DNA of 64,000 nt, from positions 496,001 through 560,000 of the forward strand of contig JADNRZ010000005.1 of assembly GCA_015501605.1 (NCBI GenBank), given 5' to 3'. The notes below the pieces were generated by a model, which was not told where the DNA came from, searched no databases, and saw nothing but the letters and a program-made list of their open reading frames with translations. Both the position numbers and the translations under genes were made by a program. Source of the stretch: Panaeolus papilionaceus. Lineage: Eukaryota > Basidiomycota > Agaricomycetes > Agaricales. This document shows positions 1 to 64,000 of the stretch, piece after piece (the first letter of the stretch is position 1; each line of letters starts with the position of its first letter).

Positions 1-296
1 ATTCTAATACTTCATATACGATCAACCCTTGAAACATACTTTAGTACTTCACGATCATCACTATTATTACATGTTTACTGCACAGTCCTTAGCCTAGGTA
101 TATAAACTAGACATCCATGTATCGTATTCCTCAGTCTACTATTACTTTTGATTCCTCGAAACCTACTACAGTTTGATACTGTTAAGAAACTCAGAAACCC
201 TTTGAACAACTTAAGAAACCTTTGAATACTTTGATTCTGTTCGAGAACTTGCCTGTCTTAGTCTCTTTTATAAAGACAACTATCGAAGGCATAACA
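1..296 (+). repeat. 5' LTR of the chromovirus (partial)
   Basis: Identical by eye to 6853-7148. By comparison with the 3' copy, 138 bases of this LTR lie left of the window. It ends ATAACA, the inverted partner of the 3' LTR's opening TGTTAT. Six CpG sites are kept in both copies. Confidence 0.95.
99..106 (+). promoter_or_regulatory. TATA box of the chromovirus LTR
   Basis: TATATAAA stands 27 bp before position 133 (counted from the end of the box), where the self-priming match begins. The distance fits a transcript 5' end at about 133. The same sequence is present in the 3' LTR at 6951-6958. Confidence 0.6.
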
Positions 297-297
297 A

Positions 298-308
298 AAT
301 AGTAGACT
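298..308 (+). other. Primer-binding site, self-priming type
   Basis: AATAGTAGACT begins one base after the 5' LTR end and is the exact reverse complement of AGTCTACTATT at 133-143, the predicted RNA 5' end. I did not recognise a tRNA-type primer site here. Tf1 and sushi elements prime minus-strand synthesis with the first 11 nt of their own RNA; this site has the same length and geometry. Confidence 0.7.
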
Positions 309-338
309 CTATATCTTTTCTACACTTTTTCACAAACA

Positions 339-1757
339 ATGGCTCAAGCTGGAATGATGGATCCTTGGGGAAATCCTTTAAACAAAAGCACATTTAATCA
401 ATACCGAGATACACAGACAGAAGGATCTCCTATGTCTGAATTGGACGCATTTAGCAATTTGCTTGGACAGCATTATCAGAATACACCACCACTGATGTCT
501 CCTCAAGGACAAAGACAATATACACCACCACCAATGCCTCCACCGATGTCACCTCAAAGACAAAGACAGTACACACCACCACCAATGCCTCCTCTTGGAC
601 AAAACCAACATTACCAACCAATGTACCAACAACCACCTTTGCTCCCTCAAGGGCAAAACTCATTTTATCAATCAATGCAACCTCCACCATGGTTCGCACA
701 GATGCAACAAATGATGCAACCTCCGCCGTGGTTTATACAGATGCAACAGATGATGCAAGGCCAACCACAGCAACCACACCAACCACAACAACCTGGAAAC
801 CCTACAATCAATCACACTCACACAAAAGAAATCAAGATGGCAGAACCACCTAAGTTTGATGGAAATAGAGACAAATTCCTTGATTTCCAAAACACGGTTA
901 TCCTTTTCCTAGAAACAAACAGCCACATATACAACAATGACATGCGAAAGATCAATTTTGTTCTTTCCTATTTAACAGATGGAGAAGCATCAGCATGGAG
1001 ACAAGAATTCCTACTTGTAAACAGAAAAGGAAACACGATGAGCTATCCTACCTGGAATGAATTCTGGAAGGCATTTGAAAACACCTTCTCACATATTGAT
1101 GAAAAGGGAGACACTTTAGAAAAGCTTGAACATATCAAACAAGGAAATAAGACAGCTGAAGATCATGTCACCAATTTCAAATTACTTGCCCAGAAATCTG
1201 GTGTCACTGATGATCTCATCCTAGGAAAATGATTCGCAGCAAGCTTGAGAGCGCCGTTATTGAGAGATGTCATGAAAGGAAATCAACCAAAGACCATTAA
1301 AGAATGGTACAAGAAAGCGATCAGGGAAGACAAAGGCTACCGATTCTACCTGGCAGCTATGGGAAAGAAGTCTGATTACGACAAAAATCCACAGAACAAT
1401 GCTCCTCGTTCCCAATTCAAGATCCCATGGAGAGATCCAAATGCCATGGACATAGATGTACTCTCCCCTGAAGTACGCCAAGAATATATGAAGAAAGGGA
1501 TGTGCTTCAAATGCAAGAAGCAAGGACACATCTCTAAAGAATGTCCAACTTGTCAAAACTCTGCAAATGGACAGGGTAAAACTTATGTGAATGCCACTTC
1601 TACTCTGAATACAACTACTGCAGCTACCCCAAATAAGCAATTGAGAGGACAAGATCTTTTCAAACATATCCGAAGCCTCATATCTGGATTGAATGAGGCT
1701 GAGTATGAAGAATACATCAACATTGTGGAACAAGAGGAGAAGAAGGATTTTGCTTAA
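339..1757 (+). pseudogene. gag: gag (capsid/nucleocapsid) of the chromovirus, interrupted by one stop
   Basis: The ATG at 339 opens a 472-codon frame broken by a TGA at 1230-1232; codons before and after are in the same frame. The N-terminal third is rich in Pro, Gln and Met with imperfect MPPP repeats. The middle has a retrotransposon gag capsid-like region. A CCHC zinc knuckle (CFKCKKQGHISKEC) lies near 1501-1542. The stop fits a CGA-to-TGA change, like most stops in pol. Gag would package the RNA; this copy would make only the N-terminal 297 residues unless the stop is read through. Confidence 0.9.
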
Positions 1758-1768
1758 GGGACTTTGAA

Positions 1769-4700
1769 TTGACGTCAACATCCCCTTGTCTGTCTATACA
1801 TTCTGTTCTTCTATCATCAATTGATAATAAATCTGTTTCTACACCACTGTTGATTACCATAAGAACACCTGAAGGAAAAGAAATTGTCGAAACAAAGGCT
1901 CTTATTGACTCAGGAGCTGGAGGAGATTTTATTGATACACAATTCGCCAGAAAAATGAACTTACCATTGAAACAACTTCAGAATCCCATCACTGCATACA
2001 ATGTGGATGGTACCAAGAATCAAACAGGAACAATCTCCCATTACATTGATCTCGAATTCAAAATTGGAAACCGAACCATGACCCAAAGATTTTTCATCAC
2101 TGGATTAGGAAAACAGAAAATCATTCTAGGATTTACCTGGTTAAAGAAATACAATCCACAGATTCAATGGGACAAAGGAATCCTTGAATGGGATCAAGAC
2201 TGATCTTATGAAACTAGAAACAAAGAAAATCCTGATCTATCTCTTGTCATCTCATTCATTGAAGGACGAATGACTGAAGAAATGAAAGAAACATGGATCA
2301 ATTCAAACATGACCCATGCTACTGCCTTTGCACAAAAACATGACAAGAAAGAAGAAATCACGAATCTGAAAGAAGCTGTTCCCAAAGAATTTCATGAATA
2401 TCTTGATGTCTTTTCAGACAAAGCAGCATCTCAAATGCCTGAACGGAGATCATGGGATCACAAGATTGATCTGAAACCAGGTTATGAACCTAAATCAGCT
2501 AAGATTTACCCATTATCTCCTGATGAAGAAAAACTGACAAAAGAATTCATTGATGAGAACTTAAAGAAAGGATACATTCAACCAAGCAAATCACCCCAAG
2601 CCTTGTCTTTCTTCTTTGTTCCAAAGAAAGATGGAAAGAAGAAACCCTGTCAAGATTACAGATATCTTAATGAATGGACAGTGAAAAACGCATATCCATT
2701 ACCTTTAGTGGATGATTTGCTTTACAAACTCCAAGGAGCGAAATACTTCACTAAATTCGATGTCTGATGGGGTTACAACAATGTTTGAATCAAGAAAGGA
2801 GATGAATGGAAAGCTGCCTTCAAAACCAAATTTGGATTATTTGAACCTACGGTTATGTTTTTCAGATTATGTAACTCACCTGCAACCTTTCAAGCTATGA
2901 TGGACTTGCTATTTGAAGAACCAATAAGACGCAATATGGTTATCATCTATATGGACAACATTCTCATTTTTGCTAAAACTAAAGAAGAATTGGAAAAATA
3001 TACCAAAGAAGTTCTTAAGATTCTCCAAGAGAACAATCTCTATTTAAAACCAGAGAAATGCGATTTTTAAAAAACATCAATCAATTATCTAGGATTCACA
3101 ATCTCTGAAAACAAGATCACCATGGATTCATCCAAAGTACAAGGAATCACTGAATGGCCAGCTCCCAAGAACGTCAAGCAAGTTCGATCGTTTTTAGGAT
3201 TTGGAAATTTCTATCGCAGATTCATTTGCAAGTATTCAGACAAAGCCAAACCCCTAAATCGTTTATTAGAAAAAGGAAAACCATTTGAATGGAAGCAAGA
3301 ACACCAAGAAGCTTTTGATAATCTAAAACGAAACTTCTCTGAAGAACCAGTACTTATTATGCCTGATGCAACTAAACCATTTTATATTGAAGCTGATGCA
3401 TCCAAATATGCATCAGGAGCAGTTCTTGTTCAAACTGATGAAGGTGGACTACAACACCCATGCGCTTTCATTTCAAAATCATTTTCACCTACTGAAAGAA
3501 ACTATCAAGTATATGATCGAGAACTTCTAGGAATTATTCAAGCACTTGAAGAATGGAGACACTATTTACAAGGATCAAATCATCCAGTTACTGTCTTTTC
3601 CGATCATAAAAACCTCACTTATTGGAGAAAAACTCAAAAACTCAATCCACGACAAGCTCGATGGGCATTGATGCTCACAGAATATGACATTAAATTACAA
3701 CATATGCCTGGAACCAAAATGATTCTATCTGACACCTTATCAAGAAGACCAGACTTTATTCCTGATGAAGATCATGACAATGAAGATATAATCATGTTGC
3801 CAGATAACTTATTTATCAATCTCATCGATACTATACTCCAAGAAGGAATATTGCAATCAAGAAACTATGATCAAAACGCTGCAGATGCTATGAAACTAAT
3901 TATTGAAGATGGACCTAATGAACTCCAGAAAATAATTGAAGAATGGACGATCGAAGAAATCAATGGACAAAATGCACTATTCTTTAAAGGAAAAATATAT
4001 GTTCTGAAAGATATGGAAATTAGGAAAAGAATTCTTCAGATGTATCACAATCATCCAACAGCAGGACATCCAGGAGAACTTCAAACCTACAATGCTATAT
4101 TCCAACATTGTTATTGGCCTGGAATGCTGTTACGGTTGACTTGTTCAGCACATACGAGTCCAGCCGTAGAGTCAACAAGAACGAAGGTTTGAGAGCAAAG
4201 GTCAAAGTTGGTCTTGGGGGTTACGTTGAGTTCGAAAGAATCTAACTAAGAATGCCACTTCGAGAATCGCTCGATGGTATTGTCTTAGCAGAGAGCAAGT
4301 AAAAGAAGTCCAGTAGAAGTTATTGTTCTATTGTAGTTAAAGAACTAGCTAAAGAACATAGGGTATAGTACTGAGGTTTATATACATAATGCTAGTGGTC
4401 TGTGCGCAAGATAAATAAGAGTCAGAAGACAGGGTGAAGGAGTCATAGTGGAGTGTACATGGGAATATGAAAGGGAACGAGTCATAAGAGTGAGAATGAT
4501 GAGTGAGAAAATGAGTCAGAGATAGGAATAAGATGTGGGGCGACAGCGGGAATGGAAGTGGAGTGAGAAGGGAAAAGATAAGAAGATAAGGCGAACTACA
4601 AGTACAAAGAGAGATGATAGTACACGAAGATAAGATAATAGTCTGGATAAGATGAAGAAAAGATAGGGGCATAGTAATAGGATGAAGGACAAAAGATATA

Positions 4701-5860
4701 GTGTAACAAATGCAATCATTTATTAAGAAATATGTCAACGGATGTGGAACATGCCAACAATTTAAAATAAATAGACATCCAACTCGACCACCCCTTATGC
4801 CAATCAAAGGACCCGATACTCTAAGGCCCTTTGTGCAATGTTCAATGGATCTGATCACAGATCTTCCTCTATCTCAAGGATATGATTCAATTCTCTCTAT
4901 TGTCGATCATGGCCTCACAAAAGGAATCATACTAGTGCCATGTCAGAAATCGATCACTGCTGAGGGATTGCCACCCTTTTACTTAGCAATTTATATAAAC
5001 ATTTTGGTCTACCTGGAAAAATGGTATCAGACTGAGGACCAAACCTTGCAGCATGATCATTCAGAGAACTATTGAAACTTCTAAATATCGAATCAAGCCT
5101 GTCCACTGCCTACCATCCACAGACAGATGGAACCACTGAATGATTTAATCAAGAGATCGAAGCATACCTCTCCATTTATTGCACTGCATACCCAGAAGAA
5201 TGGCCCTCAGCACTATCAACCCTGGAATTCACTCATAATAACCGACGACATGCAGAACAAACACACACTCCTTTTGAACTTATGTTTGGAATTAGCCCAG
5301 TAGCAATTCCCCTTGCTTTCGAAAACAGTAAAATCCCTGCAGTAACAGAATGACTCAAGATCTTAAATCATATCAGAGAAGAAGCTCTTGCTGCCCATGA
5401 ACTAGCTTGACTCAAAATGATAGAACGAATCAAAAACAATTATGAACCATTCAAAGAAGGCCAAAAAGTATGGTTGGAAGCAAAGAATCTAAATCGAACA
5501 TACCACAAAAAGATTGGACCAAAAAGAGAAGGACCTTTCAAGATCTCTAAAGTCCTAGGACCAGTGACTTATCGACTAAAATTACCAAAACATTGGAAAA
5601 TTCATGATGTATTCCACGCTGCTTTGCTTACGCCATATAAAGAAACAGAAATCCATGGACCTAATATGACAAAACCCCCTCCAGATCTAATTAATGGAGA
5701 AGAAGAATATGAGATAGATCGAATTCTAAAACATCAAAGGAAAGGAGGAGAATTTGAATTTCTCACGTTATGGAAGGGATATCCTGAAGAGGAAGCGACT
5801 TGGTTGAAAGCGAAAGATTTCTCACATGCCAAAAGAATTTTGACATCTTACCAACAATGA
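1769..5860 (+). pseudogene. pol: pol (protease, RT, RNase H, integrase, chromodomain) of the chromovirus, heavily mutated
   Basis: One frame carries an aspartic protease (DSGA, about 1906-1917), RT, RNase H ending in a DTLSRRPD motif, and after a solo LTR the integrase with an HHCC finger, catalytic core and chromodomain (about 5698-5857, with the motif LWKGYPEEEATW). Stops are TGA at 2201, 2765, 2786, 5033, 5054, 5141, 5351 and 5408 and TAA at 3068. At most of the TGA sites the family has Arg, so CGA-to-TGA is the likely change. The RT active site reads YMDN (2948-2959) instead of YMDD, also a CpG-type change (GACGAC to GACAAC). A frameshift lies near 4965, and the solo LTR splits integrase after its WPGM motif. 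No functional enzyme can be made. Confidence 0.93.
4128..4708. repeat. Solo LTR (581 bp) nested in the integrase region
   Basis: It begins TGTTAC, ends GTAACA, and is flanked by the 5-bp duplication AATGC at 4123-4127 and 4709-4713. Integrase reading resumes exactly at the second AATGC, so removal of the LTR plus one duplication restores the frame locally. No related LTR is seen elsewhere in the window. It is the product of LTR-LTR recombination of an unrelated element; its orientation is undetermined. Confidence 0.92.
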
Positions 5861-5897
5861 CATCCCAACACTCTTCTATCTAAACGACAGAAATAGC

Positions 5898-6248
5898 ATG
5901 TCATTACACGTGAAGAATACTCTCAAGAAAGTCGCCTCATTGACTTCTTTGTTCTCTAACCCTGGATCCTCACCCACACCTGGATCCTCTCCTACCGCAC
6001 CAAAGCCACCTGTTGTCGCCTGCTCTCTCTCACCCAATCTGCAAGCAAAAGCATTGCAACAACTGGAACAGGAAGTAGAAGATATTTTATGGGAAACAAG
6101 TCCTATAAAATGGAGGAACGACCCAAAGGTTTTAGCAGAAGAAGATCCCCAGAAATCGCCTACTCATATTCCAACCATTGTCATATCTGAACAGAAACAC
6201 CATGTCTTTCATCCCTCTCCCTGTCGATACCCCTTTGACTTATGCTGA
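5898..6248 (+). CDS. Short ORF downstream of pol, possible upstream part of an accessory protein
   Basis: An ATG ORF of 116 codons starts 37 bp after the pol stop. It is basic at the N-terminus, has two copies of a GSSPTP-type repeat, then an acidic stretch with EVEDILWETSPIKW. It overlaps the start of the next ORF in another frame, so the two could be one accessory gene split by a frameshift or two separate frames. No function recognised. Confidence 0.35.
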   Translation: MSLHVKNTLKKVASLTSLFSNPGSSPTPGSSPTAPKPPVVACSLSPNLQAKALQQLEQEVEDILWETSPIKWRNDPKVLAEEDPQKSPTHIPTIVISEQKHHVFHPSPCRYPFDLC

Positions 6249-6684
6249 ATTCGCTGCCATCATCACTCATGGCCTTCCACAGGCTCACCAAATCGCCGAA
6301 ACCTATGCCCCTCATGACCTGCATATGCCTGCTATCCTTACCATTGCCAGCAACCTCATTACTCTCCAAAAAAGACTTGAAACCACCGTCTATGATATTT
6401 CCCGAGATTCTCTTGAATTATTCTATCACTATCACCAAGACTTCGACTACCTATTCCATGACATGGCACCTGCTGTACAACAAGCTAATGCACCACCACT
6501 TGGTTCCCAACAAAACTGTATTATCATTATTGATGATGAAGAAGAAATCGACCCTAATGAAGTTGAGCATAACAACGCTCCTTCTAGAAGAGCATCTCGA
6601 CGTCGTAACACCTGTTCCTCTCCTTACAACACCAGATCCCGCTCTGCTTCTCATCGCCGCCCTTGCGCTGAAGATTATTTTTGA
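6202..6684 (+). CDS. Accessory ORF between pol and the 3' LTR, unknown function
   Basis: The frame opens at 6178, but the ATG at 6202 has the better context (ACACCATG), giving 160 residues. The first 95 residues look like a folded, mainly helical domain. Then comes an acidic IIDDEEEIDP stretch and a basic Ser/Arg-rich tail. Standard chromoviruses end at the chromodomain, so this is an extra gene. Unlike gag and pol it has no internal stop. It ends 17 bp before the polypurine tract. It resembles no env, methyltransferase or other known accessory domain that I can name. Confidence 0.55.
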   Translation: MSFIPLPVDTPLTYAEFAAIITHGLPQAHQIAETYAPHDLHMPAILTIASNLITLQKRLETTVYDISRDSLELFYHYHQDFDYLFHDMAPAVQQANAPPLGSQQNCIIIIDDEEEIDPNEVEHNNAPSRRASRRRNTCSSPYNTRSRSASHRRPCAEDYF

Positions 6685-6701
6685 ATCAGAGCTTCAATCT
6701 T

Positions 6702-6711
6702 GAAAGGGAGG
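6702..6711 (+). other. Polypurine tract, plus-strand primer
   Basis: The purine run GAAAGGGAGG ends three bases before the 3' LTR, the usual position for the RNase H-resistant plus-strand primer. Confidence 0.7.
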
Positions 6712-6714
6712 CAA

Positions 6715-7148
6715 TGTTATGATCGACCTCACTGTTACCTTATGTTTTCCTCATGTATTAGCACATGCTCTTTTTCTTTCTTTCACACTTCCTTTTCTAT
6801 CGTACCATGCCTCTACCAGACCTATTCCTCATGTTAACCTCATGGACATTCTATTCTAATACTTCATATACGATCAACCCTTGAAACATACTTTAGTACT
6901 TCACGATCATCACTATTATTACATGTTTACTGCACAGTCCTTAGCCTAGGTATATAAACTAGACATCCATGTATCGTATTCCTCAGTCTACTATTACTTT
7001 TGATTCCTCGAAACCTACTACAGTTTGATACTGTTAAGAAACTCAGAAACCCTTTGAACAACTTAAGAAACCTTTGAATACTTTGATTCTGTTCGAGAAC
7101 TTGCCTGTCTTAGTCTCTTTTATAAAGACAACTATCGAAGGCATAACA
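6715..7148 (+). repeat. 3' LTR of the chromovirus (434 bp, complete)
   Basis: Begins TGTTAT after the polypurine tract and ends ATAACA. Bases 6853-7148 match 1-296 without a visible difference. Confidence 0.93.
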
Positions 7149-10100
7149 TGTGGACAGCAGGCAAGATGATAGGGAGTGGAGGGAGTGATGGAGGGAAAAC
7201 ATGAGTCCCCAATTTGTGGGTGACATCAGGAGAGGCAGGGAGGAAGGAGATCATCAGCAACAACAAAGAGAAAGGGAAAGTCTTCTTCCAGGCATTCTTC
7301 CCCACATGCAATGCACCCAGACAGGCACCCCAGGAGCAAGACTACCCCAGGTGACCAAAGTGGAAACACAAGCCGATAATGGACAAGATCATTGCAACAG
7401 TCATTGATGAGCTCAAACCACACAAGAAGTCAAGACCAGACACAGCCCCCAACTGTGTTTTCAAGAAAGTGAAGAATATTCTGATACCATACCTAGGGCC
7501 ACTCTATAGAGTGACAGACATATTGGAGTACTACCCAGCAGACTGGAAAGTCACAGAAACCCCTGTTCTTCGCAAACCTGGGAAGTCAGACTACTCCACC
7601 CCAGGAGCCTACAGACCAATAGTGCTATCAAGCAGGATTGCCAGAATACTCAACATGTGCAAGATGAAGATGCTAATGGAGGAGGTGGAGAGGTGCAGAC
7701 TTCTGCTGATGAATCATTTTGGAGGGAGAGCAGGGAGGACGACAATGGACTTGATACATCCATTAGTAAAAATGGTCATCAATGCATGGCAGAAAAGGGA
7801 CATTGCAGTGGCACTATTCCTAGACATCAAAGGGGCATTCCCTAGTGTGGTGATGGATGTTTTATTACATGAGATGAGGATGAAAGGAATTCCCAAAGAG
7901 CATGTGGAGTGGATCAGGAGGAGGAATGAGGGGAGGAGGACAAGACTGGTTTTCAACAACTACCACACAAATGAATTTGAAGTGGAGGACAGGCTGGACC
8001 AAGATGACACACAATCCCTGATCTTATACCTCATCTACAACTCAGACCTGCCAGAATTATTGAACAAAAAGGAAGGTATCACAGTTCTAGCTTTTGTTGA
8101 TGATGTTGGGATTGTATCCACAGGGCCCAACTTCAAAACCACAAACACCATGATCAAGAATGTTGTACAGAGGGAGAATGGAGTGATGGATTGGGCAAGG
8201 AGACACAACTGCACTTTTGGGATGGAGAAATTCCAATTGGTACAGTTCAGCAGGAAGAAGAGAGTGGATGAGGAGGGGAAGAGAGTGGACATACTGCAAC
8301 AGGAACTATGCCTATGAAATATTGTGATCACTCCAACACCACACATGCACTTCCTAGGTATAATCCTGGATCATGAACTCAGATGGGCAAAGTAGAACAT
8401 GTACATTGTCACCAGAGCCACCCAATGGCTAGGGCAAGGGAACAGGATCACCAAGAACATAGGGGGAGCAGCATACAAGAACATCAGGACCTTATACTTG
8501 GGCACAGCCATCCCAAGGATGTTATACAGAATAGAGATCTTTGACCTGCCTAGGAGGGGAAAGCAAGCTGAACACATGTCGGCACTGGAGAAGAAGCTGG
8601 ACAGCTTACAAGGACAATTAGCAGTTATGATAGTAGGAGGGATGAGGACGTCACCTAGGGATGCAGCCATGATACACATACAAATTGACCCCATCAAGAT
8701 AGTAATCAAACATGAGCACATCAAGGCTGGGATATGACTGGCTATGCTACTGAAAAACCCACCTGCTACATTGACATGTACAATCAGCTGCAAGGAGATA
8801 TGTCAAGAGATACCCCACACCACTCCATCACATCCTGAATGCATACAACATCCCAGGGGAAAAGATGGAGAAAGTAACACCATACTTCACTTTAGATTGG
8901 GACCAAACCAGGATTATGTGCTGGGATATCCAAGACAGGGAGACCACCCCACATGAGGAGAGTTGTAGGAGGGCTACTAAGCGAGACATCTATACAGACA
9001 GATTGATGACAGAGGAAGGTGTGGCAGGTGTGGCAGTATGGTGGAGGGAGGGGAGAGTGGAGGAGGAGAAAGGAAGGAGGCTCAGAGACAGTGAGGACCA
9101 TACAGTCTACAAGGCAGAACTGATGGGAATCTTACTTGTGCTGGAGATAGTGGAGGAAAGAAAGCTCAGGGGCACCATACACATAGGATTGGACAACTAG
9201 GTGGTGTTAACAGTGATCAGAGACAGGAAACCGAAGTCAGCCCAAACCTTGTGGACAAAGATTAAAGGACTAGCCAAGAAGTTCCTCAAGAACAAGCCCA
9301 GCAATAGGATTATCTTCAGATGGGTCCCAGGACATGAAGGAATAGAGGGAAATGAGGAATAGAGGGAAACAAGGAGGCAGATAGGGTAGCTAGGATAATG
9401 ATGAATAGAAGAGGGGGAGCAGAGGGATCAATGGAGTGGCAAGGGGAGCAAGTGAGCAGTGACGAGGAGGGGTGGGAAGAGGATGAGCTACCAGCTAGTA
9501 GGGCATCAACAAGAAGGAGACTGATGTTGGAGATCGGTGAGAGGAGGAGAGAGATGTGGAAAGAGTCAGAGCACTACAGGAAAATCCAGAAGTTTGATGA
9601 AACCATGCCATCAAAGAAATTACAAGGCCCTTTTTAGGGTTTCGTTCTTATTGGTCGTTTTCTGTTATGCTCATCTACCTGTTTGTTTGGTCCGTTGTTT
9701 GTTCCCTTTGTAAGCAGTGGATTGGTCTGCTGCTTCATAATACCCACCCATCCTCCTCAATCCTCATTTTATTTGCAGCTATGCACTCATACTTATATTT
9801 CTTGATACTTTGGTGTATTGCATTCATACTTAAGTAAAAAATTTATTATTATTATCATTATTCATCATTTAAAAAATGGGCCTCATACATGCCAGGCCTC
9901 GGCCATGGCCCACATCTAAGTACAAAGTACTAGTCAAGGGACTAAGGAGAAAGCAGGCCAGCATCCTTTTCCAGCTGAGAATGGAACATGCACTGCTTGC
10001 CAAATACCTCTTCACCATTGGCAAATCGCAGACCACCACATGCAACAAATGCAGGGAGAGGATTGAAACAGTCTACCACTTCCTCATGGAGTGTAGAGGC

Positions 10101-10274
10101 TATGAGCTACAGCAGAAATGAAGCTTTGCTTTTCTGGGCAGAAATGAGAAGACTATGATGAAGCTGCTCTCAGACAAGAATCTCCTACCGAGGCTATTCC
10201 AGTACTTGGGCGAAATGGAACAGTTGGTTGAAACATTCAGCACCTTCGACTACAAACCACACAACAAGCAATAG
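7149..10274 (+). pseudogene. Tad1-like LINE (non-LTR retrotransposon) ORF2 remnant
   Basis: Pieces in several frames give a non-LTR reverse transcriptase (PGAYRPIVLSS near 7605; FLDIKGAFPS near 7825; active-site FVDD near 8093), an RNase H (AELMGI near 9117, GLDN near 9189, VPGHEGIEGN near 9325) and a C-terminal CX2C...H...C zinc knuckle near 10036-10095, ending at 10272-10274. This order fits the Tad1-like LINEs common in Agaricomycetes. Stops after residues ending 8317 and 8737, several frameshifts and substitutions in conserved glycines show it is dead. The 5' part is missing, apparently cut by the chromovirus. A 17-bp imperfect tandem duplication (9339-9355, 9356-9372) breaks the RNase H. 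Confidence 0.85.
9626..9905 (+). repeat. Probable 3' end of a second LINE nested in the first
   Basis: LINE ORF2 coding stops near 9626 and resumes near 9915 upstream of the zinc knuckle. Between them is non-coding DNA that looks like a LINE 3' UTR and ends in a TTA-rich run (9842-9872). I cannot define a clean target duplication, so the boundaries are approximate. Confidence 0.4.
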
Positions 10275-12420
10275 ACAAGAATGGCAGTGGTCATAAATTC
10301 ACTTGCCTTCTTACACCAATTAGACTACTTTACAGATTCACACCTAATCCTAACCTGTCACATATACCTCAGACGCATAGATTCTTAGAGTACAACCAAT
10401 CCCAGTGAACGACCCTAATCAGGTTGTTGTAGTTTTATCACACAAGTCAATTAACATCAGCAATTTCTGATTTTGGCCTGTAGCTCCAAGTAGCATGAGA
10501 GCTATCACCTGTAGTTTGCCTCTTGGCATTGTAGTACTCTGGAGTGTTATGTCATTCATCAGAGGTAATACAGATTTTATTATGCTAGTATGGAGCCATC
10601 AGTAGTTGTCTTCCATTCATCTATACATATTCTGAGTATTAATTATAGAGTTTTGGATACCATTCTAAGGAAAAACAAGTTCATAGTCATCTAATATATA
10701 AAGCTAGTACACTAATATAGTTTTCGTGAACTCAAGTTAAATTTCAGGCTATCAGTTTGTAGCAATTGCCAGTGTAGGTCACAGTGGTGGTCTTATATAT
10801 TTCTGTGCTAGGGCCAGGATGATCAGGCTATAAAATAATAATTAATTGACATTCATATAAGCTACATTAGAAGCAAAAATAATGAAACAACATATCATCT
10901 TAATTTTACAAGGACTTATTCCTAAATATCATCTCTTATTGATGACGAAAAACTTTAAAAGTTCAATGTTTAAGCAATGGGTGTGGTCATGTGACCAAAA
11001 AGTCATGTCCAAAACCGAACTGTTCGATTTTTTTGCCGTTTTTGACCGCTCCGGGCCGGGCGTGTGAAACGATGACAAATCCATCTGAAAAATCATTTCT
11101 CGTTTGTGTTTGCAAACTTGTCCATCCTTTCCTTCAACTACCATCTTCTGTACACCATACACATCCACCTCCACCATTCTACACATGCTTCTCTACTAAA
11201 GGGTGGTAAGTTTATGTTTTGTGACAGCATAAGACACACTGTTGATGATGATTTCATAGTGTGTCATTGGGCATTTGGTGATGAGCTGGCAGTATTGAGA
11301 CATTCTGGTATGTTCTCTTGCTCTTGCTTTTTACCTTTTACTTATTTATTCTGACTAGACAGTAATTCTAAGCCTCCTCTTCCTCTACCCTCTCCTTAGT
11401 TACTTCTCCCTCTGACTTCTCTGTCTTCTTCAGCCTCATCTTCCATTTCTCCACAGTTCAGCCTCTACTTACCAGGTAACAGGTAAGTGTCTCTGGCTAT
11501 TCACATGTTCTAATACTCATGTTTCTTTTTCCTATAGGAGAGCTCTTTTTGAGCTTGTAGCAATTTCCCCCCTATATTTCCGCTCTCATCATTTGCGAAG
11601 ATCCTCTATTTTTTTTTGTAGTTCATTTGGTCATTTTTATTATTTAACATCTTTATTTTGATGTATTAGATAGTTTATGAATATATATTTTTTCTCCTTC
11701 TAATTTTTATTTGTTAATTGAGTCATATTTTGAATTGTATATGATATTTTGTGTAGAAACAGCATAGCGTGCACAGAGTGCCCTAACTAACTGCCTCACC
11801 TGGTTAGGAAGATTGTAAAGAGGCTAGGAGAGCAATAGAATAGCTGGTAAAGCTGTTATTGAGATAGAGAGAAAGTAAGGTGCTTATATACATGAAATGG
11901 TAGCTAAATATGGTAGTCTATGTAAGTGCCTATTGGGGTATCTGGAGTAATGAAGGAAAGTGAGTCATTCAATGACTCATGTTGACTGAGAGTTCCAGAG
12001 TACATGCAGTATGCAGTACATGCAGTATGAATCTAGGAATGTATCTAAGATGTATTTAAGATTGTAGATGAAGATTGTAGATCTATCTAAGATGAGATAT
12101 CCAAGATGAGATCTAAATCTCAACATTTTGATGATTGAAAATTACACTCTATGGAATGCAGACCTACTTATGTAGTGGTCTGTAGCCCTCTCATAGCATT
12201 CTGTAGCATTTTGTAGCATGAAGGGAGCACTACATAGTACTATGGACACATGGGAGAGTGCTACGTAAAGGGGTACCCATGCTACAGCACTACAGTGCTA
12301 TGTAGTGTTATGTAGTACTCTGTAGCCCTGACAGAAATTGCTGATGCAACATTCCTGTACATATGAATTGCCTTACAGACCTTTGAAAATGGCCTAGCCA
12401 TACAAAAAGGTCTTAAATAT
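10275..12420. other. Gene-poor repeat DNA between LINE and copia element
   Basis: No ORF above about 85 codons and no recognisable protein. AT-rich and T-rich tracts dominate 11560-11760. Degenerate direct repeats of the type GATTGTAGAT / CTAAGATGAGAT fill 12025-12120. A GCAGTATGCAGTACATGCAGTATG short repeat lies near 12005-12030. Nothing else supportable. Confidence 0.5.
12160..12335. repeat. CTACA/TGTAG-rich inverted-repeat cluster
   Basis: About a dozen TGTAG or CTACA units occur in 175 bp. Segments such as CACTACATAG (near 12229) are reverse complements of CTATGTAGTG (near 12298), so the region could fold into a hairpin. It may be the remains of a small foldback element; no target duplication is evident. 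Confidence 0.35.
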
Positions 12421-12425
12421 AATCT

Positions 12426-12776
12426 TGTCGGAACGCTATAAGATGGACAATGAGACTCAGTTGAGAAGGGAGAAAACGACTGGAATAACCTATAAGACGG
12501 ACAATGAGACTGTACGTAGGTAGGAAAGTCAATATAAGTCTACTAGGTCAGGAAAAGAGAAAAATGGCATACCTCAGTCGAGAAGGGAGAAAACGACTGA
12601 GGTGTAAACAAGAACAGTGAAAGCTATATATACTGAGCTAGGAGAAGTCTGATCTAAGTGATGGAAGGATGATGAATGAGAAGTCAACGAGTGATGAGGC
12701 GATACGATAAAGGAAGAGCACTTCTACATATGGAGACAAGGTATAGAGAGAGAGACGAGATACAGAGGGTCTAACA
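12426..12776 (-). repeat. 3' LTR of the copia element
   Basis: Opens TGTCGG and closes CTAACA on the plus strand. Inside are repeated modules: ATAAGAYGGACAATGAGACT twice and CAGTYGAGAAGGGAGAAAA-CGACTG twice. The second copy (near 12575-12605) forms a 9-bp perfect stem, CCTCAGTCG with CGACTGAGG. Confidence 0.95.
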
Positions 12777-12785
12777 CACCCCCTG
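12777..12785 (-). other. Polypurine tract of the copia element
   Basis: On the minus strand the run AGGGGGTG directly precedes the 3' LTR, the expected plus-strand primer position. Confidence 0.55.
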
Positions 12786-12880
12786 AAGTGCAATAGAGCA
12801 GAAGAAATAAGTGACAAAAAACGAGAAGAGTGAATAAATAACAGCAACAGATAAGCAGAAGAAAGAATAAGAAAATGGAA

Positions 12881-15800
12881 CTATAACTTAACGAGTCCAA
12901 GTGAATCACGGTGTTTAGAAAACAAATTATAAGATAAAGGTTTCGTAAAAATATCAGTGACCATGTCATGAGTGGGAACCCAATGGGTAGAAAAAGTGCC
13001 ATCAGCAATGTGCTCGCAGAAAAAATGGTATCTGACGTCGATATGTTTTGTACATTTTGTGTTGACGTGGCTGGGATCGTTGGCGATGGTGATTGTACTC
13101 TGGTTATCGGAGATGATGGGAAAAGGGCGAGGGTAATTGAAGTGGAGAGATTTGAATAAGAGCTCAAGCCACAGAGCTTCCCTGGCTGCATGGGATAGAG
13201 AGTAGTACTCCGCTTCTGTGGACGATGCCGCAACCGACTTCTGTTTATTAGTGCTCCAGGAAACAAGGGAGCCGTGAAAGTAGAAAGCATAACCGGAAAT
13301 GCTTCAGTGGTCAGAGGCATCAGAGGCCCAGTCCGCATCTGATAGAGCACAGGCACAAGTATAAGGTGCCACTGAGATGGGTAATTGAGAGGAATCAACC
13401 CCAAATTCCAGCACATACGAAACAGTACCAGCAAGGTATCGAAGGACTCCTTTAGCCGCCAATAGGTGGGAGCGAGTTGGGTTAGCGTTGAATTGACCCA
13501 GCGCAACTGCAGCATAAGAAATGTCTGGGCGCGTCGTCATAGCGAGGTATTGAAAGCTGCCAACAATACTCTGAAAGAAAGGGCGGATTTCAGAGTCCTT
13601 AATGTCTGGTAGCGAACCTGGTCCAGCAGGAGGGAACTTGTCAGGCAGCGAGTATAAAGGGACTGTCCTATGACCGGTTCTGATGTCCAGCATGTCCCAA
13701 TTTTGGAGTAGGTCAACCACAAAAGGTTCCTGAGACAACCAGAGTTTCCTACAAGCACGATCGCGACGAATACACATCCCAAGGTACATGGACACGATAC
13801 CAAGGTCAACGACCATTAATTCCTTCGAAATCTGGGAAATAAACCAGGCATAAAGCGCTGCCGAGTTTGTAATAGCAAGCCCATCATCAACATGAATCGG
13901 GATAATGAGAAAAAGGGGAGAGCCATCAGAGGGCATAGAAATAGAATCATCAGGTGGATAAGACCAGCGGCCAATAAAAACGGCATGATCAACATCACAC
14001 ACAACAAAACCTAATTGAAGTAGAATGTTACGTAGTAAGTGGTAAAATTCATGGGCTGACTGACGCAGGCCATAAAGAGCAACTTTAAGTTGAAAGAAAG
14101 GGGACTTGTTAAAAATCGGAAAACCGGGAATAGCATGTACATATATGTTTTTAGAAAGTTTAGCGTGTAAAAAAGCAGTTTTAACATCGAAACAAAAGAT
14201 CTCCAAATCATGATGAGCAGCATAGGCCAGTAAAACCCAATCTGTCACAAGTTTTGGAACAGGGGCGTATGTGCCATCATAGTCTTCAGGTCTCTGGCTA
14301 AAGCCTTGAGCAACAAGACGGGCCTTCTCCTTTCCAGGGATAGGTTTACCGTTGGCATCATATTTAAAGTCATAGACCCAAATCATGCTGATAGCTTTAC
14401 GACCATCGGGCAAAGTAAGAACAGGAGCAAATGCTCCACGTTGAATCAGACCCTCAACTTCTCGCAGCTTAGCCACGATCCATATTTTGGAATCCGGACG
14501 AGAAATAGCTTCTTCATATGAAGATGGAGGTTTAGAGAGATCAAAGTCCTGAGTCGGACGGGAAACAGAACATGGATGTCTGCGAAGACGACCAGAAAAT
14601 GAAGCGTCAAAGACAAATTTCGGCTGATTATCAGCAGTGAAAGTAAAAGACCCAGGAACGACAAACTCGTCAAGGGTATTGAGAAAAACAAAATAATTAA
14701 TGGCAGTATCAGAAGAAATAGGGGGAGGTTCTGGAAGTGAGAGGGCAGCTAAACGCTTTGAACGATCACGGAGGACCATATGAAAAGGGGTTGGGGTAAC
14801 ATTAGAAGAATCAGAAACAGAAAGAGAGGGAGGAACGGGTGGGGAGACTGAGGGAGGAGGTAAAGTATCAGGCAAAGAAATAGAACAGCGGGGTGAGAGG
14901 TGGCCAGGAACCAACTCATTAAAAACAACATCTCGGGAATAGTGATATTTCCCATTGGTATCCCGAACAACCCAACCAATACGGTCATCCATGTAACCGA
15001 CAAACACCCCCTCAAAACGCCTAGGTCCACCAACAGAACGGAGTTCGGGTGGGATAGTGACAAAAGCTTGACAGCCAAAGATACGAAGGTGAGAAAGATC
15101 AGGTTTACGCCCATGCATCAACTCGAACGAAGTAACACCAGAGGGAGTTGTGGAAGAGGGCAGACGATTACGGAGATATTGAGAAGTAAGAGCAGTGTCC
15201 CCCCAAAAGGATGGGGGAAGTTTAGCATCAGCAATTAAAGTCTGTGCTGTATCTGTGATGGTGCGAATATAATGTTCCGCTTTACCATTCTGAGGATGAG
15301 CATAGGGCATAGTACCCTGAACTGCGATGCCACGGGATTTGAAATCATCTCCCATGATTCCAAGAATAAGTTCCCTTGCATTGTCAAGCCTGACAGCACG
15401 AACACGACGGCCACTAATCAACTCCCAAGAAGCTACGACTTCAGTCCAGATTTTGAAGGCATCCGAACGTCGTTTAAGGAGAGCTGTGAACCCATAGTTC
15501 GAATAGTCATCGACCAGGACAAAGAAGTAGCGCTCTTTACGAGCTGTAGCCACTGGGTAGGGTCCTTTGATGTCCATGTGAATCAAATCGCACAAGGCTG
15601 AGGCACGATTCTTGTTGTGATCATAGGGTCGTTGAGGGTATTTCCCAATAACACAGGGAATACATTTAGTATCCCGAAAGGATCCAGACCATTCAATTCC
15701 AGTTGCGTAATTCTTGGTGAGCATCTCTCGTGTCGAATCCATCCCAGGGTGGCCAAAATGTCGGTGCCACAGGTCGGAATCCAATTTAGGAGGATCAAAA

Positions 15801-18596
15801 GTGCCAGCAGAAAAAGCATTAGAAGATGATAATATTGGGTTGAAGGTAGAATCGAAGGATGTAGGAGCGAAGAGAGTGGTGGATACAGCATTCCCTGAGC
15901 AGGAAATATCTGGAATAATAAAAACAGCACTCAAAAATGATAGACGATGATAGAAATCGGCAAAAATGGTAAAAGGGCCATCATCAGAGCCCAGGTTGGG
16001 GAATGAGATTTCAGTTGATGGAGTTCCAGACGACGTAGTGCCAAATTTGCAGGAAATCAAAGATTCCTGCATAGTGCCGACTGACAGTAGGTTAATAGGA
16101 ATGTCGGGAGCATAGAGGCAATTCTGGAGCTCCCAAATGTATGCCCCAGTTGGAAGAGCAATACGAATCTTCACAACGCCACGTCCAATACCTTGGAGAG
16201 TCCCACAGTTAGCTGTACCAACAAGAGTAGAGTCCGGCTTCATCGACCAAAATAGCGATTTATCGCGAAAAATATGCTCTTGAGAGCCTGTGTCGAGGAC
16301 AACATTCCATGAACGATTCGGAAAAGAGAGGAAAACCGCAGGATTAGACTGGTCAAACAGCTCATGAACATGCATGGGGGTATAAGTGGAATGATCAAAA
16401 TGGATTGGCTGGGAAACAGACATAGCTACAGTAGGCGATTTGTTGTCACTAGTAGCTTTATTTTTTGTCGAAGAGTCAGACTTTTGCTTCTGCTCCGCCG
16501 ACATTTTAGAGGTGGTAGGAGTTGTAGTAGGAGCGGCCGATGAAGATGTTGCGACGAGGGCCTGAGCAGACTGGACCGATTTAGCCACCTTGAGCTCAGC
16601 CAAAACCTTTTCCCGCTCATGTTCCCTAGCACCCCCTGCACTGAAACAATTCACTTCAACGTGTCCGGGCTTATTGCAGTGCCCACACACAATTCGAGCA
16701 GCTTTTGAGGATGAGGTCTTTGATGAAGTCTTCGAGTCGGATTGGGAAAGGGTCTTTGAAGAAGTGGCCGATTTGGAAATCTCCTTGTCACGTAAGGCAG
16801 AGCGCTGAAGGGATGCAGCTATGGTGTGAACCCTCTCTATGAGGTTAGGGATCGAGGGGAGGGGAATACAAGGATAGTTCTGAAGAGCAAGTTGAATGTC
16901 ATCGTAAATCCTGGAGTACGAGGTCGAGGAACGATCTAGTCCGTCACCGAAGTACTGAATAAGCTGGCGGTTGTCAGGGCGGTGACCAGATGATTCGAGA
17001 GCATTGTAATATCTCCTCCAAGCTTTGATGAATGCAGAGGCATCCTTGCCGTCAGGCGAAGACGAAGGGAAAGAGAGAATACGAAGTTTCTCCATGACGA
17101 TTGATGCAGAAACATAGTCACCCTGGCCGTAAAGTTCCTTGAGAACATTGAAAGCATTGCGAGCGGAGACTCGGTTTGGGTAATAAAGCGTGAACATCTT
17201 CCGACAAACGCGAAGTAATGATATGAGAAGCAATACCATCTTCAGCCCACCAGGCAGTATGCCTAGCAATCTCCTCAGAAGTCGAGTCAGAGAAGAGCTG
17301 CGGGGGATAGGTTGGAATGAACTGAGGATCGACCATGGCAACGGAGTCATCAATAGCCGGGCAAACATGGTTGAAAACCCCCAAATTCGTGAGATAGTTG
17401 TAGACGCAGTCATACCAACTGTTCCAGGTAGACGCATCTTTCAGCAGAGGGATGTCCTTGGTAGATGGAAGGGAAGGTCTCTGCGGAGGAAGAATAAAAG
17501 TAGCAGGTTGAGCTGCATTATTGGCATTAGCCAAAGGAGAAGAATGAATAACAGAATGACCAGAATGACGTGGGGAATTTACAAAATTAGAATGATGTGA
17601 AAACATAGCGCTAGCCGGAGTGTTATTAGGCACAACCGGATCACGATGACAAGATTGAAAAATATTATCAAGATGAAAGTCAGGTAAATCCGATCGTGAT
17701 CGGAAAAGCAAATCAGAATTGTTGGCGAAAGACATTGAAGGTAAATTATAAGAAGTTGAATTAGAGGAAATAGCAGTGTACATAGATTGAGACAATGGTG
17801 AAGAAACTGTAACAGATGAGCGTCTATCCGAGTAGGAGGGAGACGGGGGAGTATATCTCGAAAGAGACTCCTGAGAATGAACGGAACGCAAACTCGAGTG
17901 CAAGGGAGAACTGAATAAAGTGTTGGATTGAGCAGGATAAAAAGAAGAAGTAGAATTATTAGGCACAGGAGGAAGGTTAGGCGAAGGTGGAACGACCGGG
18001 GAGGGAATCCACGAGGGGATAGACTCCTGACCATAGGGAAACTGAGAAAAAGAAAAAATAGTAGAAGGAGGGAGTGGAGGTAAAGACCTCTCTCCACTAG
18101 GCAAAGTAAGAGGGGAAAGCGGCGAAGGGGAATTCTGAACAGGGTTCATCCTGCGTGAAGAATTGCCAGTTCCCGAAGGAGGGGCCGGCAGGGTTCTTCC
18201 CGTTTCAAGGGAACGAGAATTAGAAAATAAAAGACTTCTAGAAAGGGCCGGAGAGCCGGTAAGAGAATGAAAATTATCAGTGTGGTCCGAGGACCTAGAA
18301 GAAGGTTGAGAAGAAGAATCAACGGGGTTACGACGGGAATAAGGAGGAGTGGGCATGTCCTCAGTAAAAATACGACGATCATGAGAAGATTGTAAACGAA
18401 CAGTCGATGTTGAAATCGACGGTGCAAGAGAATTGGGAGTAGTGGAAATATTCATGTCAAGGAGACGATGCGCAAGGTCCACCTGCTGCTGAGGAGACAT
18501 GGATACGACATCATCGGGAATTGGGATTTCGGTAGCTTTGGCTTTTTGTTGAGATCGCGAAGAGCTGGCTTGAGCGCCGGCCGGAAAGGATGACAT
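12881..18596 (-). pseudogene. gag-pol polyprotein of the copia element, one frameshift and one stop
   Basis: Read from ATG 18596. Residues 1 to about 470 are a Ser/Pro-rich leader plus gag; the frame then shifts by one base near 17175-17180 (CCCAAA on the minus strand), and gag continues in the frame that runs to 13304. That frame holds a CCHC knuckle (CGHCNKPGHVEVNC), protease DTGS near 16290, integrase with HHCC finger and catalytic core, and RT with HVDD. A TGA at 13304-13306 cuts RNase H; the same frame goes on to a TAG at 12881-12883 and includes the usual SSTEAEY motif. The stop again sits where CGA is likely. The shift falls inside gag, not between gag and pol, so it looks like a one-base insertion and not a programmed site. 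Confidence 0.92.
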
Positions 18597-18676
18597 CTTG
18601 TCAAAAATAAAGGTGGGGAAACACCTAAAAGCTTAAAGTATATCCGTAGGATAGCACCAGAGAAAGGCCCATAACC

Positions 18677-19027
18677 TGTCGGAACGCTATAAGACGGACA
18701 ATGAGACTCAGTCGAGAAGGGAGAAAACGACTGGAATAACCTATAAGACGGACAATGAGACTGTACGTAGGTAGGAAAGTCAATATAAGTCTACTAGGTC
18801 AGGAAAAGAGAAAAATGGCATACCTCAGTCGAGAAGGGAGAAAACGACTGAGGTGTAAACAAGAACAGTGAAAGCTATATATACTGAGCTAGGAGAAGTC
18901 TGATCTAAGTGATGGAAGGATGATGAATGAGAAGTCAACGAGTGATGAGGCGATACGATAAAGGAAGAGCACTTCTACATATGGAGACAAGGTATAGAGA
19001 GAGAGACGAGATACAGAGGGTCTAACA
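18677..19027 (-). repeat. 5' LTR of the copia element
   Basis: 351 bp, identical to the 3' LTR except at two CpG sites. In this copy both hairpin modules keep their CAGTCG/CGACTG stems. The inner flank reads GGTTATGGGCC on the minus strand directly after the LTR, the position of the primer-binding site; I do not assign the primer. Confidence 0.95.
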
Positions 19028-19063
19028 AATCTATTAAAAATAAAAATAAAATAAAATAAAAAC

Positions 19064-19363
19064 ATGGCTCTTACCCTAGAAGCTACCCCCACTAATCGGG
19101 ATGGACCCACAGAGTTCCCTTCAGTGCATCGAGTGTTCACAGCTTCACCTTATCAAATGTCAGACTACAATGCAGGCCAAAGCATTAATCCTACACCCTC
19201 TGGGAGCTCTGATGTGCTGGACGACTTTCAATCCAGTCCTTCGAGGACCAGGGAAAGCTCAGCTGCACCCGAAGATTCTCAGTCTCATTTCTCGCACAGA
19301 CGCACACCATCCCTTTCGGTTTTGACGCACGGCGAATACACTAGCAGGGACACAACAACCTAA
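19064..19363 (+). CDS. Small orphan ORF, hypothetical
   Basis: ATG with an AAAACATGG context opens 99 codons of a Ser/Pro/Thr-rich, probably disordered protein. It starts 32 bp after the copia target duplication, behind an A-rich stretch, so the copia insertion sits where its promoter would be. No motif or homologue recognised; it could be a chance ORF. Confidence 0.3.
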   Translation: MALTLEATPTNRDGPTEFPSVHRVFTASPYQMSDYNAGQSINPTPSGSSDVLDDFQSSPSRTRESSAAPEDSQSHFSHRRTPSLSVLTHGEYTSRDTTT

Positions 19364-19918
19364 TTCACGGCCTTATTATGCCCTTAACGGCGACGATACT
19401 TATGATTTTTTAGCGGATTAGATTGGATGGAATTTGTGGTGGATTTTTTAGGGTTTAAGCTCTTTTTTCTCTTTTCTCTTTTTTATCGGGCATTCTTAAC
19501 GGCTTAACGAATAACTAACACGATAACGGTGCATTTTTTCCTTGTAAAACTTGGGTTCAAACAAAACACTAAAATTACAACATAGCGACTACATATTACT
19601 AGCTTTTACAGTGTCATTTAGTATAAAGTATGTAACCTTCGTAAATTTCTTCCAATTTTAAATTGTATGTGCTTTCTGGTGATCTTTTAATTCCACAAGA
19701 GACTCAGAGACTGTTGGGCAACGACGATGATAACGATGAATCATGCTAAATATTGCTACAAACTAAAGTACAATCCCATGTAACCAAAATGCTAATGAAT
19801 TTAGATGGTGTCAAAAATCTAGGATGGAGAGGGTATCAAAACAAGTTAGCAAAGGATGATCGTAATAGAACCCAAGTGAGATAAGACATGTCTAGAGTGG
19901 TTAAAGGAGACAATGCGA
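19364..19918. other. Intergenic, AT-rich
   Basis: No ORF or recognisable feature. It holds the 3' end of the minus-strand UNC80-like gene, whose stop is at 19919-19921. Confidence 0.6.
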
Positions 19919-22900
19919 TTATGATGGTGGTGGTGGTTTTAGGGAAATAGGAGAAAGCAAAACATTGTTGTCGACAAAGGCCACGTCATCATCGTCTCCG
20001 AATTGTTGGTCAAACTCTTCAAGCAAGTCCATTGTCTCCTTTGCCACGGATTGCAGAGCCTGGTGAGGCGACCAAGTCTGGGGTGCTGCGACATCATCAC
20101 TGGACGAAGATGCACCAGGCGTGGGCAGAAGCACACCATAACCTAGGTACGCTTGAACACCTCGGAACCTGTGGTAGGTCGCCTGCACAAGGACGATGGA
20201 TTTAATGATGCTTGCAGGTGTGGGGCTCTTCTCCCCATCTTTCGCGTTGAGCGGCTTTAGGCCGCCTGGGAGTCCAATCCCAATCATGGGCGACGAGATA
20301 GGACCGAAGGCAGAGGCTGATGTTGGACCCAAGTGTACGATTTTAGGTAGGCCTTGTGGTCGGTCTACAGGACTGATGGGTGAAATCTGATACCCAGCCC
20401 TCCTGACATTGGTAGTAGGTATTTCCAAAGTGGGAACAGGGAGCAAGCTACTGGAAGTGGATGCCTTCAAAAGTGGAGACGAATCAGGGGAATGAGAAAG
20501 TGGACTTCCCATGCCTGATGACCTGATTCGATTTTTGGCAAACACCGTAGAAACTCTGCGGTTTCCAGCAGACTTTGGAATGGGGGTAAGCGACCCTTTC
20601 ATTTGCTGGGTCCTTAACTCTTGATTGAGGTCCACAACCTCTTCAATGACAAGGAGCTTGAGACTCGTTCGCAGTGGGGATCGATAGGCACAAACAAATT
20701 CCAGCATGGACCACAAGGTGTAGTCAATCAGGCGGGGTCGAGTGATCCGCGTGAATGACCTCTGTGAAAAGGTAGAGCCGGGTCGTCCAATACTGTTGGC
20801 GATGGACAAATGCGATCCAGATTGCGGCAGATCGAATGTGGGGGTCTTTGGAGACCCTGTGGGTGTATTGACGGCTGAATTGACCTCGTTCTTGAACGCA
20901 AATGCAGCATTGCCCTCTGCAAGCATCGACCTGAGAAAAATGGTAATCCTCTCCCAGATTCCCAAACTAGGAATGGAATCAATGTCAATTGCTCCTCGTA
21001 TGATGACAACCTTGAGCGTTTGTAGCGCCATCATGAATGTAGGAAGGTGAGATCGCCAGAATGACCCTTCGGCGCGGTCCTTGTCAGTATTCTTGGACCT
21101 GAACGAGCCACCGAGGCCTTTGAGCCCACGTCTCGCCGTCTCGTCCTCCTTCCTGCTCTGTTGGCAGGCACTCATAACATAGGCCAAAATCCGGATCCAG
21201 GTGCTCACCAGAGCCTTCCGATGCCCATCCGTTCGCATCCCATCTGCAACGATACTGCTTTGCGTCTTCAGGGCGAGGGCGAAAGGGAAAATAACCGCAG
21301 CCAGATAGGTATACGTCGGTGGTCGCCTTTCCAACTCGGCAAAGACATCGACGTCCTTGAAGAAGACCGACTCTGCTAGTAGTTTGATGAGGACCGGCCT
21401 GCAAGGCAGAGTTACCAGGCGTTCTTCGGAAGCTGCGAGATCACAAGCTGCAAGACCGGCAGTGCAAATCTCGTTGACGACTACCTCCGCAAAATGAGGA
21501 TCGCTAGCATAACTTGGGACCTGAGTGAGCTTCAGAACTGTCTCAAAGACGCCTGTGAAGTCGACCACGACCATGTACGAGTGCAAAATCGGGGCAACGT
21601 CCCGCAGGAACGCCACGACGGCCTTGACTTGAATATCTGGTCGGATCAGAAGCATGGAAACGAATTCGCTAAGGTATGTAGCAAGGGGTGGATAACTGCT
21701 TTCCGAGGCATCCTTGAGGAGACTCTTGAGCACCTCCAAAGCTTGTCGAGTCGTAGCGAGAGACAACTGGCCACCTGCTTTTCCAAATGCATAAGTCATA
21801 TGAAGATAATCCATCCTCATAGCTCTGGAATCGCAAGGTCCACGGGAGGAGTCCACAGGTGCATCTTCTGAGGTTGAAGGAACAAAAGTTGAGGTTTCGT
21901 CGCGGTGAATAATTCTTGAGGCGATGTCCGTGCCCTTGGTCCTGGCAAATGTTCTGAGAAGAATCATAACCAACGCCTGGATACCATCCGATAAAACCGT
22001 TTTCGCAGATCCAGAGGTGTTGTAGAGGTATGGCGTCAATAAACGCAAGAGTCTGAAGAAATGCTGGGCTCTGGATATCGTCACATCGTGGGCGATGACA
22101 GTCAAGAAAAGGCGAATAAAGTTGTCCATGCTGAGTCGACTGGATTCGTATTCGTCGGGAAGCTGGAACGACATCTGCAATCCTGTCTGGGATTCCACTC
22201 TGCGCACGGCAGCCAAAAAGGTTTGTGGCTTCTCGTCCGCCGTATGAATCATCAAGGCTGCCCTCTCCTGGGACTTGTTGGCGTTGTGAATTCCTGCCAC
22301 ATCAATGGTAGACGAGGGTCCTTTATTGAGGGACAAAAAAAGGTCGTAAACTCCTTTCGCGAACCAGTCCCCGTCCAACTCTGGGAGCATTGCCAGTTGT
22401 CCGATGGTATCGATGCTTTGGAAGAGGAATGCCTCCTTGTGCAGGGCGTAGAACCTGTTGACTGCGTACTCGATGGCGGCTCTGATACCAGGGTGGTTAG
22501 GTTTCTCCGTGTACACCTTCATAAGAGCAGGCATAAACAGGTTGTAGCCATTCCCAGAGGTAAACATGCGCCTGAAACGCGTGGTAGCAACCATATACGC
22601 TATAAAAGAAAAATGAGCAAAAGAACTCCCGAAAACACAAAAATCATACCTATTAGAACCTGACTGACGATATTAATGTCATCCCCATGAGCCACCAGCG
22701 CCTTATTCAACCCATCCACCAAAACCGCCAACTCCTGTCGATCACTCGAATGCCTCGACATGCACCTAAAAATCTGTGCAACCAACAACACATAACTCCG
22801 ACTCAACACCAACGACAACACCTCAACCGTATCATTCCTCAACGAAGGCTGCACACCCGCCCTCGGCTTCCTCGGCATAAAATCCCGCATCTCCAACTCC

Positions 22901-25900
22901 CTATCCGTCATGTCCTGCGCCAAACTCGGCAAAACGAGCCTCGACATGTTTTTTCGGATGATTTGGACATCATGATAGTTCCTCTTGATCATGCTCAAAA
23001 AGAGCAGGTTCTGCGATACCCTGATCATCGTAATCGAAATCAAACTGGACGGGACAGGCTCGAACGGGTCATCGTTGGGTCCTATTTCCCTAGGGAACAT
23101 CGGACCTTTAGGTGCGCCAGACTGGAACCACAACGACCCCGTCGGGATGAGGAAATGGTCCAACTTGGACCTCCTTATCTCGCGCATCGTCATACCGCTA
23201 ACCTGAATCGTCAACCTATCCAACACACTGACAACAAGCGCGTAATCCCGAAGCGTCTCAGGCACATCCAGCTGCCTCGACGAATACTTGAGGAACCCGG
23301 CCAGATTGTTGAATATATTATGCGTCAGCGGGGGAGGCAGAATCCGATGAACGTGCAAAAGCGACGAGAAACATGTTGATGCAAACTCGATATCCTTGTG
23401 TTCGCCACTGAGGAGGTCGAGGATGGGCCGAGTGAGCAAGGCGGGGTCGTTGCGCATCAGATCGATAATCGTCGTACGCGCCGTCGAAGCAATGACGAAA
23501 TTGGGGTCATGCACCATGCTAATGAGCCTCAAAAACACCTGCGTCAGCGGTGGCACGAACACCGCTCTCCTCTTCGTCGTATTCACAGGTCCACCCGAGC
23601 TCGAATTCCTCCTCACCACCGCGCTCGCATTCGCCGACACCTCATCCAAAGGGGACAAATTCTCCCTAAACGCGCGGGGTTTTCTCGGTGACGGCACAGG
23701 ACTCGCCTGAGGCGAGCTACTCCCACTTCCCCCTCCCGCATTGAAAATATCTGTCGTGCCCACATCCAACCTCTCCGCCTGATTCACAGGAAGAATCGAC
23801 AACGGCGTCCTAATCCACTCCTCTCTCGGATCAGGCTCTGCCCCATTCTCCTCTGCCCACCCCAGTTCCGCCAGTCTCTTCTTCAACTCGAGCGGCACGT
23901 CATTCTTATCCGTGTCCTCATTCGCTTCTTCCATGTGCACATACAAACTGCTTCCCATGTCCGTAGCGAGGAACGGGAGAGGCGGACGTGCGAGTTTGAA
24001 TGGGCGATGGTTGCGGTCGCTCAGGAAGTTTTGAGACATGATTTGGAAGCGCCAGTTGGTGAGAATGGCGATTTTGCGTACGGCTTCTTGTCGTGTTTGT
24101 TCGTCAGATCTACGTACAGCAAGTTAAAACCTTGAGTTTTTTATATAGAGTAGATCAAACATACGTCTGCAAATCCACCTCTATCAATGCAAGGAGGTCA
24201 ATAGGCGTCTTCTCAGCACACTGCATCAACAAAAAACAAGCCTAAATTCAAGCAGTATCACGTCAGCTCTCCCTCATCTTTACATATTAAAACAAGGCAA
24301 GACATACCGCTGCAGTCGTCCCCGCATCCACATTATCAAACAAACAATACTGCCACAACACAGGTCCCAGGCTCACACAATGCTCTTGCGTGACCAGCGT
24401 TGACACCGACACGAACAGCTTGAGCGCTTTCGAGATGTACCCATTCGTTAATGAGTCGAGGAGCTTGCGGTACTCTGCGAATGCAGCGGATAGGTCGAGG
24501 AATTTAGGGCTGGGGTCGGTGCCTGCTGAGGTTGAAGCTGAAGTTGAGGTGGAGGGTTGGAGGGAGGTTGAGGAGGGAGGTTTGATTAGGCCTGCTGCGA
24601 GCATTGAAGTGTGGCGCTATGATTGTAACATGTCAGTCAGTCTCGATGTGTAAATGGGGGGGTACATATTGACGGAGAGAGCTACCTTGTTCGCCTGTTG
24701 TACCCCCTCCTCCGCAGCAGCATACAATCCTCCTATCCTCTCAACCGCAACATCCACATCCTTCTCCAAATCTCCAAAATGGTCTTCGACGCAATACACC
24801 TCGAACCATGTAAGCATGCGGGATAACCACGGGGCTCTATAAGTTAAAACATAAAACATTCATTAGAACCAACCAAACCAGGAAAAACAGGAGGGCGGGT
24901 GGGGGGAGGGAAGGAAAGATAGAATGAAAAATAAAGCCAAACTCACGCCTTCGTACTCCTCCCAAACAACCTCACCTCCCTAAACAGCATCCCCACCAAC
25001 ATCCTCAACACCACACACAACGACCTCACCTTCTCCTTCGCCTCAATCACCAACCACAACCGCGTCTCCAGCGCCATACAAAACTGCATCGTGTCCCCGA
25101 ACCGCGCATCAGTGCCCTTCGAGTGGCCAGAGTGCTCCTTGAGGTGCCGCAGCCGCTGAATCGCTGCGATGACCTCGCAGAGGAGAACGAGCTGGCCTAG
25201 CCTCGCTGTGCCGCCTATCCCTCCCCCACCCCCACCCCCACTACCACTCCTCGAAGCCCCACCACCATCCCACAACAAAGCCGTACAAATCATCTCCACA
25301 TCCCTTGTCCAATAATCAGGCACATACTTTGCGTGCGCCTCGATAGTGCACAGATGATTGACGACGACGACTTCTTTATCGGATGCCGAGAGTGCGAAGA
25401 GGGGTTTGAAGAATATGACTGGGTATGTTCTTGAGAGGGCCGTTAGGAGCGATGAGAGCGGCGGGTAGGGGTAAGGAGGGGGGGTATTGGTTAGGTGCTG
25501 TTGGGTGAGTTAGTTCGTGTTTATACTTTATTTTTCATTCGTGTAATGGGGAAAAAGACCTACATCGTTGATAACAGGAAACAAAAGCATAAAAATCGGC
25601 TTTCTAACATCTTCGGGACAATTCTTGAGTAGGGAATGAAATACGGGGAGTGAGACGTCCCAGCCGGCTGTAATCTTGTCACATTTGCATCAGCTTTCTT
25701 ATCCACACTAAAAATCCAAGGCAAAGGGAAGGGACTCACGATTCCCCTCAACGTCCTCTCCAATGCCTCTCTCCACCCCCCTCCAGATGCCCTCCACCAC
25801 ACACACATAACCCCCACAGCCCACCTCACCGCAAACTGCATACTCGTCGCAGGATTATTGTTCCCTCTCCCCGTGGAAGTGCTGCTCGCCAGCGCCACGG

Positions 25901-28454
25901 GCCCAGCACTGCTACTAAACACATCCCCCTCACTCCCACTCCCACTCATCCCCCTGCTCATCTGTCTATCATACTCGATATCCAAACACACAATCCTGAA
26001 CATCAGTTTACATAGGTTCGATTTGAGGTCTTCCATGCCTGCCATAACTGGGTTGTTGGTCCCGTTCGTGCTGGTACCACCATCCGTATTCGGACCCGTC
26101 CCCACATTGGTAGAGGTGGTGAAAGAACCGGAGCCAAACGCGGAGGCATACACAGCACAGACCCTCTCCGCCTCCCCCACCACTCTCCCCTGCATAACAC
26201 CCACCACTCTCCGCGCAATCATGGGGTTGTTATTTAGATAGGGCATACTAGGCGCGTCTGGGTTCGTCCACGACGATGAGGAGGACGTATATTGGGTGTG
26301 GAGGGCGGCGGTGCGCGGGGAGAGGGATTCTTCGCCTAGGGAGGGTGAGGATAGGGACGGAGAGGATGAGGATGAAGAGGAAGAAACGAGGAAAGGCTCT
26401 AGGAGACCCATCGAAAGACGACAAAACGCTCCCAGGCGCCTCGCATGGAGTAAGAGCTGCAGCGGGGTGATACTATCGTCGGAGTCCGTTGGAAGTTCAG
26501 GCCAATACTCATCCAACACATGACACATAACCCACTCCCCCGTCCCCGGACAATTCTCAATCGTCTTCAACATCGCATCCGCAAAAATCAATCTCCTCAC
26601 CATCCCCGCACCTCCCTCCCCCGTCCCTCCCCCACTGCCATCACCACCACCACCACCCTTCCTATCCCCCACCCCATACTCAACCCCATACTCCTCCTCC
26701 ACACCATCATCCTCCACCTCCCCATAACTCCCCCCCACAAACTGGCCTATCAAGTCCTGCAACAGCTTTATATCCGGATGCGGCGGGCTCGCAAAGTTCG
26801 CGGGACACAATAAAAAGGACTGGGGCGTATACGCCGCTGTGGCTATATCCCTTCGCGCGCTGGGGTCACTGTACGTTGTTGCCGACCCCGGTTGTGTTTG
26901 GGCTTGGGGTGCGGTCGAGGAGCGGTATAGAGAGACGAGCAGGATGAGTAGCCCACATGCAATGGATTGGAATCCGTGCAGGGAGAGTAGTATCCTGTTG
27001 CGTTCGCCCGGGACGAGGAGGCGCCATAGAGAGGCTAGGATCATGGTGCGTAGATGACTCGGCGCGAGACCGGATGCGGCTTTGGTGCACCACAGGATGC
27101 GGTCGACGTTGGCTGCCTGTTCGTTTATATTAGCACATGTAGTAGCATAGTTTAATTTTAATTTAATGAAATGAGAAAAAGAGTGAAAACCCACCTCATC
27201 AAACGCAACCCAGCTCTTGGAGACCAACTCGAACGCCTCAATCGCCATCCTCTGCTCCTCCTCTAGTCGGGAGATCGGGTACTTCGTAGGCGTCAAAAAC
27301 GGGCACAACAGGGTGGAAAGAATCAGGCTTTCGTGTGGGAGGTAGAATGCCTGTTCTGCTCCCCCAGCACCAGCAGCACCGCCGGCGCCGTGCGCTGGCC
27401 CAGAATTATAGATCAATATCTGCGAGAGGAGTTTTAACGAGGGCGGAGGCGCCGTCGCCGCCCCCGACCCCGACGCAGCACCAAGACTCGAAAACGCCGA
27501 AACCGAAGCCAAACTCTGTCTCTTCCCCATCCCCATCCCCATACCTATCCCCATGCCCATGCCCAAATTCAAATTCAAATTCGACGCCCCACCCGGCAAT
27601 GAAATCGCCGACCCAAACGCACTCCCCTCTCTCTCCCTCCCCCTGCCCGTCTCAAAAGACGCAGAGGCACCGCCCCTCGCAGCCGCACATGCGCGCGTAA
27701 TCTCATCCCCGAACCGCCTCGCATCATCGATGACCTCACGGGCGTGTTCCACGACTTGCTTGAATCCCAATCTCGCTAGACGGGAGGGTTTAGGCGTCCC
27801 TGATCTCCCTCCACCCGAGCTGGACTGTTGGTGGTGATGATGCACCGACGAGGGCGGGGTCGGGAATAGGGCATTTAAACTGGATATGCCTGAGGATCCT
27901 GTCCGTTGCGGTTGGATGTGATGTGCAGGGATGGGCGGGACTTGCGGGGGTGTTGAGGGCCGACTGCTGGATGTAGACGGGGCAAGAACGTGTTTGCGGA
28001 CACTATCCCATCGCATACGTGTAGGCGACGGAGACGCCTTTTCCTCCCTCGCTTCTGGGATGTAGGGTTTCGGAGCTGCGAGAGGTGCAGGTCTGAGTGC
28101 TTCTAGGCGTGCTAGTGTCTGCAGGGGCGGTGGTGGAGGCGGTAGGGGGTTGGTGCCATATGTGGGGGAAGAAACGAGGGGGATGTCGTCGAGGACGTTT
28201 GATTCCGGTTCATCATAAACAACCTTCTCGTTGTCCGCTTCGGATACCTTGTACAGCTCTGCTACACCCGCGCCAGGGCCTGTTCTAACTCTGGGACCTT
28301 TAGGCGCATCATTTAGGTTATCTGACGAAGAGCGACGTGAAGCTGCTGATTTTATAGAATCGAAAGAAAATAATCTTCTCGGTTGTTGTGGTCGTCGAGA
28401 TTCATTAGAATTAGAATTACCTTGTTGCATGTTGAAGAAAAGAGGTTTGATCAT
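19919..28454 (-). CDS. Very large UNC80-like protein (2,651 residues, nine exons)
   Basis: Exons by GT-AG sites and frame: 28454-27195, 27116-25740, 25674-25564, 25497-24947, 24836-24686, 24616-24308, 24220-24165, 24109-22650, 22599-19919; the phases close to exactly 2,652 codons. The 78-nt and 65-nt first introns contain no in-frame stop and could be misread as coding. The ATG at 28430 is an alternative start. The N-terminus (about 350 residues) is disordered, rich in Ser/Pro/Gly; the rest is helical, HEAT-like sequence with motifs such as FFKPLFALSASDKE and HPGIRAAIEYAVNRFYALHKE. I recall these from fungal proteins annotated as UNC80, the scaffold of the NALCN/Cch1-type cation channel, but cannot check. 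The gene is certain, the name is not. Confidence 0.55.
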
Positions 28455-28547
28455 TAGAATTAGAAACTCTATGATGATTGTTTGGTTTATACAAATAAAT
28501 GATCATTACCTCTTTAACTTTGACTTTAACGAGTTGGTTAGTTGACC
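28455..28547. promoter_or_regulatory. Short divergent promoter region (93 bp)
   Basis: Only 93 bp separate the start codons of the UNC80-like gene (-) and the SFB3-like gene (+); 117 bp if the former starts at 28430. The two genes must share promoter DNA or overlap in their 5' UTRs. No clear TATA box. Confidence 0.5.
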
Positions 28548-31500
28548 ATGTACAATCATTCTAATCATATTCCTCAGCCCCCTCATTCTGCTGGTCTGAG
28601 TTATCAAGGTACGTCATTATCATTTTACAAATTTATTCTGACTAAAATAATAAAACAGGCCTTAGACCACGTATCGATCCAGCTCAAGTCCCATCACCCA
28701 TTGAAGCTATAGAGGTCGACAGACGAGCATGGGAGTCTAAATCATTCACCACTCTGCCTGGAACACATGCGCCTCTATGTACTTCAGATTTCACAGCAAT
28801 AGATCAAGGTACCTCATCCTCTCCTCAAATCCCTCATTAACTCAACTCAATATAATTCTCAGGAAATGCCTCTCCCAAATTCATCCGAATGTCTACATGG
28901 AACATACCTAGCTCATCCCGACTCGCCAGCGACTGCCACATCCCCATCGTCGCAGCAATCCAACCCTTTGCAGAACTAGACCCATCGGAGGACTCCGTAT
29001 CCGTCATCGACACGGGCCCCAGTGGACCCGCTAGATGCGAACAATGCAGAGGCTACGTGAATCCATGGGTAACATGGGTCGCGGGTGGAAATCGCTGGAA
29101 ATGTAATCTCTGTTCGCATGAAACGCTAGGTATTCCCCGCTCTCCTCTACCTAACCATCCAAGTTATACTGACACACCCTTATCAGTCTCCCCAGAATAC
29201 TTCAGCAACCTCGACCCCAACATGTATCGTCTCGACCACCAACACCGCCCCGAGCTCCTCAAAGGCACCATCGACTTCGACGTCACAGAATGCCCCGAAT
29301 ACTGGTCCCAAAACCCGCCTCACCGCATCTCGCCCCCATACTACAGCCCCTCGCCCCCAGATCCCGGCAGCCCACGCGCTCCTGCGCCTGTGAATGTGCT
29401 CTTTGCGTTTGACGTCACACGCACCGCGATCACGTCTGGGTTCTTGGATAGCGCGTGTCAGAGTCTCAAGGACGTGCTGTATGGTCCGAATGCGAGCGAG
29501 ATGTGTCCCGAGACGCGTGTGGGGATTATGACGTTTGATAGCACGATTCATTTCTATGATTTGACGGTGCGTTTACTTTAGATGGGCATGGGGGTGGTGA
29601 TACAGACACTCATATCTTCATAGTCAGATTTGACGCCTATGCTCGTCGTCGCTGATCTGGATGAGGTATTTGCTCCTGCCCGAGACGTGTTTTATGTTAA
29701 CCCTCACGAGCGGAGGTATGAGCTACTTTTCATGTTCATATTGGTCATCTTCATTTATATTCCACCAGAAACGCTATCGAAGCACTCCTCGACTCCATCC
29801 CATCCCGATTCGCAGAACACATATCCACAGACTCATGTCTCGGCTCAGCCGTCCGCGGCGCCCTCGCCACACTCGTAAGTCCCCTCCCTCTCCCTCTCCT
29901 CGCCCACCTCAACTCGTCTCATCTTATCTCACCCCAAACAGGAAGGCCAAACAGGGCATATCCTCATCTTCCAATCCACGCTCCCCACCCTCGGCGCCGG
30001 TGCCCTCCCGCACACGCCCCCACCCGAAATCGAATTCTACGACACCGACAAAGAGCGTCTCCTCCATACCCCGCGCGATTCTACCTGGGCCGCCATCGCC
30101 GACGAATGCACCGAACAGGGTGTGGCCGTGAGCGCCTTTTTAGCGCCAAGCCAGTACATGGATGTGGGGAGCTTGAATGTGCTTGCCCTCCATACGGGTG
30201 GGAGTATGTTTTGGCACCCCCGGTTTTTGGAGGAAAGGGATGGTGGGGTGCTGAAGAGTCAGATAGGCAGGGTGTTGGGGAGGATGCAGGGGTGGGATTG
30301 TACTTTGATTGTGAGGTGTTCGAGTGGTTAGTCTCCTTCCTCCCTCTCCTCCTCTAAAAAAACACGCTAATCTCGTGAGGTGAATGTAGGCCTACGCGTC
30401 AAAAAATACCACGGCGCCTTCCAACCCCCCTCTTCCCCCTCCCAGGGCATCAAAATCCCCACCCTCAACTCTGACGTCGCATTCACCGCCCAACTCGAAC
30501 ACACAGGAACGAAAATGTCGTCCCGCGCCTACGCGCATGTGCAGTGCGCTGTGCTGTATACGACGATGGCGGGGAGGAGGCGGGTGAGGGTGGTTAATCT
30601 GGGTATGAATGTGGTTGAGTTGGCGGGGAATGTGTTTCAGTATGCGGATATGGAGAGTGTGATTGCGTTTTTTGCGAAGGAGGGTGAGTACCTTTTCCCT
30701 CTTGGTTTTTTTTAAAAAAACAAAGAAAAGTGACTGATGATGATGGCAATAGCGATGTCTAATATGCCGCATCAACGCACGCTGTTGATACGTGAAGATC
30801 TGACAGAGAAGTGCGCGAATATATTGTTGGGGTATCGGAAGATGTGTGCGGCGGGGACGAAGTCGACGCAGGTTTGCCTTTCATCCTCCTACTCCATTTT
30901 TATTCGCTGACTCTTTCTTCCCTTCCTCTTCCTCTTCCTCCCACCCCCACCCTAGCTAATCATCCCCGAAGCCTTCCGCGCCCTCCCAGCCTACACCCTC
31001 GCCCTGCAAAAATCCAAACCGCTCAAAGCGCGCCAAGTCTCCTCGGACGTGCGCAACCTGCACATCCACCGCATCCTCAGCAGCGGCCTGCGCGGGCTCA
31101 TGTTCTATCTCTATCCGCGCCTCCTCGCCGTGCACGATCTGGACACGACGATTGCGTTGCCGCAGGCGGTGGTGATGGAGAGCGTGAATGCGAATGCAGG
31201 GGGAGAGGTGGTGCAGGAGGCAGTGGAGAAGGTGTTGATGCCGAGTTGTATGCGCGCGGGGTACTTTTTTATGGAGCCTGGTGGGGTGTATGTCGTCGAT
31301 AACGAGGAAGTGATGATTTTCTGGGTGGGACAGGGCGTCAGCCCCCAGATCCTACAAGACATATGGGGCGTCGAAGACGTGTCTTCCCTGAACCCCTCTC
31401 TACATGCCCTACCACGGCTAGACACGATATTGTCGAACCAGATCAGGAATGTCGTTGAGGAAAGGAGGAGAAAGCGGGGCGTGGAGGTGAAAATGATGAT

Positions 31501-31883
31501 TGCGAGGCAGGATATGGACGCGAGTGAGATTGAGTTTAGTGATATGTTGGTGGAGGATCAGAATAATGGGGCGATGAGTTATGTAGATTGTGAGTTTTTT
31601 TTTTCTTTGGTTTTTTCTCGCGTTCTCGCTTTTCTTTCTTTCTTTTGAAATTTGGCTTTGGGTTTTGTGATCATGACGGGGCACCTCGCTAACTAACACG
31701 ATAAATTACATTACAGATCTGGCACTGGTGCATAAACAAATAGCCAACGTTGTAAGTCCCCTTCCCCTCCCCCCTCCCCCTCTCTCGTGCACGCAATCTA
31801 ATTAATGAACCGTGATTTAACAGTTGAATAACGGAGGTGTCATCGGTGGTGGGAGTACGAGTATACGGCAGAGTCCTTGGTAG
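28548..31883 (+). CDS. SFB3: SFB3/SEC24C-type COPII coat subunit (860 residues, twelve exons)
   Basis: Exons: 28548-28608, 28659-28808, 28863-29129, 29187-29566, 29624-29715, 29769-29874, 29942-30326, 30390-30683, 30753-30871, 30956-31589, 31717-31751, 31824-31883; phases close to 861 codons. The N-terminus ([15 protein letters not shown], then [11 protein letters not shown]) matches the SEC24C/D-Sfb3 branch. The CX2C-X18-CX2C zinc finger lies at about residues 127-150, followed by the trunk (vWA-like, [11 protein letters not shown]), beta-sandwich, helical and gelsolin domains. Sec24-family proteins select cargo for COPII vesicles at ER exit sites together with Sec23. Length is slightly short because the Pro/Gln-rich N-terminal extension is almost absent. 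Transcribed divergently from the UNC80-like gene and convergently with SDH5. Confidence 0.85.
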
Positions 31884-32309
31884 GCTAGTAATGTGGCTTT
31901 TCTTTTTCTTTTTTCTTTTGCCGGTTTTGTGCAGAGGCGAGGGAATTGGGAGGCAAGGTCGCGCTGGACGAGGGATGGTGCTTGACGCACGAAAATAACC
32001 CAACGAATGAATTATTTAGAATTTCTTTGCTTTGCTTTACTTTGCTACAATTTAGAATGGGAACATGGTTATCATATCAAGGCTCACTTCCAACAAGCTG
32101 ATTTATGAGAGCAAAGCAGTAAACTAGCAATAAAATAACATTATGACTGACGCTGACGAGCACATACCTATGCGCCGCAGCCGAAGTGTTACGTCCGTAT
32201 AGAGATTGAACAACAGTGCTGATTGTATGCTCTATAGGTGTTTTATAAATATTTCAGCCGTGTTTATATTGCTTTTGAAAGATCGCGGTGATTTTATCAA
32301 CTTGAATGG
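31884..32309. other. Intergenic between convergent SFB3 and SDH5
   Basis: Contains the 3' UTRs of the two convergent genes. No ORF, repeat or RNA gene seen. Confidence 0.6.
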
Positions 32310-32850
32310 CTACAAAGAGGGCATGCTTCTGACTACCTTGCCTTCGTTCCGGGCATGAATCCTCAGTTTCTCGAGGATTGCCGATGATGTCCAACGCTCA
32401 GGTGGCGTCCTCTTTTCTGTCGCCCAGTAGTAAATATCCCAGTCTGCTTCATCCAAAAGCTACCTCAGCCAAATCAGCTTTTCTTGTCCTTTGAGATATA
32501 TGATTCAGAAGGGTTGTGCTCACTCTATCATACTCTTCCATCTCAGCTACTGACATTTCCGTGAGGAAGTCTCTGGCAAATGTACCGAGTAAAAGATCTG
32601 TCTCCAATGTACCCCGCTTTCTAGACTGATAAACTAGTCTTGCACGGAGAGTTTCGGCAGATTCATTGGGACGAGGCAGACGTGATGGTGGAACATGCGC
32701 GGTTGATTTCGCAGCTGTGGACGCTATATGTTCCGGAGTATGTGCAAGGGGCCAAGGGTCTGCTTGTCTTGGTTTTGAAGCATGCAATGCCCTTTGCAAG
32801 ATCTGTGGTCGTCGAAGGAAGATTGTGACTGCACGGGTTTGTCGGAGCAT
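32310..32850 (-). CDS. SDH5: Succinate dehydrogenase assembly factor 2 (158 residues, two exons)
   Basis: Exon 1 is 32850-32524 and exon 2 is 32459-32310, with a 64-bp intron. The family core is clear: [20 protein letters not shown], then [19 protein letters not shown] joined across the intron, and a PPERW motif. SDHAF2/Sdh5 promotes covalent attachment of FAD to the succinate dehydrogenase flavoprotein in the mitochondrial matrix. The first 30 residues are basic and Ser/Arg-rich, as in a mitochondrial presequence. Length is normal for the family. Without the intron the frame would end at a false stop at 32449. Confidence 0.9.
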
Positions 32851-33551
32851 TGTGGTTGTAAGCCTGCCTTTCAGGACGTTTAAAGTTTAAACAGGAAATC
32901 TAATGATTTTTCCCCGTCCAAGTTTAACAATCGGCGTTAGGCTTCTGGGCCAGAATCACGTGAGAGCCACTGCCACCAGCGCCTTGCAATTTCTACCTCT
33001 GCAATTTCTACCTCCTGCTCACCTCTAGTCTCCCGTAGTCAGACCACGACAAATGAATTGAGGGTGCGTCCGTACCTGCTGCAACGCGTACCGCGTAAGA
33101 CTCTCGCCGAGTCACTGACTAAATATTCTAGCACTTTCTACATACTAAATTCTATGAGATGATCATGCCGGGCGTCTGACGTTGGTAGTGCCACAACAAA
33201 TGTTTTAAAAAATGTTGCAGCGGATCTCCGGAATAGGTAAGATCCGAATGGGATTCCGTCCCCAGTCTCCTCAACAAATTCTTCAACAGGTCGAATAAGG
33301 CTTAGTTAATGCAATGCATCGGACCCAAATTGTCCTTCCTATTCCACGTTACTTTAAACAATACATGAAATGAATAATTGAATTGAGCAGGGGGTTATAT
33401 GATTGAATCCCAGGTAGGTTATAATCAGCTGAACAAAATTATACACCTCCCAAGATTCGGTCTAATCCAGGTTTGCAATTTAATGCAATGTATCCAGGTA
33501 TCAGGGTGCTGAATTAGACAGTGGTGAGCCAGTGTTGGTGAGGTTAATTCA
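32851..33551. other. Intergenic with one copy of a dispersed repeat
   Basis: No coding region. Holds the shared promoter side of SDH5 and the 3' side of MIX17, and a repeat copy at 32936-33025 that recurs at 41759-41847. Confidence 0.6.
32936..33025 (+). repeat. Dispersed repeat, copy 1
   Basis: Matches 41759-41847 over about 90 bp (shared blocks include AATCACGTGAGAGCC and CACCAGCGCCTTGCAATTTC). This copy lacks about 12 bases near its middle and has a 15-bp tandem duplication of TGCAATTTCTACCTC. Both contain CACGTG. Confidence 0.7.
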
Positions 33552-34173
33552 TTAGTAAGGAGCAGCGGCAGCTTGGCACTGTAGGAAAAAACAAAAATTG
33601 TGAGCATGGAAACGCGTGGAATGGACTGGAAAATAAACGTACGGCCTTGAGTTGTTCCAAATACCACGAGCAAGAGTTGAAATCGGCTTTCTCGAGGCAC
33701 TTTGTGAAATCTATACAAACACATCAGTTCAACCATCAACCTCAAAACTAAACCAAACCAAACTCACCTCTAGCCTGAACCTCACACTGAATCCCGCTCG
33801 TCTGCTGTTGCACAGGCGGTGCTTGTGCTTCGACCGGTGCCGCAGAACTGCTACCTCCAAACAACATACTCGAAAGCCCATGCCCAATAGTAGACCCAAT
33901 AGCAACAGACCCTGCCGTGGCAGCCATCTGCCCGAGCATGCCAGGACCTTGGGAGGCTTGGGCGGGGGCAGCAGCGCCGGGAGCGGGAGGGGCGCGCGTG
34001 GGGGCAGAGGAGTAGCTTGAGGGGGGTGCTGCTGCTGTGTGTGCGCCTCGGGATTGGGCTGGTGCTGAGGCGCGGGGAGCAGTGGAGGAACGACCACGGG
34101 ATTGACGCTGGGGGTAGAGAAGGGGGTTAGTGGGAGACGTTGAGAATGGAGATTAGATTGTACTTACAGGCAT
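33552..34173 (-). CDS. MIX17: MIX17/CHCHD2-family twin CX9C protein (146 residues, four exons)
   Basis: Exons 34173-34168 (only ATG CCT), 34107-33768, 33710-33643 and 33578-33552; phases close to 147 codons. The N-terminus is Arg/Ser/Ala/Pro-rich, like a presequence. A Gly/Ala hydrophobic stretch follows ([20 protein letters not shown]), the conserved feature of the CHCHD2/CHCHD10 family. The C-terminus has two CX9C pairs, CEVQARDFTKC and [11 protein letters not shown], each completed across a splice junction. Such proteins are oxidised by Mia40 and work in the mitochondrial intermembrane space. The six-nucleotide first coding exon makes this gene easy to misannotate. Confidence 0.88.
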
Positions 34174-34509
34174 TGTAGTGAAGTTTAAGTTAAGAGAAGG
34201 AAGTGCTGAGGCTGATGATGATGGTGGTTGAGTGACAAGCTACTGGTCAACTTTATAAAGCCTAAGCTCAATAATTTCAATTTGTTTTGGTGGTGACGCG
34301 TGGGTAGCCGATAGTTGCCGAAGTATTAAAAATTGAAATATTGTTCATTATGTAATAAAATTCTAAAAATAAATAATTGTAAATAGGTTAACCTACGTTT
34401 CTCTCCGGCTCCTGAAATTTGGTTTTGGCGTTGACCTGACTGTAGACTCTGTAAGTCTTCCCCGCTTAGCTTGAAATAAGTGCTCTCGAGTCGAGTCCAA
34501 CGCGTCACC
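34174..34509. promoter_or_regulatory. Divergent promoter region of MIX17 and MBA1-like gene
   Basis: 336 bp between two divergent start codons, both for predicted mitochondrial proteins. An AT-rich stretch lies at 34320-34385. Co-regulation is plausible but not shown. Confidence 0.45.
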
Positions 34510-35940
34510 ATGCCGGTCAGCCCACTGTCAAGAGCCACATTCGCCGGTGTCGTCGCACACAACGCTCTCGGGAGTCGCGTAGCCGCCTCATCCTCAGGCT
34601 CACGCCTCCCCTCCGCTCTCGCATATGCTACACGCTCCTATGCAACAGCTAACAAAACCGCGCTCACCAACGCCGGCCCTAACCCTCCTTCAGGTAATCC
34701 CAATGGTAACAAAAAGCAAAAAGCCTCTCCCGCAAAAAAGATGAAACAAGCCGCACCGAAACCCGCTGCACCAGCTGCTGCAGACTCATCCCAGATCTTC
34801 CAGGAGCTCTCGGATGTAGACAGGTTGAAAGAGATGGAGAAGATGTTGGCTATGTCGGAGCTTATGCCGACGGTCGACCCTTGGGGACAGGTTATTCAGG
34901 AAACATTAGGTGCGTTTCATTTGCGGAATTTTATGCGAGGGAGGATAGGATACTGATGCTACATCCCACCAAGAAAAGATGTGATGGTTCCTTATGACCT
35001 CAGTCGAGAATCACTTAAGACTCGGCCTTTGGATAAGCTGAACCATAATTTTACGAATTGGCTGAAGAATCATACTGCGTGCGTTGTGTTTCATTTCTCT
35101 CCCTATTCTCAAGTCCTTGTTACTGACTTCACATACAATAGACTTCAAACCCTCATCCGGATGGGCTCAGTACACAACAGGGCCCCGCCCCGCGTCGGAG
35201 ACTTGTGGTTCTCTACACCCGGTGCGAGGTTCCAGCGCATGAAAATGGCCTTCGGGACGCGGTCAGTCGACGAGAATGCTCTGATGGCTCCATTACGCGC
35301 CGAGGCACTGGAACAGTACATTACTCTCAACAATGCTGTTGCAAAGTACGTTTTGTTCTCTTTCTCCCCAACCCCTCCCATTGCACTCCATTCACTCATT
35401 CATTCATTAATTACTTGTCACTCATCCAACCCAACAGCCGCGACGAAAAAGAAATCCTCAAACTCACCACCTTCCAATACCAAAACGACCTCCTCGCACG
35501 TCTCAAATCCACCAACAAAATCGCGAAGCGGATCATCTGGAATATGCACAAAACGCTGTCGCCCGTCGAGGTGGTATCCCTCCGCACGACGGAGGGCTAT
35601 ATGGCTGAGGAGCCGCCAAGGTATGGGAATAGGCTGATGGTGCATGCGTTGGTCAAGTTTGATACGGAACAGGTGCGTGGGGTGGCAATTCATTCATTCA
35701 TATAACTTAGAGTTTTGTATTGGTCTTGGTGCTGATTGATATCTGCAGAGCCTCGAACTCTACAACGACCGTGGCATGCCCCTCCACCCACGCGGCGAAG
35801 ACCCCGACTTTAGTCCTGCTGAGAAATGGCGTGTTCCAGCGCAGAGGAAGCGGGTGACGGAGTACCTTGTTTTGGAGAGGAGGAGGTGGATTAGGGGGCC
35901 GTGGCAGTTTAGGGAGCAGGTGTGGCCTACGGTGTTGTAA
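34510..35940 (+). CDS. MBA1/mL45-like mitochondrial inner-membrane protein (376 residues, five exons)
   Basis: Exons 34510-34909, 34979-35078, 35142-35345, 35438-35672, 35749-35940; phases close to 377 codons. ATG 34510 has a Kozak-like ACCATGC context. An Ala/Ser/Arg-rich presequence and a Lys/Pro/Ala linker come first. The rest resembles the Tim44-like fold shared by Mba1 and ribosomal protein mL45, ending in HALVKFDTEQSLELYNDRG and EYLVLERRRWIRGPW. Mba1 tethers mitoribosomes to the inner membrane for co-translational insertion. The second acceptor (GAAAAG/ATGTG) is weak but is the only one that keeps the frame. The family call is from motif memory. Confidence 0.6.
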
Positions 35941-36678
35941 TTGGGTTGAAGAGTGATATGAGGAGTCGTATGGGGACTGGTACATAGACAGTCGGTTAGA
36001 GAGCTGTTAGGAGAGGTGCAAATTTATTATACTAATGCTAATAGAAACACTCCGTTCATTGAGTGCTCAAGTTATTCTCTAATATTCAAGCACTTAATTC
36101 TTAGTTCTGGCTGTCGATATCTCCCAAAAAAACTCGGAAAGAAAGGAAAAGGAAAATAAAATAAATAAGTCTATGACTACTTACAAATAAATACGCAGGT
36201 AATTTGAATGAAATGAATATGTACGAATACAACGTCGGCGAAAACAAGAAATGAAAGGGTCCGCTAGATGGAAAATGGAAGGGGAAATGGTTGAAAAGGC
36301 GGAAGGGGAGGGGGAAGGGGATGAAGTCACGAAGGGGAGGATAGGAAACACGAAGGATGGGAAACCACGAAGAAAGCAAAGGGGTGGGGTGGGAGACGAA
36401 TTATGGTGAGCTCTGCTCTGGGGTATACTCTATGTTTGATGTTACACGAAAATGAAATGAAACAAAAGGAATAAATAGATGAAAAGAATATAGGGTGCCG
36501 CGAAATTCGAATGGAATTTAAAGGTTGGGGTGAAGGAAAAGCGAAATCGAAAATCGAATCGAGCGAATCGAAGGTGTCGAATGTAAAAGCGAAGTTAGCG
36601 CTAAACAACCAAAGAGGTGCACATCAGCCCTCGCTCTCGCACAAAACCACCACACAAGCACTCACCACACCACACATC
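35941..36678. other. Intergenic, purine-rich and TCGAA-rich
   Basis: No gene. Between the convergent MBA1-like and terpene synthase genes. 36240-36390 is strongly purine-biased on the plus strand, and 36500-36590 is dense in CGAAT/TCGAA units that also fill the neighbouring gene's introns. Confidence 0.55.
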
Positions 36679-38800
36679 TTAGAGAGGCCTCTTCGGCAAC
36701 AACTCCACCACCCTGCTCTTTTTCACCTCCCTGCCCCGCTTCCCAAAATACCTCTCCGTCTCAAACGACCAATGCAAGCTCCCCACAATCCAATCCGCCA
36801 GCCCCTGCACATACACTCCTACCTGCCTATCCACGTCCCCGCCCCAACTTGGGAGGTTCGACCGCTCGGTGACAAAGCGCTCGATGGAGGCTTTACACAT
36901 GTCCCCGACAAAGTCGACGGCGGCTTGCAAAGAGAGGTTGTGTTGCGCCATTACGACGCAGATCATGTTGTGCGTGTCGTTTTTGGATTGTTCGACGTTG
37001 AATGAGAAGATGTCCTGGGGGGAGGAGGGTTAGTGTCAATGATTTGTGTGGATGGAGGAGGATCAGCAGGAGAACGATGATTTCATCGAATCGAATTCGA
37101 ATGAGGGAACCTCAATCAAGGGACAGTGGTCAGAATGCTGTTCGTCCCGTCGACGACGTCATGTCCATCCTTTGTCACTCGTGGGTAAGGGTTAAGTTAG
37201 GCACCATCCCGTCGATTCGATTCGATTCGACTCGAACGAAATGAAGTCCCCTCATTTATTCATTCATTCGTGGTCATTGATCTCGAATCCAACACAAGCA
37301 TCAAGCGGACCGAGGATCCAAGGACCAAAAAGGGAAGAGAAAGAGAGACGGAGTCCCAAAGAGAGGGAAAGGAGAGAGCGGAAAGGAACACCGAAACGTT
37401 AAATAACAAGCACTTACGTTCGACCATGTCACCAGGTCATTCGTCGCTTCGCCTAGATTTCGAATGACGGGGTGCTCCATGACTTCGTCTGGGATGTCGA
37501 GGTTGTTAGCGTCTGGAATTCAAAGCAGGGTTATCGTCAGTTAGTTGAATTGCAAGCAGTACGGACAAAGGAGAGGAAAGGGAGAGGGAGAGGGATACGT
37601 AGAGGTAGAGAGAGAGATGGACATCCCCTACTAACTATCGAAGCCCCGAACGGCAAACAGGAGATAACGAAACACAGTCCGATAAAGCTCCCCACGCATT
37701 CGAAGGACAACCAGCACCCAAGGAACGAGGCACAGCAAACAAAAAACCATCCAAGCTCTCGACCCCCATCATCAATAGAATCGAAGCGTAACCCAAAATG
37801 ATAAAGAACCAATCAAAAGGCTCTATCACCAAAGCCAAAGTCAAAATTCCATCCCAAATCCAGCCATCCATCCACCCAACCAACCAGCAAGAACGCACAT
37901 ACGCAACCTCATTCATAGGTAAACGACTTGTCACTTACACTCGATCAACGCCCAACAAGGCTTACACCCGGACGTGTCCCTTCGGAGCGCGATATACGAC
38001 TCGAGGTCGGGTATTACGCCAGAGGAACGATCGTAAGCTTGTTGCGTTACGCTTTGGAAGAAGAAATCAAAGGTTTCGATGAACCGCTGTTGCGCGCCTG
38101 GGGAGGCGGTGAGGATGAGGCGGTTCCAGTAGCTGGGTGGGTAAGTGTAGTGTGTGCCAGAGGAGAAAAGTGAATGTCGAGGTGGTTTGAATCGAATCGA
38201 GAGTGAATAGACGGTTCGATAATGAGGGCGGATAGCATCAAATAAAGTGTAAGGTACGGCAGGAGTGAAAGACAAAATGAATGAGCGTGGGTTCAAGATG
38301 CATCAAAGAAGTAGAACGAGGGGATCTCTCTGCCAGGTCGACGTCAATAACCAAATCACTCACTCGCGCGTCATCTTGCCCACCCTCTCAGGAGCATATC
38401 TCTTCGGATGATACAGCGCATTCAGCACCACATCCGCTGTCGTCGCTGTGCCGCTATTATCCATATCATCGGACAAATTGTCCAGATGGAAGAGGTAGGT
38501 TAGAAAGTCATTGGTGACCCGTAATTGCGGGTACCCAGCATCGGGGTAGCACATCGAAGTTAAAAGGCCACATTTGAGCCCGTGATAGGCGTCTCGTTTC
38601 TTTCCGATAAGATTGTCGCCTTTGAAGAGCCACTTCTTGGTCTCTGTGGTGACCTGCTTTCGATGCCGGCTGTGGCGGAGTTTGAAGGTGCAGTGGGAGA
38701 CGAGATCAGGTAAGATGATTTTCGTTGGAGAGGCTCGAGGGGATTTACTGCCGGAGCGGGAGGATCGGGGACAGGAGGAGGTATTGGGTGTCGATGACAT
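36679..38800 (-). CDS. Class I sesquiterpene synthase (353 residues, four exons)
   Basis: Exons 38800-38364, 38132-37939, 37512-37418, 37014-36679; phases close to 354 codons, normal length for fungal sesquiterpene synthases. The metal-binding motif is DNLSDD (residues 107-112), where many relatives have DDxxD. The NSE motif is N242-D-I-F-S246-F-N-V-E250, split by the last intron exactly after N242. The C-terminal RY pair is R330-Y331. Such enzymes ionise farnesyl diphosphate and cyclise it in the cytosol; the product cannot be read from sequence. The three introns are 231, 426 and 403 bp, far longer than those of every other gene here. No P450 or other pathway gene lies next to it. Confidence 0.88.
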
Positions 38801-40470
38801 CGTGAAAGACTTGCAGGGAATAATAAAAGGTGGGATAAAGAGCGATAGACGACAGTGGGGAGAATAAAAGAATGGAAGGAGTGTAGTTCAAAGGAGTGAC
38901 AGGGCTTTTATACTAGCTAAGCAAGCACAAGAGAAGATTGGAAATGAATGAATGAATGAAGTGACCTGAGAGTGTCGTCGGAAGAAGTGTATGGAAGATA
39001 TATAGATTTTTCGAGAGCAAGCTTTATAGGGGAGCCTGGAGGCGGAGATGCTCCCCATTCGTGACACGATCGGGCTCGACGCTATTTTGGTATACCAGGA
39101 ATTGAGGCAGGCCTGCCACCCATCATTACTATTCCTCCTGCGACTATTCAACCCAAACATTACCAGATCGGTCAATTCGAACGCGGACATGCTCACCAAG
39201 GTTCCGAGAAGCGCTATAGAGCTCATGTCGGCGATTCAACCTCGAGATTCGATTCAACTCCAGAGAGAGCAAATTACACAGGAAAAGGTGGTAGCCGACG
39301 CCCTCTTTGGATTAGCCTTGGAGATGCCAGTAGTACTACCGCCGGCCGCTGACATCACGATTCAGACCAGGAATGTTTTAGGTTTTTGACAGCAGCCCGT
39401 GCGGGAGGAGAACCGAACGTCGAAACCTTGTTTTGGTGGTCAATTGTAAAGCCCAAAATAGGAGGGTTTCGCATGTGTTGACCCAATGGAGAGGAGATTG
39501 GGGGAATGGATCTTGAATGAAAAGACATGGGTGCGGAAGTACGAAGTCTCAGATTTGGCCCGTATAACGGTCAGTTTTTTCTCGGCTTCATGATGGTTGA
39601 CGTCGTTCTTCTCCTTGGAATAAGGGGTGTTCATCAGCCGCTGACATCAAAAGACTGCTCGAGCGATCCTTTCGCATTATCTGATAAGTGTGCAGAGAAA
39701 TGACGATAGCCTAGCCAAATATCCATGCCAATGGTGGGAGGTGCGTCGTTTGATTCCCGTTTTGTGCATATAGAGCAGTCGTCAGCCGTGTCTGGTTCTG
39801 TCGACAATAACCCACTGGGCTGGAGTCGCAGAGAATCCGGCTTAATATCGGACCACCGTCGCTCGATGGTCGACCAAGTAGCACATCAGGAACTCGTCCG
39901 TTCACATTTTTCGGTTTTTAAAATAATGAAAACCGCTTAGAAATAGAAAAAACCGTAAAAACCCGAAACCTAAAAACCCATGTATGTTTTTCTAAAAACC
40001 ATCTCTAGCCTAAATATTTTAATCTAAGTCAAAACCCCTAAAACCTCCAGAAAACCCGGAAACTCATAAAAAATATCTACAAAATAAATCTAAATTACGG
40101 GCAAGATGGGTGGTATAATTAAAATCTAGTCGCTAAAGTAGTCATATTCAATACAAAATCGCTAAAATTACCTGCTATTGATTTATGTGGTAGGTTTTAA
40201 GAGTTTAAATGGTTTTATGAGTTTAGAGGTTTTTGAAAACCAAAAAATCCTAAAAAACGCATGAAACCTCAAATGTGAATGGACAGTTTGCTGATGCACT
40301 TCGGGATCGATATCCCTCAAGATCGCGAAACGCTCGGTCATTTCGCCAGTGCAGGGTGATTTGTCACATGGTTTCTGGGTTTTACTTCTGAGAAACACAC
40401 GATTAATTGGACAGCGGGCCTATCCGGAGGTGATGTATCGTTCGAGCGAAGAGATTGAAGCGGAAATTAT
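38801..40470. other. Gene-free accessory DNA upstream of the terpene synthase
   Basis: ORFs up to 113 codons (39048-39389, plus) have no recognisable motif and I do not call them genes. The part after 39856 is the inverted repeat listed separately. Confidence 0.5.
39856..40312. repeat. Imperfect inverted repeat with AAACC-rich centre
   Basis: GTCCGTTCACATTT near 39897 is matched by the reverse complement of AAATGTGAATGGAC near 40275; weaker pairing extends outward through CACATCAG and TCGAT on both sides. The centre is full of degenerate AAACCC/GGTTTT units. Possibly a foldback element or two head-to-head copies of one decayed sequence. No target duplication identified. Confidence 0.45.
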
Positions 40471-40476
40471 TAAGTA

Positions 40477-41111
40477 CTATCATCGGTCACCACTCGGGTA
40501 ATTTTGGTAATTTGCAGATATCTCGCTCAATTTTGCAAATTATAATCTGAGGATTTAAATCTGGGTAGATTCAAGAAGAATACACCAGGATCTGTACTTA
40601 GATATAGAAAAATATAGAAACGAGGAGTATAATAATTTGCAGACTGAATCGTGACTCTCAAAAAGTCACGAAAAATGGGTGTTATTTTCCAGATCCCGTC
40701 CGATGTTGTGCTCATATTCCCAAGAAATCCGGCCTGAAACTCATGGTAGTAGATTACTATATCCCTACCAAATATTAGGCTGCCTCGAAGCTATCTGCAT
40801 TTACGAGCGAGGAAATACTTATCGCGTAGACATGAAATTTGGGTAATTGATGGCATCAGTTTCTGCCAAACTGACCTTTTCCACCACAGTGACGTTTCGT
40901 GACAGCAAAACCCGAGTGGTGGCATTTTCGACTAGAATCCACCGGAAACACTCCGTGGCTCATTCTGCCCCATTTTTCTTCATTTAAAAATCATATTCAT
41001 ACAGAAAAATAAAAGTTTTACCGATATACCAAGTCCCAATACTAGGGGATCAGAGGAAAATATTCCAGACACCGAGAAGTGGGATTCTACCCGACTGGTG
41101 ACCGATGATAG
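40477..41111. mobile_element. Non-coding MITE with TA target duplication (635 bp)
   Basis: The ends are inverted repeats starting CTATCATCGGTCACCA and matching at 23 of 24 positions. The element is flanked by TA at 40475-40476 and 41112-41113. It has no transposase. An internal partial copy of the terminal motif (CCCGAGTGGT, near 40915) suggests a compound or rearranged element. TA duplication points to a Tc1/mariner- or other TA-targeting transposase. Confidence 0.8.
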
Positions 41112-41113
41112 TA

Positions 41114-42440
41114 TGGGTATAATATTGAATCCTGAAGAAACACACTCACAGAAGTGGAGGTTCTTTCCTTAATTAAATTTCCGTTTTCGTCAACTACGTT
41201 CGGGAGGAATGTCGCGGCAAGGTTGAACAGCATTCGTTTACCGTTGATCTGTCGAGGTAGGTTTATTCAAATCTTCTTTAGTTGACAGTTATTTCGCCAT
41301 TAAGATAAAAAGCATAGCAGACCTTAATAAAATCGGATAGACGTCCACCAAGGCGCTGAGTCGCAAACACCAGACGCGTCCTACCCGTAAAATGCTACGG
41401 TGGCCGATCCATCAGGGAGCCAGGTGACGTCGAATTTCCACAATGATAACATGTCATCCTGCCATGAACACTTCACGTATCATGCAGAAGATAAACAGGC
41501 ACTGATGTACGAAGCATCCAGTTACGTTGCACTGTGTGATTATATATGAGACTCAGACAAGAAGAACCATCATCAGCCATCATCCTGGCATTTTTAATAG
41601 AGCAATGATCTGCGTGCCTTCGAAGCACAAAAATAAATATATCGCCAGTATAAAGACTCTAGAGATGGCCCAACCTTTTTTTTTTAATCGATTCGAGGCG
41701 TATCTTGCTCAAAGAAGTGGTGATAAGCTGGAGTTCATGTTGAGAATCCAAGACCGGGGTTAGGTTTCTGGGCCGGAATCACGTGAGAGCCTCATGCTCG
41801 ACACTGCCACCAGCGCCTTGCAATTTCTACCTCCTGCTCACCTCCAGGTTCGAAGCGGGTTGCAAGACTGCGCTTGCGACTAACAAGTTCCTCAAGGATA
41901 CTTTCATATATGTAGTCTGGCATTTTGACGTTTTAAAATCGAGGTCTGATGGTAAATTCTTACTCCGAGTCGCAATGTATCGAATTTTGGCGGTTGCCCA
42001 GAATCTGGATGCCTTTTAAGTGATCCTCTCCTCTGCGTCATACTGCTGGGGTAAAGGGAACACGGTTGTTCGGCCCATTCTGATCTCCCCGTTTGATACA
42101 CTCCCAAACTTGACTTATGCAATCTAGTTTCCAAGGTATCAAGATGAACCTTTTCACTTTCTCGCCCTTCATATTTGGTCAGAGTGATCCTCTGGAGTAT
42201 CTACGGTCAAAAGTTATGTGGCGCATCATTCAAAGGTTCGTTGCGCCAATACTTACACTGGATGTACCCTAAGCAGACCTCCATTGGCTTTCAGACGTGC
42301 CTTCTCCCCTACCTAGGGTTCCAGAACCCTATGACACAGAATTAGCACCAACTGCGCGTCCCCCATCGGAGCCTCCATAAACCTCAAGTTATTGGGTTTT
42401 TATAGGGCGGCTAAAACGCGAACAAATGACATACCTATAC
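41114..42440. other. Gene-free DNA with one copy of a dispersed repeat
   Basis: No recognisable gene. ORFs of up to 78 codons are without motifs. Contains the second copy of the 32936-33025 repeat. Confidence 0.5.
41759..41847 (+). repeat. Dispersed repeat, copy 2
   Basis: Second copy of the repeat at 32936-33025, same orientation, 8.8 kb away. It keeps about 12 bases missing from copy 1 (around CTCATGCTCGACA) and has a single TGCAATTTCTACCTC. Confidence 0.7.
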
Positions 42441-42449
42441 TATTGGAGT

Positions 42450-42570
42450 AAAAAAAAATCGATATGTGTTTCTGGGCAGGGCGGCAGATGCTTAATAAAG
42501 GCTTATCTAGTGCAATTCAAACCAGGACCCTTCGAATCAATTCTCTGGCCACCGGGCCATCCTACCCTCA
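42450..42570 (-). repeat. Candidate tRNA-derived SINE / Pol III unit
   Basis: Read on the minus strand: an A-box-like TGGCCCGGTGG (42559-42549), a B-box-like GGTTTGAATTG (42523-42513) and a run of nine T (about 42458-42450). Order and spacing are tRNA-like though short between the boxes, and no tRNA cloverleaf is evident. Only one copy in the window, so the SINE call is tentative. Confidence 0.4.
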
Positions 42571-42574
42571 AGTA

Positions 42575-43020
42575 GAATTTTTACTCATCGGGCAGGCCGT
42601 TCCCGTGCCACTCTGACTCCAGTAAGTGTATGTGAAGATATGTGCTATTCATTCAGTAAGTAATGTCATTCACCTGTAACGTGGACGACAACAAGAGTAG
42701 TGACCCATCAACATTACGGTGTCCCAGAAAATCTGTCAGGTCAGATACGTACTTCGTATATATTTACTAAGATACTCTTTCTCTAATCTCGTTAACATAT
42801 TTTGCCCCCCTCTATCAGTCTACCTAACTGACTTGCACCTACATCGTACACAAATGAGTAATTATACTTTTGCCACTCATGTCAACATGTCCACCTATAT
42901 CGAAATTGTTCCAAACCCTGGGGAAATAATCCATGCGATTTGGCATAGGCGCACACTTGTGGTATGTGTCTACGCTCCGTCAAGCGAGGCTGATCCGTTT
43001 TGCTGATCCCTTGCCCATTC
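42575..43020. other. Upstream region of the first DUF6533-type gene
   Basis: No clear coding sequence. The true start of the downstream membrane-protein gene may lie here in a small exon; I cannot fix it. Confidence 0.4.
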
Positions 43021-44548
43021 AAAGTTATTTGATGGTAAATTTCGCTTCTTCTGACCCAACATTGGGCGTCTACAATCTAGCTCGGTCTGAACAAATGGTA
43101 TTCTTTATTCAGTTGTCGCTGTGTCAATATACCTCTGGGATCTGTTGCTTACAATCCACCTCGACATCGAGCATGTGTGGTCAACGAAACTGAACACCAT
43201 CAAAGTGTTTTATATTATCCAGAGGTACTTGCCGATCCTAAGCGCTGGATGGGCTCTTCTATATGGTGAGCTATATTAACTATTTCGCTCTTCTGTTTAC
43301 TCAGAGAGGGGTTGAAGAGGAGCTCAGCTCCAATATAGATCTCCCGACATGCCATGCTGTTTCCGAATTTGGCGGATGTGAGTTACTTCTCCCTAGCAAT
43401 TGCCCGGAACTGACATGTCACTGGATTATAGTTGCTATCATGAGCGGCTACCTGGCAGGCGAATGTAAGTGCACATGCCATATTGTGCACACTGCTATGA
43501 ATGATTAACATGCACGTTTCAGTTATATTGACCATTCGAACATGGTCCGCCTGGAACAGACATCGACTGTTGGGAATAGTCCTTGGAGCAGCGTTCATAG
43601 TCATTGCGATGGTCAATTATATCACAATGTACTTCTACCAAAAATCCTTCACTTGTAAGACTTCTCTCTGATCATTTGATGCTAGCTAATAGCACGCCTT
43701 TGGCAGTTGAGAATCGACCACTGCCTGCGCTGACTGGTTGTATAATTGGTGTTACCTGGCGTGGCTCGAGACTCATCTGGGGAACCTTTCTGGGATGGAA
43801 TATCTGTGCGTCCCGGTCCTTCACGACATGTTATGAAACTGAACCTCGATGCTCTTAAATTGAAGTGCTTCTAATTCTCATCCTCGCACCAACAATTCAC
43901 AATGGTTCGTGTAGCTGACAGGTGTCCAAAATCGAGAATCTAATTGCTTATCTGTGTTTGAACTTCAATGTTTTTAGCCCGTGTTCAACGACGAACCCTC
44001 CTCTCATCCGCTGTGTACTTGCAGGGTAAGCGCCTGATGGATTTCCTGTGCCTTTCCACCTTTTCTGACCCTATTACAAACAGGAACTATATATTATTTC
44101 CTCACATTCGGTGCGTACCTTGCAACAATTTGAGCAAGCCGCACGTCTGATTCCAAAATCCAGTTTTATCCTTCCTCAGCCTTCTGATCGATACAGCTCT
44201 ACCAGTATGTCGTTTATCTTAACCTCTTTCAAAACCATTTTGATTGGAAGTTACGTGAATTGGAATAGGAGTCGTATATTCCTTTATTCAGAGGGTCAGC
44301 ACAATGAAACTAATCCGGATTCTAACGTTGCTCATTGTTCACATATATTAAGGTTGCAGCCGTGTCTCTATAGCATATTTACTTCGAAAGCAATTCTTGC
44401 TATCTGGGGCACGAGGAATGCAGATCGGGATATCTCTTCCTTATGTGCAGACTTTCCCTTTGACTCGGACATAGGATCGATAGTATCTATGGAGGATCAG
44501 GCCCCATACCCCAGGGACTGGGCAAGGAGGAGCGATGATCCATGTTGA
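43021..44548 (+). CDS. DUF6533-type seven-helix membrane protein A (start and last exons uncertain)
   Basis: The family signature is at 43115-43265 (IYLWDLLLTIHLDIEHVWST, then RYLPILSAGWALLYG). Following exons by GT-AG and phase: 43309-43377, 43432-43464, 43523-43654, 43707-43805, 43866-43904, 43978-44025, 44084-44110, then pieces to a C-terminal exon ending at 44548 (LQPCLYSIFTSKAILAIWG). RTWSAWNRH at 43540 is the usual loop motif. Several helices are visible, in an order like gene B. The start is unclear: a TGA precedes the signature in frame at 43088, so a short upstream exon or a one-base loss is needed. Function of the family is unknown; it is a large Agaricomycete membrane-protein family. 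Confidence 0.6.
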
Positions 44549-45779
44549 GCTGGACCGACAACCAAAACACCACGAAAAACTTGTATTTTTATTGGTCTTA
44601 TAATTTATTTCGTACTTATCATTTTTACTGGACTCGGGAATTACAGTGCAGGCGATGTTTCTTTTGTATTTTATGAAGACCTGCCCCACCTTTTATCAGC
44701 GGGTGTGCCCGAAATTAGTGCCCGCCCGACTAGCCCATGCACACTCTTTTGGAGAGCTCCAGGTTGTGTTTCAGCGTTACCATCATGTCCTTGTCAGCTG
44801 TGAAGCAATTTCTCTCACTGTCATTAGTCATTTTCCTCTCGATTCGCACTCCATATCTTGCGTCTGCTCTAGGCAGTCTCGTCGAAGCGACACCTGACTG
44901 GATTACACCGAGAAGGGGGAAAACAGCCTTTGTTCCCAGTTAATGGCTCGGTGTTGAGTTGATCTCCCATTGATGTTGTAATTGGAATCTGTCAAGGTAC
45001 TGCAGTACTGGCGGTTTCAGAATATTTTCAGGGCAAGGTTGAAGGGTGCATCTTTCATGCAGGTGGGAAATTGGTAGGTGTCGAGCCCTACTTACTTGCA
45101 CAGGTCTTACAAACGAAAACAACACATCCTGGCTCGAATGATCTACCAGACGTCGCGCTCGTTCCAGTTTTTGAGCGCCAAAATTACGCCACGATCGGGG
45201 TTCCAGAGATGCTTCGTAGCTTCGAGGACTCCGCGGGTGCTGTTGGATTCAGAGCTTCGTCCAGTGTAATACATATGTATCCGGCAAGATTTTAACCTCT
45301 TTTTAGGCTGCGCCTGTTGCGTTTTATAAATTTCTCCATCGGAGGGCGAGTGGGGTGGTTGCCAACTGCAAACTCAGGGTAATAAGGATCCAGGAACAGG
45401 CTGCGGGTTCAAGTTCAAGTTCAAGGGTCCAGATTTGTAAGTCGATGAACAATTAACAGTTTCTGTCTGTCATGTAATCTTCACCACCTCTCTATCTTCT
45501 ACTGAACCTTCTATTATTGCTGTCGAGTCTAGCAGCTCCTCTGGCCAGTCTATGCATGGCCTCGATGTAAGGTTTGGGCCTTTGTGGCAAGCAAGAGACC
45601 TGATAGACACAGATGGGCACTCGAGACCACTGTCTCTTGAGTATAGGCGGATTATTGCAGTGAGTGAAAGTCCATGCGACCATGTGGTCCTTTATACGGT
45701 TCCTCGAATGCTAAAAAAAATATTTCATCTTCATGGCACCTTTGCTTGTAACACCCCCTTTCCGATAGAATGTTGACAG
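44549..45779. other. Intergenic between the two DUF6533-type genes
   Basis: ORFs up to 83 codons, none with a recognisable motif. The first exon of gene B may lie near 45735 (a short ATG stretch in a CTTCATGG context). Confidence 0.45.
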
Positions 45780-47329
45780 TCAGTACGCCGTTGTCTTTCT
45801 GAACTTGTATCTGAATTATACCCGACTGCAACTACTCTAGTATTCGCAGCAACGATATATCTATGGGACCTTTCCCTGACAACTTACCTGGACGTTGAGC
45901 TCGTTTGGCCTTCAAAATTCAGCACAATTAAGCTACTCTATCTATTCCAGCGATATCTACCGCTCCTCACCACAGTGTGGGCTCTTATACACGGTAAGAG
46001 AGCCACGTTTTGCACACACAAACCCTCAATGATGTTACCTAAAACAGAGGATGTTGGGGTGAATATGACTGCTGATAGTTGCGGTGCTCTTGGGAAGTTC
46101 GGGGGTTGTAAGTCATTCCTGTTAGGCATTGATTCGGCTCTCCAATATTCATATAAAAATATTTTTGTGAGCAGATTCTATACTGGCTGGGTATATTGCT
46201 GGTGAAGGTGAGTGACCGATTCTGTGGGTAATACCGGGACTAAATTTTGCATTAATGATAGCTATCCTAACTGTCAGAACCTGGTCAGCCTGGAATAGGA
46301 ATAAGAAGCTCGGAGTTGGCCTCATCACGATGTTCACAGCTGTGTGGACTTCTATGTTTGTGATATTGCACCTTTTTATTCATTCTATTAACAGTAAGCT
46401 GCTCAAGACAATAATGAGCACATATTTCTGATGCGTCTTCTTTATTGTAAAGTTCTTCGAACCTCTGGTCCTCACGTCACTGGTTGTTTTCTCGAGGTGG
46501 ACTCGCATGGGATGAGGACATTCTGGGCCATTTTCCTCGGGTGGAGTACCCGTGAGCTTTACAAAAATCCTTCTCGTTTTGGGCAAGGTGGCTGATTATG
46601 GCTGTAATAATCAATTATAGTGCTCCTCACGCTTTTGCTAATACCGACGGTCAAAAATGGTACGAGGGAGTTCAAGTCGGAGGAGATCCATGTTGACGAA
46701 CCTATTTATCAGGACATCTACGAAGTCGAACATTATTGTACAACGCCGTATTTCAGAAAGGTATGGTACTACTCATTTTCAAAGGCAACTCGTCAGACTG
46801 ATTTGAATTAGGCACTATTTATTATTTTTGTATTTGTGGTCAGTGGGTTTGACAACATCACAAAAACATATCATCCTGACTGCGACGTTCGAACTCCTAA
46901 CAGCAATACTATTTTTCAGTATAATATGTGATTCATATTTGCCGGTATGTGACGCCCTCGACTATCTTATTGGTGTCATCAGCTGGTCTCACTATTCTCC
47001 CTAGCCGCATTACATGCCTTTATTTCGCGGGTAAGTTAATTCCTTACCCAATGCGAAGTCTTGCAGTTATTGACACGTTCTTCTTAAACCGTAGATTACA
47101 ACCGTGCTTACATAGCATGCTCACCTCGAAGGCAATTCTCGCCATTCGCGGGGAAAGTCGCAGACAATGGCAGGCCAATCTTGACTCCCAATGCTTGCGC
47201 ACCGATCCAGGAGCGCTAGAAAATGACGAACCCATGCCGGATTTCACTGAATCGGTGCTCAGGGACACATGTACACGGCTCGAGCGGGACTTGGGTTTGG
47301 AAAGTGGAAGCAAAGTGCAAGCTAGTTGA
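45780..47329 (+). CDS. DUF6533-type seven-helix membrane protein B (start uncertain)
   Basis: Signature exon 45780-45993 (IYLWDLSLTTYLDVELVWPS; RYLPLLTTVWALIHG), then 46048-46107, 46175-46207, 46262-46393 and further exons to 47329. Lengths of exons 3 and 4 (33 and 132 nt) and intron phases equal those of gene A, so the two are tandem duplicates. Loop motif RTWSAWNRN; C-terminal LQPCLHSMLTSKAILAIRG, then an acidic tail. No internal stop in the traced exons, so B looks intact except for its undetermined first exon. Confidence 0.65.
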
Positions 47330-47461
47330 CAAGGTCAGCGGTGGCTTCACTTGTACAATTCTCACTTCGGAGGGGAAATACTTAGCAGATTTCTGTATTT
47401 ACTAAATTATTTGTAAATGGTATGTAAGTTCAACGATTACTCCTGGACACCTGCTGGGAGT

Positions 47462-48948
47462 TCACCAACTCAACTCGACACCCCGGCCTTTGAGTCGATG
47501 CAAACGAGCCTCTAAAAGCGTCGGTGTGCATACCCTCGTCCTCTCTGCGTCGCAGTAGTCGTCATCAGTAGAAATCTCAAGCCGCAACTGTCTAAGGACA
47601 GGATACCTGTCTGATGACAGAATCTCGTCTACGCTGTCCAAAAAAGGAGGTTTCTCGAGCAAGTTGACTAAGAAATCATCGTCTGCCATGACTTCAGCGA
47701 ACTCTAGACTCAGGTAGAGCGTCTGTAAGTTGTTGCAACGTTGTCCGCCTAATAAGCGGACGATTGCTGCAGGGTTGTAGGGACGTACTCCTGTATTCAA
47801 GATATCTTCGGAGAAAGACAAGGAAAGTGTTCTCAGTACACTGAGATGACCGAAGTTAAACGCCGCAAAGAAGGATGATTCGTCATCCAACCAGGGCAGA
47901 TCTGGAGGCGGCGTGTTGCTTTAGTAGCAAGCTGGGAGACACAAAGCAGTTATATGTACACACATGTGATATGAACTTGCAGGTATTCTACTCCTCGCGT
48001 TGCTGCTAGGAGCTTTGCATGTTCAGCTGGTTGATGCCTAAAGCTGATGTGGCTGCTGATGCATATTTTGTTGTGAGGCCAAGCCCCATTGTGGACTCTT
48101 GCCATATCGAAGCCATGGTCAGTTTGGAAGAAGTCGGGACTGGGACGCGAAAGCGTTGCGAGCAATCGCGCGTCTTCGACCTCTTCTGGGTCCTCTGGGA
48201 TAACCTCTTGAGGCCCTTGTAAGGTTGTACCATGGTAGGAGATGACCGAGAGCCCTTTCGCGGATATCCCGTTGAAAATATAGTGGGGGAGAAAGCTGAA
48301 GCGAGAAAAGCAGAGCATCTCCAACTGAGGGTTGCGGATGAGGCGACGTATGGATGAACGAAGTAAAGGGGATAACTCGGCCCATCTCATTTTTTGGTGT
48401 GGCTTCATGGTAGGGGCTGCAAGATAAACCCCTCGAATGCAGATGTGTTGTGTAGTGGTCAAGTGGAGGAGGAGTGACAAAAAGTTCTGGCTCTCATAAG
48501 CTATTTCGAAGTCTTTCTGTGGCTCTCTTCGGTATCTTTTCAACTTTAAGAAGTTATAACTCGGTCGGACAGCAAAGTACCGAATGCATGTTGATATCGA
48601 GGGCAAGGTCCTTTTTGAGTGGTCACAGGATTCGGTGCTCAGCATATCCAGTAGCTGCTCGGCGCGCCGTGGTATGACTGTTACATTGCCTGTTATCTCG
48701 ATGGTATGAAAGAGAAGGCGGATGGCATGGCGATGACAGGTCCTTGAAGTTAGACATAAATTCTGGAGAGTTTTTTTTGCCTCGTTATCAATGTAAAGTG
48801 GAGCCCATGTTGAAGGTTCAAGATCTAGAACATCCTTAGGTTCGGGTGGGCGCCTCGCAAAGTTGTTGACAATCAGTTCGAGGATCTCTTCAGGAAAGAT
48901 CATTATGCGATCATGAAAGTACAAGTTCAATCCGGTTTCAACGGCCAT
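47462..48948 (-). CDS. F-box-like protein (about 481 residues)
   Basis: The N-terminus (FPEEILELIVNNFA...LCLTSRTCHRHAIRLLFHTI) resembles the F-box-like heads of large Agaricomycete families; the rest is Leu-rich. Exon 1 is 48948-47960. Exon 2 starts near 47918 and ends at 47462; the joining intron (41 bp) is unusually short, so that junction is uncertain. A second ATG sits about 15 codons in, just before the F-box. It is a paralogue of the gene at the right edge (shared RRLIRNPQLEMLCF / NRLIRANQLDTLSF and LPxxIFNG). F-box proteins usually present substrates to SCF ubiquitin ligases; no substrate can be inferred. A hAT element begins 37 bp upstream of its start codon. Confidence 0.65.
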
Positions 48949-48984
48949 ACCTGCTCCAACCTCAAAAGGAAACTTATGTAAACC

Positions 48985-51900
48985 TAGTGTTGCCGCGAGC
49001 TAGAGCTAGCTCGAGCCGAGTTGAACTCGGAGCTCGACAGATTTCTAAAAAGGCAACTCGACTCGAGCTGACTCTGGTTCGCTCGACCGCATTAGTCCAA
49101 CAGTTTTGATGTGAGTGGGAATGCCGACACACCTGCCGCACTGTAGGAGTTTGCTCACTCAACATCTCTTTCCATTACTTCCATCTGTCGCCATCGTCGC
49201 AAAAATTTCTGGCCTCCCCCGCTCCCATTTCTTTCAACAACCGTGCCCACTATCTGCAATTTTGCATATCGCCATGCATCTTAGCGTATGTACCTCAATT
49301 TATTTCATCAATTGCCACTGATCTCAACACAAAATGCAGGGATTGAACCCCATCGAAAAGCGTCGATAAACCAGAGAATATCACGTTTTGCGATGCGCGA
49401 CGCGTCTTTGTTTGTTGAATGTGGATTAAAGGCGTCGGGATTGGTGACTTGGGGATAGGGTATAAAAGAGAGATGACGACGATGATTCAGGCATCATCGC
49501 CACTGGTATGTCTTCCGCTACACGGCCATGCTTGTGTCCTATATCCCAGCCATGTAATTGTTACAATAATAATCAACAATCTTCCACTCCTTACGCCTCA
49601 TATGTCCCATATAATCAATCTGCCTCACACTATAACCATGCAACACCATATAATAACACACACCATCCGTATCAGCAAGCCACTCTTTCAACATATATTC
49701 CTACATCTTATAATCCTTATCATTATATTCATTATGTACCACCCACTCCATTAACACCACCAACACCTCTCAGAGACACCACAAACGTTCTAACTGAAGC
49801 AGCAGAGGACTCATCATCAAACAAACGAAAGAAGCCTCCTGGCGCAATTGCAAGTACTGCAAAGCGTTCTCGTCTAAATCCGGCTACCTCAACTACTGTT
49901 CCACCTGCCGCCACCACTCCAAATCCTAATCTCCCTGCGCGATCTATTCCCAGTCCGGCTGCATATGGAGTTGGACCCGTTGTACATGCACCACTCCCTC
50001 AATCAGCTTCATCTTCCACTCCCCATACCCCAACCTTCTCCTGCCGCGTGGACAATGAGAATGTCATACCAGGTTCTGTTCTCACTCCAGGACCCAACCA
50101 GACCGACCACGGGCTCGCTTCGGACGTGTGGTACTTCACGCGAGGACTCAAATCGAAAGACAAGCCCATGCTATTGGAAACACCAGAAAAGCGATTACGG
50201 GAAAGACCAGATCGAGAGATCTACTCACATCTGGGTTGTATCCTTTGCGTGTAAGTATTTATTTATTATATCTACCGGTTCAATCGAACTTACGATGTTA
50301 CACAGCTTTCCTACAGCTTGGAAGACGTGGAAAAATTGTGATGGTCAGCGGAAGACTATTAGGACCCATCTCGAAAAGCACCACTTGCTCTTATGGCGCG
50401 AACTGGTCGTTCTCAATAAGCTCAAAGGTTGGGATAAACCGATGGAGCGTGAACTTGAGCTTGAAGAAGGCGAGATGCGCCCTTTCACCATTGCAGAATT
50501 TCATGATCTGCTTGCTAGGTGGATTTCCGCGGACGATCAGGTAAGTTTACATTAGGATTATTACTCTTACAGCCCGCTTATATTTTCTTCGCAGTCCATC
50601 AATGTTGTCGAGTGCCCAGAACTAAGACACATTTTTACCTTCATTGGCCAGCATTCTCTGGTTGATGACGACATTCCCCACCGAACAAAAATGGGGAAGA
50701 TTATGACTGAAACCTTTGAGCAGCAATACAGCCAGATGAAGCAAAACCTTCAGGTACATGACTTTCAACTCTTTTGACTCCTGGTTATTCTATTGTGTTC
50801 ATCACTTGCTTTACAGGACTCAGAAGGCCGTATTTCGCTTACAACCGATATTTGGTCGCGTACAAGTCTCGAAGGCTACATGGGTGTCACAGCCCATTAC
50901 ATCATCAAAAACTTCAAGTCCTATGTTCTTCAAAAAGAGCTCATTGCGTTTAGGCGAATCAAAGGTGCACATACAGGAGAAAGAATGGCGAAAGAAATGT
51001 GTGCAGTATTAGAGGACGTCGGTATCACAAATAAGGTATTATCTATTCATTATCTTTCACTTTAATGATTTCATAGTCTAATTTAAATGAATAGCTCGGT
51101 CACATTACCACCGACAACGCATCAAATAATTCAACCATGATGGAAGAAATGGTTGATGCTCTTGAAGAGCTTGGGGTTCCATTTCATGCGAAGGCCAATC
51201 ACATTCGGTGTGTTTTAGTCAGTCCTATTGCTGAACGCATTTTATTAACTCCACGTTTCAACAGCTGTTTCCCTCATGTTATAAACTTGGCCGTAAAGGC
51301 TATCATCAGTGCATTGACTAAGCCCTTTGAATTGCCACCTGGCGCAAGTGCGACTGATGAGGAGTACCGCACTGCACTTGAGGCTGATGTTGTTGGGCGT
51401 GTGCGTCGGTTTGTTGTATTAGTCAGAGGCTCGGGTAAGCGCCGAGAACTCTTTGAGGATATCATCAAGGAAATTAATGACGCTGGTGGCTTCGGCGAAA
51501 CGGAGAAGGTTCTGCTACGCGAAGTTGGATTGCTAAAGGACATGGACGTCCGGTGGTCAGCCAACTTCCAAATGGTTGATCGGTTTATTGAATTATCTCC
51601 GGTATGTTAATTAAATTCACGAGTGCGTGCAATGGTCACTAACACATAATTTATTATCAGGCATGCGAGAAATTTGTCGAAAAAGATTGGGACTTTGATG
51701 AATATAAATTCTCACAGATGGAGCTGAAGGTGTTGCGAGATTATCGAGATCTCCTTTCCATCTTCCATTGCATTCAGGAGGTTGTCTCAGGAGAGCAGAC
51801 ACCTACCCTTTCTGTTGTCCTTCCTATGTACGAGAAGCTTATTGTTGTTTTATGCAACTACAGCACTGTCAAACCCCAGCTTCGGCACGCAGTTAATCCC

Positions 51901-53173
51901 GCAATTGATAAGCTCAAGAAGTACATGTCGGAAGCGCGATCAACCAAAGCTTATGTGCTTGCCATGGGTAAGTGTTCAGTTCTAAATTCTCTCGCATTAG
52001 GGCTTGCTGAATTCAAACACTTTGATTTAAGTACTCAATCCCACTATCAAATTTGCATGGTTGAAGCAGCATTGGTCTCCTTCAGAGTACACTGCAGCGC
52101 GTGTAGCGGTATTTGATGTTGTGAGTCATTTAAATATTCTGAACCCCGAAAATAATAATTGCTGACATTTTCCTTAGCTTCTTGAGTTCTCTCGAGCATC
52201 GTCACAACACTCGAGTTCCAATCCAGGCCGAAAATTGGTCAAGGTACCATCAGCCTCGTCAGCCAGTCGCTCACTCAATTCTGGCATGGCAAGATTTCAC
52301 GAACTCGCACGGAGTTTCTCAGATTCGGCGATTGCGGTATTGGCAGAACGTTCAGCACAACCGCCTTCACCTACATCGGACACATCAGAATCATTGAGTA
52401 CATCTAATATCAGTGAAGAGGAGCATAAAGCAGCAGTCACACAAGAACTTTCAGATTACGAAGCAACTGAGCCCATGAGTGACGAAGATGCCATGGACCT
52501 TGATCTGCTTCGATTCTGGCAGGTACGGGAGTTATCATCTTTGAATTATGACGCGCTTATCAAACTAACATATATTCTTGATTTTACAGGAACGGAGACA
52601 TCAGTACCCGTTGCTGTTTAGACTCTGTCTTGATGTGCTACCAATCCAAGCTTCCGCCGTTCCCTCTGAGCGTGTATTTTCATCAAGTAAAGAAACAGAC
52701 ACATTACGTCGGGCAAATCTTGGTCACATTCGGATGGAGCAACTCCAGATCATGAAGTATCGGTTTCGAAATGAGCGTCTTTCGTTCACAGATAACCTCA
52801 TCTGCTCCAAGAAAGAACTTTCCGTTCTGGACATGGATCAGGAGCACATCGAGAAACTCCTCAATGAGGGCAAACTAGAACTCCTTCATAAATACATTGA
52901 TGAATCGAAGCAGCAGTGGGGAGAGGGAAGTAAATAGATTGTAATTCTTGCTAGTCTTATACATACATTCATATAATTTCGATAATATTTACCACTCTCC
53001 GTCTAATGGTCTGAGGTTTTTCAGGAGCGCTTGAGCCGAACTGCCGACATCCCAAATTGGGACGAGTCGTGATGTAGCTCCGAGCTGGGCTCGACTCGAG
53101 TCGAGCCCGAGTTCGTCGGGGTTTGAAAATTCAGCAGCTCGAGTTAGCTCTAAACTCGCTCGCGGCAACACTA
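48985..53173 (+). mobile_element. hAT DNA transposon, left copy (4,189 bp)
   Basis: Ends are 16-bp perfect inverted repeats, TAGTGTTGCCGCGAGC. It carries a complete transposase on the plus strand. Left flank (48977-48984) is tgtaaacc and right flank (53174-53181) is gtctgggg: they do not match each other but are the reverse complements of flanks on the right copy. Near the ends are dense CTCGAG/CGAGCTC words, probable transposase-binding sites. Confidence 0.95.
49508..52937 (+). CDS. hAT transposase, left copy (964 residues, ten exons)
   Basis: Exons 49508-50250, 50306-50540, 50595-50753, 50817-51035, 51095-51207, 51265-51601, 51661-51967, 52032-52120, 52178-52522, 52590-52937; phases close to 965 codons. 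The head is Pro/Ser/Thr-rich. Cys and His at the exon 1-2 junction (GCILC ... HLEKHH) form a BED-like zinc finger. Catalytic-core motifs are TTDIWSRTSLEGYMGVTAHY and ITTDNASNN, then CFPHVINLAV. The C-terminal dimerisation region has LPIQASAVPSERVFSSSKET. The enzyme cuts and pastes hAT ends and leaves 8-bp duplications. No stop or frameshift is seen, so it may be active. Confidence 0.92.
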
Positions 53174-53470
53174 GTCTGGGGTATCCAAGTCCAGCCCATC
53201 CATGGCAGAGTCTGTCGGAAGATAATCGCGTGCGTTTACGATGGCGATCACCAGAGTCTCTAAAGCTGGAACTTGAAGATGTAAATCCTAGAATTGATGG
53301 CACCTAAATGCAAGCCATGGAAGATCGACGCGACAACTTGAATAGTGCAACTTATGCGTATGATGCAGATGCGACATCCAATTCAACTAAATTAGCCGCG
53401 ATGCTCTTGAATAGACCTGTGGTCTTTTCCCAAACTGCTCCAGTTTGGACGTGATCCTCCGATTTGGTAT
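53174..53470 (-). pseudogene. F-box-like gene fragment X2, 5' part
   Basis: On the minus strand this reads a segment with KTTGLFKSIAANLVELDVAS and ends MDGLDLDTPD at the hAT junction. The segment near 53373-53455 is a diverged duplicate of 54094-54180 (KVPDMLKTTASNLVELDAAH). Its continuation is at 59210-59463, on the other side of the palindrome. Confidence 0.6.
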
Positions 53471-53532
53471 ATTATGATAGGGGTGCCGGAATGAACCACG
53501 CACACCTGTCACCAGGACGGCTACTTTGCCGG

Positions 53533-54727
53533 TTAGTTGATTATCTCGAAGTCCACCTCCACACCTCTAGATGTGTACCTCGGGAGTTTATTCCTGAAGT
53601 GAGTGAGGAGTGCATCGTCTTTTGGATCCGACCAGTCCTCAAACCGCGCTGCCGAAACAACCTTCGAGAGGCGGTTGCCCTTATCCCGATACATGGCACG
53701 GTCAGCGAGTTTCGAATTCGTCAAAATACCGTCTTCGCGATGCGGATCGCTTTATTGGGATATCGCCTCGTCAAGGATCGTCCAAGGTTAAACGCCCAGT
53801 CTTGTCAGAGTCTTCGAAAGGTATATTCGAGCATCCGCGACGCAAATCACATTGTCTCCAGACCGGGGAGATGTATATTTGCTAGTAGGCATTTGAGCGC
53901 GTACTCTGAATCCCCCAGCGGAAGACTGCGTCCTGCTGAATAACCACTAAATTGCGTTATCCTCAGCTTTAGCGTGCGTAGCTTCGGAAACCTGATGCAT
54001 TTGGCAGCCGCAGTAGCCTGTGAAGCAAAAGGTAAGTGTTATAAACCGTCGTGACTTAAGGACAGCTTACGGTCATAATTTATCTCGTGAGCAGCGTCCA
54101 ATTCAACCAAATTGGAGGCGGTCGTCTTGAGCATATCCGGCACCTTGTCCCAGAATGAATCCGACAGAACCGTGACATCGACGCGAAGAATCGAAGATTT
54201 CACAAAAAGCGTCTCGAAACCAGAGTCATGAGGCCAAAACCACCGATTCCGCTAATCACACTGTTCTTCGAGGTGTTCAAGCGTGAAGGTTCTCCTGCCT
54301 TGAACGAGTTCAAGTTCAGTGTCATGCACAGGGGATGCATGGCCTTCTTCAGACCTAAACATGACTGTCAACTTGAATCGCGTTGTAAATGAGCGGTCCA
54401 TGGGCATGGTGATTTCTTTGGTATCTGACCATTCCTCGGGTTCCAGGTCGGCGTATAGAATAGCCCTCCGCACATGCTGTAGCAAAGGTAGTCGCTGTCG
54501 CAGGGGGCACTTTCGTTAGGTGGTGAGGCAGGCTCAAGGAGCTCTCGCAGGGCAAGGAGAGACTGGAGAGAGAGATCGTCGAGCGTTGCAAATGAGAATC
54601 GACGACAAAGGTGGCACCACTCTCTAGACACCAATGCGAAGTCCAACAGGTCTTCTGGATCATCAGAGATTACTACAAATAATAAAATGTTGGTGATTAT
54701 GTTGGTATATAAGGTGGGTAAATACTT
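53533..54727 (-). pseudogene. F-box-like gene X1, decayed
   Basis: Starts MKYLPTLYTNIITNILLFVV near 54727, followed by an F-box-like DPEDLLDFALVSREWCHLC. A second good stretch is 54485-54252 (YADLEPEEWSDTKEI), then NLVELDAAH near 54094, and finally NRLSKVVSAARFEDWSDPKD near 53630. In-frame stops (including near 53775 and 53755) and frame changes show decay. The last part is related to the sequence at 59310-59370. Confidence 0.55.
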
Positions 54728-54783
54728 CATGTTTCCCTTTTGAAGCAACATGACAGTGTGCGGGAGAGCTGCATGCTATCACA

Positions 54784-55020
54784 TTGAGTTTAACCTCTAA
54801 ATTTCCGAAATTTCCATCTTCCCACCAGATAGATACTCAGGGTCTCCCTAGTTCATGTGGTATGACGACGTGCCCGAGGTACAGAATAAACGTAAATGAC
54901 GAAAGCAATGATCAAGCCCAGCAGAAGAACATTTCCGATAACACCTCCAACAATACGCCGACATTAGTCTTCTTGCCAGATGACTGCCCTGGCGTGTCAG
55001 TCGCGAAGGTGGGGTTTACA
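54784..55020 (-). pseudogene. Remnant of a single-pass membrane protein
   Basis: Minus strand: DTPGQSSGKKTNVG, then after a one-base shift IVGGVIGNVLLLGLIIAFVI and YVYSVPRARR. This is a Ser-rich stalk, one transmembrane helix and a basic tail, as in many basidiomycete mucin-like surface proteins. The N-terminal part is missing at the hAT junction. Confidence 0.4.
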
Positions 55021-58000
55021 TAGTGTTGCCGCGAGCGAGTTTAGAGCTAACTCGAGCTGCTGAATTTTCAAACCCCGACGAACTCGGGCTCGACTCGAGT
55101 CGAGCCCAGCTCGGAGCTACATCACGACTCGTCCCAATTTGGGATGTCGGCAGTTCGGCTCAAGCGCTCCTGAAAAACCTCAGACCATTAGACGGAGAGT
55201 GGTAAATATTATCGAAATTATATGAATGTATGTATAAGACTAGCAAGAATTACAATCTATTTACTTCCCTCTCCCCACTGCTGCTTCGATTCATCAATGT
55301 ATTTATGAAGGAGTTCTAGTTTGCCCTCATTGAGGAGTTTCTCGATGTGCTCCTGATCCATGTCCAGAACGGAAAGTTCTTTCTTGGAGCAGATGAGGTT
55401 ATCTGTGAACGAAAGACGCTCATTTCGAAACCGATACTTCATGATCTGGAGTTGCTCCATCCGAATGTGACCAAGATTTGCCCGACGTAATGTGTCTGTT
55501 TCTTTACTTGATGAAAATACACGCTCAGAGGGAACGGCGGAAGCTTGGATTGGTAGCACATCAAGACAGAGTCTAAACAGCAACGGGTACTGATGTCTCC
55601 GTTCCTGTAAAATCAAGAATATATGTTAGTTTGATAAGCGCGTCATAATTCAAAGATGATAACTCCCGTACCTGCCAGAATCGAAGCAGATCAAGGTCCA
55701 TGGCATCTTCGTCACTCATGGGCTCAGTTGCTTCGTAATCTGAAAGTTCTTGTGTGACTGCTGCTTTATGCTCCTCTTCACTGATATTAGATGTACTCAA
55801 TGATTCTGATGTGTCCGATGTAGGTGAAGGCGGTTGTGCTGAACGTTCTGCCAATACCGCAATCGCCGAATCTGAGAAACTCCGTGCGAGTTCGTGAAAT
55901 CTTGCCATGCCAGAATTGAGTGAGCGACTGGCTGACGAGGCTGATGGTACCTTGACCAATTTTCGGCCTGGATTGGAACTCGAGTGTTGTGACGATGCTC
56001 GAGAGAACTCAAGAAGCTAAGGAAAATGTCAGCAATTATTATTTTCGGGGTTCAGAATATTTAAATGACTCACAACATCAAATACCGCTACACGCGCTGC
56101 AGTGTACTCTGAAGGAGACCAATGCTGCTTCAACCATGCAAATTTGATAGTGGGATTGAGTACTTAAATCAAAGTGTTTGAATTCAGCAAGCCCTAATGC
56201 GAGAGAATTTAGAACTGAACACTTACCCATGGCAAGCACATAAGCTTTGGTTGATCGCGCTTCCGACATGTACTTCTTGAGCTTATCAATTGCGGGATTA
56301 ACTGCGTGCCGAAGCTGGGGTTTGACAGTGCTGTAGTTGCATAAAACAACAATAAGCTTCTCGTACATAGGAAGGACAACAGAAAGGGTAGGTGTCTGCT
56401 CTCCTGAGACAACCTCCTGAATGCAATGGAAGATGGAAAGGAGATCTCGATAATCTCGCAACACCTTCAGCTCCATCTGTGAGAATTTATATTCATCAAA
56501 GTCCCAATCTTTTTCGACAAATTTCTCGCATGCCTGATAATAAATTATGTGTTAGTGACCATTGCACGCACTCGTGAATTTAATTAACATACCGGAGATA
56601 ATTCAATAAACCGATCAACCATTTGGAAGTTGGCTGACCACCGGACGTCCATGTCCTTTAGCAATCCAACTTCGCGTAGCAGAACCTTCTCCGTTTCGCC
56701 GAAGCCACCAGCGTCATTAATTTCCTTGATGATATCCTCAAAGAGTTCTCGGCGCTTACCCGAGCCTCTGACTAATACAACAAACCGACGCACACGCCCA
56801 ACAACATCAGCCTCAAGTGCAGTGCGGTACTCCTCATCAGTCGCACTTGCGCCAGGTGGCAATTCAAAGGGCTTAGTCAATGCACTGATGATAGCCTTTA
56901 CGGCCAAGTTTATAACATGAGGGAAACAGCTGTTGAAACGTGGAGTTAATAAAATGCGTTCAGCAATAGGACTGACTAAAACACACCGAATGTGATTGGC
57001 CTTCGCATGAAATGGAACCCCAAGCTCTTCAAGAGCATCAACCATTTCTTCCATCATGGTTGAATTATTTGATGCGTTGTCGGTGGTAATGTGACCGAGC
57101 TATTCATTTAAATTAGACTATGAAATCATTAAAGTGAAAGATAATGAATAGATAATACCTTATTTGTGATACCGACGTCCTCTAATACTGCACACATTTC
57201 TTTCGCCATTCTTTCTCCTGTATGTGCACCTTTGATTCGCCTAAACGCAATGAGCTCTTTTTGAAGAACATAGGACTTGAAGTTTTTGATGATGTAATGG
57301 GCTGTGACACCCATGTAGCCTTCGAGACTTGTACGCGACCAAATATCGGTTGTAAGCGAAATACGGCCTTCTGAGTCCTGTAAAGCAAGTGATGAACACA
57401 ATAGAATAACCAGGAGTCAAAAGAGTTGAAAGTCATGTACCTGAAGGTTTTGCTTCATCTGGCTGTATTGCTGCTCAAAGGTTTCAGTCATAATCTTCCC
57501 CATTTTTGTTCGGTGGGGAATGTCGTCATCAACCAGAGAATGCTGGCCAATGAAGGTAAAAATGTGTCTTAGTTCTGGGCACTCGACAACATTGATGGAC
57601 TGCGAAGAAAATATAAGCGGGCTGTAAGAGTAATAATCCTAATGTAAACTTACCTGATCGTCCGCGGAAATCCACCTAGCAAGCAGATCATGAAATTCTG
57701 CAATGGTGAAAGGGCGCATCTCGCCTTCTTCAAGCTCAAGTTCACGCTCCATCGGTTTATCCCAACCTTTGAGCTTATTGAGAACGACCAGTTCGCGCCA
57801 TAAGAGCAAGTGGTGCTTTTCGAGATGGGTCCTAATAGTCTTCCGCTGACCATCACAATTTTTCCACGTCTTCCAAGCTGTAGGAAAGCTGTGTAACATC
57901 GTAAGTTCGATTGAACCGGTAGATATAATAAATAAATACTTACACGCAAAGGATACAACCCAGATGTGAGTAGATCTCTCGATCTGGTCTTTCCCGTAAT

Positions 58001-59209
58001 CGCTTTTCTGGTGTTTCCAATAGCATGGGCTTGTCTTTCGATTTGAGTCCTCGCGTGAAGTACCACACGTCCGAAGCGAGCCCGTGGTCGGTCTGGTTGG
58101 GTCCTGGAGTGAGAACAGAACCTGGTATGACATTCTCATTGTCCACGCGGCAGGAGAAGGTTGGGGTATGGGGAGTGGAAGATGAAGCTGATTGAGGGAG
58201 TGGTGCATGTACAACGGGTCCAACTCCATATGCAGCCGGACTGGGAATAGATCGCGCAGGGAGATTAGGATTTGGAGTGGTGGCGGCAGGTGGAACAGTA
58301 GTTGAGGTAGCCGGATTTAGACGAGAACGCTTTGCAGTACTTGCAATTGCGCCAGGAGGCTTCTTTCGTTTGTTTGATGATGAGTCCTCTGCTGCTTCAG
58401 TTAGAACGTTTGTGGTGTCTCTGAGAGGTGTTGGTGGTGTTAATGGAGTGGGTGGTACATAATGAATATAATGATAAGGATTATAAGATGTAGGAATATA
58501 TGTTGAAAGAGTGGCTTGCTGATACGGATGGTGTGTGTTATTATATGGTGTTGCATGGTTATAGTGTGAGGCAGATTGATTATATGGGACATATGAGGCG
58601 TAAGGAGTGGAAGATTGTTGATTATTATTGTAACAATTACATGGCTGGGATATAGGACACAAGCATGGCCGTGTAGCGGAAGACATACCAGTGGCGATGA
58701 TGCCTGAATCATCGTCGTCATCTCTCTTTTATACCCTATCCCCAAGTCACCAATCCCGACGCCTTTAATCCACATTCAACAAACAAAGACGCGTCGCGCA
58801 TCGCAAAACGTGATATTCTCTGGTTTATCGACGCTTTTCGATGGGGTTCAATCCCTGCATTTTGTGTTGAGATCAGTGGCAATTGATGAAATAAATTGAG
58901 GTACATACGCTAAGATGCATGGCGATATGCAAAATTGCAGATAGTGGGCACGGTTGTTGAAAGAAATGGGAGCGGGGGAGGCCAGAAATTTTTGCGACGA
59001 TGGCGACAGATGGAAGTAATGGAAAGAGATGTTGAGTGAGCAAACTCCTACAGTGCGGCAGGTGTGTCGGCATTCCCACTCACATCAAAACTGTTGGACT
59101 AATGCGGTCGAGCGAACCAGAGTCAGCTCGAGTCGAGTTGCCTTTTTAGAAATCTGTCGAGCTCCGAGTTCAACTCGGCTCGAGCTAGCTCTAGCTCGCG
59201 GCAACACTA
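55021..59209 (-). mobile_element. hAT DNA transposon, right copy (4,189 bp, inverted)
   Basis: Mirror image of the left copy: position x pairs with 108194 minus x throughout. All translated frames in the two arms are identical and no base difference was found where I compared nucleotides. Left flank (55013-55020) is ggtttaca and right flank (59210-59217) is ccccagac. Confidence 0.95.
55257..58686 (-). CDS. hAT transposase, right copy (964 residues, ten exons)
   Basis: Exons mirror those of the left copy: the start codon is at 58686, the stop at 55257, and each boundary equals 108194 minus the left-copy coordinate. The same BED-like finger, core motifs and dimerisation region are present and intact. 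Two identical intact transposase genes in one locus point to very recent transposition, gene conversion between the arms, or both. Confidence 0.92.
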
Positions 59210-59463
59210 CCCCAGACGAGGCAATGTCGCAATTGGCACATCCAATTGACGGGGGTATCGCTTCAAAGCACCCTGAGGATGTCACCATAACTCAGGCCAG
59301 ATCCAACCGTTTCTCAAAGGTTGTGGTAGCAGCATGGTTCGAGGATTGGTCGGGTCCCAAAGGCGACTCACTGATCGCTTACGTCAAAAAGAAACTGCAC
59401 AGGTGCACTTTTGTAGACCTAGAGGTGGACTTCGAGATACTCAATGAAACTGATTTGGATTAA
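59210..59463 (+). pseudogene. F-box-like gene fragment X2, 3' part
   Basis: Frame DEAMSQLAHPIDGG ... NRFSKVVVAAWFEDWSGPKG ... ending at a TAA at 59461-59463. It is related to X1 near 53533-53790 in the spacer. Its frame is continuous with the minus strand of the spacer (ending MDGLDLDTPD at 53174) once the hAT and one 8-bp duplication are removed. Confidence 0.6.
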
Positions 59464-59708
59464 TCAAACAATTACATGAATATTTAATTAATATCACAAA
59501 AACTGGAACAATCATTTGGGTACATGTTTGAAATAAAAAACGAGAATAGAAACAGAAAAAAAAAACTAGAAGTGTCGCATAGTCGGTATATGCCGTATCA
59601 CAACATACAACATGAAATATATACAATATAATTACCCATACACATCCAATGAAGGTCGAGATATACAAGTTGGAATGAACGCAGAAATCTCAGGACACTA
59701 ACATCTGA

Positions 59709-62168
59709 TCACAGCGTCCCTCTCCTCAACCTCACATTCTCCTCTCTCAATTTTGCATTCTCCTCCCTCAGCTCCTTCAAATCACCAACATACTCCTGCA
59801 TCAATGACCTCAACTCACTCTTCCATGTCCTCCCCACATTCAACAGATCCAAATGGAGCCCCATCATCTCCGCCTTGGTCTCCTGCTGGAAATCGCACAT
59901 CACATCCCTCACAATCGTCCGAAGAAGCTCGTGCGCACTTGATGGGTTGCCGGTGGCGCCAGAGCTAGGTGACGCTGCCCATTCATCAGCAGCAGCATTG
60001 AGGTTGCCCATCCCTGCACCTGTTGCCCCGCGATTCCGCAATGGTGAGATCTGCAGTGACATATTATACCCTGGGCTGGGGTCTTCTTCATCGAAACTCG
60101 CGTCATGCTCGTCGTCCGTCTGGTTCCCTTCTTTGAATCCGACGCTTTTACCCTTTCCTTTTACCCTCTCATCCCTCCCTGCACGTATCCACTCCTCCAC
60201 TTCTGGTGTTGCCAGTCCCAACACGTTCAAGCCCGTCATCGCCCGTCTCTCGTTCTCTGTTGGCGTCGTCGGTCGTGCGTTGAGGTGGATTTCGGGAACC
60301 TCAAATGACAAAGCAGGACTCGCGTCAGCTGTTCGTGAACTACTCGGGATACTCGGAACCGGAGGAAGAGGCGACGAGTCACGTCGCTGTTTTCCTGCTT
60401 GCGAGACGGACGACCCAGTTCGTGAAGCGGATGATGTAGGCCTTGAGCTAGTTGTAGTGGTAGTCTTGGAGGTGATTTTACTGTTTGAGGCTGCTGAAGC
60501 GACGTCAGTGCCAGCACGAGATGAAGACGAGGCAGCGCGTGTTCTCATTGCAGATTGTCGAGTCGTGGCGGAGGCAAAAGAAGGGGGCTGTTTGGGTGAA
60601 TTGAGGTTGGAAGTACTTGCGCTGGGCAGAGTGCGCGCGCGACGGATGTTTTCAGTCGGGGCATCTGTTGTCACGACTTTGCGCGTTTTGGTGACTGCAC
60701 TTATTGGCCGCAAGGATGAGGGAGGCGAACGTGAATCAGGTACAGCTTTAGTTGCTGCTCTGATAGGAGTTCCGTTAGGGATGCTTTGATCTTTTGAAGG
60801 TGTGTCATCTGTGGAAGGAAAATGTAAGTACGAAAATTCGGCGTCCTTTAAATACATCATACCAGAAGTATCGTTTGTGTTGCGTGAAGGGGAAGCTGTC
60901 GCTTTCTTAATAGTTGCATTCGGTGCGGGTTTGATTGCAACAACGCGACGAGGAGGGGCAGGTGAAGCCACTGCAGGTTTAGATGCACGGGTTCTAACGG
61001 GTGACGAAGCTACTTTAGATTTCGTGCTGGCGGCAACCGTCGTCCCAGCAGCTCCTTTCTTGGTCGCGGGCATTGCCTCAGCAGACGCCTTCTTGTTGAG
61101 TTTCGTTGTCGTGGTCAAAGGAGTCTTGCTGAAAGGGTCTGGTGATGGTTTGCTGATTTTGCGCTAAATTGAATTGGCTTGAAAATGCTTTGACTCAAGT
61201 GACAACGGATCAAAATTACCTGGATGCTCATAGTTTCAATACGCTGCCCATCTTGACTAATGACAACAGTCTTGGGTGGTTTATCTAGCGCGCGCAGGTC
61301 AACTATGAGAAGTTTTCCTGTTGCGGTTCCCAGATAAATTGCAGCTCCCTCTGGTGAAAACCCGATCGTCGCGAGGGGAGTCCGAACCAGCAGTGTCCGG
61401 AATAATCTGAAAATAGTCAATTACATCCCTCCAGATCAAAGTCGTAGAGACGTACGATTTTTCCTTCTCCAAGTCAAGCAGCGCAATTGTGCCTCCCGAA
61501 GTGGCAACAGCAACCAACGACTTGCTGAACGGGCTGCAAGCAACGGCCACGATCGTTCCTATTGCTGATTCAGACAGCCCAACGGTCTTGAGAGGTGCGC
61601 TACGCTTTGCAACATCGTAGATCATCAACTCCCTACCAGCTCCAACGAGCAGTTTTGTGGGTAAATGAAGGTGGAAACAGGAGACTTGGACGTCATCTGA
61701 GACTGCCATGCTTTGCAAGATAGTCAGAGACCCATCGCTGAGGTTGTGCAGATGAATAGAGCTGGCTGATGTCGACGCTAGTAACGTTCCATCGTTTGAT
61801 AGAGAGATAGAGGTGATGGTATCTTTGTGGGTATCAATAATTTGGGATATTTCTGGTGTTGAGGACATGTCCAAGATATGAACTTTGTCGGCCGTTGCAA
61901 ATACAAGAGTTACAGCATCTCTTGTAACGATGTATTGAATCCTTTCATAGGAAGCTACCGAGTAAATTTCTTCGAAACCGTTGGTTTCTGGGTCATATCT
62001 GTAAATAGAATTTGCTGAGGCGAGATAGAGATACAAGTTGTCAGTCGACCATGCTGTTGCGGTAGGTGCCTCTGGTGGTTGAACAGTCTGCGGTAGTGAT
62101 GGTGGTGGTTTCTTGAGAGTTGCAGGATCTGTTATACAGAGAGAATCGAGTGTTGTCGCGGCGAACAT
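59709..62168 (-). CDS. NEDD1/GCP-WD-like WD40 protein (766 residues, four exons)
   Basis: Exons 62168-61456, 61406-61220, 61163-60863, 60808-59709; phases close to 767 codons. The 54-nt last intron has no stop in frame and could be misread as coding. Residues 1-300 are a WD40 propeller (repeats such as ITSISLSNDGTLLASTSASS and GFSPEGAAIYLGTATGKLLI). The middle is Ser/Thr/Ala-rich and disordered. The C-terminus is a helical coiled coil (ELLRTIVRDVMCDFQQE ... LREENAKLREENVRLRR). This layout is that of NEDD1, which recruits gamma-tubulin complexes to microtubule-organising centres. The architecture is clear; the orthology is inferred. Confidence 0.65.
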
Positions 62169-62756
62169 GGTTTTAAGCTACAAAGTCGATTCAAAACTTC
62201 AGATTCAGAACGGCGTCAACAAAGGATTTAAATCACGTGGACGCGTTTTTTTAGGCACGTGTGATACATTGACACTGACGTTGACGACTCCAGTCCTTTC
62301 AAGTTATCTTTCTGCCAGTGGCATCTTTCTACTGGATTACTGCTTCTCATTCTCAATCTGGTGTAGGAGAAGCAGCATACACAAATTAATTGCTAGTGAC
62401 AGAAGTTGATAGTCTAGGCTAGACCCAGTCAATGACTTTGAAACGGATGTCGGTCGTTCGATGGGTTAGCCTCCAGATGCAATACGTAGTAACCATTAAA
62501 ATGACTATTTTCTGTTCTTCATTCGCTAATCATTTCTCGCTAGTATCCAATATAATCATAATTTATATTCAACTCGTCGCTTATAAGTTACAGGTAAGAG
62601 TTCGTAAATCACATAACACACGATTTACTGCCTCAAAAGGCAATGATAAATGAAAGACTGCAGCTTCCAGCCTTGATTAAGGCACCGCGGTATTTATATT
62701 TCCTTCGAGAGCAGCAAAAATTCCGACATGCGTACAATTAAATGTTACATCTCGTT
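62169..62756. other. Intergenic between NEDD1-like and F-box-like genes
   Basis: No gene recognised; one 98-codon plus-strand ORF (62113-62409) overlaps the NEDD1-like start and lacks motifs. Confidence 0.55.
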
Positions 62757-64000
62757 CTACCTAAGACCTAGGAAAGAAACAAGTATGTCGTCTACTGACC
62801 ATTTCATTTCTACATTACCCAGAGCTCTTAGGCGGCCAAATGTAGCATCGAATAGCTCTGTTGTGGAATTTCTCATCTTCTCATTATCAAATGGAGCAGG
62901 GAGCTCAGGAGACGCGACGTAAGTGACCCAAATTACCAGTTGAAAATGTCGCAAGGCAGGATATTTTCCCGAAGCCAAAACTCGATCCATCTTTTCCCAG
63001 AGACTGACAGTGCGTTGGGATGGTACGAGAAAATCTTCTTTGGTAGTCCATATGTCAAAGTGCAGCTCGAGGGTTAGTGTGTCAAGTGTAATGCACGATG
63101 GGCCATCGAGCAGCTGGATCACTTTTGCGAGACCTGGATCGAAATTGGGATTGTAATTGGCGCTGAACACAGAAGGGGAGATGGATAAGGTCAGATTGTG
63201 CAGAACCGGCAGCGTCGATAAGTCGACCATAGGCCTGTAGAAAGTCCCGTCCTCCATACGATGCTCTAAGGGTATACCTACAGCCAAGTCTTAGCCTAAC
63301 TTAATTCGGGGACACTAAGAGGATTCTACTACTTACAGGAATATTTGATCCCTAAATTCCTCAGGGAGCCATATATTAACTTTAGGAGTTTATTCATCGC
63401 AGAAAGGTGATCTATGCGCTGGTAAGGGAACATCAGGCCGGTGATCGTCATTTCAGCCTGACTCGATTCCCAGTTCAGCTCCTTTGCACTGAAATCAAAT
63501 CCGTGATCGGTGCGGAGGAAGTTGAATCGAGGGGGAGGCAGAGACAGTGCCTCAGTCTCAACGTCGGTTCCATAGATTGCACCGGCTTCTGATTCTGGCC
63601 AGTCATAGATTGAATCATGTTCACGATGACAAGATGAGGTGACACAAAGACTCTCAATAGACAATCCATTGAAGATCGAAGGTGGAAGGTGACAGATATT
63701 GGCGAATGAAAGTGTGTCCAGTTGATTTGCTCGAATGAGGCGGTTAACGGCTTGTCGAAATTCCAATGAAAATCTGACCCATGGCGTGCATCGATCTGCA
63801 AAGAAAACGGGGCCTGGGAGATGGAAGCCTCGGATGTGGGCGCCATTCCCGGTGAAGGAATCGAGGAGGGTGATGAATTTTAGACTTTGATATAATTCCT
63901 TTAAAACGAACTCATCCTCTGGGCTCACGTGCCAGTCACCAAGCTCAGCATAGTCCACTTTAATGGCCAAGTAGCGTATACAATCGAACACTCGTGGGGT
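62757..64000 (-). CDS. F-box-like protein, 5' end beyond the window
   Basis: Exon 2 is 63277-62757 (TAG stop), joined by a 59-bp intron to an exon that runs from 63337 to beyond base 64000; the first readable residues are in the middle of the family's domain (VFDCIRYLAIKVDYAELG). Leu-rich repeats-like sequence follows. It is a paralogue of the gene at 47462-48948, with the same intron position and the shared motif RxNQLDTLxF, then LPxSIFNG. The N-terminal F-box must lie right of the window. Confidence 0.65.

What the first reader, a model, noticed from the sequence alone, without database searches (positions are those of the whole stretch)
48977..59217. hAT palindrome with swapped 8-bp target duplications: an inversion caught in place
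Two 4,189-bp hAT copies lie inverted around a 1,847-bp spacer. Neither copy has matching flanks: left copy tgtaaacc / gtctgggg, right copy ggtttaca / ccccagac. But tgtaaacc is the reverse complement of ggtttaca, and gtctgggg of ccccagac. Two ordinary insertions in opposite orientation followed by recombination between them would invert the spacer and give exactly this pattern. It means the spacer is now reversed relative to the ancestral chromosome. I know of few cases so legible from one sequence.
Basis: partly seen in the sequence, partly recalled or inferred. Interest (0 to 1): 0.88.

Follow-up and report, generated by a model that had tools for sequence, protein, structure and literature searches.

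The report
Transposon twins around a flipped segment
Two identical copies of a cut-and-paste jumping gene face each other around 1.8 kb of chromosome that has been turned end for end, as an uninterrupted relative of the same region elsewhere in the genome shows; a second, smaller case in the same genome suggests the transposon itself may have done the flipping.

Summary
Confirmed. The arms 48985-53173 (+) and 55021-59209 (-) are 4,189/4,189 identical, and the 8-bp flanks are swapped as described. A TE-free paralogue on contig C34 is collinear with the un-flipped order across both junctions, and a C34 open frame runs through the right-hand one. So, as assembled, the spacer is reversed relative to the ancestor.

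One-step hybrid-element insertion gives the same swap and predicts identical copies (PMC2775673). These are the only full-length copies the genome search found. A second identical inverted twin, of a related 1,179-bp element, lies on the same contig; one duplication is swapped, the other junction has none. Nine of nine solitary copies with both ends recognised, among the loci examined, have ordinary duplications.

A known kind of event (Galileo, P, Ac), unusually clean. An assembler flip is unlikely but not excluded.

The parts
48977..48984 (+). TGTAAACC, outer half of target duplication A
   Evidence: reverse complement of 55013-55020
48985..53173 (+). left hAT copy, 4,189 bp, 5' end outward
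   Evidence: TIR TAGTGTTGCCGCGAGC at both ends; besides the right copy, no other full-length match among the 8 found in the genome
52578..52937 (+). transposase reading frame with hAT C-terminal dimerisation domain (left copy)
   Evidence: Pfam PF05699 E 7.9e-8; Hermes transposase only at E 0.027, behind designed armadillo proteins at E 0.01-0.016, so not significant by sequence
53174..53181 (+). GTCTGGGG, inner (displaced) half of target duplication B
   Evidence: reverse complement of 59210-59217
53182..55012 (-). inverted spacer, 1,831 bp; carries an F-box-like frame and a fragment of a membrane-protein-like gene (the latter named by eye) that read on the - strand now
   Evidence: C34 paralogue collinear only after re-inversion
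53537..53677 (-). 141-bp paralogue of 59304-59444 (73.8%), inverted now, direct in the restored order
54368..54751 (-). F-box-like open frame in the spacer
   Evidence: Pfam F-box-like E 0.0091, below its curated cut-off
55013..55020 (+). GGTTTACA, inner (displaced) half of target duplication A
55021..59209 (-). right hAT copy, 4,189 bp, 0 differences from the left copy
55257..55616 (-). transposase reading frame with hAT dimerisation domain (right copy)
   Evidence: same translation as 52578-52937; PF05699 match on this copy
59210..59217 (+). CCCCAGAC, outer half of target duplication B
59218..59463 (+). 3' part of a reading frame (F-box family inferred from its neighbour and C34) cut off from its upstream part by insertion plus inversion
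   Evidence: frame continues across the restored junction; the homologous C34 frame L019:2022-2579(-) is uninterrupted

Best explanation
A hAT transposon generated a 1.8-kb inversion and sits at both of its ends. Shown: two identical inverted copies, swapped 8-bp duplications, and a TE-free paralogue with the un-flipped order at both junctions. Inferred route: one element stood at one of the two sites with an ordinary duplication. After replication, the transposase paired the 3' end of the copy on one sister chromatid with the 5' end of the copy on the other, and inserted that hybrid pair into a target 1.8 kb away. This left a copy of the same element at each end and flipped the DNA between (hybrid-element insertion, a form of alternative transposition). 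The confidence given is for this one-step route; for the inversion itself, as a feature of the assembled sequence, I put it at about 0.93.
For: Inversion: outer-left edge lands at C34:1532518-1532566 (-), inner-right at 1532421-1532519 (+), inner-left at 1528296-1528373 (+), outer-right at 1528175-1528269 (-). Local scores are 83, 151, 76 and 90, against a maximum of 40 for 300 random 100-mers from window 1-40000. The restored sequence aligns as unbroken blocks across both junctions: 172 bp at 90.7% and 472 bp at 83.5%. A C34 frame of 185 aa reads through the right junction. Route: 0 differences in 4,189 bp, against 20 mismatches in 1,640 aligned positions to the nearest other copy, on C70; the only two full-length copies found in 50.85 Mb lie 1.8 kb apart. 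PMC2775673 states that hybrid insertion predicts identical copies and ectopic recombination chimeric ones. A second twin on the same contig (C45:2198352-2199530 and 2199939-2201117) is 1,179/1,179 identical against 20 differences to the third copy (C5), has one duplication swapped, and its restored left junction is present TE-free at C27 (400/400) and C7 (99.25%).
Against: Swapped duplications are equally expected from recombination between two ordinary insertions, and two young copies from one source would also be identical, so identity is only suggestive. Gene conversion between nearby inverted arms could also erase differences. The second twin's other junction (CTATAGAC / GATGTGAC) shows no duplication, so it does not fit clean hybrid insertion either; it needs an extra step, such as end joining or a flanking deletion, in either model. 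On the inversion: a 200-bp present-order query at the right junction scored 160 on C34 against 149 for the restored one. The 160 is the score of the inner-right edge alone (160), so that join adds nothing, while 149 is well above either of its edges alone (76 and 90); but the raw ranking of those two queries goes the other way. Hybrid-element insertion by this element has not been shown experimentally.
Confidence: 0.5

Rival explanations
1. Two ordinary insertions 1.8 kb apart in opposite orientation (a local hop of one element), then homologous recombination between the arms flipped the spacer; it may still flip back and forth.
For: Predicts both swapped duplications exactly. Long identical inverted arms this close are good recombination substrates (general knowledge). 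Published precedent in Galileo (PMC2775673).
Against: Chimeric copies, the usual proof, cannot be tested because the arms are identical. Unrelated insertions so close are improbable when only two full-length copies were found in 50.85 Mb, so a local hop must be added. The second twin lacks a duplication at one junction, which two ordinary insertions would not give without a further change.
Confidence: 0.38
2. The true chromosome is un-flipped with ordinary duplications, and the assembler placed the spacer backwards between two identical 4.2-kb arms.
For: Identical inverted arms are a classic cause of orientation errors (general knowledge); un-flipping restores two ordinary 8-bp duplications. 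No reads were available and the assembly method is unknown.
Against: 71 contigs for 50.85 Mb and a 2.58-Mb contig here suggest long reads (inference; contigs seen range from 0.15 to 3.4 Mb), and a read crossing one arm fixes the orientation. The second twin, with arms of only 1.18 kb and a 0.4-kb spacer, is flipped in the same way at the testable junction and is harder to misplace.
Confidence: 0.08
3. Chance or fold-back artefact: the palindrome is a read or assembly fold and the 8-mer matches are coincidence.
For: None found; considered because long palindromes are a known artefact.
Against: Outer flanks differ on the two sides and both map to the expected places in C34; two swapped 8-mers by chance is about 1e-9.
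Confidence: 0.01

Closest known systems
Galileo-bounded inversions of Drosophila buzzatii (2j, 2q7, 2z3)
   Same: Two class II copies in opposite orientation at the ends of an inverted segment with exchanged target duplications (PMC2775673, abstract and section 10 part 1 read, for 2z3).
   Different: P-superfamily element (so called in the abstract of PMC4168063, seen in the listing) with 7-bp duplications; copies chimeric; chromosome-scale inversions. Here hAT, 8 bp, identical copies, 1.8 kb.
Hybrid element insertion of Drosophila P elements
   Same: Predicts an inversion flanked by two identical copies with exchanged duplications (as described in PMC2775673).
   Different: Here inferred from one assembly. 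Gray et al. 1996 itself not read, seen only as a citation in PMC8225341.
Alternative transposition of maize Ac/Ds (reversed-ends and sister-chromatid transposition)
   Same: 8-bp duplications (hAT membership of Ac recalled); termini of two copies used in one reaction, producing inversions (PMC8225341 passages and section 15 read; PMC3744419 passages).
   Different: Reversed-ends events need two pre-existing directly oriented copies and lose the DNA between them; here the shared duplication A means both copies came from one site. The inverted fragments there were 80.9 to 81.8 kb.
impala rearrangements in Fusarium
   Same: Rearrangement by non-standard transposition in a fungus (only as cited in PMC8225341; original not seen).
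   Different: Tc1/mariner element (recalled), not hAT.

Membership tests
hAT superfamily transposon | 8-bp target duplication | tested here: met
   9 of 9 solitary copies of this TIR group with both ends recognised in the loci examined (C70, C5, C6, C41, C67:1819442, C17, C23, C3, C15) have perfect direct 8-bp duplications; 5 further fetched loci (C19, C67:583621, C71, C29, C14) had no recognisable pair of ends and were not counted
hAT superfamily transposon | short TIR beginning TAGNG / CAGNG (motif recalled) | tested here: met
   TAGTGTTGCCGCGAGC at both ends
hAT superfamily transposon | C-terminal dimerisation domain in transposase | tested here: met
   PF05699 32.4 bits, cut-off 21.4; the two other transposase-region frames given to the same call matched no family
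hAT superfamily transposon | catalytic DDE residues and intact transposase gene | not tested
   coding frames appear split by introns; no gene model was built
Transposon-bounded inversion with exchanged duplications | opposite orientation and exchanged duplications | tested here: met
Transposon-bounded inversion with exchanged duplications | TE-free relative with the opposite spacer orientation | tested here: met
   C34 paralogue, both junctions; a paralogue, not an orthologous allele
Inversion by ectopic recombination (Galileo type) | chimeric copies | tested here: inconclusive
   arms 100% identical, no informative sites
Hybrid-element insertion | identical copies with exchanged duplications | tested here: met
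   0 of 4,189 differences; also compatible with two young insertions
Hybrid-element insertion | arises in a single event from one element | not testable with these tools
   needs populations or an experiment

The most novel reading that the evidence does not exclude
This group of hAT elements habitually makes tail-to-tail identical twins by one-step hybrid transposition between sister chromatids. Two independent twins stand in one genome, with the trapped DNA flipped in both (both junctions shown for one, one junction for the other). Because the only two full-length copies found of the transposase-bearing element now form a long inverted repeat, read-through transcription could give a hairpin RNA that silences the whole family, so the transposon's own mis-step would have shut it down. 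(Silencing of Mutator and Ac/Ds through inverted copies is mentioned in PMC8225341 section 15.)
Probability: 0.3. Interest if true: 0.65.

Novelty: new member of a known kind. Interest (0 to 1): 0.5.

Why it matters
Here both insertion sites, both copies and the ancestral order can all be read from one genome, with no differences between the copies, so little has been lost to later change. Having two twins in one genome, one perfect and one with a missing duplication, makes it testable whether this hAT transposase makes inversions directly, as Ac/Ds does. It also puts the only full-length copies found in a structure that may recombine repeatedly or silence itself.

Tried and rejected
Chance match of the 8-mers: rejected (and independently by the C34 order). 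Fold-back artefact: rejected because the outer flanks differ and map to the expected C34 positions. Reversed-ends transposition from two different pre-existing elements: disfavoured, because it would leave two different outer duplications, whereas here the outer-left and inner-right 8-mers are the same site. The 141-bp repeat between the spacer and the right flank first looked like part of the palindrome; it is a paralogous piece of the local gene family and is direct in the restored order. Other close inverted hAT pairs: among the 33 Dimer_Tnp_hAT matches listed (coordinates only, counts are lower bounds) the window pair is the only close opposite-strand pair of equal score; C4:1544909(+) and C4:1557137(-) are about 12 kb apart but match different parts of the profile and were not examined further. 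The TIR pattern scan gave 46 hits against 23 for the reversed-pattern control, so many of its two-mismatch hits are probably noise; apart from those at C3, C5, C23, C29, C67:1820241 and the C45 twin, they were not examined (a few were cut as loci all the same). An exact search for the second element's outer end found 3 places, the twin and C5. The second twin's right-hand junction could not be tested with a paralogue: the right flank is repetitive from about 12-21 bp outward and the first 170 bp of that spacer gave no other match. A look for the nested repeat's own duplication around the second twin gave only a 3-bp match, too weak to use. Organism and assembly method: not determined; a fungus is inferred from gene content and compactness only.
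Full report
WHAT IS THERE. The window carries two copies of a 4,189-bp hAT element, 48985-53173 (+) and 55021-59209 (-), identical base for base, around a 1,831-bp spacer (1,847 bp with the two inner 8-mers). The four 8-bp flanks are TGTAAACC and GTCTGGGG around the left copy, GGTTTACA and CCCCAGAC around the right copy. Outer-left is the reverse complement of inner-right, and inner-left of outer-right. Two random 8-mers of this window agree with probability about 3.3e-5. The element has a 16-bp TIR (TAGTGTTGCCGCGAGC) and a hAT dimerisation domain (PF05699, 32.4 bits against a cut-off of 21.4). Two other frames from its transposase region matched no Pfam family, and among solved structures Hermes transposase appears only at E 0.027, behind unrelated designed proteins at E 0.01-0.016, so the structure search adds little.

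IS THE SPACER REALLY FLIPPED? An independent test exists in the same genome. Contig C34 holds a TE-free paralogue of the spacer and of both flanks. The 100 bp abutting each of the four transposon ends were placed on C34: outer-left at 1532518-1532566 (-), inner-right at 1532421-1532519 (+), inner-left at 1528296-1528373 (+), outer-right at 1528175-1528269 (-). So outer-left and inner-right are neighbours on C34, and inner-left and outer-right are neighbours, whereas in the window each outer flank is next to the other inner edge. Scores were 83, 151, 76 and 90, against a maximum of 40 in 300 random 100-mers from window 1-40000.

With the spacer turned back, 7 of the 13 blastn blocks form one chain in order along C34, two of them running unbroken across the former junctions (172 bp at 90.7% and 472 bp at 83.5%). 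The other 6 are off the chain (5 of them cross-matches within the local gene repeats); all 13 are on one strand, whereas in the present order spacer and flanks map to opposite strands. The base-by-base alignments show single, unduplicated sites on C34. One number goes the other way at first sight: a 200-bp present-order query at the right junction scores 160, the restored one 149. The 160 is exactly the score of the inner-right edge alone, so that join gains nothing, while 149 exceeds its two edges alone (76 and 90); at the left junction the restored join scores 235 and the present one 83.

A 185-aa C34 open frame reads through the position of the right-hand junction (L019:2022-2579), and the window's own frame becomes continuous there in the restored order. 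The left junction rests on only 49 bp of outer homology (94%, E 6.8e-13), beyond which the two loci differ. C34 is a paralogue (about 75-94% alike by block of the chain), not an allele, so it shows the ancestral order, not the state of sister strains.

HOW DID IT ARISE? Two routes predict swapped duplications. In the first, two ordinary insertions in opposite orientation recombine. In the second, hybrid-element insertion, the transposase uses the ends of the same element on two sister chromatids and inserts them nearby, leaving an identical copy at each end of a flipped segment (my working-out of the sister-chromatid geometry). Delprat et al. 2009 (PMC2775673; abstract and part 1 of section 10 read) state that the two outcomes are strikingly similar, except that copies are identical under hybrid insertion and chimeric under recombination. 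Here the copies are identical, while the closest other copy, an internally deleted 1,637-bp derivative on C70 with ordinary TCACTGCT duplications, differs at 20 of 1,640 aligned positions (3 of its bases counted twice). No other full-length copy was among the 8 matches in the 50.85-Mb assembly (the tool calls its counts lower bounds for large families). Identity is therefore suggestive, not decisive, because two recent insertions of one element would also be identical.

A SECOND TWIN. A scan for the TIR (46 hits, 23 for the reversed-pattern control) showed another inverted pair on the same contig, C45:2198352-2199530 (+) and 2199939-2201117 (-), a 1,179-bp element that aligns with the window's element only over its first 77 bp (76%) and was not scanned for genes. 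Its arms are 1,179/1,179 identical, and the only other full-length copy found (C5, ordinary duplications) differs at 20 positions. Outer-left ACTCTTCC is the reverse complement of inner-right GGAAGAGT. The other two flanks, CTATAGAC and GATGTGAC, do not match. The restored left junction (400 bp) is present without the element at C27 (400/400) and C7 (99.25%), because the element sits in a 1.3-kb repeat. So this spacer too is flipped at the one junction that can be tested. Among copies with both ends recognised in the loci I chose to examine, 9 of 9 solitary ones have perfect direct duplications and 0 of 4 paired ones do. Five fetched loci without a recognisable pair of ends were left out, and most two-mismatch TIR hits were not examined.

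WEIGHING. The second twin's missing duplication fits neither clean model, but it is harder for two ordinary insertions plus recombination, since every solitary copy counted has its duplication. Two identical twins in one genome also favour a process that makes twins. I put one-step hybrid insertion at 0.5, recombination between two insertions at 0.38, an assembler flip at 0.08, and the rest to other causes. An assembler flip is unlikely because 71 contigs for 50.85 Mb and a 2.58-Mb contig here suggest long reads, and the second twin is short enough for modest reads; but the method is unknown and no reads could be checked.

AGAINST WHAT IS KNOWN. Exchanged duplications at transposon-bounded inversions are known from Galileo (PMC2775673). 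Direct production of inversions by transposase is known from maize Ac/Ds, and rearrangements in Fusarium by impala are cited there (PMC8225341, passages and section 15 read; PMC3744419, passages). The present case is a new member of that kind. In a search for fungal hAT inversions with target duplications (7 papers listed) no title or abstract opening describes one like this; the papers were not opened, so this is not proof that none is in print. The element is a hAT by the tested features; its catalytic residues and gene integrity were not tested.

CONSEQUENCE. The right-hand insertion plus the flip cuts the last part of an F-box-family-like frame from its upstream part. The left-hand one lies in a short remnant of a membrane-protein-like gene (by eye from the C34 frame L019:5982-6575). 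Whether the arms still flip in culture, and whether the palindrome silences the family, are open.

Noticed in passing
C45:2198352-2201117 (locus L058:1353-4118): Second identical inverted twin of a related 1,179-bp element, 408-bp spacer, one duplication swapped, the other junction without a duplication.
   Followed up: yes
C70:1568045-1569681 (locus L003:670-2306): Internally deleted 1,637-bp derivative of the window's element, positions 1-806 and 3356-4189 kept, ordinary TCACTGCT duplications.
   Followed up: yes
window 59582-61831: About 2.25 kb, including a 469-aa open frame at 59709-61118 (-), is absent from the otherwise collinear C34 paralogue; gained here or lost there.
   Followed up: no
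window 48928: The strong homology of the left flank to C34 stops 49 bp outside the left target 8-mer, an old duplication edge very near the insertion site.
   Followed up: no
window 53182-53443 and C34:1528684-1530070: C34 has what look by eye like two tandem F-box-like genes where the restored window has a shortened arrangement lacking the front of the second.
   Followed up: partly
C3:1157211-1161520 (locus L020): Diverged 4,310-bp relative of the element with intact GTGCCCCC duplications.
   Followed up: partly
C27 (locus L071:456-1740), C7 (locus L072): A 1.3-kb repeat with inverted ends CACTGTG...CACAGTG, into which the second twin's element had inserted.
   Followed up: partly
window 48973-48984: At the left insertion site the window has 4 bp more than C34 next to the target 8-mer; origin unexplained.
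   Followed up: no
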